A stretch of DNA of 47,614 nucleotides from Clostridia bacterium. GTDB taxonomy: Bacteria; Bacillota; Clostridia; Lachnospirales; Lachnospiraceae. Both the position numbers and the translations under genes were made by a program. The notes beneath the pieces were generated by a model, which did not search any database, was not told where the DNA came from, and saw only the letters and a program-made list of their open reading frames with translations. The stretch covers positions 1-47,614 of the forward strand of contig JAJQEA010000206.1 in the NCBI GenBank assembly GCA_021201905.1, in the 5' to 3' direction. Below, in pieces: positions 1-47,614 of the stretch (its first letter is position 1; every line of letters starts with the position of its first letter).

Positions 1-1
1 G

Positions 2-1205
2 GAGGACATAGCCGGTAAGAATGTTGTGTTCCGCCATATTTTCAGGGGGGGGGGCAGGGGCTTATAACCACTACATACCTGCCATTGTTTCAAGCGTGAC
101 ATCAAAGGAGGAGTTTGTTACTGCCTATACGCCCTACCAGGCGGAAATCAGCCAGGGCATCCTCCAGTCCATATTTGAGTATCAGACCATGCTCTGTGAA
201 CTCACAGGAATGGACGCCTCCAACGCGTCCATATACGACGGTGCCACGGCTGCGGCGGAAGCCATTGCCATGTGTAAGGAGAGAAAGAAAACCACAGCCT
301 ATATCTCTGCAACTGCAAATCCGGGCGTCATCGAGGTTATGAAGACATACTGCTTTGGCAGCAATACAAAGGTTGTCATGGTTCCGGAAAAAGACGGGGT
401 AACGGATGCGGCAGCTCTGGAAGAGTTGCTGAAGGCAGACCCGCAGGCCGCCTGCTTCTATGTGCAGCAGCCCAACTATTACGGCAATGTAGAGGACGGA
501 GACGCCCTGGGCCGTATTGTCCATGAGGCCGGCGCCAAGTATATCATGGGCTGCAACCCCATGGCCTTAGCCGTCATGAAAACCCCGGCCGAGTACGGAG
601 CGGATATCGCTGTGGGCGACGGCCAGCCCCTTGGCATTCCTCTGGCATTTGGAGGACCTTATCTGGGCTTTATGACTGCCACGGCAGCCATGACCAGGAA
701 GCTTCCGGGCCGTATTGTAGGCGAGACAGTTGATAACCAGGGCCGCAGGGCGTTTGTTCTTACCCTTCAGGCCCGTGAACAGCATATACGCCGTGAGAAG
801 GCCAGCTCCAACGTGTGTTCCAACCAGGCGTGGTGCGCCCTGACTGCCTCTGTATATATGACAGCCATGGGAGCAGACGGTATGGCTCAGGCAGCAGGCC
901 AGTGCATGTCCAAGGCCCATTATCTCAGGGATGTATTGAAGGAAGCAGGGCTTGAGCCAAAGCATGACTGTGAATTTTTCCATGAGTTCGTCACCGTAAG
1001 CCCGGAGGGCAAGTGTACGGACAGCGCCCACATCTTACGGGCTCTGGAAAGCAGGGGAATCCTGGGCGGACTGCCATTATCCGACAGGGAAATCCTCTGG
1101 TGCGCTACAGAGATGAACACCAGGGAAGAGATGGATGAACTTGCCTCCGCTGTACGGGAGGCGCTTCACAGGGAATGCGGACAAAAGGAGGTGTGCGGTT
1201 CATGA
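2..1205 (+). CDS. gcvPA: Glycine dehydrogenase (decarboxylating) subunit 1, 5'-truncated, with a frameshift
   Basis: N-terminal half of the split, PLP-dependent P-protein of the glycine cleavage system. With GcvPB it decarboxylates glycine and passes the aminomethyl group to lipoyl-GcvH in the cytosol. Diagnostic stretches are [44 protein letters not shown] and the late [13 protein letters not shown]. The gene begins before the window; about 400 of the usual 440 or so codons are visible. From base 2 the frame reads [16 protein letters not shown], as expected for the family. It then meets a run of ten G (45-54), after which the expected AGAYNH continues in another frame, a net +1 shift. Family members normally read R-G-A-G-A-Y, needing about six G. 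The stop overlaps the gcvPB start (ATGA). Identification is firm; whether the shift is real is not. Confidence 0.93.
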
Positions 1206-2635
1206 AACTTGTATTTGAAAAAGGGTCAGCCGGGAGAAAACTGGATTTAATCAGTCCCTGTGACGTGCCCCAGGTAGCTTTTGAGAAAGCACATATCCGT
1301 GAGAAACAGCCCCACCTTCCGCACATGTCGGAAAATGAAATCAGCCGCCATTATACGGAACTGGCAAAGCGTTCCCACGGTGTCAACGACGGTTTCTATC
1401 CTCTGGGTTCCTGTACCATGAAGTACAACCCCAAGGTAAATGAGGAAGCAGCCGCATTAAAGGGATTTAGAGGAGTCCATCCGCTGCAGCCGGAGGCTAC
1501 GGTGCAGGGTTCCATGGAAGTATTATATCTGGCGGAGAAATATCTCTGCGAAATCACGGGCATGGACGCAATGACATTCCAGCCGGCAGCCGGAGCCCAC
1601 GGTGAGTTTACGGGACTGCTTTTGATCAAGGCATATCATGTCCATCGCAACGATACAAAGCGTACCAAAATTATTGTTCCCGACTCTGCCCACGGAACCA
1701 ATCCGGCCAGCGCTGCCATGTGCGGATACGACGTGGTGAGCATTCCGTCCAGGGAGGATGGCTGCGTGGATTTGGAGCAGTTAAAGGCAGCGGTAGGGGA
1801 TGACACTGCCGGCCTGATGCTGACCAACCCCAATACCGTGGGATTATTTGACAAGAACATTCTGGAAATAACCAAAATCGTACATGATGCAGGCGGACTG
1901 TGCTATTATGACGGCGCCAACCTGAATGCGGTTATGGGCATTGTGCGGCCGGGTGACATGGGATTTGACGTGGTCCACCTGAACCTGCACAAGACATTCT
2001 CCACACCTCACGGAGGCGGAGGACCGGGAAGCGGCCCTGTGGGCTGCAAGGAAATCTTAAAGCCCTTCATACCCGGCGTGCGCGTGGAAAAGGAAGAGGA
2101 AACATACCACTTTGTGAAGGCGCAGGAATCCCTGGGGGATGTAAAGATGTTCTACGGCAACTTCCTGGTGGTGGTTAAGGCATTGTCCTATATCCTGACC
2201 CTTGGAAAGGAGGGCATCCCGGAGGCTGCCCGCAATGCGGTGCTGAATGCCAACTATATGAGGGTGAAGCTGTCGAATGTCTATGACATGGCCTACAACG
2301 AGACCTGTATGCATGAGTTTGTCATGAGTCTGGAGAAGATGAAGCACGACAAGGATATATCTGCCATGGATATCGCCAAGGCCCTTCTGGATTACGGCAT
2401 CCATCCGCCGACCATGTACTTCCCGCTGATTGTACATGAGGCGCTGATGGTGGAGCCAACAGAGACAGAGTCCAAGGAGACCCTGGATGAGGCAATCGAG
2501 GTATTCCACAAGATTTATGAGCAGGCCCTGGCTGATCCTGAGGCGCTTCACAGCGCGCCCCACCTTACACCGATTGGAAGACCGGATGAGGTTACCGCGG
2601 CCCGCAAGCCGGTACTGCGCTATACATGGGAATGA
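1202..2635 (+). CDS. gcvPB: Glycine dehydrogenase (decarboxylating) subunit 2
   Basis: C-terminal, PLP-carrying half of the P-protein, 477 residues, the usual length. The PLP lysine is K264 in [16 protein letters not shown]; the preceding VVHLN and the glycine-rich loop are canonical. Other family stretches are [13 protein letters not shown] near residue 65 and [12 protein letters not shown] near 160. The ATG at 1202 is chosen because AAAGGAGG lies about 10 bases upstream and it overlaps the gcvPA stop, typical of translational coupling. An upstream in-frame ATG at 1175 lacks such a site. It forms a heterotetramer with GcvPA and belongs to the same operon. GcvT and GcvH are not in the window and presumably lie upstream. 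Confidence 0.97.
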
Positions 2636-2651
2636 TGAAAATGAAATAGGA

Positions 2652-2735
2652 CTGCCTGGACAGCCGGCGTGTCCCTGGCTATGCACGGATATCCGCGATA
2701 TCTGTACATGGCCGGGGAACGGGCTGCCCAGGCAG
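2652..2735 (+). other. Long intercistronic hairpin between gcvPB and lplA
   Basis: This is an almost continuous 84-nt inverted structure. The outer stem pairs 2652-2665 with 2722-2735 (13 of 14 bases). After a small internal loop (2666-2671 against 2719-2721), the inner stem pairs 2672-2693 with 2697-2718, with one mismatch and a few G-U pairs and a three-base loop CGC. No T-run follows directly, so it does not look like a simple terminator. It could be an RNA processing or stability element, a partial attenuator, or a palindromic (REP/MITE-like) insertion. No second copy was recognised in this window. Confidence 0.75.
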
Positions 2736-2761
2736 CCTTTCTATAGAGAATGGAGATTGAC

Positions 2762-3790
2762 ATGATAAACAGACTTGTGTGGATGGAGACAGATAATACA
2801 TACCCCTACCGAAATCTGGCCATGGAGGAGTACATGACCCTTCATGTTCCCCAGGGCACCTGCATTCTGTACCTGTGGCAGAACCGCCATACGGTGGTGA
2901 TAGGAAAGAACCAGAACTGCTGGAGGGAATGCAGGGTGAACTTTTTGGAACAGGAGGACGGTTATTTGGTGCGCCGCCTCTCAGGCGGAGGCGCGGTGTT
3001 CCACGATCTGGGGAATCTGAATTTTACATTTATTGTAGGCGCTGAGGATTACGATGTATCGCGGCAGCTGGATGTGATACTGGAGGCCGTAAGAAGCCTG
3101 GGAATCCATGCCGAAAAGACAGGGCGCAATGATATCACAGTGGACGGACGCAAGTTCTCCGGCAACGCGTTTTACAGGACAGGGGACGGCTGCTACCACC
3201 ATGGCACCATACTGATACGGGCGGACAAGGAAAATATGTCCCGGTATTTGAATGTGTCAAAGGAAAAGCTTGCCTCCAAGGGCGTTACCTCTGTAAAGTC
3301 CAGGGTGGCCAATCTGTGCGAGTTTAAGCCTGATATCACATTGGAGGAAGTGAAAGAGGCCCTGGTGGAGGCATTTTCCAGGGTTTACGGACAGCCTGCC
3401 GTGAGGATGAAGGAAGAGGAGCTGCCTCAGCCGGAGATAGACGCACTGACAGAAAAATTTGCTTCCTGGCAGTGGAAATACGGAAGAAAAATTCCCTTTG
3501 AGTACGAAATGGAAAAGCGGTTTCCGTGGGGCAATATACAGATACAGCTTCATGTGGATGAAGGCGTGATACAGGACGTGAATGTATTCTCAGACGCCAT
3601 GGACCAGGAAATGTTCGGGGAGCTGGCAAAACAGCTGAAGGGCTGCGGCTATGCGGAGAAGGATATATGCGCAGCGGTGGAAGCCGTGGGACCGGACGCG
3701 TTTCAGGCGGAGGAACATACCGGTACGGACGTACCGCAGTCACGCCAGATCAAAGAGGATATCAAGGCCCTTGTGAGGGAATCGCTGTAA
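2762..3790 (+). CDS. lplA: Lipoate-protein ligase A
   Basis: Activates lipoate with ATP and attaches it to lysine of lipoyl domains, here most likely GcvH. It has 342 residues with the BPL/LplA catalytic fold followed by the C-terminal accessory domain of full-length LplA. The lipoyl-AMP binding loop RRLSGGGAVFHD is near residue 70; KFSGNAFYR and GCYHHGTIL, near 130-145, are the second hallmark. KSRVANLCEF near 180 is also typical. The ATG at 2762 has GGAG six bases upstream and gives MINRLVW; an in-frame ATG at 2750 has a poorer site. It lies between gcvPB and lpdA on the same strand, so it probably services the glycine cleavage system. The 126-base gap before it holds the long hairpin. Confidence 0.96.
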   Translation: MINRLVWMETDNTYPYRNLAMEEYMTLHVPQGTCILYLWQNRHTVVIGKNQNCWRECRVNFLEQEDGYLVRRLSGGGAVFHDLGNLNFTFIVGAEDYDVSRQLDVILEAVRSLGIHAEKTGRNDITVDGRKFSGNAFYRTGDGCYHHGTILIRADKENMSRYLNVSKEKLASKGVTSVKSRVANLCEFKPDITLEEVKEALVEAFSRVYGQPAVRMKEEELPQPEIDALTEKFASWQWKYGRKIPFEYEMEKRFPWGNIQIQLHVDEGVIQDVNVFSDAMDQEMFGELAKQLKGCGYAEKDICAAVEAVGPDAFQAEEHTGTDVPQSRQIKEDIKALVRESL

Positions 3791-3825
3791 ACGCAGAACA
3801 TAAATGGAAGAGAGGTTAAGTTTAT

Positions 3826-5280
3826 ATGGCTGACAAATTTGATTTGGTGGTGATTGGCGCGGGGCCGGGCGGATATGAGGCTGCCATCGAAGGGGTTCAA
3901 AAGGGAATGAAGGTCGCTCTGGTGGAAAACCGTGAACTGGGAGGCACCTGCCTGAACCGGGGATGCATTCCCACCAAAACAATACTCCATACAGCAGAGC
4001 TGTACCATGAATTACAGTCAGGACCATCCATCGGACTGACGGCCCGGGAACCGGCGGTTGACATGGAAATGGTCCAGAAGCGCAAAGACGAAGTGCTGGA
4101 ACAGCTGAGAAAGGGCATTGCCTCCCTTATGAAGACCAACAAGATTTCAGTTTATTACGGTACGGGAACCATACTGGACAGGGAGCATGTAAAGGTGGCG
4201 GCGGCTGAGGAAACATCAGAGGGAAAATCGGAAGGCAAACAAGAGGGGAAGCCAGAGGAGCAGCCGGACGGGCAGAAACAGGATCAGGTGGTCCTGGAAA
4301 CAAGCCATATTCTCATTGCCACTGGTTCTGTTCCGGCATGCCCGCCCATACCGGGCTCATCCCTGCCGGGAGTGGTCACCAGCGACGGACTGCTGGACAA
4401 GAAGGATATGTTTGAACATCTGGTTATCATTGGCGGCGGGGTAATCGGCATGGAATTTGCGTCTGTGTACAGCTCACTGGGCCATGGAGTGACTGTAATC
4501 GAGGCCCTGGACCGCATTCTGCCCACCATGGATAAGGAAATTGCACAGAACCTGAAGATGATAATGAAGAAAAGAAACGTGGATATCCATACAGGGGCAA
4601 AGGTGGAGGAGATCCTTCAGACAGAGGATGGAGCCGGACTTATATGCCGCTATGTGGAAAAGGACAAACCCTGCGAGGCCAGGGCGGACGGTATCCTTAT
4701 CGCTACGGGGCGCAGAGCTTACACGGGCGGTCTTATAACAGACGAGAGCAGCCAGGAAGTGAAGGATATGGCCATGGAACGGGGGCGTATTGTCACGGAT
4801 GAAACATACAAAACCAGCGTACCGGGCATATATGCCATTGGCGATGTGACGGGCGGCATTCAGCTGGCCCATGCAGCCACGGCCCAGGGCAGAAACGCGG
4901 TGGCGCACATGGCAGGAGAGGATATGGTAATCCGTACGGATATGGTTCCGTCCTGCGTGTATACCAACCCGGAAATCGGCTGCGTGGGAATCAGCGCCGA
5001 TGAAGCCAAGGCCAGCGGAATAGAAGCCGTCACAAAGAAGTATATAATGTCTGCCAACGGCAAATCCATTCTGTCCCAGCAGGAGAGGGGATTTATAAAG
5101 GTGGTGGCGGACCGTGATTCACACCGCATCCTGGGCGCCCAGATGATGTGTGCCAGGGCCACGGACATGATCAGCCAGTTCGCAGTTGCGATAGCCAATG
5201 AGCTGACGCTGGAGGATATGGCTAAGGTTATTTTCCCGCATCCCACGTTCAGCGAGGGGATATTGGAAGCGGTGAGGTGA
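3826..5280 (+). CDS. lpdA: Dihydrolipoamide dehydrogenase (L-protein), with an extra acidic loop
   Basis: FAD flavoprotein that reoxidises dihydrolipoyl-GcvH with NAD+. It has 484 residues: N-terminal FAD motif VIGAGPGGYEA, redox disulfide in GGTCLNRGCIPTK, NAD motif IIGGGVIGMEFA, second FAD motif YAIGDVTGG, and dimerisation domain ending HPTFSE. Reads of the family normally pass smoothly from the beta strand before ATGS. Here residues 128-154 form a hydrophilic E/K/Q/G-rich insertion (TSEGKSEGKQEGKPEEQP and following). The start has AGAGAGG upstream. It ends the gcv/lpl operon, 35 bases after lplA. Because it sits with gcv genes it is likely the glycine-cleavage L-protein rather than a pyruvate dehydrogenase E3. 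Confidence 0.96.
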   Translation: MADKFDLVVIGAGPGGYEAAIEGVQKGMKVALVENRELGGTCLNRGCIPTKTILHTAELYHELQSGPSIGLTAREPAVDMEMVQKRKDEVLEQLRKGIASLMKTNKISVYYGTGTILDREHVKVAAAEETSEGKSEGKQEGKPEEQPDGQKQDQVVLETSHILIATGSVPACPPIPGSSLPGVVTSDGLLDKKDMFEHLVIIGGGVIGMEFASVYSSLGHGVTVIEALDRILPTMDKEIAQNLKMIMKKRNVDIHTGAKVEEILQTEDGAGLICRYVEKDKPCEARADGILIATGRRAYTGGLITDESSQEVKDMAMERGRIVTDETYKTSVPGIYAIGDVTGGIQLAHAATAQGRNAVAHMAGEDMVIRTDMVPSCVYTNPEIGCVGISADEAKASGIEAVTKKYIMSANGKSILSQQERGFIKVVADRDSHRILGAQMMCARATDMISQFAVAIANELTLEDMAKVIFPHPTFSEGILEAVR

Positions 5281-5316
5281 TAACAGCTCAGACGGTGGTC
5301 CTGCTGAATGCCTGTA

Positions 5317-5344
5317 TTGATTTCTACGGGTTTGGGTATATAAT
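5317..5344 (+). promoter_or_regulatory. Predicted sigma-70-type promoter for the SRAP gene
   Basis: TTGATT at 5317-5322 and TATAAT at 5339-5344 are separated by 16 bases. It lies in the 124-base gap between lpdA and the SRAP gene, so the SRAP gene probably has its own transcript. No clear SOS box was recognised next to it. Confidence 0.6.
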
Positions 5345-5404
5345 ACAGTAGGCGGACAAAATACCGCTGCGGAAATTTAATACCCGGGAAAGGGCAGGAA
5401 TATC

Positions 5405-5998
5405 ATGTGCGGCAGATATCATTTCAGCGCGGAATTATTAGATGAGATAAGGGACTTAACAGAACAGAAGGACTGGAAACTGGAGCTGGGAGTGCTGGAC
5501 AGGGACATCCATCCGGGCGACACGGCTCCGGTCATTACAGCGGCCGGAGACCAGGGCGGGAGTCTTAAGGTCTGCAGGCAGAAGTGGGGATATCCCGGGC
5601 CGGGCGGAAAGGGTCTGGTGTTTAATGCCAGGTCAGAGTCGGTGTTTGAAAAGCGGATGTTCCGGGACAGTGTGAGCCAGCGCCGGGCGGCGGTCCCTGT
5701 TTCATGGTTTTATGAGTGGAATAAGAATAAAGAGAAATTTACATTCACCAGGGAAGGGAGCCGGATTCTGTTTCTGGCCGGATTTTATGGCAGGTATGAG
5801 GACGGGGACCGCTTCGTTATATTGACGACCCAGGCCAATGCATCCATGGCCCCTGTCCACAGCCGTATGCCCCTGGTTCTTGAGAGGGAACAGGTCAGGG
5901 AATGGATTCTGGACAGCACAAAGACAAAGGAGCTGCTGGGGCAGGAACCGCCCCGGCTGGCAAGGGACTGTGAGTATGAGCAGCAGACCTTGTTCTGA
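5405..5998 (+). CDS. SRAP-domain protein (YedK/HMCES family abasic-site crosslinker)
   Basis: Family members form a covalent thiazolidine link to abasic sites in single-stranded DNA, shielding them during replication. It has 197 residues, the normal size for a one-domain bacterial member. The protein starts MCGRY, which places the catalytic Cys at residue 2 once Met is removed. Other conserved positions are N74 in NARSES, E104 in WFYEWNK, and H152 in HSRMPL. The ATG at 5405 is fixed by the need for Cys2, though its upstream site GGGCAGGAATATC is ordinary. It is monocistronic, with its own promoter and a strong terminator after it. Confidence 0.93.
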   Translation: MCGRYHFSAELLDEIRDLTEQKDWKLELGVLDRDIHPGDTAPVITAAGDQGGSLKVCRQKWGYPGPGGKGLVFNARSESVFEKRMFRDSVSQRRAAVPVSWFYEWNKNKEKFTFTREGSRILFLAGFYGRYEDGDRFVILTTQANASMAPVHSRMPLVLEREQVREWILDSTKTKELLGQEPPRLARDCEYEQQTLF

Positions 5999-6054
5999 GC
6001 CGTGTACGTCATGAGTCGGTGATGTGATTCCAGGGTTTGGTTATCTGAAATATG

Positions 6055-6106
6055 AGGCGCCTCCTTTTGACACGGGTCTGAAGGGAGGCGCCTGCTGTTT
6101 TGTTTT
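6055..6106 (+). terminator. Terminator after the SRAP gene, in a convergent gap
   Basis: A perfect 10-bp stem pairs AGGCGCCTCC (6055-6064) with GGAGGCGCCT (6084-6093), followed by a T-rich stretch (TGTTTTGTTTT). It faces the convergent deacetylase gene, whose stop is at 6105, and may stop transcripts from both sides. Confidence 0.85.
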
Positions 6107-6923
6107 ATAAATCCCGGTGCTCAAGCACATACTCTGCCACTGCCTTGTTGGTATCAATCCAGGCCCCATGGGACAGCATATAGCCAATAAGCTCGCTGAG
6201 CATGTTTACCCGGCTGGCGCGGCCTATGAACTGGGGGTGGAGGACAAAGTTAATCATTCTGCCTTCCGCTGCCAGGGCATCGAATTCATCCTTCCAGATT
6301 TCAAACATTTCCCGGGGAGATTTGAGTTCATACCGTTCCGGGGCAGAATCCGTGTAAAAGTCGTACGCGGTATCGTCAAAGATGGAATCCTTGGGCAGCT
6401 CCACCAGGGGAACGGGCCGTCCGTCTATGGTGTGGATAAAGGGGCCGTCGGAGTCTCTCCAGTTGGAGCTGTATATGTAGCCGTGCTCCAGGAACAGTCT
6501 CAGGCTGTAATCGTGTATCACGCCTCCCGGTCCGCGGTGTCCTGCAATGGACTGGCCGGTCAGCTCCTTTATGATGGCCTCGCACCGGGTCATGGTGGCG
6601 TCTTCCTCCTCGCAGGAGGTGGAGGTGGATTCCTCATGCAGGTATCCGTGAAAGCCGATTTCATGTCCCCTGCGGCTGATTTCTTTTACTACCAGGGGAT
6701 ATTGTTGGGCTATGACGCCGGGAATGAAGAAGGTTGCCTTCACCCCATACACATCCAGCATGTCCAGGATTCTGGGTACACCCTGTTTGGGACCGTATGC
6801 GCCCCGTGATAAGTTGGTTATATGGTCATGGTTGCCATCGCCTCTGGTGGTCCACATGGTCTCCGCGTCCAGGTCAAATGCCATCATGACGGCAATGCGC
6901 TTTTTGTCAGGCCAGGTCATCAT
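6105..6923 (-). CDS. Polysaccharide deacetylase / cyclic-imidase family protein (copy 2)
   Basis: NodB-fold metal hydrolase of 272 residues. Motifs: the metal Asp in FDLDAE, substrate loop TFFIPG, zinc-binding HGYLHE (H-x3-H) and GHRGPGG. The later HPQFIGRASR carries the catalytic-side His. There is no signal peptide or membrane anchor, so it should be cytosolic. This resembles the HpPgdA/PuuE/cyclic-imidase branch rather than secreted peptidoglycan or chitin deacetylases. Its start overlaps the stop of the upstream paralogue (ATGA), so they are coupled. Roughly half the residues line up with the paralogue by eye. The substrate is unknown; a small amide, imide or ureide is more likely than a polymer given its location. 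Confidence 0.85.
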   Translation of the reverse strand: MMTWPDKKRIAVMMAFDLDAETMWTTRGDGNHDHITNLSRGAYGPKQGVPRILDMLDVYGVKATFFIPGVIAQQYPLVVKEISRRGHEIGFHGYLHEESTSTSCEEEDATMTRCEAIIKELTGQSIAGHRGPGGVIHDYSLRLFLEHGYIYSSNWRDSDGPFIHTIDGRPVPLVELPKDSIFDDTAYDFYTDSAPERYELKSPREMFEIWKDEFDALAAEGRMINFVLHPQFIGRASRVNMLSELIGYMLSHGAWIDTNKAVAEYVLEHRDL

Positions 6924-7819
6924 AGTGCGGCACCTCCTTTTGCGGGATTTTCCTGATTGGCTTCTGCCTGTGCCAGTACATACCGGGCCGTTTCCTCACA
7001 GGTGGTAATCCAGGCCCCGTGGCGCTTCATATAGGCAATAAAGCTTCCCAGGGCGGCAATACGGCTGGCGCGTCCTATCATCTGTGGGTGGAGTTTCAGG
7101 ATGAAAATTTTATTTCCCTCTTCCGCAAGACCGTCGAACTCATCCTTCCAGTTGCCGAATACCTCGCGGTTGGTATACATGGAGCGCACGGCAGGGTCGC
7201 TGAAGGTAAAATAAAAATAGGTGAAATCATCCATGGTAATGTCACACGGCAGCTCCACCAAAGGGAGGACCTGTCCGTCCCTTTCCCATAGATACGCCCA
7301 GTCGCAGTCCTTCATGGAAGAACTGTACAGGTAACCGCGCTGTGCTAGCAGCCCGGGGGTAAATGGATGGATGATGCTCTCCGGCCCCCTGTGGCCCACG
7401 GGACGGCGCCCCGTGATACGCTCCAATATAGTCTCGCTTTTTTCCAGTATTTCTGTTTCTTCCTCCAGGGATATGCCGCGGACGGATTCATGCATATATC
7501 CGTGGCAGGCGATTTCGTGGCCCCTGGCATGGATGGATTCCACCTGGGCAGCGTACTTTTCTGCAACGATTCCCGGTACAAAGAAGGTGGACCTGATATC
7601 ATGGGTGTCCAGCATATCCAGACACCGTTTCAGACCCTCGTGGGGGCCGTACTGGCCGCGGGAATAATCCATGAATCCGATGGTGGTGCCTTTGGAGGCG
7701 GCCCTGGACATGCGCAGGTATTCTGCGTCAAAGTCAAATGTGACCATGACAGCAATCCTGGCCTGTCCGGGCCAGGTTATGGCAGGTCCGTTTGTCCTGC
7801 CGTCTATTTCATATGACAT
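6920..7819 (-). CDS. Polysaccharide deacetylase / cyclic-imidase family protein (copy 1)
   Basis: First gene of a two-gene operon, 299 residues, NodB fold. Motifs: FDFDAEY, TFFVPGIVAEKYA, HGYMHE (H-x3-H metal site), GHRGPES, and LHPQMIGRASR near the C-terminus. No export signal is present. ATG at 7819 has AAGGAG eight bases upstream. It has its own promoter (7854-7881) and is transcribed away from an amino-acid ABC transporter, which suggests a shared catabolic theme such as deacylation or ring opening of an imported nitrogen compound. That link is inference only. Two tandem copies may form a hetero-oligomer or act on successive substrates. Confidence 0.85.
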   Translation of the reverse strand: MSYEIDGRTNGPAITWPGQARIAVMVTFDFDAEYLRMSRAASKGTTIGFMDYSRGQYGPHEGLKRCLDMLDTHDIRSTFFVPGIVAEKYAAQVESIHARGHEIACHGYMHESVRGISLEEETEILEKSETILERITGRRPVGHRGPESIIHPFTPGLLAQRGYLYSSSMKDCDWAYLWERDGQVLPLVELPCDITMDDFTYFYFTFSDPAVRSMYTNREVFGNWKDEFDGLAEEGNKIFILKLHPQMIGRASRIAALGSFIAYMKRHGAWITTCEETARYVLAQAEANQENPAKGGAAL

Positions 7820-7853
7820 GGTAAGTTGCTCCTTTTATTCATTTCTGGTTTTC

Positions 7854-7881
7854 ATTATAACATGGACGGGAGGTAAGTCAA
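7854..7881 (-). promoter_or_regulatory. Promoter of the deacetylase pair
   Basis: On the minus strand TTGACT (7876-7881) and TATAAT (7854-7859) are 16 bases apart, giving a short leader to the ATG at 7819. Confidence 0.75.
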
Positions 7882-7930
7882 CCAAGGGGATTAACGGGCG
7901 GGAAAAATCCTGGAATCATCCTGGAATCTA

Positions 7931-7959
7931 TTGAATCTAATGTATATTTATGCTATGAT
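7931..7959 (+). promoter_or_regulatory. Promoter of the amino-acid ABC transporter operon
   Basis: TTGAAT (7931-7936) and TATGAT (7954-7959) are separated by 17 bases. The predicted transcript has a leader of about 100 nt before the ATG at 8069. Confidence 0.7.
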
Positions 7960-7969
7960 TATGCAAGTT

Positions 7970-8040
7970 CTTCTCCGCATGAATGCCAGCCTGGCAGAGG
8001 GAGAAGATAGGGTTTGCAGAAAGCAGACTTTTTATTTTTA
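7970..8040 (+). promoter_or_regulatory. Structured leader with a terminator-like hairpin (candidate attenuator)
   Basis: Hairpin 1 pairs CTTCTCC (7970-7976) with GGAGAAG (8000-8006) and contains a perfect TGCCA/TGGCA inner stem. Hairpin 2 pairs GTTTGC (8012-8017) with GCAGAC (8023-8028) and is followed at once by TTTTTATTTTTA. The second therefore looks like a weak intrinsic terminator upstream of the coding region. No known riboswitch class was recognised. Confidence 0.45.
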
Positions 8041-8068
8041 TACACATATAGCAGAGAGGAGAATTATT

Positions 8069-8986
8069 ATGAAAAAATTTGCATTATTGCTGTGCGCGAT
8101 TCTGACAGCAGGCGCACTCACCGCGTGTTCCGGCGGGGCGGATGCCACAACGGCCGCCGCACAGGCAACCACCCAGGAGGCCGCGGACAAGGACGGGGCA
8201 GGTAAGGAAGCGGCAGATACTGCGGCAGCAGGCGCTGAGGATAAGGCAGATGCAGCAGGAGAGAATGCAGCAGACGCTGCTGCAGAGAATCCGTTTTCCG
8301 GCAAGACCGTGAAGGTGGGATGTTCCGCTACCTTTGTTCCCTTTGAATCCATTGAGATGGCGGCAGACGGAAGCAAGACCTATGTAGGTATGAATATTGA
8401 TATTGTCAAGGCGGCCGTGGAGAAGAATGGCGGCCAGGTGGAATTTGTGGACATGCCCTTTAAGAGCCTGATGGCGGCCATCCAGGCAGGACAGATTGAC
8501 TTTTGCAGCGGCGGTATGGCGCCCACGGCAGAGAGGGAGAAAACACTGGACTTCAGCGAAATTTTCTTCTATCCCAGAAATGCCATTGTGTACAGGGCAG
8601 AGGATAATTACCCGGATTTGGATTCCCTGAAGGGGAAGAAGATCGCCTATGTATTCGGCACCAACTACCAGCAGGTAGCGGAGAGCGTGGAAGGCGCGGA
8701 GACCGTCGGCATCCAGGGCAGCCCCGCATGTATCGAGGAAGTAAAGAGCAAGAGGGCCGACGCGTGTATCGTTGACGGCGCAGGCGCAACCGAGTTCTTA
8801 AAGAACAATGAGGGCCTTAAGCTGAGCCTTATGGATAAGGTGGATGATGACTGTTTTGCCATCGGTTTCCCCAAGGAATCCCCTTACTATGAGACATTTA
8901 ACAACACACTGAAGGAAATGATGGAAAACGGAGAACTGGATGAAATCATCGCAAGTCATTTAAGCGAGCAGTTCATCTTAGATTAA
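8069..8986 (+). CDS. Amino-acid ABC transporter substrate-binding lipoprotein
   Basis: Captures a polar amino acid or related compound outside the cell and hands it to the membrane permease. It has 305 residues. The signal peptide ends in lipobox LTAC (Cys near residue 20), predicting a lipid-anchored protein. A long Ala/Asp/Glu-rich flexible linker (about 50 residues) follows, and then a family-3 solute-binding fold: GMNIDIVKAA, MPFKSLMAAIQAGQIDF and GMAPTAERE are typical. The ATG at 8069 is chosen because GAGAGGAG stands just upstream and the signal peptide starts MKKFALLL; the open frame extends further up without support. It is first of a three-gene operon with permease and ATPase. Ligand specificity cannot be read from sequence alone. 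Confidence 0.93.
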   Translation: MKKFALLLCAILTAGALTACSGGADATTAAAQATTQEAADKDGAGKEAADTAAAGAEDKADAAGENAADAAAENPFSGKTVKVGCSATFVPFESIEMAADGSKTYVGMNIDIVKAAVEKNGGQVEFVDMPFKSLMAAIQAGQIDFCSGGMAPTAEREKTLDFSEIFFYPRNAIVYRAEDNYPDLDSLKGKKIAYVFGTNYQQVAESVEGAETVGIQGSPACIEEVKSKRADACIVDGAGATEFLKNNEGLKLSLMDKVDDDCFAIGFPKESPYYETFNNTLKEMMENGELDEIIASHLSEQFILD

Positions 8987-9011
8987 GGCAATGTAAAAAG
9001 GGGCTGCGCAT

Positions 9012-9680
9012 ATGAAATTAGATTTTACCAGCGTTTGGCAATACTGGCCATTCCTATACCATGGAGCACTGCTCACCCTGAAGATTACGGCAATCTGCGC
9101 CGTGCTGGGGTTTTTGCTGGGCATCGTACTGGCTCTTGTTAAAATCAGTAAATATAAACCTCTCATATGGTTCGGAAGGTTTTATACATCCATTTTCAGG
9201 GGAACGCCTCTCCTGGTACAGCTGTGTATTATCCATTTTGGACTGCCGCAGCTGCTGGGATTTACACTGACCACCACCCAGTCAGGAATCCTCACATTTA
9301 CACTGAACTCCGCAGCCTATGTCTCCGAGATATTCAGGGGAGGAATCATGGGTGTGGACAAGGGACAGTATGAGGCGTCCATGTCCCTGGGGATTGGCTA
9401 CGGGGACATGATGAAGGACATCATCATTCCCCAGGCCGTGAAACACATTCTTCCCAGCCTGGTAAATGAGGCCATTGCCCTGTTAAAGGAATCCTCCATC
9501 CTGTCCTATATCGGCGCGGTGGAGCTCCTTCGGGCCGCGGACCAGATTACGGTCCTGACCTTCCGGTTCTTTGAACCTTACCTGGTCATTGCCGTTATTT
9601 ACTACGTATTTGTCATGATATTGTCGGCAGTTGCCAGCCGTCTGGAAAGGTGGGTGAACAGAAGTGATAGAGTTTCGTGA
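9012..9680 (+). CDS. Amino-acid ABC transporter permease (HisM/GlnP type)
   Basis: Integral membrane subunit of 222 residues with about five hydrophobic helices. The N-terminal segment [20 protein letters not shown] and [10 protein letters not shown] are hallmarks of the polar amino-acid (HEQ) permease family. The EAA coupling loop is [19 protein letters not shown]. Only one permease gene is present, so it presumably works as a homodimer. It starts 25 bases after the binding protein, with AAAAGGGG upstream, and its end overlaps the ATPase start by 17 bases. Confidence 0.94.
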
Positions 9681-10386
9681 TGTGCATAAAAGCTTCGGAA
9701 ACCTGGAAGTGTTAAAGGGAATCAACCTGAATATTGAGAAGGGCCAGGTCGTTACGCTGATCGGTCCATCGGGATCCGGCAAATCCACCATCTTAAGGTG
9801 TATCAACCTGCTGGAAAAGCCCACCAAGGGGCAGGTATTCATTGATGGTACGGATATAACGGTTCCAAAGGCGGATATCCAGGCCGTAAGGAAGAACATC
9901 GGTATGGTGTTCCAGCACTTTAACCTGTTTCCACATATGACGGTTATGGAGAATATGACCTATGCCCCTGTGAAGGTGAACAAGCTCCCAAAGGAAAAGG
10001 CGGCAGAGCATGCCCTGGAGCTGCTAAAACTGGTGGGTCTGGTGGAGAAGGCGGACGCCTATCCGGGAAAGCTGTCCGGCGGCCAGAAGCAGAGAATCGC
10101 CATCGCCAGGGCCCTGGCCATGGAGCCGCAGATTATGCTGTTCGATGAACCTACCAGCGCCCTGGATCCTGAGATGGTAAAGGAGGTTCTGGAGGTCATT
10201 AAGAACCTGGCCCATACTGGAATCACCATGGCTCTGGTAACCCATGAAATGGGCTTTGCCAGGGAGGTGTCGGACCGTATCTGCTTTATAGACGACGGAC
10301 AGATAGTGGAGGACGCCAATCCGGACGAGTTCTTCAAGAATCCAAAGAGCGACAGGGCCAGGGGATTTCTGGAGAAGGTGCTGTAG
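9664..10386 (+). CDS. Amino-acid ABC transporter ATP-binding protein (GlnQ/HisP type)
   Basis: Cytosolic ATPase of 240 residues. Walker A is GPSGSGKST, the Q-loop is [13 protein letters not shown], the signature is [15 protein letters not shown], Walker B is [12 protein letters not shown], and the switch His is in VTHEMGFA. The start is GTG at 9664, inside the permease end, with AGGTGGG upstream. Overlap implies translational coupling. It completes the transporter; a strong hairpin follows at 10447-10487. Confidence 0.95.
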
Positions 10387-10446
10387 AGAAGGCGCGGCTC
10401 AGTATGGCATGGGAGATGCGGGAAAAGTAGATATGATAGAAGCAGA

Positions 10447-10487
10447 CAGCGGGAAATGCGGGCGTTTATGCCCTGCGTTTCCCGCTG
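10447..10487 (+). terminator. Hairpin after the amino-acid ABC operon
   Basis: A long GC-rich stem begins CAGCGGGAAATGC and closes with GCGTTTCCCGCTG, plus an inner GGGC/GCCC pair. It is very stable but lacks a following T-run, so it may act as an RNA 3'-end stabiliser rather than a classical terminator. The surrounding gap 10387-10715 otherwise holds only the promoter of the next gene. Confidence 0.6.
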
Positions 10488-10513
10488 ATATGTTTAGGGA
10501 CTGGATCTTTATA

Positions 10514-10542
10514 TTGACTGTTTTATAAGAAAATGCTATGTT
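10514..10542 (+). promoter_or_regulatory. Promoter of the Rpn-family gene
   Basis: TTGACT (10514-10519) and TATGTT (10537-10542), spacer 17. The leader to the ATG at 10716 is about 165 nt. A TATAAT at 10695-10700 is too close to the ribosome site to serve as the main -10. Confidence 0.55.
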
Positions 10543-10715
10543 AGTGATATGATTCTCAGAGGCGTTCTGCCGACGGCAATCTTAATGGGTGTTTCTGCCC
10601 GCGATTCCAATATGTAAAGTATACAGGTATGACAGGCGGTGATTTTTATGAACATATAGCGGATGTATTTTATTGCAACCGGAGAAAGGATTGATTATAA
10701 TATAAGGAGAAGTGC

Positions 10716-11576
10716 ATGAGTAAACTAAAGACAAAATGTATCATGAAGCCATTGGCTGAACTGATGCTGCTGGACCGTTTCCTGTTTGCCTGTGCTATGG
10801 AGGATTCCAAAATATTGGAGCTGGTGTTATCCATTGTTTTGGAAAAGGAAATTGAGCTGATGAAACAGCCTCAGTCAGAGCGGGAGTTGAGAACAGCGCC
10901 ATGGCTGCGTTCCATCCGTCTGGATGTGTATGCAATGGACGAGGAGGACTCTGTATATAATGCAGAGGTACAGAAGCAGAATACAGGGAATCTGATTAAA
11001 AGGAGCCGGTTTTACTAAGCTCTGATAGACAGCTCCCTGCTGGCACCCGGAGAGATAGATTTTAACCATATGCAGTCTTCCTGCCTCATAACTATCATGC
11101 CCTTTGATTTGTGGGGATATGGGAGGTATAAGTATACATACCGCATGGAATGCAGAGAGATAAAGGGACTTGTTCTGAATGACGGGGTTACCAGAATATT
11201 TTTGAATACCCATGGCACGGATAAGGAGGGGGTAAGTCCTGAACTGATTGAACTTCTTCATTACATTGAGAATACATGTGATGCTGAGGCGGACAGGATC
11301 CAAAGCGAGCGGGTCAGGGAAATATACAGGCGTGTCAGTCAGGTGAAAGCCAGCGAAGAGATTGGAGTGAGATATATGCAGGAATGGGAAGAACGTGCGT
11401 ATCAGCTGCAGGAGGCCAGGGCGGAGGGCCGGGAAGAAGGCATCAGAGCTTTTGTTTTAGACAACCTGGAGGATGGAAAGACAGAGCCGCAGATACTTGA
11501 TAAGCTGGAACGGAGGTTCATGATGGACCGTGTGACTGCGAAGCAGGTGTTGGAACGATATGCGAAAGAGGGTTGA
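10716..11576 (+). pseudogene. Rpn-family PD-(D/E)XK nuclease / putative transposase, interrupted by a stop codon
   Basis: Rpn proteins are DNA endonucleases of the PD-(D/E)XK fold linked to recombination, often present in several copies per genome. The frame opens with AAGGAG and ATG at 10716. It carries the nuclease core LDVYAMDEEDSVYNAEVQKQ (Asp, then Glu-x-Gln). It stops at TAA 11016-11018 and continues in the same frame through ALIDSSLLAPGEIDF to 11576. The expected sequence is RSRFY-Q-ALID, so a Gln CAA probably became TAA. The restored protein would be 286 residues, a normal length, ending in an Arg/Glu-rich helical tail (EARAEGREEGIRAF). As written, only a 100-residue fragment would be made unless the stop is read through; the downstream part has an ATG at 11070. 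Confidence 0.85.
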
Positions 11577-11586
11577 AAACTTCAGT

Positions 11587-11633
11587 ATAGCAACAGGCCG
11601 TCCGGGCATAAAGCCCAGGCGGCCTGTTGCTAT
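11587..11633. terminator. Bidirectional hairpin between the Rpn gene and dctM
   Basis: The stem pairs TAGCAACAGGCCG with CGGCCTGTTGCTA plus an inner GGGC/GCCC, in an 88-base convergent gap. T-runs are weak on both sides, but position and strength fit a shared terminator. Confidence 0.75.
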
Positions 11634-11664
11634 GTTGCATACAAAAATATATCCTATGTTTCCA

Positions 11665-12966
11665 CTAAATCAATCCCATCAGACTGGGTACTCCCAGTGA
11701 CAGCACCGGTATATAGGTAACGGCCAGCAGAAGGAGGAACAGTACCGCAAAGTAGGGCAGCAGTGTCCTGGTCACCTGCTCGATACTGATTTTGCTGATA
11801 CCGCAGCCCACGAACAGTACGGAACCAACAGGCGGTGTGATGTTGCCCAGGCACATATTGAAGATTAACATGACGCCGAACTGGATGTCAGTCATTCCTA
11901 AGCTCTGGGCGATAGGAAGGAAGATAGGCGTGAAAATCAGGATAGCCGGTGTGATATCCATGAACATGCCCACAACCATCAGAATTATGTTCGTCAGCAG
12001 CAGAATCACGTATTTGTTGGTGGAGATGGACATGATGCCCTCGCTGATGGCTGCCGGGATTCCTGAGTATGCCATGACAAAGGACATGGCGGAGGAAGCG
12101 GATATCAGGAACAGGATGATGCCGCTGGTGCATGCGCTGCTTACCAGAATCTTCATGAAGGACTTCACGGTAAGGCTTTTATAGCAGATAGAGAGAATCA
12201 GGCAGTAGAGCACGCAGATACCGGCTCCCTCGGTGGCGGTGAAGATGCCGCCCACGATACCGCCGATAACAATGATGATGAGCAGCAGGCTGGGGATGGC
12301 TTCCAGTGTCACTTTAACGGCTTCCCTGGCGGGTGTGCGGCCGGATACCGGGTATTTGTGCTTTTTAGCGTAGATGAATGCCACTACCATGGATCCAACG
12401 CCCATCAGGATGCCGGGAATGTATCCGGCCATGAACAGGGTGGATATGGACACGCCTCCCGCCACCGTGGAGTACACGATAAATGCGCTGGTAGGGGGAA
12501 TCAGGAGTCCGGTTGGGGCTGAGGCAATGTTTACCGCCGTGGCAAAAGCCGGGTCATAGCCCTCATCCTTCTGGATAGGGTAGATACAGCCGCCCATGGC
12601 TGATGCGGCCGCAACGGAAGAACCGGACAGCGCGCCAAAGAGCATGTTGCCCACGATGTTGGCCTGGGCCAGGGAACCTGGAATCCAGCCCACGAACAGC
12701 TTTGCGAAGTTTACAAGGCGTCTGGCGATACCGCCGTTGTTCATGATGTTGCCGGCCAGGATGAAGAGGGGGATGGCAAGCAGGGAGAAACTCTCCACGC
12801 CGCTGTTCATCTTCTGCATGGTGATGAATGTAATCTGGTCCCAGGACAGGCTGGAGATGGCGGTTACGATGGATGCGATTACGATGCTGACGGAGATTGG
12901 GCAGCTGAGGAACAGCAGAATGCCAAATACCGCAAACAGGATGACGGTTGTAAGTCCGATACTCAT
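11665..12966 (-). CDS. dctM: TRAP transporter large permease (DctM)
   Basis: Main translocation subunit of a tripartite ATP-independent periplasmic-type transporter, driven by an ion gradient. It has 433 residues and about 12 hydrophobic helices. Family stretches are MNSGVESFSLLAIPLFILAG near residue 55, NIVGNMLFGALSGSSVAAASAMG, PPTSAFIVYSTVAGGVSI and LNMCLGNITPPVG-like FNMCLGNITPPVGSVLF near the end. Its ATG shares one base with the dctQ stop (TAATG), so they are coupled. It is last gene of the GH31-dctP-dctQ-dctM operon. Confidence 0.96.
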   Translation of the reverse strand: MSIGLTTVILFAVFGILLFLSCPISVSIVIASIVTAISSLSWDQITFITMQKMNSGVESFSLLAIPLFILAGNIMNNGGIARRLVNFAKLFVGWIPGSLAQANIVGNMLFGALSGSSVAAASAMGGCIYPIQKDEGYDPAFATAVNIASAPTGLLIPPTSAFIVYSTVAGGVSISTLFMAGYIPGILMGVGSMVVAFIYAKKHKYPVSGRTPAREAVKVTLEAIPSLLLIIIVIGGIVGGIFTATEGAGICVLYCLILSICYKSLTVKSFMKILVSSACTSGIILFLISASSAMSFVMAYSGIPAAISEGIMSISTNKYVILLLTNIILMVVGMFMDITPAILIFTPIFLPIAQSLGMTDIQFGVMLIFNMCLGNITPPVGSVLFVGCGISKISIEQVTRTLLPYFAVLFLLLLAVTYIPVLSLGVPSLMGLI

Positions 12967-13466
12967 TACTCATTCCCTCCTTCAATGGTGATTCCGGTTA
13001 CATCCTCATAGATATTGATAATCTGTGCCAGGATGATGAACAGTCCGGAGATGGGCGCCATGGCGTATACCAGGCTTCTGGGAATTCCCAGCAGCGCGGA
13101 GAATACCTTCTGGGCGCTTAATGCCAGCTTGAATCCGCCTATGGTGATGACAAAGATGGCAAAGAGCAGAATCAGCACATCGATGACTGTCATCAGAATT
13201 CTGCGTCCCGCCGGGCTTAAGCTGTCACGCACCAGCACCAGACACATGTGCTCCCTGGTGATGAAGGCATAGGCAGCCCCGATGAAACCGGTCCAAATCA
13301 GGAAGTAGCGCACCAGCTCCTCGGTAAAGGCGGCCGGGCTGTTGAGCACGTAGCGTGTAAATACCTGGTACAGGACCAGGAGGGTCATGACAGACAGCAG
13401 CACGGTGGCTATGCCGGCCAGAAGACGGGTCATCCACTTTTTGATGACAGATAATATTTCATTCAT
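12966..13466 (-). CDS. dctQ: TRAP transporter small permease (DctQ)
   Basis: Small membrane subunit, 166 residues, four hydrophobic helices. FTRYVLNSPAAFTEELVRYFLIWTGFIGAA is the characteristic DctQ core. The ATG at 13466 has GGGGAGG upstream. It lies between the binding protein and dctM, 14 bases after dctP. Confidence 0.94.
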   Translation of the reverse strand: MNEILSVIKKWMTRLLAGIATVLLSVMTLLVLYQVFTRYVLNSPAAFTEELVRYFLIWTGFIGAAYAFITREHMCLVLVRDSLSPAGRRILMTVIDVLILLFAIFVITIGGFKLALSAQKVFSALLGIPRSLVYAMAPISGLFIILAQIINIYEDVTGITIEGGNE

Positions 13467-13480
13467 GTGATTACCTCCCC

Positions 13481-14506
13481 TTATTCTACCGAATCAATGG
13501 TGTCAAGCAGTTCCTTCACACCGGGATACTGTGCGCAGTATTCGTCAATCATACCGCTTGTGGCCTGACGGAAGGCATCCTTGTCAACATCATTTACGAA
13601 TTCCACTCCCATCTGGGTTGATGCTTCCTGGATGGCCTCATCAATGGCTGCATCCCATGCAATCTTGTGGCTTTCGGTGGATTCATGGGCTACTTCCAGG
13701 ATGATTTGCTGGTCTTGCGGGCTGATGGTTTTCCATACCTTGGCGCTCATGACCATTACATCCGGAATCATGGCGTGCTGGTCCGTGGAGTATACCTTGC
13801 AGATTTCACCGTGCTTTCCGGTGGTAAGGGCTGTTTCGTTGTTCTCAGTGCCGTCGATGATACCGGTCTGGAGAGACGTGTATACATCGCCGTAGGACAT
13901 GGCTACCGGGATGCCGCCCAGGGCCTTCATCATATCGGTCTGGGATTTCATGTCCTGCACACGAATCTTCAGGCCCTTTAGGTCGGCCGGCGTGCGGATT
14001 GCCTTGTTCTTGGTGTAGAAGGAACGGGCGCCTGAGGTGTAGTAGGTCAGGGTCACGAATCCGTCGTCTGAGGAGGACAGGAAGAAATCCTGCATCTGAG
14101 CGGAATCCATTACGTGATAAAAGTCTTCCGTATCGTCAAAGATATAGGGAAGGCCAAAGGCGTGATAGGATTCATTGTAGGTAGCCAGGCCGGGCGCGGA
14201 TACCTTTGTCATGGAAATGACACCGGCCATCAGCTGTTCCATGTTCTCATTCTCAGAGCCCAGCTGGCCGTTTGGAAGGATGCGCACCTGGATTCTTCCG
14301 TTTGTCCGCTCCTCCACCTTGTCTGCGAATTCTGTCATTGCGATATGTACCGTATGGGTCTCGCTGAGGCCGTGAGCCAGAGTGAGCACCATGGGATTTT
14401 CCGCGGTGGCTTCCGTGCTGGTCTTAGCGCCGCTCTGGGCGCATCCGGTAAGCCCCAGTACAGCTAGACCCAAAGCCGCTGCCATTGCTGCTGCAAATTT
14501 TTTCAT
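13481..14506 (-). CDS. dctP: TRAP transporter solute-binding lipoprotein (DctP family)
   Basis: Extracellular ligand-binding subunit, 341 residues from the ATG at 14506, which has AGGGG upstream and starts a signal peptide MKKFAAAMAAALGLAVLGLTGC. The lipobox LTGC predicts a lipoprotein, as expected in a Gram-positive. The DctP fold is shown by TLAHGLSETHTVHIAM, LKGLKIRVQD (the conserved Arg that salt-bridges a carboxylate ligand in this family) and MSYGDVYTSLQTGIIDGTENN. The ligand is therefore probably an organic or sugar acid. An open frame extends 26 codons further up but lacks signal-peptide logic. A hairpin at 14533-14561 separates it from the GH31 gene. Confidence 0.94.
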   Translation of the reverse strand: MKKFAAAMAAALGLAVLGLTGCAQSGAKTSTEATAENPMVLTLAHGLSETHTVHIAMTEFADKVEERTNGRIQVRILPNGQLGSENENMEQLMAGVISMTKVSAPGLATYNESYHAFGLPYIFDDTEDFYHVMDSAQMQDFFLSSSDDGFVTLTYYTSGARSFYTKNKAIRTPADLKGLKIRVQDMKSQTDMMKALGGIPVAMSYGDVYTSLQTGIIDGTENNETALTTGKHGEICKVYSTDQHAMIPDVMVMSAKVWKTISPQDQQIILEVAHESTESHKIAWDAAIDEAIQEASTQMGVEFVNDVDKDAFRQATSGMIDEYCAQYPGVKELLDTIDSVE

Positions 14507-14532
14507 TTTCAATATCCCCTTTCTATGTAGCG

Positions 14533-14561
14533 GCTTCCCCTCTGTAAGCGGGAGGGGAAGC
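14533..14561 (-). promoter_or_regulatory. Intercistronic hairpin between the GH31 gene and dctP
   Basis: A perfect 10-bp stem (GCTTCCCCTC with GAGGGGAAGC) has a nine-base loop and no T-run. Such structures between operon genes often mark RNA processing and protect a transcript end, which could set different levels of glycosidase and binding protein. Confidence 0.6.
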
Positions 14562-14573
14562 GTATGCTTATCT

Positions 14574-17075
14574 TTACATACCAATCAGGTCAAACTGCTC
14601 AAAGGATACAATCACCTGATAATCCTTCTTGGGATTAGGGTATTTAATCTGAACGGACTTAAGCCTCTGGCTGTAATACCATCCGCAGTCCACCTCCTCA
14701 AATTTTCTCCTGTGGAGGAAGTGAGGAAGGGTCTGTCCGTCCGCCTTGACCCAGTAAGGCGCTTTCTTACGGTGTATCATGTCCAGATACAGCGTCTCTA
14801 CGGCTGTCTCATAGTGGCCTTCCCGGCAAAAATCCAAAACAGTCCGTTCTCCGGCCGTCATGGTTATGGATGTTTTCAGATAGTCTCCGCGCTCATAATC
14901 CATGGAAATGCCGTCGTCCTCATAGAGGTCGAAGCGTCCGTCCCTGTCGGCGGCGCACAGGATTCGTATATGCTGCGCCTGCTGGGTTTTCAGGTTGTCA
15001 AGCTTGTCTTCGGCCATGGGAATGATGGCTCTGCTTCTCACAAACAGAGGGATGGACCCCAGATCCACGGGAAGCTCAATGGTGCGGCCGCCCTCATAGG
15101 CTGTCCTTGTATGGAAATCATAGAAGGTCTCGCCCTCAGGCAGGTATACCTTCCTGGCGGTGGCGCCTTTTTCAACCACGTTGGCCACCAGCAGGGAATC
15201 TCCGAACATGAAGTCCACGCCCTCCTCGTAGCACGTTACATCCTCCTGAAACGCACTGCACATGGGTTCCATGATGGGCAGTCCTGTCTCATGGGCCCGC
15301 TCCATCAGGGAGTAGAGATAGGGACTTAACCGGTAGCGCAGCCCGATGGCCTCCCGGATATAATCCATACAGTCACCGTACATCCAGGGCTCAGTCACCG
15401 TGTTGTCGGTGTTGGTGGAGTGGATGGAGAAACGTGGCTGGAATATGCCGTTCTGAATCCAGCGCACCATAAGCTCTGCTTCCGGCGACGGTCCGTAGAA
15501 GCCACCGATGTCGCAGCCCTGGTTGGCTACGCCGGAAAGGCTCATGCCCAGGATGGTTGCAATGTTGTATTTTAAGGAGTCCCAGCAGGTCAGGTTGTCT
15601 CCGGCCCAGGTCTGCGCGTAGCGCTGGATGCCGCAGTGGCCGGAACGGCACACGATGTATGGGCGGGTGTTGCCAAAGGTTTCATGGATAGCTTCGTCGG
15701 TGATATGGCACATGATGTTGGACATGACGGATTTCAACTGGCCGATGGTACCTCCCTTGCCCTCAAAATCACAGCGGCAGTCCTTGTCCACCAGGCTGTC
15801 ATATTCGCAGTTGTCATTCCACACAGAGCTGGTGCCGTATTCCAGGACATTTTCCTTAAGCATTTCCTTCCAGTAAGCCCGGGTGTCGGGCTTTGTGAAG
15901 TCCGCGAACACGCCCTTTCCGCCCCACCAGGTTCCGATTCCAGGCTCGTCGCTGTCGCTGGCCTTTATAAACATGCCTTTGGCCTTCATCTTCTCCAGCT
16001 TGGGGTGAATCAGAAGGATGCCCGGCTTTACGTTGGGGGACACGGACACGCCTCTCTTATCCATTTGCGCAAAGAACTCCTTGGGATCCTTGAAACGCTT
16101 TTTATTCCAGGTAAAGACACAGCGCTTGATGCCGTTGTCCGTTTCCACGGTGCAGTAGCCGGAGGAGAGCTGGAAACCGTCAACCGGTATCTTCTCTTCC
16201 TTTGTTGTGTCGATGAAATCCAGGATAGCGTCGTCGCAGTTCTCATCTAGTTCCGGATAATACATGGAGGAACCCAGGTATCCAAGGGCATACCGGGGAA
16301 GCATGGCGGATTTGCCGGTGAGGTCCGTATAGCGCTCCACCACCTGGCGCACGCCGGGGCCTGCAATGAGGAAGAGGTCGATGTCGCCGCCGTCTGTGCG
16401 GTAACGGCTGTGGGGCTTCCAATAGTTGCTCTTCTCACGTCCCATGTCAAAATCGCACTCGTAGGTGTTGTGGTAGAAATACCCCACTGCCTTTTTGGTG
16501 CCGCGGTTTAATTTTATGTAGAAGGGGATATGCTTGTAAAGTGAGTCGGTCTCTTTGGGGTTGTATCCCATGGCGTCCTTGGGGCTCATGCCCATGAATT
16601 TCTGGGCTTTGTTGAAGTCTCCGCTCTTCTCTCCAAAACCATAGAAACAGTCTTCCGGTGAAATCTCGCTGGTGTGAATCCGGCGGTGGTTGCTGTCCTC
16701 CATATAGGCCAGGTCCACGATATCGGCGTGAAGCAGGGTTCCCTCCTTGTCATACACGCAGATGCGGAAGGGGTCCTTCTCCACCACTACCTTCAGATTA
16801 CGTCCCTCGATTACCGCTTCCCTGTCCCCGTCCCACAGGACTGCGTCCGCCGCTTCCACCCGTGTTCTGCGACCCTTCAGGAAATCATCCATCCGGTCTT
16901 CCCATGCTGTCATCACAAGGCTGTAGGATTCCTCCGCGAAATCGCCGTCAAATCCGGCCCTGATACGCAGGATGGAATCTGTCAAAAAGAAAATGCGGAT
17001 TTCCACACCGTCTGTCATTATGGAAACGTAATTATCCTTTTTGGTGACCGTGTAAGCATTCGTACAAACCTTCAT
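14574..17075 (-). CDS. Glycoside hydrolase family 31 (alpha-glucosidase/alpha-xylosidase type)
   Basis: Retaining alpha-glycosidase of 833 residues. An N-terminal galactose-mutarotase-like beta domain (GFGEKSGDFNKAQ near residue 145) precedes the catalytic barrel. The nucleophile is D421 in SSVWNDNCEYD and the acid/base is D493 in WAGDN. GCDIGGFYG follows near 525, then DYERGDY and C-terminal beta domains. No signal peptide is visible, so it acts inside the cell. ATG at 17075 has AAGGAGG upstream. It is first of the operon with the TRAP genes and divergent from an AraC regulator. Because TRAP systems carry acids, the substrate may be an alpha-linked glycoside bearing a carboxylate; this is inference. 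Confidence 0.93.
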   Translation of the reverse strand: MKVCTNAYTVTKKDNYVSIMTDGVEIRIFFLTDSILRIRAGFDGDFAEESYSLVMTAWEDRMDDFLKGRRTRVEAADAVLWDGDREAVIEGRNLKVVVEKDPFRICVYDKEGTLLHADIVDLAYMEDSNHRRIHTSEISPEDCFYGFGEKSGDFNKAQKFMGMSPKDAMGYNPKETDSLYKHIPFYIKLNRGTKKAVGYFYHNTYECDFDMGREKSNYWKPHSRYRTDGGDIDLFLIAGPGVRQVVERYTDLTGKSAMLPRYALGYLGSSMYYPELDENCDDAILDFIDTTKEEKIPVDGFQLSSGYCTVETDNGIKRCVFTWNKKRFKDPKEFFAQMDKRGVSVSPNVKPGILLIHPKLEKMKAKGMFIKASDSDEPGIGTWWGGKGVFADFTKPDTRAYWKEMLKENVLEYGTSSVWNDNCEYDSLVDKDCRCDFEGKGGTIGQLKSVMSNIMCHITDEAIHETFGNTRPYIVCRSGHCGIQRYAQTWAGDNLTCWDSLKYNIATILGMSLSGVANQGCDIGGFYGPSPEAELMVRWIQNGIFQPRFSIHSTNTDNTVTEPWMYGDCMDYIREAIGLRYRLSPYLYSLMERAHETGLPIMEPMCSAFQEDVTCYEEGVDFMFGDSLLVANVVEKGATARKVYLPEGETFYDFHTRTAYEGGRTIELPVDLGSIPLFVRSRAIIPMAEDKLDNLKTQQAQHIRILCAADRDGRFDLYEDDGISMDYERGDYLKTSITMTAGERTVLDFCREGHYETAVETLYLDMIHRKKAPYWVKADGQTLPHFLHRRKFEEVDCGWYYSQRLKSVQIKYPNPKKDYQVIVSFEQFDLIGM

Positions 17076-17119
17076 AAATTGTTGCCTCCTTGTTTTATTT
17101 CAACCGGTTTTATGTTATT

Positions 17120-17163
17120 ATTATATAGAATTAAGGCCGCCTAAACTAGACAATATTTGCAGT
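17120..17163 (-). promoter_or_regulatory. GH31/TRAP operon promoter region with a poor -35
   Basis: On the minus strand a TATAAT sits at 17120-17125, but the -35 position (TAGTTT) is weak, typical of an activator-dependent promoter. Upstream the sequence holds short dyads (AATATT-TGC-AGTATT). The divergent AraC protein is the obvious candidate activator. The 211-base gap 17076-17286 holds this and the AraC promoter. Confidence 0.45.
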
Positions 17164-17187
17164 ATTATGGCGGAAATTAAACATATC

Positions 17188-17216
17188 TTGCTGTATTAAT
17201 TTGGAAGCTCTATGAT
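17188..17216 (+). promoter_or_regulatory. Promoter of the AraC-family regulator
   Basis: TTGCTG (17188-17193) and TATGAT (17211-17216), spacer 17. Confidence 0.6.
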
Positions 17217-17286
17217 GTTTCCGTGTATTTTATGCCTATAAAAATATGGGAATTGGATATATGTACCAAAGAAAGGGGGAAACAGA

Positions 17287-18126
17287 TTGATAGACCAGGC
17301 TGGAATCATGATGGCCCAGGGAAGGAGCATTGCCAGCGAACGCATACAGGGGGTCAATGACAATATGTCAAAGTCCCATTATCACGATTATTTTGAATTA
17401 TATTATCTGGAGGAAGGGGAACGCTACCACATCGTCCAGGACCGTCTCTACTGCATCCATCCGGGGGAATTCCTTATATTTTCCCCCTACGTGATGCACC
17501 ATTCCTACGGCCAGGAGAATGTGCCCTTTAAGCGGCTTCTGGTGTATTTTGCCAGGGAGGAAGTGGATTCCAAACAGCTGTTAAAAGCATTGGAACAGGG
17601 GACCGGGGTATATAAGCCGGACCAACGAGAGAAACAGATGGTGCACTGCATGCTGGACGACCTGCTCAGGGAACAGGACGATCCCCAGGCGTATCATGAG
17701 GACTATATCCATACCCTGTTAAACATGGCCCTGCTGACCATTGCAAGAAAAATCCAGACGCCGGTGAAGCCGGAACAGCGCAACCGTATAACAGATGTAA
17801 TCAGCTATATCCATCAGAATTACCAGGAGGACATATCCATAGACCAGCTGGCCCAGATATCCTATGTAAGCCCCTACTACCTGTGCAGGGAATTCAAGCG
17901 GTATACCAACAGCACCATCATCCAGTATGTGAACGTCACAAGGGTTGTGAACGCCCAGAGGATGTTCATGGAAACGGATAAGAATATCACGGAAATCAGC
18001 CGGGATACAGGCTTTTCCAACATCACGCATTTTAACAGGGTGTTTAAATCGGTTATGGGTATGACGCCTTCTAATTTCAGGAAAATGTATAAGACGGAGG
18101 CTGGACATGGCAGAAGAACGTTTTAA
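17287..18126 (+). CDS. AraC-family transcriptional regulator
   Basis: DNA-binding regulator of 279 residues. The N-terminal part is a cupin ligand domain (HYHDYFELYYLEEGE, then HPGEFLIFSPYVMHHS). The C-terminal part is a two-helix-turn-helix AraC domain (ISIDQLAQISYVSPYYLCREFKR, then ITEISRDTGFSNITHFNRVFK). The start is TTG at 17287, chosen because AAAGGGGG lies eight bases upstream; the next in-frame ATG at 17308 has no good site. Transcribed divergently from the GH31/TRAP operon, it most likely controls it in response to a sugar. Its end overlaps the acyltransferase start by 20 bases. Confidence 0.92.
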   Translation: MIDQAGIMMAQGRSIASERIQGVNDNMSKSHYHDYFELYYLEEGERYHIVQDRLYCIHPGEFLIFSPYVMHHSYGQENVPFKRLLVYFAREEVDSKQLLKALEQGTGVYKPDQREKQMVHCMLDDLLREQDDPQAYHEDYIHTLLNMALLTIARKIQTPVKPEQRNRITDVISYIHQNYQEDISIDQLAQISYVSPYYLCREFKRYTNSTIIQYVNVTRVVNAQRMFMETDKNITEISRDTGFSNITHFNRVFKSVMGMTPSNFRKMYKTEAGHGRRTF

Positions 18127-19294
18127 TAGGATCCCGGCCGGCGGGGAAGGAACCGCGCAGGCACAAAAAGGGCAGCTCCACACGGGACTCAACATGCAGT
18201 TTTGCATCCTGTCGGCCCTGGGCATGTTTTTTGTGGTGGACGGGCACCTCAATAACAGTTATCTGGACATCGGAGGGCTGGTGCCCTACTACTCCTTCCA
18301 TATGCCTTTGTTTGCCTTTATCTCCGGGTATTTTTACAAAAAGGGAAGCGAGGACCGGCTGGGTGCCTATACAAAGAAAAAGGTAATCCGGCTTCTGGGA
18401 CCGTACATGGTATACAATCTGATATACGGCCTCATTGCCCAGGGGCTTCACAGAGCCGGTTTTGCCTTTGGGGGAGATTTGAGCCTGTGGAATCTGCTTG
18501 TGGAGCCGTTTATCACAGGGCATCAGTTTGAATATAACCTGGCTGCCTGGTTTGTGCCGGCCCTGTTTCTGGTGGAAATGGCCAATGTGCTTTTACGCCG
18601 CCTTTTAAGGCGGGTGGATTCCGGGTACGTGGTATTCCTCCTGTACCTGTCCATCGGGGTTTGCGGCATCCTTCTGGCAGGTTCAGGCCGGTATCAGGGC
18701 GGATGGCTTACCCTGGTGCGCATGATGTTCCTGCTGCCCTGTTACGGCGCGGGTACTCTCTATAAGGAGAAGCTGGAGGCAGTGGACAGGGCGGACCATG
18801 CGCTGTACTTCGGCATTATCCTGGCTGTCCAGCTGGTTCTGGCCCTGTCCGGCCGCCCTCTCATCTATTCCGTGGCCTTCTGCAACGGCTTTACGGGAAT
18901 CCTGCTGCCCTATGTCACGGCGGCCTTGGGAATCGCGTTCTGGCTCAGGGTATCCCGCATCCTGGCCGGGGCATTTAAGGACAGCAGGTACATCCGGTAT
19001 TTTGGCAGCCATACATATGCGGTTATGATGCATCATATCATGGCCTTCATGGCCCTTAAAACCCTGTTCGCGGCTCTGGCAAAGTACACGCCGCTCTTTG
19101 TGGGATTCAGTTTTGAACAGTATAAGACAGACCTCTGGTACTGCTACTTTCCCAAAGATCTGCCTCAGTTCAGGGTGGTATATCTTATCTGGGCCATTGT
19201 GCTGCCGCTGCTATTCCAGTGGGGATTTGACCAGTTAAGGCGTTACTGGGGACGGGAGGTCTTGGGGCGTCCGCGGGCAGGCTTTAAGGGATAA
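18107..19294 (+). CDS. Membrane acyltransferase, acyltransferase-3 family
   Basis: Polytopic protein of 395 residues with about ten hydrophobic helices. Family members transfer acetyl or succinyl groups to cell-surface sugars. The N-terminal stretch FCILSALGMFFVVDGHLNN and SFHMPLFAFISGYFYKKG are recognisable, with FHMPLF near residue 65. ATG at 18107 has GGAGG seven bases upstream and overlaps the AraC gene, so both are translated from one transcript. Its 3' end overlaps the convergent GGDEF gene by 52 bases. Whether it acts on the same sugar as the GH31 system is unknown. Confidence 0.87.
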   Translation: MAEERFNRIPAGGEGTAQAQKGQLHTGLNMQFCILSALGMFFVVDGHLNNSYLDIGGLVPYYSFHMPLFAFISGYFYKKGSEDRLGAYTKKKVIRLLGPYMVYNLIYGLIAQGLHRAGFAFGGDLSLWNLLVEPFITGHQFEYNLAAWFVPALFLVEMANVLLRRLLRRVDSGYVVFLLYLSIGVCGILLAGSGRYQGGWLTLVRMMFLLPCYGAGTLYKEKLEAVDRADHALYFGIILAVQLVLALSGRPLIYSVAFCNGFTGILLPYVTAALGIAFWLRVSRILAGAFKDSRYIRYFGSHTYAVMMHHIMAFMALKTLFAALAKYTPLFVGFSFEQYKTDLWYCYFPKDLPQFRVVYLIWAIVLPLLFQWGFDQLRRYWGREVLGRPRAGFKG

Positions 19295-20280
19295 CTGTGG
19301 TGGAGAACCAGGTTGTCTGCGGTTTCCGGATGCATCCTGTAGTAGGCGCCGCAGATGCGGTCCGCGATGACATCCACGTTTTCTATGGACACGTCCAGAA
19401 CCATTACCAGGTACTGGCAGCTGCTGTACCTGGTGTACACATCCCCCATGCGCAGGCTCTGCTTTATTTCATCTCCCAGTAGTTCCATTTCGGTATCTCT
19501 TTTGTCCAGGGGGAGGAAGCCGTTATTCCGGTCTGTCAGGGTAAACAATATGATGAAGGCTCTTTTCTTATCTCTTCTGAGCCGCCTTTCCTCCAGGCGG
19601 TAGATCTGTTTAAAGGTCTCATAATCCTGGCAGTAGGCTCCCGGCGGAGTTTCCTTTTCTTCCATTTCCCTGGCAATGAGGCTCATATCAGGCTGTATGC
19701 CGGCCGGCTCCCTGGCCGGGGAGGTGAAATCCGGGTTATCCTTCAGGTTCCGGAGGCGCTTTTTTGCCATGATTTTCTGATCCGCACAGTCAAACATATC
19801 CCGGTATCTGCTGCAGGTCCGGCTGTCTGCGCTGTCTATGGTGATGGTCAGCTTGATGAGGATGGAATCCTGAAGCCGCACTTCCCGGAACCGTTCCTGT
19901 ATCCGCAGGCATTCCGCGGCTGCCCTGGATTCCTCCAGGACAAAGGGGATGAAAATCACGAACTCATCTCCTCCCACGCGTCCCACCAGATTGCTGCCGT
20001 TAAACATCTTTTTCAGCACATTGGCTATGGTGTACAGCAGCATATCCCCGGCAATGTGGCCGTAACGGTCATTTACCTGTTTGAAATGGTCCAGGTCCAG
20101 GACAATCATGGTTCCGGGCTGCTTACGGCGCAGATGGTCGTCCACCCTGCGTTCCATGGTGACGCGGTTATACAGTCCGGTCAGCCCATCCAGTTCCGCC
20201 AGGGTCTGGAGGGCACAATTTTCCTGTTCCAGCTGTTTGCGCGTCTTTTTGAAAATGTCTGTATGCTGTCTCTGTCTCAT
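19243..20280 (-). CDS. Diguanylate cyclase with a second, degenerate GGDEF-like domain
   Basis: Cytosolic protein of 345 residues, no membrane segment. A short N-terminal helical linker leads to a GGDEF domain with ELDGLTGLYNR, VLDLDHFKQVNDRYGH and an intact GGDEF at residues 103-107, so c-di-GMP synthesis is expected. After about residue 210 a second domain of similar layout carries SSCQY at 286-290 where GGDEF would be, in RYSSCQYLVMVLD. This half is probably a non-catalytic regulatory or dimerisation domain. The ATG at 20280 has GGAGGG upstream and follows the degenerate receiver by 18 bases. Confidence 0.9.
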   Translation of the reverse strand: MRQRQHTDIFKKTRKQLEQENCALQTLAELDGLTGLYNRVTMERRVDDHLRRKQPGTMIVLDLDHFKQVNDRYGHIAGDMLLYTIANVLKKMFNGSNLVGRVGGDEFVIFIPFVLEESRAAAECLRIQERFREVRLQDSILIKLTITIDSADSRTCSRYRDMFDCADQKIMAKKRLRNLKDNPDFTSPAREPAGIQPDMSLIAREMEEKETPPGAYCQDYETFKQIYRLEERRLRRDKKRAFIILFTLTDRNNGFLPLDKRDTEMELLGDEIKQSLRMGDVYTRYSSCQYLVMVLDVSIENVDVIADRICGAYYRMHPETADNLVLHHSYPLKPARGRPKTSRPQ

Positions 20281-20298
20281 TTTACATCCCTCCAGATA

Positions 20299-20664
20299 TC
20301 ACTTCGTGCCCTGCTCTGTCAGAGCACATTCCAGAGCCCGCTGCATTTTCTGGCAGCTGACCGGCTTCATGAAAAAGTAGCTGACACACATACGGTATGC
20401 CTGTACTCTGAAATCCAGGTCGGAGATCCAGATAAGCTGCCTGGACAGAGGCTGCGCACTGGCTGCGGTATCCAGTCCTCTTACGCCGTCCAGGGCAACG
20501 ATGACCATGTCCCAATCCTTTCCTTCCAGGGCAGCGGCCAGTTCCACCCAGTCTTTACAGGTCTTAATCTGCATTTCCAGGCATTTTGCCGAAGCCCATT
20601 TCAGAATGTAATCTATCATTAAGGTCCGTTCTGACAGATTGTCGTCACAGAGGATGATTTCCAT
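20299..20664 (-). CDS. Stand-alone receiver-like protein lacking the phosphoacceptor Asp
   Basis: A receiver fold of 121 residues without output domain. The acidic pair is D7-D8 in LCDDN and the conserved Lys-Pro is in YFFMKPVS. At the phosphorylation site, aligned with YDVIFID of the neighbouring LytTR regulator, it reads WDMVIVA, giving Ala57 in place of Asp; D59 lies two residues beyond. It may thus be a phosphorylation-independent switch or protein-interaction module. It starts an operon with the diguanylate cyclase and is likely to control it. ATG at 20664 has AAGGGGGAG upstream. Confidence 0.8.
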   Translation of the reverse strand: MEIILCDDNLSERTLMIDYILKWASAKCLEMQIKTCKDWVELAAALEGKDWDMVIVALDGVRGLDTAASAQPLSRQLIWISDLDFRVQAYRMCVSYFFMKPVSCQKMQRALECALTEQGTK

Positions 20665-20707
20665 GGAGTGCTCCCCCTTTCTTATATGGGTTCTTATCTA
20701 TGGTTCA

Positions 20708-20736
20708 AACATAACGTGTTTCTGCCCTGCTTTCAA
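20708..20736 (-). promoter_or_regulatory. Promoter of the receiver-GGDEF operon
   Basis: Minus strand TTGAAA (20731-20736) and TATGTT (20708-20713), spacer 17. Confidence 0.6.
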
Positions 20737-20777
20737 TGGGGTGGCTTTATTTTGCAGATTTTGGCCCGATTTTGCAT

Positions 20778-20806
20778 TTGCCATGGGTATCTGTTTTATG
20801 TAAAAT
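20778..20806 (+). promoter_or_regulatory. Promoter of the LytTR/GHKL two-component operon
   Basis: TTGCCA (20778-20783) and TAAAAT (20801-20806), spacer 17. It lies back to back with the promoter of the receiver-GGDEF operon, so both could share regulatory sites. Confidence 0.6.
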
Positions 20807-20848
20807 AAAATCAGGAAAGTATTTCTTGCCGGTATAAGGGAGGATTTT

Positions 20849-21574
20849 ATGCGAGTTGCCATTATAGATGATTTAGCCGTGTGCAGACAGGAGATAAAAG
20901 AATATCTGCTGCGCTATATACGTGAGAATTACGAGGGTGAGGAGCCGGAGCTGGATGAGTTTGAAAGCGGGACCAGCTTCCTTGGGGCCTTCTGTCCCCA
21001 GATATATGATGTGATTTTTATTGACCAGTATATGGAGGGGATGTCCGGCATGGACACTGCCAGGGAGATACGAAAGTCGGATGAGGAGGCGGCCCTTATA
21101 TTTGTCACCACCAGCCACGACCACGCAGTGGACAGCTATGGGGTCAGGGCCTGCGGTTATCTCATAAAGCCGTTTACCTATGAGGCGTTTGAGGACACCA
21201 TGAGGCTGGCACGGGTGGGGAAGATACTGAACGCCCGGTTCATTGCCCTGGGGGATGACAGGATACTGTTAAAGGGAATCCTCTGGTGTGACCGGGAGGG
21301 TCATTATGCGCAGATCCATACGGACAGGCAGGGGGTTCTGAGATACCGTGTGTCTTTTTCGTCGCTGGAAGCGGTACTGGCCGCCTATCCCCAGTTTCTG
21401 CCCTGCTACAGGGGGCTTATCATTAACATGGACCGTGTAAGGCGCATGGAGGAGCTGGAATTCCTCATGGATACCGGTGAACACGTTCCCTTTCGCAAGC
21501 GGGACCATAAGGAAATCAAGAGCCGGTTTTCGCAGTACATGTTCCGGCGGGCAAGGGAGGAGGATTTGTTATGA
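20849..21574 (+). CDS. LytTR-family response regulator
   Basis: Regulator of 241 residues. The receiver has D7-D8, phosphoacceptor D59 in IFIDQYMEG, Thr in FVTTSHDH and Lys in YLIKPF. The C-terminal LytTR DNA-binding domain covers about 130-235: FIALGDDRILLKGILWCDREGHYAQIH, then FLPCYRGLIINMDRV. ATG at 20849 has GGAGGATT upstream. Paired with the overlapping GHKL kinase, it resembles AgrA/ComE-type systems that respond to peptides, but no peptide precursor gene was seen nearby. Confidence 0.93.
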   Translation: MRVAIIDDLAVCRQEIKEYLLRYIRENYEGEEPELDEFESGTSFLGAFCPQIYDVIFIDQYMEGMSGMDTAREIRKSDEEAALIFVTTSHDHAVDSYGVRACGYLIKPFTYEAFEDTMRLARVGKILNARFIALGDDRILLKGILWCDREGHYAQIHTDRQGVLRYRVSFSSLEAVLAAYPQFLPCYRGLIINMDRVRRMEELEFLMDTGEHVPFRKRDHKEIKSRFSQYMFRRAREEDLL

Positions 21575-22926
21575 TGGATACGGCCATGACGTTACTGTTT
21601 CCCTTTCTGGATTTCATACCCTTTGGACTGCCCAGATATTGGATTCACAGGGACAAGCTGAAAATCCGGTACCGGTATGTGGTACTGCTGCTGACAGCGG
21701 TTTCGTGTGTGAACAGCGCTGCCTTTTATCTGATCAACCAGGGGGGCTATGAGGCGGCTGCCCGCTGGACGACCCTGATGCGGTACGGATTCATGCTGTT
21801 TAATCTTACGTGTTCTTTTTTATTAATCAGGGAACAGTTCCAGAAGCTTATGTTTACATATCTGCTTCTTCTGGCCTGGTCCTTCTTTGTGTTTGGAAAT
21901 GCCAATTTCATTGAGAGCCGCTTTTTCTGGGACTTTTCAGACAGGCACCCGTATCTCATTTATAATATAGCCAGGGTGGGGATGCTGCTGATCACCTATC
22001 CGTTCATACTCCATTTCCTGGGGCATACTGTGGCGGAGGCCCTCAATATGGAGGACAGGAAGATGTGGCAGTATATGTGGAAGATTCCCCTGTTTTCCAC
22101 CCTGTTCGGCATGCTGTACTGCACGGTGCAGGATGTGTATGCCTATGCGTCCTGGCAGTTCCTGATTTCCCGGTACCTGATGCTGTTTGGAACCTGTTAT
22201 GTATCCTATGTTTTTCTGAAGGTTTTAGAGATCTCCCGCAGAAAGACACAGCTGGAGGAGGAGCTAAAATACGCGGGCCGGAGCCTTATGGCCCAGAAAA
22301 AGCAGTATGAAACCATATCGGCCCATATGGAAGAGATGAAAAAAGCGCGTCACGACCTGCGCCAGCATCTGGCCGTGGTCCAGTCCTACATAGAGAGGGA
22401 CGACAGGGCCGGGCTGTCTGAGTATATTGAGATTTATAAGACAGAGCTGCCCCCTGATATCAGGGAAATTTACTGCCGCAACCAGGTGGTCAACGCCCTG
22501 ATCTGCTACTATGCTTCCCAGGCCCGAAGGCACAAAATCCGCTTTGAAGCCCAGGCAGACTACCCGGAACAATGCCCTGTCTCGGATACAGAGGTGACGG
22601 TCATCCTGGGCAACCTGCTGGAAAATGCAGTGGAGGCCTGCCTGCGCGAGAAGAATGTAAAGTGCTCCATCCGGCTGCGCATATGCAGGAAAAACAAAAG
22701 CAGCCTTGTATTCCTGACAGACAATACCTGTTCCGGAACCGTGGCCTTTGATACGGACAGGAAAACACCCCTTTCCTCCAAGCGGAAAGGGGTGGGCATT
22801 GGCGTGTCCTCCATCCGGGAAATCGCGGACAGGTATGGAGGAGAGACATTATTTGAACAAAAAGCCGGCATGTTCTATGCGTCCGTGTGGCTGCAGCTCC
22901 CGGAGGAGACAGCTTCCCGGCCTTAG
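21571..22926 (+). CDS. GHKL-type sensor histidine kinase (AgrC-like)
   Basis: Membrane kinase of 451 residues. The N-terminal half has about six hydrophobic helices. A coiled-coil linker (SRRKTQLEEELKYAGRS) is followed by the His motif ARHDLRQHLAVVQSYI, the N box NLLENAVEAC and the G box GVGIGVSSIREIADRYGG. There is no extracellular sensor domain, so the signal is probably sensed within or at the membrane. The start overlaps the regulator stop (ATGA). Its stop overlaps the convergent PspC gene by four bases. Confidence 0.92.
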   Translation: MMDTAMTLLFPFLDFIPFGLPRYWIHRDKLKIRYRYVVLLLTAVSCVNSAAFYLINQGGYEAAARWTTLMRYGFMLFNLTCSFLLIREQFQKLMFTYLLLLAWSFFVFGNANFIESRFFWDFSDRHPYLIYNIARVGMLLITYPFILHFLGHTVAEALNMEDRKMWQYMWKIPLFSTLFGMLYCTVQDVYAYASWQFLISRYLMLFGTCYVSYVFLKVLEISRRKTQLEEELKYAGRSLMAQKKQYETISAHMEEMKKARHDLRQHLAVVQSYIERDDRAGLSEYIEIYKTELPPDIREIYCRNQVVNALICYYASQARRHKIRFEAQADYPEQCPVSDTEVTVILGNLLENAVEACLREKNVKCSIRLRICRKNKSSLVFLTDNTCSGTVAFDTDRKTPLSSKRKGVGIGVSSIREIADRYGGETLFEQKAGMFYASVWLQLPEETASRP

Positions 22927-23108
22927 TTGGGCGCCAGGGGAATGATGATGGCGGCCACAAAATATGCGATGATTCCGGGGCCGGAGCAGGCGAAGATGGC
23001 CCATATGAGGCGGACGATGGTGGGGTCAATGTTAAAGTATTCCCCTATGCCCCCGCATACGCCGCAGAGCATTTTATTTATGTTTGAACGGTATAATTTC
23101 TTATCCAT
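22923..23108 (-). CDS. PspC-domain small membrane protein
   Basis: 61 residues, a single PspC domain: KLYRSNINKMLCGVCGGIGEYF followed by one hydrophobic helix ending in AAIIIPLAPN. PspC proteins take part in envelope stress responses, as membrane sensors or partners. It is last of the padR-DUF1700-DUF4097-pspC set, 26 bases after the DUF4097 gene. ATG at 23108 has AAAGGAGATAG upstream. Confidence 0.93.
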   Translation of the reverse strand: MDKKLYRSNINKMLCGVCGGIGEYFNIDPTIVRLIWAIFACSGPGIIAYFVAAIIIPLAPN

Positions 23109-23134
23109 AATTCTATCTCCTTTTCTGTAGAAAC

Positions 23135-23992
23135 CTATAAGGTTTGGTCAAAGTTCACGGCAATGTTTCCTACGCCGCATTCCAGTTCCATGGTGTAGGG
23201 AGCCTTGTTGTTGATGTGAGTCTCATGGGAGAGCATGCTGTAGTGTTCATCGCCCACGTTAATGCTGCCCACGCCGCATTCCACCTGGTAATTGTACCCG
23301 GTCTGGGAACCGGTCAGGTTCAGGGTCACATCGCCCACCCCTGTCTCGATTTCCACATCCCCGTTGACAGTGCCTGAAAATGTAATGGCGCCCACGCCTG
23401 TGTCAATCTCCAGTTTGGATACCGTGACCCCAAGGACCGTGCACTCCGCTGCGCCCATATCCAGGGACAATTTGTCAAGCTCATATCCGGCAGGAATCAG
23501 AATCTCGATTCGCGGAGCCTCATTGTTCCGGCCGCGTCCTGATTCCCTCTTAACCTTCAGGGTGGATTCATCCATGTAGCATTGTGTGCGGTTGTAGGTA
23601 TCCTGTACATTGACCTGGATTTGGGAAATGCCCTCTTTTTCGGAAACGCGGATTACCCCTTTGTCTATATCCACATCCAGCTTTCTGGCCCGTGCGTATG
23701 AGGGATCGGACACCGTGCTTGCCTGGGAAGAGCCGCTGGTGCGGCCTGTGCCGTCCGGGTCATCCCAGCCGTTCCAATTATCCCGGTCATCCCAGTCATC
23801 CCAGTCGTTCTGCCAGTCATTGCCCCAGCGGACCAGCCAGGGCATGTGGTTGTGCCATACCCTGGAGGCCAGGCGGGACGGCAGGCTGTTTGTATACCGC
23901 CCTCCCATGGCGGCTGAGACGGCGGTGATGCCAAACCCAAGGAGAAGGAGTATCAGTCCGGTGACAGCGCATATTTTTACGAATCTCTTCAT
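23135..23992 (-). CDS. DUF4097-type adhesin-like envelope protein
   Basis: 285 residues. One N-terminal membrane helix (ICAVTGLILLLLGFGITAV) acts as anchor or signal. A Trp/Asp/Asn-rich segment at about 58-78 follows. The rest is a right-handed beta-helix-like DUF4097 domain with recurring G-V-G turns (TGVGAITFSG, TGVGDVTLNL, CGVGSINVG, CGVGNIAVN). Family members are commonly found with PspC, DUF1700 and PadR and are thought to act in envelope stress sensing. ATG at 23992 lies five bases after the DUF1700 stop, with GGGAGG upstream. Confidence 0.9.
   Translation of the reverse strand: MKRFVKICAVTGLILLLLGFGITAVSAAMGGRYTNSLPSRLASRVWHNHMPWLVRWGNDWQNDWDDWDDRDNWNGWDDPDGTGRTSGSSQASTVSDPSYARARKLDVDIDKGVIRVSEKEGISQIQVNVQDTYNRTQCYMDESTLKVKRESGRGRNNEAPRIEILIPAGYELDKLSLDMGAAECTVLGVTVSKLEIDTGVGAITFSGTVNGDVEIETGVGDVTLNLTGSQTGYNYQVECGVGSINVGDEHYSMLSHETHINNKAPYTMELECGVGNIAVNFDQTL
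23756..23826 (-). repeat. Imperfect 9-bp repeat coding for a D/W/N-rich tract
   Basis: Near-tandem units related to CCCAGTCAT encode DWQNDWDDWDDRDNWNGWDD inside the DUF4097 protein. The local repetition may be prone to length changes. Confidence 0.65.
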
Positions 23993-23997
23993 TTTTA

Positions 23998-24792
23998 TTA
24001 CCTCCCTCGGTGAAGCAGGCGGCTAAGCCCGTTGACGATACCTCGTATAACGAAAGGAACGAACCTTCCGTAAAACAGTACGGAAAGGGCCAGGAACAGT
24101 GCGCCGGCGCCCAGCAGGATTAATCCTGTGCCTGAGGCCATGAGTCCGTCCAGGGGATGGGAAAACATGTGGAACACACCGTAGGGCAGCATGACGAGTC
24201 CTCCCAGGAGCACTGCAAAGGTGGTGGCGCCCAGGGCCACCAGGACAGCTACCAAAATGCCCAGGATTCCCGCGGCCAGACCCAGCAGTCCGCCTCCAAC
24301 GCCCAGGAACACCGGAAAGGCCACAATGATGAGGACCGCCCATAATATGAGCTTTATCACCTTGCTGGTCCTGGGCGGAGGTGTCTGGGAGGTGCCGTTT
24401 CCTCCGGTTGTATAAGGCTCCCCAGGCCCATGGTTAAAGCTCTGCTCCTGGTCAGAGTCCTGTCCTCTGCCGTAGTTTCCCTGCCCGACGCTCTCCCGCT
24501 CTTTCGGCAGGTCCAGGCGCTTTGCCATGGCATAGCCGGGGTCCCGGAACCGCTCATCCTGATATCCCTGTTCCGTGAATTCACCGCCGTCCTCCAGATG
24601 TCCGGCTATGTCCGCACGGATGATGGCGGCAATCCGCTCAGGGCTTCCTAATTCCCGTATGACCTCTGCTTCCTTATCAGGACCGGCCTCTTCAAAGTAA
24701 TCGGTATAGTATTGGACCGCGTCGTCCTTGTCTTCATCCTGGATGTCCTGCAGAAGATATGCAAGCTCCTTCATAAACTCATCCCTGGTCAT
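23998..24792 (-). CDS. DUF1700-family membrane protein
   Basis: 264 residues. The N-terminal domain MTRDEFMKELAYLLQDIQDEDKDDAVQYYTDYFEEAG is the classical DUF1700/HAAS helical module, thought to bind PadR-like partners or membrane proteins. A hydrophilic, low-complexity middle (residues about 90-145) links to about three or four hydrophobic helices with many Gly (LGVGGGLLGLAAGILGILV). The start overlaps the PadR stop (ATGA). It is part of the envelope-stress set. Confidence 0.9.
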   Translation of the reverse strand: MTRDEFMKELAYLLQDIQDEDKDDAVQYYTDYFEEAGPDKEAEVIRELGSPERIAAIIRADIAGHLEDGGEFTEQGYQDERFRDPGYAMAKRLDLPKERESVGQGNYGRGQDSDQEQSFNHGPGEPYTTGGNGTSQTPPPRTSKVIKLILWAVLIIVAFPVFLGVGGGLLGLAAGILGILVAVLVALGATTFAVLLGGLVMLPYGVFHMFSHPLDGLMASGTGLILLGAGALFLALSVLFYGRFVPFVIRGIVNGLSRLLHRGR

Positions 24793-25109
24793 AGCTTCGC
24801 CTCCTTAAATATCTGGGATATCTTCTGTGAATAAGTTACCCATTCCCCCCGGTACAAATTCAGCTGTACCCTGCCTTTTTCCGTCAGCCTGTAATACCTG
24901 CGGTTCCTGCCGTCAATGGCCATATCATACACTTCCAGGCAGTCCTCCTTCTGGAGGCGTCTCAGCACCGGATATAAGGTGGATTCTGAAATGTCGATGG
25001 CCTGCCGGACATCCTGGGTGATTTTATATCCATAAGTCCCTTCCGCGTCCTTAGAGACAACTGCCAGCACAATGGCGTCTAAAAGTGCGGAGCCAGTGTT
25101 AAATATCAT
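24789..25109 (-). CDS. PadR-family transcriptional regulator
   Basis: 106-residue winged-helix repressor: LDAIVLAVVSKDAEGTYGYKITQDV, then ISESTLYPVLRRLQKEDCLEVYD and the beta wing RNRRYYRLTEKG. ATG at 25109 is chosen because GAGGGG lies five bases upstream; a GTG two codons earlier is too close to that site. It heads the operon with DUF1700, DUF4097 and PspC. Two matching palindromes in its promoter (25151-25171 and 25176-25196) make autorepression very likely. Confidence 0.94.
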   Translation of the reverse strand: MIFNTGSALLDAIVLAVVSKDAEGTYGYKITQDVRQAIDISESTLYPVLRRLQKEDCLEVYDMAIDGRNRRYYRLTEKGRVQLNLYRGEWVTYSQKISQIFKEAKL

Positions 25110-25150
25110 AAGCACCCCTCTGTTCTAAAAACAATATTATTAGTTGCATC

Positions 25151-25206
25151 ATATTATACATCATATAATATATTTATACTATACAGCATATAGTATTATA
25201 TGTCAA
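25151..25206 (-). promoter_or_regulatory. padR operon promoter with two matching palindromic operators
   Basis: Minus strand TTGACA (25201-25206) and TATAGT (25178-25183) with spacer 17. Operator 1 is ATACTATA-CAGCA-TATAGTAT (25176-25196), a perfect 8-5-8 palindrome covering the -10. Operator 2 is ATATTATA-CATCA-TATAATAT (25151-25171), also a perfect 8-5-8, just downstream. The two centres are 25 bases apart. The shared layout implies two PadR dimers bound side by side. Confidence 0.85.
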
Positions 25207-25414
25207 CACAAGAAAATAAAAAGATTCTGTTATATTTTCTTAAGCCTCTTTAGAAACTATTTAGCAATCAGTCAAACTTATGACACAAATAGCCGGTATA
25301 CTATAAGACATAAACAAGCAGTCAGAGCTTTTCATATAGATACCATACAAAATAAGCCGGTGGGATTGGCAGAGGGCCTTTCTTGCCGGCTCAACCTAAT
25401 TTATGGAGTTATCA

Positions 25415-25443
25415 TTGAAAATAAGAATGGAATCAGCTATAAT
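25415..25443 (+). promoter_or_regulatory. Promoter of the AEC carrier gene
   Basis: TTGAAA (25415-25420) and TATAAT (25438-25443), spacer 17. The rest of the AT-rich gap 25207-25414 shows no gene; a short AGCCGG/CCGGCT inverted repeat is visible near 25350-25390. Confidence 0.75.
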
Positions 25444-25475
25444 GGAACAATCAAGAAAAAAAGCAGGTAATAGAA

Positions 25476-26429
25476 ATGAACGCAGGAATCATTGCCGGGC
25501 AGATGCTGGTTTTGTTTTTTATGATGTTGGCTGGTTTTATTGCTTTTAAGGCGCACATAGTCTCACAGGCCGGATCCAAGAGCCTGTCTTCCGTTATCAT
25601 TAATATCTTTAACCCATGTCTCATCATATCCGGGGTACTGAATAAGAAAATCACATACAGCCCTCGCATGGTGGCTAAGAACCTGGTTCTGGTGGCCGTG
25701 TTTTTCCTGGTGCTCATTGTCCTGAGCCGGATATTCACAAAGCTTATGAGGCTTGAACCGGGTGAGGTAAACAGCTACCGCCTCATGATGATATTTCCCA
25801 ACCTGGGGTTCATGGGAATTCCGCTGGTGCGCAGCCTGTACGGGGAGGAGGCTGTGATATTCGTGGCCTTTTATATTGTTGGTTATAATCTTCTGGTTTA
25901 TTCTTATGGCATCCTTTTGGCTATGGGGACGGGAGATGATAGAGATAAGGCGGGAAATGCCAGGGAAAAACGGGCCGGACTTCCCTGGAAGAAGATGCTT
26001 AATATTGGAATGGGCGCCTGCATCACGGCAATTTTTATATTTGCCTTTCACATCCGGGTGCCGGAGCCCGCAGCTGTTTTCGTGGACAGCATGGGAAACG
26101 CGGCAGTGCCCTTATCCATGATGACAGTGGGAATCATGGTAGCCCAGTCGGATTTAAAGTCCCTGGTAACAGACAGGAAGCAGCTGCTCTTTGCCTTTAT
26201 CAGCCTTTTGGTCATACCTGGGGTCTGTATTCCCTTTATGAAAATGCTGCCCATTGACAAGGTTTCCTACGGGATTTTTATTCTTTTGATTGCAATGCCC
26301 GTGGGAAGCGTGGTCATACTGGTTGAGAAGGAATATGGGGCCACGGACGGGAGGATATCGGCCAAAAGCATTGCATTGACCTCCATCCTGTCCGTGCTCA
26401 CCATTCCTGTGATTACATATCTGGCCTGA
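25476..26429 (+). CDS. AEC (auxin efflux carrier) family transporter
   Basis: 317 residues, about ten hydrophobic helices in two inverted halves. The first half contains NIFNPCLIISGVLNK and the second NAAVPLSMMTVGIM, both with the Pro/Asn breaks seen in the family. Bacterial members move organic acids such as malate or malonate, or export other anions. A link to the convergent formate dehydrogenase operon is possible but unproved. Its end overlaps the fdhD gene by 17 bases, tail to tail. Confidence 0.87.
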   Translation: MNAGIIAGQMLVLFFMMLAGFIAFKAHIVSQAGSKSLSSVIINIFNPCLIISGVLNKKITYSPRMVAKNLVLVAVFFLVLIVLSRIFTKLMRLEPGEVNSYRLMMIFPNLGFMGIPLVRSLYGEEAVIFVAFYIVGYNLLVYSYGILLAMGTGDDRDKAGNAREKRAGLPWKKMLNIGMGACITAIFIFAFHIRVPEPAAVFVDSMGNAAVPLSMMTVGIMVAQSDLKSLVTDRKQLLFAFISLLVIPGVCIPFMKMLPIDKVSYGIFILLIAMPVGSVVILVEKEYGATDGRISAKSIALTSILSVLTIPVITYLA

Positions 26430-27147
26430 CAGGAGATGGGAAGGAAGGGGCGGATAAACCGTCCCGGGATGTACGGTAGATATTCATTCTGTTTCTGCGG
26501 GCAAAGCCGATGACGGTCAGATTGTATTCAGCCGCCAGCTCCAGGGTAAGGTCCGTGGGGGCGGAGCGGGATACAATGACAGGTATGCCTGCCCATATGG
26601 CTTTTTCCGCAATGGGCCGTGGAATCCGGCCGGTGGTATACACGCTGGTGCCTGCAAAATCCACATGGTCCATAAGGGCCCGGCCCACCGTCTTTTCAAA
26701 GGCCCGGCTGCGGTCCAGGTCCTCTGTCATGTACAGGACCGTGGAATCACGGCACAGCATTACGCTGTGGACATTGCCGGTTTTGCGAAACAGCTCCGAG
26801 GCGTCCAGAAGGTGCTGTGACAGAGAGAGTATGTCACCGGGACAGAAGTGTGAATCCGGGAGGCGGACCATGGTGCGGTCCGTTTCCCGGATTTTCAGAT
26901 CTGCCCGGCAGAGGGACGGGCTGATGTTTAAATCCGTTATATCCTCAGGGGAGGAGATGGCGCCTGAGGTATACAGCCTGCCTAAGAGCATCTCCTCCAG
27001 ATATTCCGGAATACAGTGAAGAACCTCGGCGCGGCGGCCGTTGATGTGGACGCTGAGGGAGCATTCCGCCAGCACCTCGTCTAAGGAGTGCTCTGTCCTG
27101 CCGTCCTCATACCGTAGGACCGGATACTGTTTGGTGAATTCAGTCAT
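26413..27147 (-). CDS. fdhD: FdhD-like formate dehydrogenase accessory protein, divergent
   Basis: FdhD moves sulfur from IscS-type desulfurase to the molybdenum cofactor of formate dehydrogenase. It has 244 residues. The family is shown by TGNVHSVML, GIPVIVSRSAPTDLTLELA and IGFARRNRMNIY. Two features depart from the standard: the C-x-x-C loop is missing (only one Cys, in FCPGD, near the place), and the usual EDxGRHNAxDKxIG is here EDLDRSRAFEKTVG. It lies 19 bases after fdhA on the same strand with AAAGGA upstream, so it surely serves that enzyme. The mechanism may differ from E. coli FdhD. Confidence 0.88.
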   Translation of the reverse strand: MTEFTKQYPVLRYEDGRTEHSLDEVLAECSLSVHINGRRAEVLHCIPEYLEEMLLGRLYTSGAISSPEDITDLNISPSLCRADLKIRETDRTMVRLPDSHFCPGDILSLSQHLLDASELFRKTGNVHSVMLCRDSTVLYMTEDLDRSRAFEKTVGRALMDHVDFAGTSVYTTGRIPRPIAEKAIWAGIPVIVSRSAPTDLTLELAAEYNLTVIGFARRNRMNIYRTSRDGLSAPSFPSPVRPDM

Positions 27148-27166
27148 GCTTGATATTCCTTTCCCA

Positions 27167-29884
27167 TCACGCCTTTTGGATTCGGATAGCGCAGGCTTTA
27201 TATTCCGGGATTCTCGCCAGGTCGTCCAGCGCGGCGTTGGTAATCCGGTTCACATTGCCGTCCGCGAAGTGGAAGGTCATGAAGGCCTCCCGGGGGCTGA
27301 CTTTCTGTCCTACCCGCGCGGTGCTGGTAATCTGGCCGCGCCGGGAGGACACAAGTACCTTGTCTCCCTGGCTGATGCCCAGGACACCTGCATCCTCCTC
27401 GTTGATCTCGATATAGGATTCGTTGCAGATTTCATTTAAGTCCTCGGTGCGCTTTGTCATGGCGCGGGTGTTATAGCGGTAGAGCATACGCCCTGTGGTC
27501 AGAAGGATGGGGTACTCTTTGTCAGGAAGTTCCCTGGATTCCTTGTACACGGCGGGATAGAAATATCCAAGCCCCCTGGAGAAGCTGCCCACATGGAGAA
27601 TGGGCGTACCGGGATGGTCTTTGGAGGGGCAGGGCCACTGGAGGCTCTCACCCGCATCCAGCCTGGCATGGCTGATTCCGCCGTAGGACGGGGTTACATA
27701 CGCAATCTCATCCATGACCTGGGCAGCGCTGTCATAATGGCAGGGATATCCCATCCTGCCCATGACGTCGCAGAAGATCTGGATGTTATCCCTTGCCTGC
27801 TCCGCAGGTTCAACCGCCCTGCGGACCCGCTGGAGGCGGCGCTCCGTGTTGGTGAAGGTGCCTTCCTTTTCAGCATAGCTGACGCCCGGAAGAACCACGT
27901 CCGCGTAGGCGGCGGTTTCTGTCATGAAAAGCTCCTGCACCACCAGGAAATCCAGGTTCTTTAATGCCTTTTCAATGTGTCCCGTATCCGGATCCGTCAC
28001 GATTGGATCCTCGCCAAAGATATACAGTCCCTTTATTCTGCCCTGGATGGCCGCCGGGAAGACCTCGGTGGAGGTGAGGCCGGGCTTGGGATTTAACTCC
28101 ACGCTCCACGCGGTCTGGAACTTGTGGATGACGTCCGGATTGGCCACCTTCTGGTAGCCGGGGAAATCCGTTGGCAGACACCCCATATCGCAGGCGCCCT
28201 GTACGTTGTTCTGGCCCCGCAGCGGATTGATGCCGCACCCCGGCCTGCCCAGCTTACCTGTCATCATGGCCAGGTTGGAAAGGCTCATAACGCCTTCCGT
28301 GCCGGTGGAATGCTCCGTCACACCCAGACAGTATATGATAGGGGCCCTGGAGGCGCCGGCATACATACGGGCTGCCTGTATCAGGTCCTCCTGACGGATG
28401 TGGCAGATTTTGGCCACCTTCTTAGGGGGATAGTCCTCCAAAATCTGTTCCAGGATTTCAAATCCTTCTGTGCGGGAGGAAATGAAGTCCATATCAGCCA
28501 GACCTTCCTTCAGGATAATGTGCATCATGCCGTTGGCAAAGGCCACATTGGTGCCTGGCTTTATCTGCAGGTGCAGGGCCGCGTCGTTTGTCAGGTCAAT
28601 TTTCCTGGGGTCCGCCACAATCAGTTTCGTGCCCCGCCTGACCACGCGGCGTATCTGGGTGCCCACCACGGGATGGGCCTCGGTTGGGTTGGATCCCACA
28701 AGGAGAATCACATCCACATCCCCGGTAATATCTGCAATGGAGTTGGTCATAGCGCCGGACCCAAGGGTCATGGCAAGGCCGGTCACAGAGGCAGAGTGGC
28801 AGATACGGGCGCAGTTATCCACGTTATTGGTGCGAAACGCAGCGCGCATCATTTTCTGGAACACAAAATTATCCTCGTTGGGGGCTCTTGAACAGGAGAA
28901 ACCCGCGATGGCATCATTGCCGTACTGTTCCTGAATCTGCCTGAAACGCTCTGCCATGTAATCCAGGGCTTCATCCCAGGAGGCCTGCTCAAGCTGCCCG
29001 TTCCTTCGTATGAGGGGATGGGTGAGGCGGTCACCGGATCCCACGAACTTGTAGGAACCGAATTTGCCCTTTACGCACAGCAGATGGTGGTTGGAAGGCC
29101 CGTCGGCCGGTTCTGCTCCCACAATACGGTTGCCCTTTACCAGCAGGTCCATCTGGCAGCCGGTGGCACAGTGCGGGCATGTGGTTCTGACCTTTCTGAC
29201 CTCCCAGCTGCGGTACTTCTTGTGGTCCTTGGCTGACAGGGCTCCTGTGGGGCAGTGGGAGACACAGTTCCCGCAGGATTCACAGGAAGTCTCGGACCAG
29301 GGCTTTTTGTAGGCCGTGGTGATAAGGGTGTCAAAGCTGCGGTCCTTCAGACTGATTACATTTCTGCACTGGAGCTCCTCGCATATACGCACACACCGCC
29401 GGCACATGATGCACAGCTCCGGGTTATATTCAAAAAATGGGTTGGACGTGTCCTTGGGGGCATTTACGCGCTTTCCCCTGTCATAGCTGGTGTACTCCAC
29501 GCCGTATTCCATGCAGTAATCCTGAAGCTTACAGGAGCCGTTCTGAGGGCAGGAAAAACAGTGCTCCCTGTGGTTGCTCATAAGGAGGTCCAGGACAAAG
29601 CGCCTGGCTTCCATCACCTTTTCTGAGCGGGTGGAAATGACCATGCCTTCGGTGCAGTGCTCGGAACAGGCAGTGACAAGTCCCTTTTTCCGCCCGCCGC
29701 CCACCTCCACCACGCACATGCGGCAGGAACCGTCAGGAGCCAGTTCCTTCATATAGCACAGGGTGGGTATCTGGATTCCCAGTCCGGCTGCGGCTGTAAG
29801 TATGGTGGTCTCCGGCGCCACCTCGCATGGTATGTGGTCAATTTCAATATGTATCCTGGTATCCGGATCTATTTGGTGAGACAT
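27167..29884 (-). CDS. fdhA: NAD-linked formate dehydrogenase alpha subunit, cysteine type
   Basis: Catalytic molybdenum/tungsten enzyme of 905 residues oxidising formate to CO2 (or the reverse). The N-terminal part is NuoG-like: a 2Fe-2S domain with C43, C54, C57 and C73, a His-Cys cluster HREHCFSCPQNGSC, and two 4Fe-4S clusters (CIMCRRCVRIC and CESCGNCVSHC). A 4Fe-4S motif CPHCATGC opens the molybdopterin domain. The active site reads ARICHSASV, giving C362 where selenocysteine would be in Sec enzymes. The C-terminal molybdopterin dinucleotide domain ends in KACAIRI. ATG at 29884 has GGGAGG upstream and lies inside the nuoF end. It forms a soluble complex with NuoF and NuoE. Confidence 0.94.
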   Translation of the reverse strand: MSHQIDPDTRIHIEIDHIPCEVAPETTILTAAAGLGIQIPTLCYMKELAPDGSCRMCVVEVGGGRKKGLVTACSEHCTEGMVISTRSEKVMEARRFVLDLLMSNHREHCFSCPQNGSCKLQDYCMEYGVEYTSYDRGKRVNAPKDTSNPFFEYNPELCIMCRRCVRICEELQCRNVISLKDRSFDTLITTAYKKPWSETSCESCGNCVSHCPTGALSAKDHKKYRSWEVRKVRTTCPHCATGCQMDLLVKGNRIVGAEPADGPSNHHLLCVKGKFGSYKFVGSGDRLTHPLIRRNGQLEQASWDEALDYMAERFRQIQEQYGNDAIAGFSCSRAPNEDNFVFQKMMRAAFRTNNVDNCARICHSASVTGLAMTLGSGAMTNSIADITGDVDVILLVGSNPTEAHPVVGTQIRRVVRRGTKLIVADPRKIDLTNDAALHLQIKPGTNVAFANGMMHIILKEGLADMDFISSRTEGFEILEQILEDYPPKKVAKICHIRQEDLIQAARMYAGASRAPIIYCLGVTEHSTGTEGVMSLSNLAMMTGKLGRPGCGINPLRGQNNVQGACDMGCLPTDFPGYQKVANPDVIHKFQTAWSVELNPKPGLTSTEVFPAAIQGRIKGLYIFGEDPIVTDPDTGHIEKALKNLDFLVVQELFMTETAAYADVVLPGVSYAEKEGTFTNTERRLQRVRRAVEPAEQARDNIQIFCDVMGRMGYPCHYDSAAQVMDEIAYVTPSYGGISHARLDAGESLQWPCPSKDHPGTPILHVGSFSRGLGYFYPAVYKESRELPDKEYPILLTTGRMLYRYNTRAMTKRTEDLNEICNESYIEINEEDAGVLGISQGDKVLVSSRRGQITSTARVGQKVSPREAFMTFHFADGNVNRITNAALDDLARIPEYKACAIRIQKA

Positions 29885-31194
29885 TCTTTATTCCTCCCGT
29901 TATCATGACATGCGCAGGCTCCCGCAGGGCAGGCGCCTCCGTTTATATGTGCTTCAAAGTCGCCTCTGCGGTGACGGAGGGCGCTCATCAGGGCAACATT
30001 CACAGACTGGTCCAGGCCGCAGGCCGAAAGCTGGGACACCTGGCAGGCCATGTATTCCAGGCGCTCCACATCCCCGTCCTCAGCCCTGCCTTCCACGAAA
30101 TCCGTCAGCAGCTCCAGAATACGGGTGGTGCCCAGACGGCAGGGAGTGCATTTTCCGCAGGACTCATGGACAAAGAACTCAAAGACCTTCTGTATGTATT
30201 CCATGATGCACACACTGTCGTCCAGGACCACAATGGCGCCGGAACCCACTGCCAGCCCCTCCTGAGCCAGAGTCTCATAGGTGTAGGGCGTATCTAACTG
30301 TTCGGGAAAACCGATGGGGCCGGACTGGCCGCCCATGTGGAAGAATCCGGGCTTTCTGCCTGTTGACATGCCGCCGCCGTATACCTCATCCATAATCAGC
30401 CGGCGCAGGGAAATACCAAGGTCCACCTCAAACACGCCTCTGTTTTTCACATGACCGCTTATGGATACCAGTTTGGTGCCGCCGCTCTCAGGCGTGCCGT
30501 AAGAAAGAAACTTCCGGTTGCCTTCCTCAAGGATGACGGGAACGCAGCACAGCGTCTCCACGTTGTTGACCAGGGTGGGTTTGCCGTACAGACCTACTTC
30601 GGCCAGGTGAGGCGGTTTGATCCTGGGGCGTCCTGTTTTCCCTTCAATGGAGTTGAGCATAGCGGAATTCTCGCCGCACACATAGGCTCCCCCGCCTGAA
30701 ACCACGGTGATGCTGTAGTCAAAGCCGGTAACTCCCATGATATCCCGTCCCAGGTAACCCGCATCCTCTGCATTTTGGATGGCTGTCTCAAAAATCTTCT
30801 GTATCCTGCGGTACTCCCCGCGTATGTAGATATACCCCTGTCTGGCTCCAAATACATATCCCGCAATGAGCATGCCTTCTATGACGCTGAGGGGCGTTTC
30901 TTCCAGCAGTACCCGGTCCTTAAAGGTGCCCGGCTCGCCTTCGTCCGCGTTGCATACAATATACTTTGTATCGCCTTCAATTTTGTATAAGCTTTTCCAT
31001 TTCCGCCTGGCAGGATAGCCGGCGCCGCCCCGGCCCTTTAAGTTGGAACGGCTGATTTCCTCCAGGATTTCTTCTTTTTCCATGGACAGAGCCGCCCGTA
31101 TGCCTGAAAATCCACCCAGAGCCTCAAACTCAGGGACAGATACAGGGTCCATTCTGCCCACGCGCCTTAATAAAACGGATTCTTGTATTTCCAT
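29869..31194 (-). CDS. nuoF: NuoF-like NADH-binding flavoprotein subunit
   Basis: 441 residues, FMN and NADH binding, passing electrons between NAD and the formate dehydrogenase. FMN site is GRGGAGYPARRKW and NADEGEPGTF; the NADH site lies in GAGAYICGEE-like SGGGAYVCGENSAM. The 4Fe-4S motif is SCGKCTPCRLGT. The C-terminus ends shortly after CPAGACACH, so the two-cluster ferredoxin tail of HydB-type subunits is missing. The ATG at 31194 has GAGGGAG upstream; an in-frame TTG at 31212 is less likely. It overlaps fdhA by 16 bases. Confidence 0.93.
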   Translation of the reverse strand: MEIQESVLLRRVGRMDPVSVPEFEALGGFSGIRAALSMEKEEILEEISRSNLKGRGGAGYPARRKWKSLYKIEGDTKYIVCNADEGEPGTFKDRVLLEETPLSVIEGMLIAGYVFGARQGYIYIRGEYRRIQKIFETAIQNAEDAGYLGRDIMGVTGFDYSITVVSGGGAYVCGENSAMLNSIEGKTGRPRIKPPHLAEVGLYGKPTLVNNVETLCCVPVILEEGNRKFLSYGTPESGGTKLVSISGHVKNRGVFEVDLGISLRRLIMDEVYGGGMSTGRKPGFFHMGGQSGPIGFPEQLDTPYTYETLAQEGLAVGSGAIVVLDDSVCIMEYIQKVFEFFVHESCGKCTPCRLGTTRILELLTDFVEGRAEDGDVERLEYMACQVSQLSACGLDQSVNVALMSALRHRRGDFEAHINGGACPAGACACHDNGRNKECLTK

Positions 31195-31212
31195 GTAAGT
31201 GTTCTCCCTCAA

Positions 31213-31707
31213 TTATTGATTGCGTTTACCGGACCTTAAGTCATCCAGAAGCTGCCGTATTTTTTGGCGGTCCAGATTTCCGTATACCGTGTCCTTTACC
31301 TTGATGACAGGCCCTATGTCGCAGGCCCCCACACAGGGGATATAGTGATAGGCAAAGAAGCCGTCCTCTGTGGTTTCACCTATACCCACACCCAGCTCCT
31401 CCTTCAGAATCTGAGCGATTTCCTCGGATCGGGAGAAATGGCATGGGGTGCTGTTGCATACCTTCAGCACGTATCTGGCCTTTGGTTCTGTCTTTAACAT
31501 GGCATAAAATGTTATAATGTCATATACCCGTGTGGGATTCATACCCACTTCCTCTGCCACCAATGCAGCGGTTTCCTCATCAATGTAGTTGTAGCCTGAG
31601 GCGTTTTGCAGCTCATAGAGGATAGCCAGAAGGTGTTCCTTGTCCCCTCCGTTGTCCCGGATGATAGCCCTCTTTTCCTCGGCGGTCAGTTGGCTGGTGA
31701 TTTCCAT
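31213..31707 (-). CDS. nuoE: NuoE-like 2Fe-2S subunit
   Basis: 164 residues, thioredoxin-like ferredoxin of complex-I type. The four ligands are in CNSTPC and, about 35 residues later, CVGAC. The N-terminal helical part (VAEEVGMNPTRVYDIITFYAMLKTEP) is typical. It heads the operon nuoE-nuoF-fdhA-fdhD. ATG at 31707 has AAGGAG upstream. Confidence 0.94.
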   Translation of the reverse strand: MEITSQLTAEEKRAIIRDNGGDKEHLLAILYELQNASGYNYIDEETAALVAEEVGMNPTRVYDIITFYAMLKTEPKARYVLKVCNSTPCHFSRSEEIAQILKEELGVGIGETTEDGFFAYHYIPCVGACDIGPVIKVKDTVYGNLDRQKIRQLLDDLRSGKRNQ

Positions 31708-31759
31708 GCTTTATTCTCCTTATGTCTGTTTTCTGAAATGATGTGCATCCATAAAGACT

Positions 31760-31788
31760 AACCTAACAAATATGGGCAAAATAGTCAA
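31760..31788 (-). promoter_or_regulatory. Predicted promoter of the formate dehydrogenase operon
   Basis: Minus strand TTGACT (31783-31788) and TAGGTT (31760-31765), spacer 17; the -10 is imperfect, which leaves room for an activator. Confidence 0.5.
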
Positions 31789-31873
31789 TAAAAGTTAAAT
31801 TAATAACGCGGAATTTGTTGAAACTGCGAGAGCGGCCCACGACATAAACCGGCGTATTTCCTGGACCATGCTG

Positions 31874-31900
31874 TAAACTTTAGCCGCAACCATACGATAA
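31874..31900 (+). promoter_or_regulatory. Sigma-28/sigma-D-like promoter before the coiled-coil gene
   Basis: TAAACTTT (31874-31881), then 11 bases, then TACGATAA (31893-31900). The known flagellar/motility sigma consensus is TAAAGTTT-N11-GCCGATAA, so 13 of 16 positions and the spacing agree. No good housekeeping promoter was found in the same gap. The 248-base gap 31708-31955 holds this and the nuoE promoter. Confidence 0.6.
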
Positions 31901-31955
31901 CATAGATAGAACCAAAAAAGATGCAAAAACCCTGAAACACCAGTGGGAGGTAAAA

Positions 31956-32813
31956 ATGAGAATAAATTTTAATTCGGCGCAGCCTAAGAACACCATCATC
32001 AATGCGGCAAGGGTAAATGCCTCCTTTGCAAAGAATAGTAGAAGAACCGGAAGCGCAGCCGGAAACGGGCGCAGTGACAGGGCCACTTTTTCGCCCCAGG
32101 GAAAGCTGATGAGCATGATAGAGAACCTGACAAAGCAGAAGCAGGCCATCATTGAAAGAAAAAATGAACTGGTTGAGAACACCTTAAAAAACGGCGGTAA
32201 GGTGGACGATATCAAGGATCAGCTCAAAAACTACGGAAAGCAGCTGGCGGACCTGGATAAACAGATAGCGGGCCTGTATGCACAGCAGGCAAAGGCGTGT
32301 GTGGAACCGGAGGACAGGAAAAAGAAAGACAGGACGGATCCGGATAAGACGGAGGAGCAGAGAGAGGTGGAGCGTTTAAGCAGCCTTGCCAATGTCTCGG
32401 ACGGTATCAGGAATGCTGAGAAGATATCCGCCGTAAAGGACCGGGTTGAGGGTGAGATGCATGTGAAGGAGGCAGAGGTCAGCCAGGGCGGTGTGCATGT
32501 GGATGCCCTGGTCAGCAAAGGCATGGGCAGCTCTGCCAAGGTAACGGATTTGATTGACAATGAGATGAGCTCGTTAAAACGAAAGGAAATAGAAATCGCA
32601 GCGCTGGGGGAACGGGCTTCAGCCCTTGGGGACAGCCAGGGAAAGAGCCTTAAGGACAGCATGGATGCACTGGAGGAGAACAGGGAGACGGATGACGAAA
32701 CGGTCAGAGAAGACAAGGCAGAAGAAAGCAGGACCGGTATCCGGGCAGAGGAAAGCCAGGATGCAAAAAACACAGGTTCCGTCAGGACAGACCCTGTCCG
32801 CGTCCAACCGTAA
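31956..32813 (+). CDS. Unknown hydrophilic coiled-coil protein
   Basis: I do not recognise a named family. It has 285 residues with no signal peptide or membrane helix. After a short Asn/Ala-rich start comes SDRATFSPQGKLMSMIENL, followed by a long, charged coiled coil (residues about 45-105) and a second helical region (KISAVKDRVEGEMHVKEAEV and SSLKRKEIEIAALGER). The tail is acidic and disordered. The D-x-x-x-F-S-x-x-G-K segment resembles short leader motifs seen in many Firmicute cytosolic and flagellar-related proteins. AGTGGGAGG precedes ATG at 31956. A flagellar-type promoter upstream suggests a motility or surface role, which is inference. The 3' end overlaps the convergent NSS gene by 32 bases. 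Confidence 0.8.
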   Translation: MRINFNSAQPKNTIINAARVNASFAKNSRRTGSAAGNGRSDRATFSPQGKLMSMIENLTKQKQAIIERKNELVENTLKNGGKVDDIKDQLKNYGKQLADLDKQIAGLYAQQAKACVEPEDRKKKDRTDPDKTEEQREVERLSSLANVSDGIRNAEKISAVKDRVEGEMHVKEAEVSQGGVHVDALVSKGMGSSAKVTDLIDNEMSSLKRKEIEIAALGERASALGDSQGKSLKDSMDALEENRETDDETVREDKAEESRTGIRAEESQDAKNTGSVRTDPVRVQP

Positions 32814-34170
32814 CATATAGTATGACCGCAATAACCGCCGGAGCCAGGAATTTTACCAGAAAGGCCCACAGGCGTTTCCAGGCCATGCTGTGGCCGGAGG
32901 CTTCAATTTCCTTTGAGGCATTGTCCGTCCCCCATACCCAACCCACGAAGAGGCAGAAGCACAGGGCCCCCAGAGGAATCATCAGATTGTCCGTGAATTT
33001 CTCCATGACAGCGTTCATGGGGAGGTATTGGACGCCATTGGTAAAATCAAACCACGGAAGCTTTATGTCCATGGCTCCCTGGGACAGGGAATAGCCCGCA
33101 CTTAATAATGACATGGGAACCACAAGAAACAGGGTGGCCTTCAGCCTGGGGAAGCCGAATTCTTCCGTGAGCCATGCGATGCAGCTCTCAAGGATGCTGA
33201 TGGCGCTGGTCAGGGCTGCCACGAACAGCAGCAGGAAGAAGGCAAACCCGAAGAACACGCCGCCGGGCAGCCGGCTGAACACCTCAAGAAGAGCCATGAA
33301 GGCAAAACCGCCTCCCATCCCCATTGCTTCGGGACCAGCTGTGATATAGACCACAGGCACGATGGCAAGTCCGGACAGGAGAGCCACAAGGCTGTCCAGA
33401 ATGCAGATACAGCCGGCGCTTTTTGCCAGGTTCTCTGTCCTGGGCACATAGGATCCATAGGTCACCATGATGCCCATTCCCACGCTGAGGGAGAAGAAGG
33501 CCTGGCCCAGGGCGGCCACCACGGTTCCGCCGTTGAATTTTGCGGGGTCCACGGCCAGCATATATTTAAGACCCTCGGCAGCCCCATCCAGGGTCATGGC
33601 ATAGATGACGATTCCGGTTAACAGCACGAACAGGCCGGGCATTAAAAATTTACTGACCCGTTCAATCCCTTCTGACACGCCCCGCACAACCACGTAGATA
33701 CACAGAAACAGGAAGGCAGCGCCCCATATAAGCGGTTCTCCGGGCCGCGATATGAAATCTGCAAAATAAGCGGAAAATCGGCTGCTGTCATTTCCAAAGG
33801 CACTGAAATCCGCTCCGGTAAGATACACCGCAATGTATTTCATCACCCATCCTCCCACCACACTGTAGTAGGACATGATTACAAACAAGGTCAGGACGCC
33901 GATGCCGCCCGCAAAGCTCCAGCGCGGGTTCAGCCGGCGAAAGGCGCCAACTACATTTTTCTGGGTGCTGCGCCCGATGGAAAGCTCTGCCAGCATGACA
34001 GGGAATCCTACGAACAGGACAATCAGGGCGTAACAGATTAGAAACGCTCCGCCTCCTCCGGCGGCCACCTTTCCCGGAAACTTCCATATATTACCCAATC
34101 CCACCGCACTTCCAGCGGCGGCCAGTATAAAACCTATGTTGCTGGCCCATTGACTTCTTTTATGTTCCAT
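32782..34170 (-). CDS. Neurotransmitter:sodium symporter (NSS/SNF) family transporter, copy 1
   Basis: Sodium-coupled amino-acid importer of 462 residues, LeuT fold, about eleven hydrophobic helices. The family signature is AAAGSAVGLGNIWKFPGKVAAGGGGAFL in helix 1, with the unwound Na+/substrate region. GQAFFSLSVGMGIMVTYGSYVP is the helix 6 hallmark. ATG at 34170 has GGAGGGG eight bases upstream; an in-frame TTG at 34176 is less convincing. A terminator-like stem lies in its leader. A second NSS gene lies 4.7 kb away; the two differ enough to suggest different substrates. Confidence 0.93.
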   Translation of the reverse strand: MEHKRSQWASNIGFILAAAGSAVGLGNIWKFPGKVAAGGGGAFLICYALIVLFVGFPVMLAELSIGRSTQKNVVGAFRRLNPRWSFAGGIGVLTLFVIMSYYSVVGGWVMKYIAVYLTGADFSAFGNDSSRFSAYFADFISRPGEPLIWGAAFLFLCIYVVVRGVSEGIERVSKFLMPGLFVLLTGIVIYAMTLDGAAEGLKYMLAVDPAKFNGGTVVAALGQAFFSLSVGMGIMVTYGSYVPRTENLAKSAGCICILDSLVALLSGLAIVPVVYITAGPEAMGMGGGFAFMALLEVFSRLPGGVFFGFAFFLLLFVAALTSAISILESCIAWLTEEFGFPRLKATLFLVVPMSLLSAGYSLSQGAMDIKLPWFDFTNGVQYLPMNAVMEKFTDNLMIPLGALCFCLFVGWVWGTDNASKEIEASGHSMAWKRLWAFLVKFLAPAVIAVILYVTVGRGQGLS

Positions 34171-34195
34171 TTTCAAAACCCCTCCGTTATATCCA

Positions 34196-34221
34196 TTAAA
34201 AATCCCGGCTGTATGCCGGGA
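34196..34221 (-). terminator. Terminator-like stem in the leader of NSS copy 1
   Basis: On the minus strand TCCCGGC-ATACA-GCCGGGA is a perfect 7-bp stem followed by TTTTTAA, which is a good intrinsic terminator in the direction of the NSS gene. It lies about 26 bases before the start codon, so it could attenuate expression or block read-in from outside. Confidence 0.6.
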
Positions 34222-34380
34222 AAATAACCTCGTTTATTTTATCACAATGCCCTGGCACCGTCCATTCCTTTTTACAAAATAATATTGGGAAAGCAGCGGA
34301 TAAGCAGCCCTGGCTAAGAATAGAATTTTTCTATCCGATTTCCTGCCTGTTCGTTTTTTTCTATACCGGAAGCCTCCTTA

Positions 34381-34409
34381 TTGACTTAAGGACCGCTGCT
34401 CATTATAAT
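34381..34409 (+). promoter_or_regulatory. Promoter of the ABC-PHP operon
   Basis: TTGACT (34381-34386) and TATAAT (34404-34409), spacer 17, a near-consensus site. Confidence 0.8.
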
Positions 34410-34436
34410 TCAACAATGGTAATTGCTGTCCTTAAG
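34385..34436 (+). promoter_or_regulatory. Inverted repeat around the ABC-PHP promoter (candidate operator)
   Basis: CTTAAGGAC (34385-34393) and GTCCTTAAG (34428-34436) are perfect inverted arms that enclose the -10 and start site. They could be two half-sites for a repressor or a leader hairpin. The remaining gap 34222-34380 shows no other gene. Confidence 0.55.
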
Positions 34437-34449
34437 AGGAGGATACGGG

Positions 34450-35640
34450 ATGGTGATGCAAAATATTGTTATGAAAGAAAGGATACGACCACAGATGAGA
34501 AAGAAAATGATTGCCCTGTTAATGGCATTGTCTATGGTACCGGCACTGGCAGCCTGCGGCGGCAGCAATAACGCGGGCGATAATACCAGCGGGGCAGCCA
34601 CCGAAGCCCAGACCGGGGAAACCACCGCAGCCCAGGAGACGGAAGTTCAGAGCCAGGAGGAAACAAAAGCAGAAACAAAGGCAGAAGCCCCGGCTCTCTC
34701 CGGCACCATGAAGGTGGTGGCCACCAGCGAGAATTATGTAACCCTGTTTGACAAATTCACTGAGGATACCGGCGTGAAGGTAGAGCTGCTGTCCATGTCC
34801 TCAGGAGAGGTGCTTTCCAAGCTCCGCGCCGAGGGCGGCACACCTTCCGCCGATTTATGGTTTGGAGGCGGCATCGACGCATTTATGAGCGCAAAGGATG
34901 ACGGACTGTTAGAGCAGGTTTCGTTTGATGCTTCCGCGGACCTGGCGGAGGAGTTTAAGGATCCGGAAGGCTACTGGTATTCCAAGGGAATTACTATTGT
35001 AGGCTTTCTGATCAATGACGGCCTTATGGAGGAGCTCAATATAGAGGCTCCAGCCAACTGGGATGATTTGTTAAAGGCAGAATACGAAGGCGAAATCATC
35101 ATGTCCAACCCGGCTGTATCCGGTACCAACTATGCAGTGGTCAATGCCCTGCTTCAGGCCAAGGGGGAAGATGAGGGCTGGTCCTATTTTGAAGGACTGA
35201 ATAAGAACATAGCTTACTATGCAAAACGCGGCTCCGACCCTAAGAATAAGGTGACCACAGATGAATATGCCATCGGCATCACATACATTGACGGTACCAT
35301 CGAGTCCCTGTTAGACGAGTATGATGTGTCCATTGTTTACCCGAAGGACGGTATCCCGTGGGTACCCGAGGGAGTGGCGGCATTTAAGAACGCTGAGAAC
35401 TCGGACGCGGCCAGGTACTTCATAGAGTGGCTGTTTAGCAGTGACGAGAATCTGCGGATGCTGGCAGAGATCGACCAGAAGAACAGCGTAAAGACCATCA
35501 AGCCATCCATGGAAGGACTGGATCTGGGGTATGACACAGGCATGCTGATGAAGGAGGATCTGTCCCTGTTCGGTGAAAAGCGTACGGAGATCCTGGAGCA
35601 TTTTGAGGCGCTGATGGGAGATAAGGCGGCAGATGAATAG
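34450..35640 (+). CDS. ABC transporter extracellular binding lipoprotein (iron/phosphonate/thiamine-type)
   Basis: 396 residues from the ATG at 34450 (GAGGAGG upstream); a start at 34495 would give a shorter, more standard signal peptide MRKKMIALLMALSMVPALAAC. The lipobox LAAC predicts a lipoprotein. A Thr/Glu/Gln-rich linker leads to a family-1 solute-binding fold: MKVVATSENYVTLFDKFTEDTGVKVE, GTPSADLWFGGG, EIIMSNPAVSGTNY and VPEGVAAFKNAEN. Members with this layout bind Fe(III), thiamine, 2-aminoethylphosphonate or phosphorylated sugars. First of a four-gene operon with permease, ATPase and a PHP phosphoesterase. The presence of the phosphoesterase argues for a phosphorus-containing ligand; this is inference. 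Confidence 0.9.
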   Translation: MVMQNIVMKERIRPQMRKKMIALLMALSMVPALAACGGSNNAGDNTSGAATEAQTGETTAAQETEVQSQEETKAETKAEAPALSGTMKVVATSENYVTLFDKFTEDTGVKVELLSMSSGEVLSKLRAEGGTPSADLWFGGGIDAFMSAKDDGLLEQVSFDASADLAEEFKDPEGYWYSKGITIVGFLINDGLMEELNIEAPANWDDLLKAEYEGEIIMSNPAVSGTNYAVVNALLQAKGEDEGWSYFEGLNKNIAYYAKRGSDPKNKVTTDEYAIGITYIDGTIESLLDEYDVSIVYPKDGIPWVPEGVAAFKNAENSDAARYFIEWLFSSDENLRMLAEIDQKNSVKTIKPSMEGLDLGYDTGMLMKEDLSLFGEKRTEILEHFEALMGDKAADE

Positions 35641-37367
35641 GTTTGACAGCACCCATGGAGACATGAATGCAGATAAACACAGAAACATGCATGGAGACAT
35701 GTATGGCAAAAGGGCATCGAAAGATGTCCTTTTTGGCATTGCGGGATACGGGGCGGACAAGCTGCTGCTGGCAGTTCTGCTGTCCAGCATTTTCCTGTTT
35801 GTGTTTTGGCCTATGCTCTGTATCCTGATAAGGAGCCTTTGGGACGGGAAATCCGTAAGCTATGATGCCTATGCTTCTGTCTGGAACCAATACAGGGGAA
35901 ATCTCTGGAACAGTGTGTTCGTGGGTATATGCGCATCCCTTCTCTGCACTGCCTTTTCCACGGCAGCGGCCCTGTTTTTGGCCACAAGACGGGGAGCCCT
36001 CAGGCTGGTCTGCATGGGACTTCTGCTGATTACCATGGTCTCCCCGCCCTTTGTATCATCCCTGGCTTATATCCAGCTCTACGGACGCCGGGGGTGGATT
36101 ACCTACCGGCTGCTGGGGCTGAGCTGGGACCCCTATAACTGCTGGGGAGTGATCCTGATGCAGAGCCTTTCCTTTGTGCCTTTAAATGCCCTGTTCCTGG
36201 GGGGAATCCTGACCAGGCTGGATGGAGACAGCATCCGGGCGGCCAGGGACCTGGGAGCCAGCCCCAGGGCTATTTTGGGGGACATTGTACTGCCGCTCAT
36301 ACGGCCGGGGATATGGGTGGCCCTGCTCCTTTCCTTTGTCCGATCCCTGGCGGATTTTGGAACTCCGGTCATCATCGGAGGACGGTTCAGCACCATTGCT
36401 TCAGAGATATATCTCCAGCTGGTGGGTTACTCCAACCTGGAGAAGGCCTCCGCCATGAACATGGTTCTGATGCTTCCGTCCATAGCCGCATTTTTCATTT
36501 ACCAGAAACTGATGAAGCGTTCGGATATGCTGACAGAGGGAAGCAGAGGGAGACAGGAGCCCCTGGCCCTTTCACTGGGAAAATGCGGGGCGGCGGGAAT
36601 TCTCTCCAACCTGGGAAGCATACTATTCTTTTTTATAATGGCTTTGCAGTACGGATGCATATTCATATCCGGCTTCCTCAAGAGCACCAGGGGAGTGTAT
36701 TCCTTTACCACACGTTATCTGGAGCAGATGGTCCGCTTTGACCTGGGCACTATGGGGCGGAGCGTGGCATATGCGTTCATCGTATCCCTGGCCGGAACCC
36801 TTTTTTGCGATGCTCTTCGCTTATTACATGGAGCGGAGACAGATTCCCGGCCGGAATTTCTTTGACTGTCTGGTCACGCTGCCCTATATGCTGCCGGGAA
36901 CCTGCTTTGGAATCGGCTATATCCTAGCCTTTAATTCTCCGCCCTTAAAGCTGACAGGAACAGCCCTGATTGTCATTTCCAACATGCTATTCAAGCAGCT
37001 TCCCACGGCCACAAAGATTTGTTCCGCCACCCTGACACAGGTGCCGAGGGCACAGGAAAAAGCGGTGCGGGACCTGGGAGGAGGCCAGCTTTCGGTGCTC
37101 AGGACCGTCATACTGCCCGGTCTTAAGCCGGCGTTTCTCAGCTGTTTTGTATATAACTTTTCCAGCAGCATGACTACGGCGGGAGTAATCCTGTTTCTCA
37201 TAGATCCGGGCCGTAAGCTGGCGGTGTTTAAACTGTTTGACGCGGTTTATACCGGGGACTACGCCCTGGCCTCCCTGATTGCCACCAGCATCATACTGGT
37301 GGTGCTGGCAGTGGAAGGCATGGCTTATTTAATAACATGGAAGGCAGGTAAGCGGCGTGTATCTTGA
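35633..37367 (+). pseudogene. ABC transporter permease, double-domain (FbpB/ThiP type), frameshifted
   Basis: Membrane permease with two homologous halves and about twelve hydrophobic helices; the restored protein would be about 577 residues. The first EAA loop is RAARDLGASPRAILGDIVLPL and the second is EKAVRDLGGGQLSVLRTVILPG. The first frame runs to 36865 and the rest reads in another frame. They join at GTLFAMLFAYYMERR if one T is removed from the T6 run at 36801-36806. The start ATG at 35633 overlaps the binding-protein gene, and the end overlaps the ATPase start. As written, the second half would be lost and transport should fail. The surrounding genes are intact, so a sequencing error is quite possible. 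Confidence 0.85.
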
Positions 37368-38115
37368 ACTTGACCATTTAAAAAAACACTTTGACGGCAG
37401 GGAGGTGGTGCGGGATCTGTCCCTTACCCTGGAACAGGGCCAGCTTCTCTGCATTCTTGGGGCATCAGGGTGCGGGAAGACTACAACCCTCAATATGATA
37501 GGAGGCTTCCTGGCTCCGGACAGCGGCAGCGTGCGGCTGGACGGCGAGGACATTACCCGCATCCCTCCGGAACAGCGGCCGGTTACGACTGTATTCCAGT
37601 CCTACGGCCTGTTTCCCCACATGACAGTGCTTCAGAATGTGATTTACGGCCTGAAATTCAGGGGAGTGAAGCGGGAGCAGGCCCGGCAGAAGGGAATGCG
37701 TTATCTTGAAATGGTGGGCCTTGCAGATTATGCCCGGGCCCATATCCAGGAAATCAGCGGAGGCCAGCAGCAGAGAGTGGCCCTTGCCAGGGCGCTGATC
37801 GTGGAGCCCAAGCTGTGCCTGCTGGATGAGCCCTTCTGCAACCTGGATGCTGCCCTGCGCACCAAAATGCGCCATGAGCTGAAACGGCTCCAGAAGGACC
37901 TGGGGCTGACCATGGTGTTCGTCACCCACGACCAGGAGGAGGCCATTATCCTGGCCGACCGCATCGCCATCATGGACCAGGGCGAGCTGGTCCAGAATGA
38001 CGCGCCCCTGGAACTTTGCCGGAGGCCGGCCAGCCCCTTTGTAGCCGAATTCATGGACCTGGAGAGCCTTGTATGGACAGAGGACGGCAGGCTGCTCAAA
38101 ATTATTAAGAGATAG
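37357..38115 (+). CDS. ABC transporter ATP-binding protein (FbpC/PotA-like, short)
   Basis: 252 residues. Walker A is GASGCGKTT, the Q-loop is VFQSYGLFPHMTV, the signature is ISGGQQQRVALARAL, Walker B is LCLLDEPFCNLD and the switch His is in VTHDQEEA. It ends soon after the ATPase domain, so the C-terminal TOBE regulatory domain of full-length family members (about 350 residues) is absent. Start is GTG at 37357, overlapping the permease end by 11 bases. Confidence 0.93.
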   Translation: MYLELDHLKKHFDGREVVRDLSLTLEQGQLLCILGASGCGKTTTLNMIGGFLAPDSGSVRLDGEDITRIPPEQRPVTTVFQSYGLFPHMTVLQNVIYGLKFRGVKREQARQKGMRYLEMVGLADYARAHIQEISGGQQQRVALARALIVEPKLCLLDEPFCNLDAALRTKMRHELKRLQKDLGLTMVFVTHDQEEAIILADRIAIMDQGELVQNDAPLELCRRPASPFVAEFMDLESLVWTEDGRLLKIIKR

Positions 38116-38126
38116 GAGGAACCTAT

Positions 38127-38754
38127 ATGCTGGTTGACATGCATCTTCATGAGTGTACTTATTCATCGGACAGCAAAATAAACCTGGAGGAAATCGTGGC
38201 CATCGCGCGGGGCAGGGGACTGGATGCTGTCTGCATAACGGACCATGACAGCATGGGGCTCAGGGAATATGCGGCAGAGTATTCGGACAGGATCGGTTTT
38301 TCCATTTTTGTGGGGATTGAGTTCTTTTCCCTTCAGGGGGATATCACGGCGTGGGGGATTGAAGATTATCCCGGCTGCCGGGTGGATGCCCAGGAATTTA
38401 TAAACCATGTCAATGAGGCCAGGGGGGTTCTGTGTCTCCTGCCATCCTTTCCGGAACAATAACCGGGGTCTGGAGGAAAACCTCCGGGTGGTCAAAGGGC
38501 TCCACGGGGTGGAGGTGCTCAACGGCAGTACAGCATTGGAAGCCAACCGCAGGGCTCTCTCGTACTGCCGGGAGCTGGGGCTTAAGACCATAGGGGCCAG
38601 CGATGCCCACACCACGGGCCAGATTGGGAAGTATGCCACCTGGCTGCCGGAGAAGGTGGACCGCCTGGAGGATTTCGTGGAACAGCTTAAGACAAGGCAG
38701 GTACGGCCGGCTGTGTGGAACGGAAGCAGCTATGATGTGGTTGATATGTTTTAA
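38127..38754 (+). pseudogene. PHP-domain metal-dependent phosphoesterase, frameshifted
   Basis: Restored length about 208 residues. PHP signatures are present: HLHECTYSSDS (H6, H8), ITDHDSMGLREYA, the GIEFFS metal ligand, SCHPFRNNN and GASDAHTTGQIG near the end. The frame changes inside a G6 run at about 38425-38430, where one G too many converts RGFCVSCHPF into RGVLCLLPSF. The gene starts 11 bases after the ATPase, with AGGAGG upstream, and is cotranscribed with the transporter. Its likely job is to remove a phosphate from the imported compound. Truncation would delete the last metal ligands. Confidence 0.82.
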
Positions 38755-38809
38755 CCGCGGAATTTTTTCAGCAGATTTTTTCTATTTCCCGCTTTTTTGC
38801 TTTAAAGCT

Positions 38810-38838
38810 TTGACTAAATGGCGTTAATGGGGTAGTAT
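38810..38838 (+). promoter_or_regulatory. Promoter of NSS copy 2
   Basis: TTGACT (38810-38815) and TAGTAT (38833-38838), spacer 17. Start of transcription is expected near 38845. Confidence 0.6.
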
Positions 38839-38844
38839 AGTAAA

Positions 38845-38896
38845 GATGGCTTTCCAGGCAGTCCTGCTTCATTTTTTTGCAGGGCGGCGGGCCGTC
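38845..38896 (+). promoter_or_regulatory. Leader of NSS copy 2 with two competing folds
   Basis: Fold A: AGGCA-GTCC-TGCTT (38856-38869) followed by CATTTTTTT, terminator-like. Fold B: CCTGC (38863-38867) pairs with GCAGG (38879-38883), and GATGGC (38845-38850) with GCCGTC (38891-38896). TGC is shared, so the folds exclude each other, as in transcription attenuators. No known riboswitch class was recognised. Confidence 0.45.
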
Positions 38897-38923
38897 TAAA
38901 TGAACGTTTTAAAAGGAGAAGTT

Positions 38924-40276
38924 ATGAGCAAGCAGAAAAAAACGGATTCCTCACAGGCAGCCGTGCACCAGAACGGCGGCTTTGGAAGCAGCCTGGGATT
39001 TGTGCTGGCCTGTGTGGGTTCCGCAGTGGGAATGGGCAATATCTGGATGTTTCCGTACCGCGTGGGTCAATACGGCGGCGGCGCGTTTCTGGTGCCCTAT
39101 ATTTTATTTATTGTATTATTCGGCCTGGTAGGGCTGTCGGCCGAGTTTGCCATTGGGCGCCGGGCCAAGACCGGAACCCTGGGAGCGTATGAATATTGCT
39201 GGGAAAAAATAGGAAAAGGCAGGCTGGGGTATTTCCTGGGCTGGATTCCGCTTCTGGGTTCCCTGGGGATTGCCATTGGGTATGCCATCATCGTGGGATG
39301 GGTGGTAAGAGCCCTGGCCGGTTCCGTAACAGGGGCCATCCTTACAGCGGACGCAGCGGCCTATTTCAGCCAGGCCACAGGGGAGTTCGGGAGTGTTCCA
39401 TGGCATGTCCTGGTGGTGGTGACAGCGGCCGGCATCCTTATGTTTGGGGCCACCAAGGGAATTGAGAAGATTAATAAGGTCCTGATGCCTTCTTTCTTTG
39501 TATTGTTCGCAATACTGGCCATCCGCGTGGCCTTTCTGCCGGGAGCGGAGGCAGGGTATAAATTCCTCTTTGCCCCTGACTGGAGCGATTTATTAAAGGT
39601 GGATACCTGGGTCATGGCCATGGGACAGGCATTTTTCTCACTGTCCATCACAGGCTCGGGAATGATTGTGTACGGCACCTATCTGGCCAAGACAGAGGAT
39701 ATACCCAAGGCATCCATCCGCACCGCCTTTTTTGACACGGTTGCTGCCATGATGGCTGCCCTTGCCATCATGCCGGCTGTGTTCGCATTTGACATTGAGC
39801 CCAACGCAGGCCCGCCCCTTATGTTCATCACCCTGCCTGAGATTTTCCGGCAGATGCCCATGGGAAGGCTGTTTGCGGTGATTTTCTTCCTGTCCGTTGC
39901 CTTTGCCGGCATCACCAGCTTAATCAATATGTTTGAGGCGGTAAGCGAGTCATGGCAGAACCGGTTTAAGCTTCCCAGGAAAGGGGCAGTGGCCCTGTGC
40001 AGCGGCATTGCCCTGTTAGTGGGAATTTTCCTGGAGTCAGAGCCCAAGGTGGGGTCATGGATGGATTTCATCACCATTATTGTGGTGCCCTTTGGAGCAG
40101 TGCTGGGAGCTGTATCCATCTATTATATCCTGGGATATAAGGAGATACGGGAGGAGCTGGAGGAAGGGCGTAAAAAGCCCCTGGGAGAGTTTTTCGGACC
40201 TCTGGCCAAGTATGTCTATGTGCCGTTGGCCGTGATCGTGTTCATACTGGGAATCGTGTATGGCGGAATCGGATGA
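38924..40276 (+). CDS. Neurotransmitter:sodium symporter (NSS/SNF) family transporter, copy 2
   Basis: 450 residues, LeuT fold, about eleven or twelve hydrophobic helices. Helix 1 reads GSAVGMGNIWMFPYRVGQYGGGAFL, and helix 6 GQAFFSLSITGSGMIVYGTYL. The ATG at 38924 has AAAAGGAG seven bases upstream; the longer open frame from 38900 has no comparable site. Monocistronic, with its own promoter and a strong terminator. Confidence 0.93.
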   Translation: MSKQKKTDSSQAAVHQNGGFGSSLGFVLACVGSAVGMGNIWMFPYRVGQYGGGAFLVPYILFIVLFGLVGLSAEFAIGRRAKTGTLGAYEYCWEKIGKGRLGYFLGWIPLLGSLGIAIGYAIIVGWVVRALAGSVTGAILTADAAAYFSQATGEFGSVPWHVLVVVTAAGILMFGATKGIEKINKVLMPSFFVLFAILAIRVAFLPGAEAGYKFLFAPDWSDLLKVDTWVMAMGQAFFSLSITGSGMIVYGTYLAKTEDIPKASIRTAFFDTVAAMMAALAIMPAVFAFDIEPNAGPPLMFITLPEIFRQMPMGRLFAVIFFLSVAFAGITSLINMFEAVSESWQNRFKLPRKGAVALCSGIALLVGIFLESEPKVGSWMDFITIIVVPFGAVLGAVSIYYILGYKEIREELEEGRKKPLGEFFGPLAKYVYVPLAVIVFILGIVYGGIG

Positions 40277-40303
40277 TTGAATTTACAGGATAGAGAACAA
40301 GGG

Positions 40304-40374
40304 AAAGCCCCGGAGATGAAGTTCATAATCTCCGGGGCTTTGCTGCGGTCCGGACCCCACGTGAATCCCGGACC
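40304..40374. terminator. Two hairpins between convergent NSS copy 2 and the M16 peptidase gene
   Basis: The first is a perfect 14-bp stem (AAAGCCCCGGAGAT with ATCTCCGGGGCTTT, 40304-40341), flanked by A and T runs so it can stop transcripts from either side. The second is GGTCCGG/CCGGACC (40347-40374). Confidence 0.88.
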
Positions 40375-40380
40375 GGCCCT

Positions 40381-43320
40381 TTACACATAATCCGTATGGT
40401 ATATCAAAACCTGGTCAAACACATCCTTATCTTTCATGATACATTTCTCATTTCCCACTGTGACAATGGCGCTGCGTTTTAAAATCTCGTCCATGATCCG
40501 GGCTGCCTCCTGCTGGTGGCAGAGTTCCGCATTTCTGATATCAGAAATCATTTCGTTTATTTTGCGGGTATCCATGTTCACCATGTCCCTGCGCATGAGC
40601 CGCATACGGGTGCTTAAGGTCCCGGAGGGCGGAAGGGCCTGGGCATAGGCGCTCAGGATGTAGCCGTCCAGTTCTTCGCGGGTCAGGGGCAGGTCCATGA
40701 GCTTTGCGCCGGTTGCCAGGAACAGCCTGTGCGTACTCCTGACCTCCGGGTCCGCGGTACTCCACAGGGAAAAATAACCGCCAGGTATATAAAAGTCAAT
40801 GCCGCTGTCATAGGCTCCGCCCTGGTAGCGTATGGCCGGCTTTAAATATTTATCCGCCGCAGCCATGAGAAAGGGCAGATAACGCCCTTTAAAGCCGGGA
40901 TTGCCATGGAAATCGCCCATGAGCCGCGTCTCCTGGCAGGAGGCTTCCACGCACACGGCCAGCCTTTGCTTCTGGTCCGGGATCCAGATGGCGGGAGCCA
41001 AAGATTCATGCTCTTCCTTAAAAACGGGAAGTCTCCCCAGTCTATCCGCGGCGGTCTGTTCCAGATTTTCCAATACATCCGGTGAGGCGGCTGCCAGAAA
41101 TACCAGGCCACGGCAATTTAATATGGCCTGGGAAATGGTTTTAAGCTTGGAAGCTGCCGTGGTCCCAAAATCAGGATCTTCCTTCAGCCGTTTCAGCACA
41201 TCCTTCAGGAAATAATAATTCTCCTGGCTGTTTAACATATTGCGGAACCTGCATTCCTGCCTTGTATAGCCTTCGGACAGGCTAAAGGCCAGGGCAGAGG
41301 CATTGTCCGCCTTGGACTGGTCGTAGTCAGGCAGATATTTTTCCAGTACCTGTATAATGGTATCCGTGTCGCTGTAATCTCCACCGCCCATTACATCCAG
41401 GAGAAAATCCAGCCCGGCCTCAAAATCTCCGGTCAGACCGTACCAGAATACGCTCATCATGGGATGGTTTTGGAGGCCTGCCTCCCTTGGGGGATACAGC
41501 TCGTCAAAGGTACAGTCGTGGAGGTATTCCTGCTCCAGGTTCTTCTGCTGTTCCACGGTAAACCGCTTTGTATCCAGTTCCGTGAGAAGCATCTGATAGA
41601 GTGTAAGGTAGTTAAGGTCGTCCTTCCCAATCCGGCTGATGTCAAAATAGAGCTGGTAACTGCCCACACCCTGCGAGGGGGAAGGGGACGTATAGCATGT
41701 GATGGTTCCCCACTGTCTTTTTGTGAAGGGGCATGATTGGGGCGGCTCAGGAAGATCCCGGGGCCGGATGAGAAAGTCCATATTGCTCTGCTGCCTGGAA
41801 TTCCAGTCATGGAAGGCGGCTGTTTCCTCTATCAGCTGTTTTTGCTCAGCCGCTGTCATGGAAGCCAGCTTTTCTTTAAGATACTGTTCCTTTTCCTCCT
41901 CCAGCTGTTCTGCCAGACCGGGCACGGGCTGGGTCACGACCAGGGCGCTGGCCCAGGGATGGAGGGCAGAGGCAGCCAGCTTCTTTATGATGGCCTGGTC
42001 TGAGTCATCCTCAAAGCGCCGGAAGGCTTCCTCATAGAGCTGAAAATAATCGGTCCTGCCTGTGGTGCTCCAGTAACGTCCGATTTCCTCGGACAGGTTA
42101 AAGCCCAGATGGGGGGCTTCCCTGGTAAGGGAGTCGGAGAGGCGGTTTTCCTTCATGGAAGCCCGGTACAGCTTGGGGGACAGACCATCGCGGCTGATAT
42201 CTTTAAAGGCCTTTTGGATGGAGTCCAAAAATGCCTCCTTCAGGCAGGAATCACCGTTGCGCAGGCGGAATTTTAAGGAGGGGTGGGGCAGCAGAATATC
42301 CAGATAGACCTCCATCACATGGTTCAGTCCCATTTCCCTGGCATATCTGTGCCAGGGAGAGGTATCGTTATCCAGGATATCCGCAAAGAGGTCCCAGTAT
42401 ATGAGTTCCTCCTTTGTGCAGCCCGACAGGTCTATGCCGTAGTCCATGACAGAGGCGTGTTCCGAGGGGCTGCCATGATAAGCGGGACTCTGTGCCGTAC
42501 AGGTCCTGAAACCCGGTTTCACCGGTTCATCAAACGCCTCAAGAAGGCTGCGGCCCTTTGAGGCGGCCATGGAAAGGTGCTCCCTGTCCAGGAAATTCAG
42601 CATGGCCCTGTAATCCATATTTCCATATAGGGTAATCAGGCAGTTGGAATAGCTGTAGCACCGCTCAAAGGTTTCCCTGGCCTGCTCAAAGGACAGCTCC
42701 CTGTAATGCAGGTGGGCCCGCCCCAGCAGGCTGGCAGTGCGCGAGCCCTCATAAAGAGTATGGGACATGGCGCTGTCCGCATTTTCCAGAATGTCGGTCA
42801 GATGGCCCCAGTCCTCGCTGAGCACCGTGCCCTGCATGGTCAGGGGGCCATTGGCGGATGAGAGCTCATACCGTATGGCCTCCCTGAGATAAAAATGTTT
42901 GTTCTTCAGGGCATCCGGCTCCTCCATGCAGCACAGGAACACGTCCATGAGTTTTATAAGCTGCTCCTGGCTCTGGCTGCACACCGGATAGCAGGTGAAG
43001 GTATTGTCCGTAAGGCCGTTCATAAAGGTGGTATAGCTCTTGCTGTCCATGTCAAAAAAGATATCCCTGCTGGGATACTTTTTACAGGAGGAGAGTATAA
43101 GATGCTCCAATATGTGGGAATTATCCCGTTCATCCATCTGCGGTGTCCGGTAAATCAGGTTAAACCCCAGTTCCCGGTCGTCATTCTGAATATATAAAAG
43201 CTGGGCGCCGCTGGATTCATGGTGAAACAGAACGGTCCTGGCGCCCAGCATGTGTATGGTTCCAAGTTCGGTGACGGTGAAACCGCTTATGGTTTCCCCA
43301 AGCCTTGGCAGTGATGCCAT
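40381..43320 (-). CDS. M16 family zinc metallopeptidase (M16C, presequence-protease type)
   Basis: 979 residues, typical of full-length two-half M16C enzymes. The inverted zinc motif H-x-x-E-H is HILEH at 69-73, in DERDNSHILEHLILSSCKKYP, followed by NGLTDNTFTCYPV. The third ligand Glu is probably in LREAIRYELS, about 80 residues later. The C-terminal halves carry the inactive M16 repeats (GDFEAGLDFLLDVMGGGDYS, GAYDSGIDFYIPGG). No signal peptide, so cytosolic; members degrade peptides. The loop NSHILEHLILSS is more divergent than the usual VPHILEHSVLCGS. ATG at 43320 has AAAGGAGG upstream. It lies 54 bases after the DUF364 gene with no clear terminator between, so read-through from the mod operon is possible. 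Confidence 0.92.
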   Translation of the reverse strand: MASLPRLGETISGFTVTELGTIHMLGARTVLFHHESSGAQLLYIQNDDRELGFNLIYRTPQMDERDNSHILEHLILSSCKKYPSRDIFFDMDSKSYTTFMNGLTDNTFTCYPVCSQSQEQLIKLMDVFLCCMEEPDALKNKHFYLREAIRYELSSANGPLTMQGTVLSEDWGHLTDILENADSAMSHTLYEGSRTASLLGRAHLHYRELSFEQARETFERCYSYSNCLITLYGNMDYRAMLNFLDREHLSMAASKGRSLLEAFDEPVKPGFRTCTAQSPAYHGSPSEHASVMDYGIDLSGCTKEELIYWDLFADILDNDTSPWHRYAREMGLNHVMEVYLDILLPHPSLKFRLRNGDSCLKEAFLDSIQKAFKDISRDGLSPKLYRASMKENRLSDSLTREAPHLGFNLSEEIGRYWSTTGRTDYFQLYEEAFRRFEDDSDQAIIKKLAASALHPWASALVVTQPVPGLAEQLEEEKEQYLKEKLASMTAAEQKQLIEETAAFHDWNSRQQSNMDFLIRPRDLPEPPQSCPFTKRQWGTITCYTSPSPSQGVGSYQLYFDISRIGKDDLNYLTLYQMLLTELDTKRFTVEQQKNLEQEYLHDCTFDELYPPREAGLQNHPMMSVFWYGLTGDFEAGLDFLLDVMGGGDYSDTDTIIQVLEKYLPDYDQSKADNASALAFSLSEGYTRQECRFRNMLNSQENYYFLKDVLKRLKEDPDFGTTAASKLKTISQAILNCRGLVFLAAASPDVLENLEQTAADRLGRLPVFKEEHESLAPAIWIPDQKQRLAVCVEASCQETRLMGDFHGNPGFKGRYLPFLMAAADKYLKPAIRYQGGAYDSGIDFYIPGGYFSLWSTADPEVRSTHRLFLATGAKLMDLPLTREELDGYILSAYAQALPPSGTLSTRMRLMRRDMVNMDTRKINEMISDIRNAELCHQQEAARIMDEILKRSAIVTVGNEKCIMKDKDVFDQVLIYHTDYV

Positions 43321-43374
43321 GGTAGTCCTCCTTTAGTTATAATCGTTCTGATGAAATCTTTCTATACTATAGCA

Positions 43375-44166
43375 TCAGACAGACGTATTATGCAAGAAGG
43401 AATCCTGATAACGGTCCGCAAAGCACAGTCTCGGCAGGCCCATGAGAGGGGCGGCTCCTGCCAGAGTAGTGCCGTAGAACAGGATTTTGTCCTTAAATGG
43501 GAGGAAGTCCACGATGGAACCGTTACAGACCGTGCTTCCTGTGCACAGCACCAGATCTGCCAGGCGGCACATGGACTGGCTGGTCTCAGGGATGCGTCCG
43601 TCCTCAATAAGGACCCCGAAGCGCTCCTGGCCGATATTGGAGGGGTTTAAGTCAGCTGCCCTGACATCATATTCCTTTGCAAGCTGTTCCAGCATGGCGG
43701 GCTGGTATCCGATCAGAGCAATGCTGGGGCGGCCGTAGTGCTCGCAGATGTAACGGACCACATCCATAGCGCAGGATTCCGGCCCTTCATTGCAGCAGTG
43801 GACCGTGCATTCCACTCTGCCCAGGTGCTTCATGACGGCGTTCAGGGCCGCTATAAATAACCCGCGGCCGTAGGGGTCATTTGCCAGGTCCAGGGAGCAT
43901 ATTTCCTCCAGTGTGCCCCGGTATGCGCAGGGGGCGTCGGTAAACGCCTGTCCCAGGGCGCCCAAACATTCTGCCTGAACCATCACATCCTTTCCCGTTA
44001 TAATGGGAAAATCCTTCCGTTTTGTAATGCCTATGGCTTCCTCCGGCGTGAGGGATTTTGTGTTGATTACCACCTGCTCGCCCAGAATCCCTTCCTCTGT
44101 CAGCAGCTTCATGAAACGTGATCTTAATTCGCTGTAAAATGACAGCGCATCCTTGCTATATGTCAT
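43375..44166 (-). CDS. DUF364/DUF4213-type protein of the mod operon
   Basis: 263 residues, cytosolic, Rossmann-like. The pattern NPSNIGQERFGVLIEDG, LVLCTGSTVCNGSIVDFLPF and LILYGTTLAGAAPLMGLPRLC matches what I know of the heavy-metal-chelation (DUF364) family. Several Cys are present (VECTVHCCNEGPESC). ATG at 44166 overlaps the modC stop (ATGA) with GAGGA upstream; an earlier in-frame ATG within modC is less likely. Cotranscription with a molybdate or tungstate transporter implies a role in handling the metal or cofactor, but the function is not established. Confidence 0.82.
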   Translation of the reverse strand: MTYSKDALSFYSELRSRFMKLLTEEGILGEQVVINTKSLTPEEAIGITKRKDFPIITGKDVMVQAECLGALGQAFTDAPCAYRGTLEEICSLDLANDPYGRGLFIAALNAVMKHLGRVECTVHCCNEGPESCAMDVVRYICEHYGRPSIALIGYQPAMLEQLAKEYDVRAADLNPSNIGQERFGVLIEDGRIPETSQSMCRLADLVLCTGSTVCNGSIVDFLPFKDKILFYGTTLAGAAPLMGLPRLCFADRYQDSFLHNTSV

Positions 44167-44939
44167 TGGACAATCCTCTTTTCTTTTTGGCGTTCTTGGC
44201 GCTTTTGGCACTCTGGCGCAGTAATGATTTGATTTCTTCCCAGAAAACCTTCCACCTCCGCGGAAAAATGCCCGTTCATCAGCCTGGAGGTGTCGGTGAC
44301 TGTCTTTAATTCCCCTTCCAGAAGGATGGCCGCGCGGCCTGCAAGGGTCCGGGCTTCCAGAAAATCGTGGGTGACGAAGATGATGGTGCAGCCAAAATGC
44401 CGGTGAATCCGGCGCAGCTCCTGATATAGGGACTGCCGGGTGGCAGGGTCCAGGGCTGAAAACGGCTCATCTAATAAAAGAACCTGGGGAGCCAGTGCCA
44501 GGGCTCTTGCCAGGGCTGTGCGCTGGCTTTCGCCTCCGCTGAGGGTTCCGGGGTACTGGTCCTTTATGTGGGAGATGGACAGCATTTCCATGAGCTCCTG
44601 TGCGCGGCTGTCCTGTTCTTTCTTTGAATATCCATGCATTTTCAGTCCGTAGGAAATATTCTCCTTTACCTTCATATGAGGAAACAGGCTATAGTCCTGA
44701 TACACAAGGCCCAGCCTCCTCTGACCGGGCGGGATATCCCGGATGTCAATTCCGTCCAGGAGGATGCTGCCGGTGTCACCGGGAAACATGCCGCTGATGG
44801 CCTCCAGAAGTACGGTTTTACCCGAACCCGTGCGGCCCAGAATGGCGAAGATTTCCCCCTTTTGTATGGTAAGAGAGATGGGCGACAGTGTAAAACTGCC
44901 TCTTTTTACGGAAAAATTGTTGATAACTATCTGGTTCAT
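44163..44939 (-). CDS. modC: Molybdate/tungstate ABC transporter ATP-binding protein
   Basis: 258 residues. Walker A is GRTGSGKT, the Q-loop YQDYSLFPHMKV, the signature LSGGESQRTALARAL, Walker B VLLLDEPFSALD and the switch His is in VTHDFLEA. It is short and lacks the TOBE/Mop domain of E. coli ModC, as in many Wtp/Tup-type systems. The start overlaps the modB stop by four bases. Confidence 0.92.
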   Translation of the reverse strand: MNQIVINNFSVKRGSFTLSPISLTIQKGEIFAILGRTGSGKTVLLEAISGMFPGDTGSILLDGIDIRDIPPGQRRLGLVYQDYSLFPHMKVKENISYGLKMHGYSKKEQDSRAQELMEMLSISHIKDQYPGTLSGGESQRTALARALALAPQVLLLDEPFSALDPATRQSLYQELRRIHRHFGCTIIFVTHDFLEARTLAGRAAILLEGELKTVTDTSRLMNGHFSAEVEGFLGRNQIITAPECQKRQERQKEKRIVQ

Positions 44940-45769
44940 CGTATGAACACCTGCCTTTTGTTTCTGTCAGCGGGACTGGTAAGCAGACGGGAGAGAAAGA
45001 GAGTCAGCCCGGAAATTATCAGCATCAGCATGGCAGTTGCCATAGCGGCCTGGTTGTCGCCGGTGGATATGCTCAGATAGATGCTGCCGGGCAGGGTTTC
45101 CGTCTTGAAACGGGTAATTCCCACCAGCATAAGGGTGGCTCCGAATTCCCCCAGGGCTCTGGACCAGGTCAGGATAAAGGTGCTCACAAGGCTTCTGCGG
45201 CAAAGGGGAAGGAGAATGGTCAGAAAGCATTTCCAGGGGGAAGCCCCCAGGGTCCGGGCAATGAATTCCATCCGCTGGTCGGAAGCCTCAAAGGCCGTGC
45301 GGATGAGCCGGATGGCATAGGGGAGGTTTACCAGGATGTGGGCCATGACAATGCCCGCGGGAGAAAACACCACCTTAAAGCCCTGCTCTTTCAGCCATTT
45401 GCCTGCGGGTGATGAAAACATGATGAGAAGGCTGAGTCCCAGAAGCAGGTATGGCAGGGACAGGGTCAGCTCGATGATGATGCCGGAAAGCTCCTTAAAG
45501 GGCATGGAGGTCCGGGTCAGGGCATAGGCGGTGGGAAGCGCCAGCGCCATGACAATAAGGGTGGAAAGGCTGGCGGTGGCCGCACTGAGACGCAGGGCAA
45601 AGAGCACTTCCTTCTGGCGTATGGTTCCGGCAAAGGCGGGAAGCCCTCCGGCTGCAATGGCGCAGACCGCGCTGCCAATGAAAAGAATCACCAGCAGCGC
45701 TACCGCGACGGTCATGGCTGAGAACAGGTCTGCCCCCCCGCGCCCCTTACGTTTATTCCGCAATCTCAT
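44936..45769 (-). CDS. modB: Molybdate/tungstate ABC transporter permease
   Basis: 277 residues, about six hydrophobic helices, ModB/CysT-type fold. EAA loop: FIARTLGASPWKCFLTILLPL. Typical stretches are LPTAYALTRT and WSRALGEFGATLMLVG, the latter diagnostic of ModB/WtpB. ATG at 45769 lies inside the modA end (17-base overlap); the upstream site is weak, fitting translational coupling. The N-terminus holds a G7 run (KGRGGAD), correctly in frame here. Confidence 0.92.
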   Translation of the reverse strand: MRLRNKRKGRGGADLFSAMTVAVALLVILFIGSAVCAIAAGGLPAFAGTIRQKEVLFALRLSAATASLSTLIVMALALPTAYALTRTSMPFKELSGIIIELTLSLPYLLLGLSLLIMFSSPAGKWLKEQGFKVVFSPAGIVMAHILVNLPYAIRLIRTAFEASDQRMEFIARTLGASPWKCFLTILLPLCRRSLVSTFILTWSRALGEFGATLMLVGITRFKTETLPGSIYLSISTGDNQAAMATAMLMLIISGLTLFLSRLLTSPADRNKRQVFIR

Positions 45770-46598
45770 ATCCGTACTTTATCCAGATTTCCCGTGCCTT
45801 CCCTGAATTTAGGTAGTCCAGAAAGGCCTGTCTGGCGTCATGATCCCCAGAGCAGCTTAGGGAAGCCGCGGGGATGGTCTTTATGTAATCTTCCAAACCG
45901 CTGTTATCCATGATTTCCACACCCTCTGCATCGCAGTTCTCCTTCCAGATGATGGCAGCGTCAGCCTCCCCCGCTGCAATGGCAGTTGCCATCTGGGGAG
46001 CCGTGGTAGTGGATGCCGCTATCTGAACCTTGTCGAGGATACCTGCATCGGTCAGGGCCTTTTTGGCAATCTTTCCAATGGGCGTGGAGTCCGCATCTCC
46101 GATGATAAGGGATACGCCTTCCTCAGCCAGGCCGGACAGGGATGTAATGTTTTTCGGGTTACCGCTCTGGACAGCCAGCACAGGTATATGCTTTACCAGC
46201 GCCCTGCTTTCGGATACATAGGACTCAACCGGTTTCAGCTCCTCGGCTGAGCCGGCAATGAACATGTCGCCTTCTTCGGATGTGGTAATCTGTGACTGAA
46301 TCTGGCCGGCATTGGCGTATGTCACGTTCATCCCGCAGCCGGTGGCAGCTTTAAAGCTGTCCGCAATTTCCTGGAACGGCTTTGTCATGCCCGCGCCGCA
46401 GTAGATCATCAGGGTATGGCCTGTCAGATCTGCTGCGTCCGCGGTTGGTGTACCGGCTTCGTCAGAGGCCGGGGCTGATTCCTGTGTCTGCTGTGTGGCA
46501 GAGGGCTAGGCGGTGCCGGATGATGCGGCACTGCAGCCTGTTATAAGGGCAGCTCCCATGGCGCCTGCCAGTAAAATCCCCAATACATTTTTTTTCAT
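45753..46598 (-). pseudogene. modA: Molybdate/tungstate-binding lipoprotein with an in-frame amber codon
   Basis: The full frame from ATG 46598 (GGAGGAG upstream) encodes a signal peptide MKKNVLGILLAGAMGAALITGC with lipobox Cys22. Codon 31 is TAG (46506-46508), in the low-complexity linker SSGTA-stop-PSATQQTQ; a CAG would restore Gln. Beyond it the binding fold continues undisturbed: YCGAGMTKPFQEI, NAGQIQSQI, GDMFIAGSAEEL, GDADSTPIGKIAKKAL and YGYEIAE at the end, 281 residues in all. As written, only a 30-residue peptide is made, or a start inside the reading frame would yield a non-exported protein. It is first of modA-modB-modC-DUF364. The linker is poorly conserved, so a stop here gives little clue to selection; amber suppression or error cannot be excluded. 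Confidence 0.85.
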
Positions 46599-46624
46599 AA
46601 TACGTCTCCTCCATTTGGATAATT

Positions 46625-46676
46625 ATAGTAAAACTATCATATAATGGAAAAGCGTTATTGTCAATAAAATATAACG
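46625..46676 (-). promoter_or_regulatory. Dyads at the mod promoter (candidate operators)
   Basis: CGTTAT (46653-46658) and ATAACG (46671-46676) form a 6-12-6 dyad over the -35, reminiscent of the CGnTAT/ATAnCG half-sites of ModE-controlled promoters. ATAGT-AAA-ACTAT (46625-46637) covers the start region. Neither is proven to bind a regulator. Confidence 0.5.
46636..46664 (-). promoter_or_regulatory. mod operon promoter
   Basis: Minus strand TTGACA (46659-46664) and TATGAT (46636-46641), spacer 17, almost consensus. Confidence 0.8.
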
Positions 46677-46677
46677 G

Positions 46678-47614
46678 TTAATATTTCCTGTTGTGCCGGG
46701 TGTCTGTTTCCTGTTCCGTGCTTTTTTGTATGTGTCCGTCTTCAAGCCGGAACACCACATCCCCTGTATGGCTTATGAAGGTGCGGTCGTGGCTGATGGC
46801 TAACAGAGTCCCGTCGTAGCTTTCCAGCAGGTGTTCCAGCCCCTCCATGGTATACACATCCATATGGTTGGTGGGTTCGTCCAGTATCATGAAGTTGCAG
46901 CCCGATACCAGAACCTTGGCCAGGGCGGTCTTGACCTTTTCTCCTCCGGATAATACGCTGACCGGTTTGAACATATCGTCCTTGGTCATATAGAGATTGG
47001 CCAGGACGGCCCGGCAGATATGCTGGGGCCAGGCTGCATCCTCCGACACATTTTCCAGCACGGTTTTTTTCCGGGTCCAGGGTGTCCAGGTCCTGGGAAA
47101 AATAGGCGGCTCTTGCTTCGGAGGTGATGAAGGTTTCAGGGGCCCTGTCCATCAGGGCTTTGATTAAAGTGGACTTCCCGGCCCCGTTATTGCCGGTGAT
47201 AAAGGTCCGCTTCCCTGCCTCTATTTCCAGGCTTACGTCGTCCAGGACAATGCGATTCCCGTAGCTCACGGTGAGATGCCGGATGGCGGCCGCGTTTCTG
47301 GCCCGTATCCGCCCGGCGTCCGGCAGTTTCATGGACACCTGGGGCAGCTCGTCCGGGCGGTCCTTTTTATCCAGGTGCTCCAGCCGGCTCATGACAGAGG
47401 ATTTATTGCTTTGCACATGGCCCTGCTGGACAGCGGCAATGCCTTTGTAGAGCATCCCCTCGCTGCTTCCCATGCGTTTGGGCGGCTTTGCCATTTTCTG
47501 GCTTTTTCTCTGCAGGGCGTCGGCAGCCCGCTCCAGCCACCTTTTTTCTTTCTGGTACTGCTGGTATTCAAATTCCTGGAAGCCCCGTTCACATTCCTTC
47601 TGAGAGGCCCAGTC
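46678..47614 (-). pseudogene. ABC-F family ATPase (ribosome-protection type), 5'-truncated and frameshifted
   Basis: ABC-F proteins bind the ribosome exit site and rescue translation, some conferring antibiotic resistance. The visible part covers the charged inter-domain linker (KECERGFQEFEYQQYQKEKRW) and the second ATPase domain: Walker A GNNGAGKST, signature LSGGEKVKTALAKVL, Walker B FMILDEPTNHMD and the switch His in AISHDRTF. After LDTLDPEK the frame breaks at the A7 run on the coding strand (47064-47070 as T7); with six A it would read DPEKTVLENVSEDAAWPQ. The layout is nearer to the VgaA/Lsa/CplR-like resistance group than to EttA, judged by the linker only. The gene starts outside the window; the stop lies directly at the mod promoter, with no visible terminator. 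Confidence 0.86.

Follow-up and report, generated by a model that had tools for sequence, protein, structure and literature searches.

What does a gene do when it carries a promoter of the flagellar type and its product falls under no catalogued protein family, and is such a promoter to be believed at all? These questions are raised by a locus in a 47,614-nucleotide stretch of DNA from a member of the Lachnospiraceae, the whole of which is referred to here as the window. A preliminary description had proposed a sigma-28 promoter before an unknown coiled-coil protein that could be an undescribed member of the motility regulon.

The window gene and its neighbours

The window gene (31956..32813, +) runs from an ATG at 31956 to a stop codon that ends at 32813, an open reading frame of 285 codons for a FlxA-related coiled-coil protein of 285 amino acids, the start of which is conserved among homologues elsewhere. 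A ribosome binding site, GGGAGG (31945..31950, +), is located 5 bases 5' of the ATG. Both neighbours lie outside the system considered here: a divergent gene for a NuoE-like subunit (31213..31707, -), identified by NCBIfam, and a convergent gene for a sodium-dependent transporter (32782..34176, -), identified by NCBIfam and its reading frame, which overlaps the final 32 bases of the window gene. The window gene is best explained as a single-gene transcription unit. Among named records, relatives of the window protein occur in Clostridium sp. 1001271st1 H5 and in a bin labelled Enterocloster bolteae.

A sigma-28-type promoter before the window gene

The E. coli-type consensus for sigma-28 promoters is TAAAGTTT-N11-GCCGATAA. 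The window site is composed of a -35 element, TAAACTTT (31874..31881, +), an 11-base spacer (31882..31892, +) and a -10 element, TACGATAA (31893..31900, +), the two elements starting 82 and 63 bases, respectively, 5' of the ATG. The match at 13 of 16 positions that had been reported for this site, with the exact spacing of N11 between the boxes, is borne out. For Butyrivibrio fibrisolvens the sigma-28 consensus has been given as TAAA (N16-17) MCGATAa, which serves as the reference for motile species of Clostridium cluster XIVa (PMC3720852), and the window site, read as TAAA-N16-ACGATAA with the -35 TAAA at 31874-31877, matches it completely. The promoters described for the SigD regulon of Clostridioides difficile, flgM included, have TAAA and CG 15-18 bases apart (PMC3865298), and the window promoter likewise pairs TAAA with CG. 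Based on the base composition of the window, TAAA-N16/17-MCGATAA is expected by chance about 7 times in the 5.85 Mb of the genome and, for any single gene, 0.0001 times within the 200 bp that precede it. As far as they can be judged from sequence, all the features of a sigma-28 promoter are present at the window site.

As in the preliminary description, no housekeeping promoter was detected: a scan of 31700-31970 turned up no sigma-70-type site. This is weak evidence, because shuffled sequences contain such sites only 0.8 times on average. A second TAAA-N18-CGATA occurs within the gene (32185-32211) and is most likely a chance occurrence. In the mechanism proposed here, RNA polymerase carrying the flagellar sigma factor (sigma-28, FliA/SigD) would transcribe the window gene from a start near 31907.

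The same motif elsewhere in the genome

It could be argued that the motif arose by chance, with the window gene transcribed from a housekeeping promoter that escaped detection. Scans of the genome by motif alone are on the side of this argument, as their counts fall below those of reversed controls. The loose pattern TAAA-N16..18-CGATA is found 90 times in the 5.85-Mb genome versus 134 times for its reversed control, and the extended pattern TAAASTTT-N11-KMCGATA, with at most one mismatch allowed, is found twice in the whole genome, both times exactly, versus 7 matches for its reversed control at equal tolerance. The scan by motif alone was therefore rejected as proof; the motif by itself fails to single out the window gene, and it is conservation across species that does so. 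Given the 7 control matches, what matters is the places of the two matches rather than their number. One precedes the window gene, and the sole other precedes the flgM operon, so that the proposed check, a search of the genome for the same motif at flagellar genes, led to a flagellar locus.

All 16 box bases are identical between the promoter of the window gene and that of flgM in the same genome, in the -35 as well as the -10 element. The flgM locus has the gene order flgM, a gene in the flgN position, flgK, flgL, fliW, csrA and fliD. NCBIfam supports FlgK, FlgL, FliW and flagellin, and Pfam supports FlgM, the flgM-like gene being over the Pfam cut-off and, at 38.3 bits, just below the NCBIfam cut-off of 40.75; the names flgN, csrA and fliD are given by place and resemblance only, and the gene in the flgN position has no NCBIfam match. 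The contig with flgM also bears a gene for a FliA/WhiG sigma factor (TIGR02479, 232 bits, cut-off 189.6). The putative flgM sites of three relatives, recognised by resemblance, consist of TAAAGTTT together with TACGATA, TTCGATA or TCCGATA.

Sigma-28 promoters have been assigned in silico to the flagellin genes of motile Lachnospiraceae (PMC3720852). The window genome has five matches to the flagellin model, one of which is FlgL. Its main flagellin gene (L022 17978, -) has the -10 box GTACGATAAG and a weak -35, TGAA at N18, and upstream of the other flagellin-type genes, on contigs C387 and C392, no site of the scanned strength was found. The weakness or absence of these promoters counts against a strict consensus in this genome. 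One flagellin-type match (G000:C392 6942-7352) has an internal TGA; the assembly has an estimated contamination of 8%.

Conservation of the promoter across the family

The strongest argument against a chance motif comes from homologues in other genomes. Proteins with 80% (genome G015), 61% (G008), 52% (G012), 38% (G040) and 24-27% (G096) identity to the window protein are encoded by genes in which TAAA-N17-CGAT lies 52-97 bp 5' of the start codon, in G096 ahead of each of three genes, and the spacers differ among them; the -35 element is kept in the closer homologues and TAAA-N17-CGATA in homologues. In G096:C77 (L030 8614-11082) the three copies lie in tandem, each with its own sigma-28 box. 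By eye, the neighbouring genes in G008, G012 and G096 are unlike those of the window, G015 has the downstream transporter and the next gene in common with it, and G040 has a similar-looking transporter two genes off; given the transporter likeness in G015 and G040, the neighbourhoods are not all unrelated.

The boxes were counted before 43 family ORFs without repeats, several of them from one genus and one a fragment without its true start, and before 180 other ORFs, each 220 codons or longer, from the same 79 sources, which comprise the window and 78 of the loci. All nine core bases are present before 17 of the 43 family ORFs versus 1 of the 180 others. With the spacing fixed at N17 the counts become 15/43 and 0/180 (Fisher p 1.9e-12, relatedness uncorrected), and with eight or nine core bases at N16-18 they are 26/43 and 11/180 (p 2.2e-14, likewise uncorrected for relatedness). 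The remaining 17 family ORFs have no box that reaches 8/9; many of these boxless genes are FlxA-type genes from the Lachnospiraceae sample, and some directly follow other genes. A sequence fitting TT(C/T)ACAAC(A/G)T(C/G)T, possibly a promoter of another type, was seen upstream of family genes in L043 and L049, which have no sigma-28 box at 8/9, and in L059, which has one with 8.

The persistence of the boxes and their exact spacing while the spacer changes, in some cases amid other neighbours, confirms at the sequence level that the promoter is real, and a chance motif coupled to a hidden housekeeping promoter is very improbable. Control of the window gene by sigma-28, and with it membership of the motility regulon, is put at a probability of about 0.9, the dependence on sigma-28 being strongly indicated by these comparisons.

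Predicted structure of the window protein

AlphaFold, run without an alignment, gave a model of the window protein with a mean pLDDT of 69 and a pTM of 0.30. The coiled coil that had been read from the letters reappears in this model as a helical hairpin: helices 47-78 and 83-114 are predicted to be antiparallel, with a mean pLDDT of 93-96 in blocks 51-110. This part (residues 47-114; 32094..32297, +) coincides with the position of the PF14282 domain in relatives, as judged from the model, the alignment and the match of relative G331. Further long helices are predicted at 133-177 and 193-259. A conserved motif common to FlxA-like proteins (residues 138-180; 32367..32495, +), S..(G/S)(I/L).(Q/N)AE..SVK.R.EGE..V.EAE, emerged from the profile-profile match described below and from the alignment.

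Model confidence is low for the tail from residue 261 and for most of residues 1-46 (31956..32093, +), where a short helix is placed at 17-26. In six close sequences this polar N-terminus has 7-10 K/R versus 1-2 D/E, and the model, its conservation and its charge suggest a basic segment that is probably unstructured. Conservation among the six is best at the start of the hairpin and its turn and least in the last 45 residues. A reading of the protein sequence revealed no Sec-type leader, in agreement with the earlier statement that an export signal is missing.

Some of these features invite comparison with FlgM, which in the window genome has the identical promoter boxes and with which the window protein has a D-x-x-x-x-S stretch near residue 41 in common. 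The window protein differs in its long coiled coil, and the genome has a separate FlgM-like gene. Neither the whole protein nor its N-terminus matches PF04316 (FlgM); the N-terminus of one relative gives E 0.028 with the FlgM model, which is below the cut-off, and an FlgM-like N-terminus was kept as a hint only.

A distant relationship with FlxA-like proteins

No Pfam or NCBIfam model matches the window protein over its cut-off, the best NCBIfam value being 0.077 and far below cut-off, and PHROGs gave no match at E up to 0.01. Pfam matches to Zeta_toxin (0.006) and Fibin (0.012) were under their cut-offs and were set aside as coiled-coil noise, as were the nine matches of a PDB sequence search with the wider alignment A2, which were to designed coiled coils and kinesins. 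Foldseek against the PDB produced 289 matches, none with E <0.001, and the 50 listed include varied helical hairpins.

The model of most interest is PF14282, the FlxA-like family, to which the window protein itself has no match at E up to 10. Since it fails the cut-off of this model, we do not assign it to PF14282. The connection runs through intermediates. Relative G331 matches PF14282 at 0.0074 over residues 48-132, below cut-off; of the 15 members of A2, four match it with E-values of 1 or less, down to 1.3e-21, and two of the seven members scanned singly are over the cut-off. A profile of the window-type group (A1, 8 rows) finds G143 (8e-8) and G293 (1e-6), both of which are over the PF14282 cut-off. 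When A1 was aligned by hhalign with a profile of FlxA-like proteins of the class (A3, 7 rows, with no row in common with A1), the two matched with a probability of 97 and an E of 1e-10 over residues 138-205, which lie outside the part covered by PF14282. Coiled coils are known to give false remote matches, and the helical nature of residues 138-205 may flatter this E-value, yet the match follows the recognisable motif given above. The window protein is a distant relative of the FlxA-like proteins (PF14282), linked to them through these intermediates and apparently regulated like them, and the best reading of the sequence comparisons places it in a divergent branch, so far uncatalogued, of a FlxA-like superfamily under sigma-28 control.

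The comparison extends to E. coli. FlxA of E. coli K-12 (b1566) is a protein of coiled-coil type that matches PF14282 at 2.3e-14 by hmmscan, and TAAAGATTTTTTTGTGCATGCCGATA, a TAAA-N17-CGATA promoter like that of the window, is present 50 bp before the start of its gene. When 14 control genomes, E. coli among them, were searched in six frames with PF14282, nothing matched, despite this hmmscan result. The flxA gene lies in the Qin prophage and is annotated as a PF14282 family protein; it is a FliA target for which FliA binding has been reported, and the function of its product is described as unknown (PMC4183435). With 110 amino acids FlxA is shorter than the window protein (285), which differs from it in having a second helical part, residues 133-259, and in the absence of a C-terminal tail. 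That tail, (I/V/T)(D/N)(I/V)x(L/I/V), ends 17 of 42 family ORFs versus 3 of 589 other ORFs, a count that is descriptive and no test, since the pattern is our own observation, was picked after the tails had been viewed and has not been published as a criterion. Examples are TIDIYV in E. coli FlxA (L118 3406-3738) and ITIDVVL in G096. The window protein ends in DPVRVQP and lacks the tail, and three G096 proteins of the window-type profile group have it. A shared extreme C-terminus of this kind reads like a recognition tail.

The preliminary description is supported, with two qualifications. Membership of the motility regulon is favoured by the conserved box, which most of the closer homologues carry, and by the flagellin found in 33 of 33 genomes (below). 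However, the gene does not belong to the flagellar core (below), and its product, although without a catalogued family in the libraries searched, is not wholly undescribed, being distantly related to a protein already listed as a FliA target. No description of the window gene in print was found in the open-licence literature, nor any paper there in which 'FlxA-like' appears together with 'motility'; elsewhere 'FlxA' is the name of a subunit of NADH dehydrogenase or the label of a sequencer (PMC4759654, PMC10920352, PMC3027613). In the main text of the C. difficile SigD study, the supplementary tables of which are outside this count, 'coiled', 'hypothetical' and 'unknown function' have 0 occurrences each (PMC3865298).

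Distribution among flagellated genomes

Another of the proposed checks was whether homologues occur only in flagellated relatives. The family was found in 6 of 98 genomes of relatives, 14 of 396 of the taxonomic family (12 new) and 17 of 393 of the class (15 new), and flagellin was present in 6/6, 12/12 and 17/17 of the matching genomes examined, that is, in all 33 distinct genomes in which the searches found the family. The background frequency of flagellin is 65 of 98 among the relatives and 151 of 393 in the class, and the hypergeometric probability is 5e-8 for the class sample (17 matches), 0.08 for the relatives and 0.09 for the genus. Within the genus the gene is present in 4 of the 10 flagellated genomes and in none of the 7 unflagellated ones, several of the latter being incomplete, and flagellin is found in 4/4 carriers versus 10/17 genomes overall; at p 0.09 this falls short of significance, as does the sample of relatives, and co-occurrence inside the genus was discarded as evidence in its own right, the claim being carried by the class sample. 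The class search used profile A2, which includes the two FlxA-type rows G143 and G293, and hence the result for the class bears on the superfamily more than on the window-type branch.

With PF14282 alone, 34 of 393 class genomes have a match at E <=0.001, 25 of them with flagellin; over the cut-off the figures are 19 and 17. The two genomes that are over the cut-off without flagellin, G657 and G800, have marginal matches in ORFs of 392 and 1178 amino acids.

Six of the ten flagellated genomes of the genus are without a copy, so the gene accompanies flagella without being required for them: it is a non-core flagellar gene. Such a patchy presence in the genus could also mean that a sigma-28-driven gene has no direct flagellar role and is simply useful to swimming cells, for example in interactions with surfaces, mucus or phages. 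We regard this as rather unlikely, as all 33 family-bearing genomes found are flagellated and FlxA-like genes are found near FliD_C-like genes.

Possible roles of the window protein

Following the export of FlgM and the release of sigma-28, the window gene would be made late in the assembly of the flagellum, a timing that follows from transcription by sigma-28 after FlgM has left the cell. Its product, a predicted helical-hairpin coiled coil with a basic N-terminus and no Sec-type leader, would most likely be a non-core flagellar accessory that works with the export machinery as a substrate or partner. That it works with this machinery is suggested only weakly.

One candidate role is that of a cytosolic chaperone or regulator of late flagellar assembly, comparable to FlgN or FliT without common ancestry. 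Long helices arranged in a predicted hairpin and the sigma-28 timing would suit such a protein, but the FlgN position in this genome is already occupied by a gene (itself without an NCBIfam match), no flagellar chaperone is among the 50 PDB matches listed and none of the 289 has E <0.001, and a helper of this kind would be missing from six of the ten flagellated genomes of the genus; we consider the role improbable, more so than one away from the flagellum.

A more plausible candidate is an export substrate, secreted or placed on the filament, with the unstructured N-terminus as its signal. The low-confidence segment of residues 1-46, with its 7-10 K/R versus 1-2 D/E, is consistent with this, and its D-x-x-x-x-S-x-x-G-K stretch recalls FlgM, to which the FlgM model responds in one relative (0.028, below cut-off) but not in the window protein's own N-terminus. 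Further evidence comes from E. coli, where FlxA, for which SignalP makes no prediction, is raised 3.4-fold in one of two exoproteomes (PMC6391000, Table 1). In the same exoproteome the table has hook-associated proteins 1 and 2 (4.8, 3.8), flagellin (3.7), FlgL (3.2), the anti-FliA factor (2.6) and FlgE (2.0), placing FlxA beside FlgK, FliD, flagellin and FlgL (PMC6391000). However, CheY and metabolic enzymes are listed there as well (PMC6391000), so that leakage and co-regulation can explain the rise, and FlxA is a distant relative of the window protein. With the exoproteome taken into account, the window protein as a flagellar export substrate is given nearly an even chance, somewhat more than without it. 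For E. coli FlxA itself, a rise in step with export substrates may already be evidence of its export.

A FliD_C gene lies near a FlxA-family gene in 3 of the 16 loci inspected, which is also in keeping with an export substrate; ten chosen neighbours among these loci were scanned for domains. The matches to FliD_C, the C-terminus of the flagellar cap, are over the cut-off and adjoin FlxA-like genes or are one ORF away from them (L104 7372-8619, -; L108 2986-3891, -; L109 10736-11278, +), as if cap-like and FlxA-like proteins were used together. Genes with DUF6033 over the cut-off were seen beside other FlxA-like genes (L105 10118-10897, +; L106 8395-9213, +); no paper on DUF6033 was found in the open-licence literature.

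A wider proposal would unite these proteins, from Clostridia to E. coli, in one ancient FlxA-like superfamily whose common features are a sigma-28 promoter, a helical hairpin and often a conserved hydrophobic C-terminal tail, and would view it as a late component or cargo of flagellar export that has been overlooked, with the window gene as a divergent branch unnamed in the family libraries searched. We put this forward as a possibility, somewhat short of an even chance.

Implications for motility regulons

For motile Lachnospiraceae, the window gene is a likely addition to the regulon, one whose promoter has been kept while the surrounding sequence changes, and a promoter of like kind is found with its distant relatives, as far as E. 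coli FlxA. The gene also offers a lead on E. coli FlxA. Features open to direct study are the promoter conserved in the family, the predicted hairpin, the genes of FliD type near by, the shared C-terminus and the listing of FlxA in an exoproteome.
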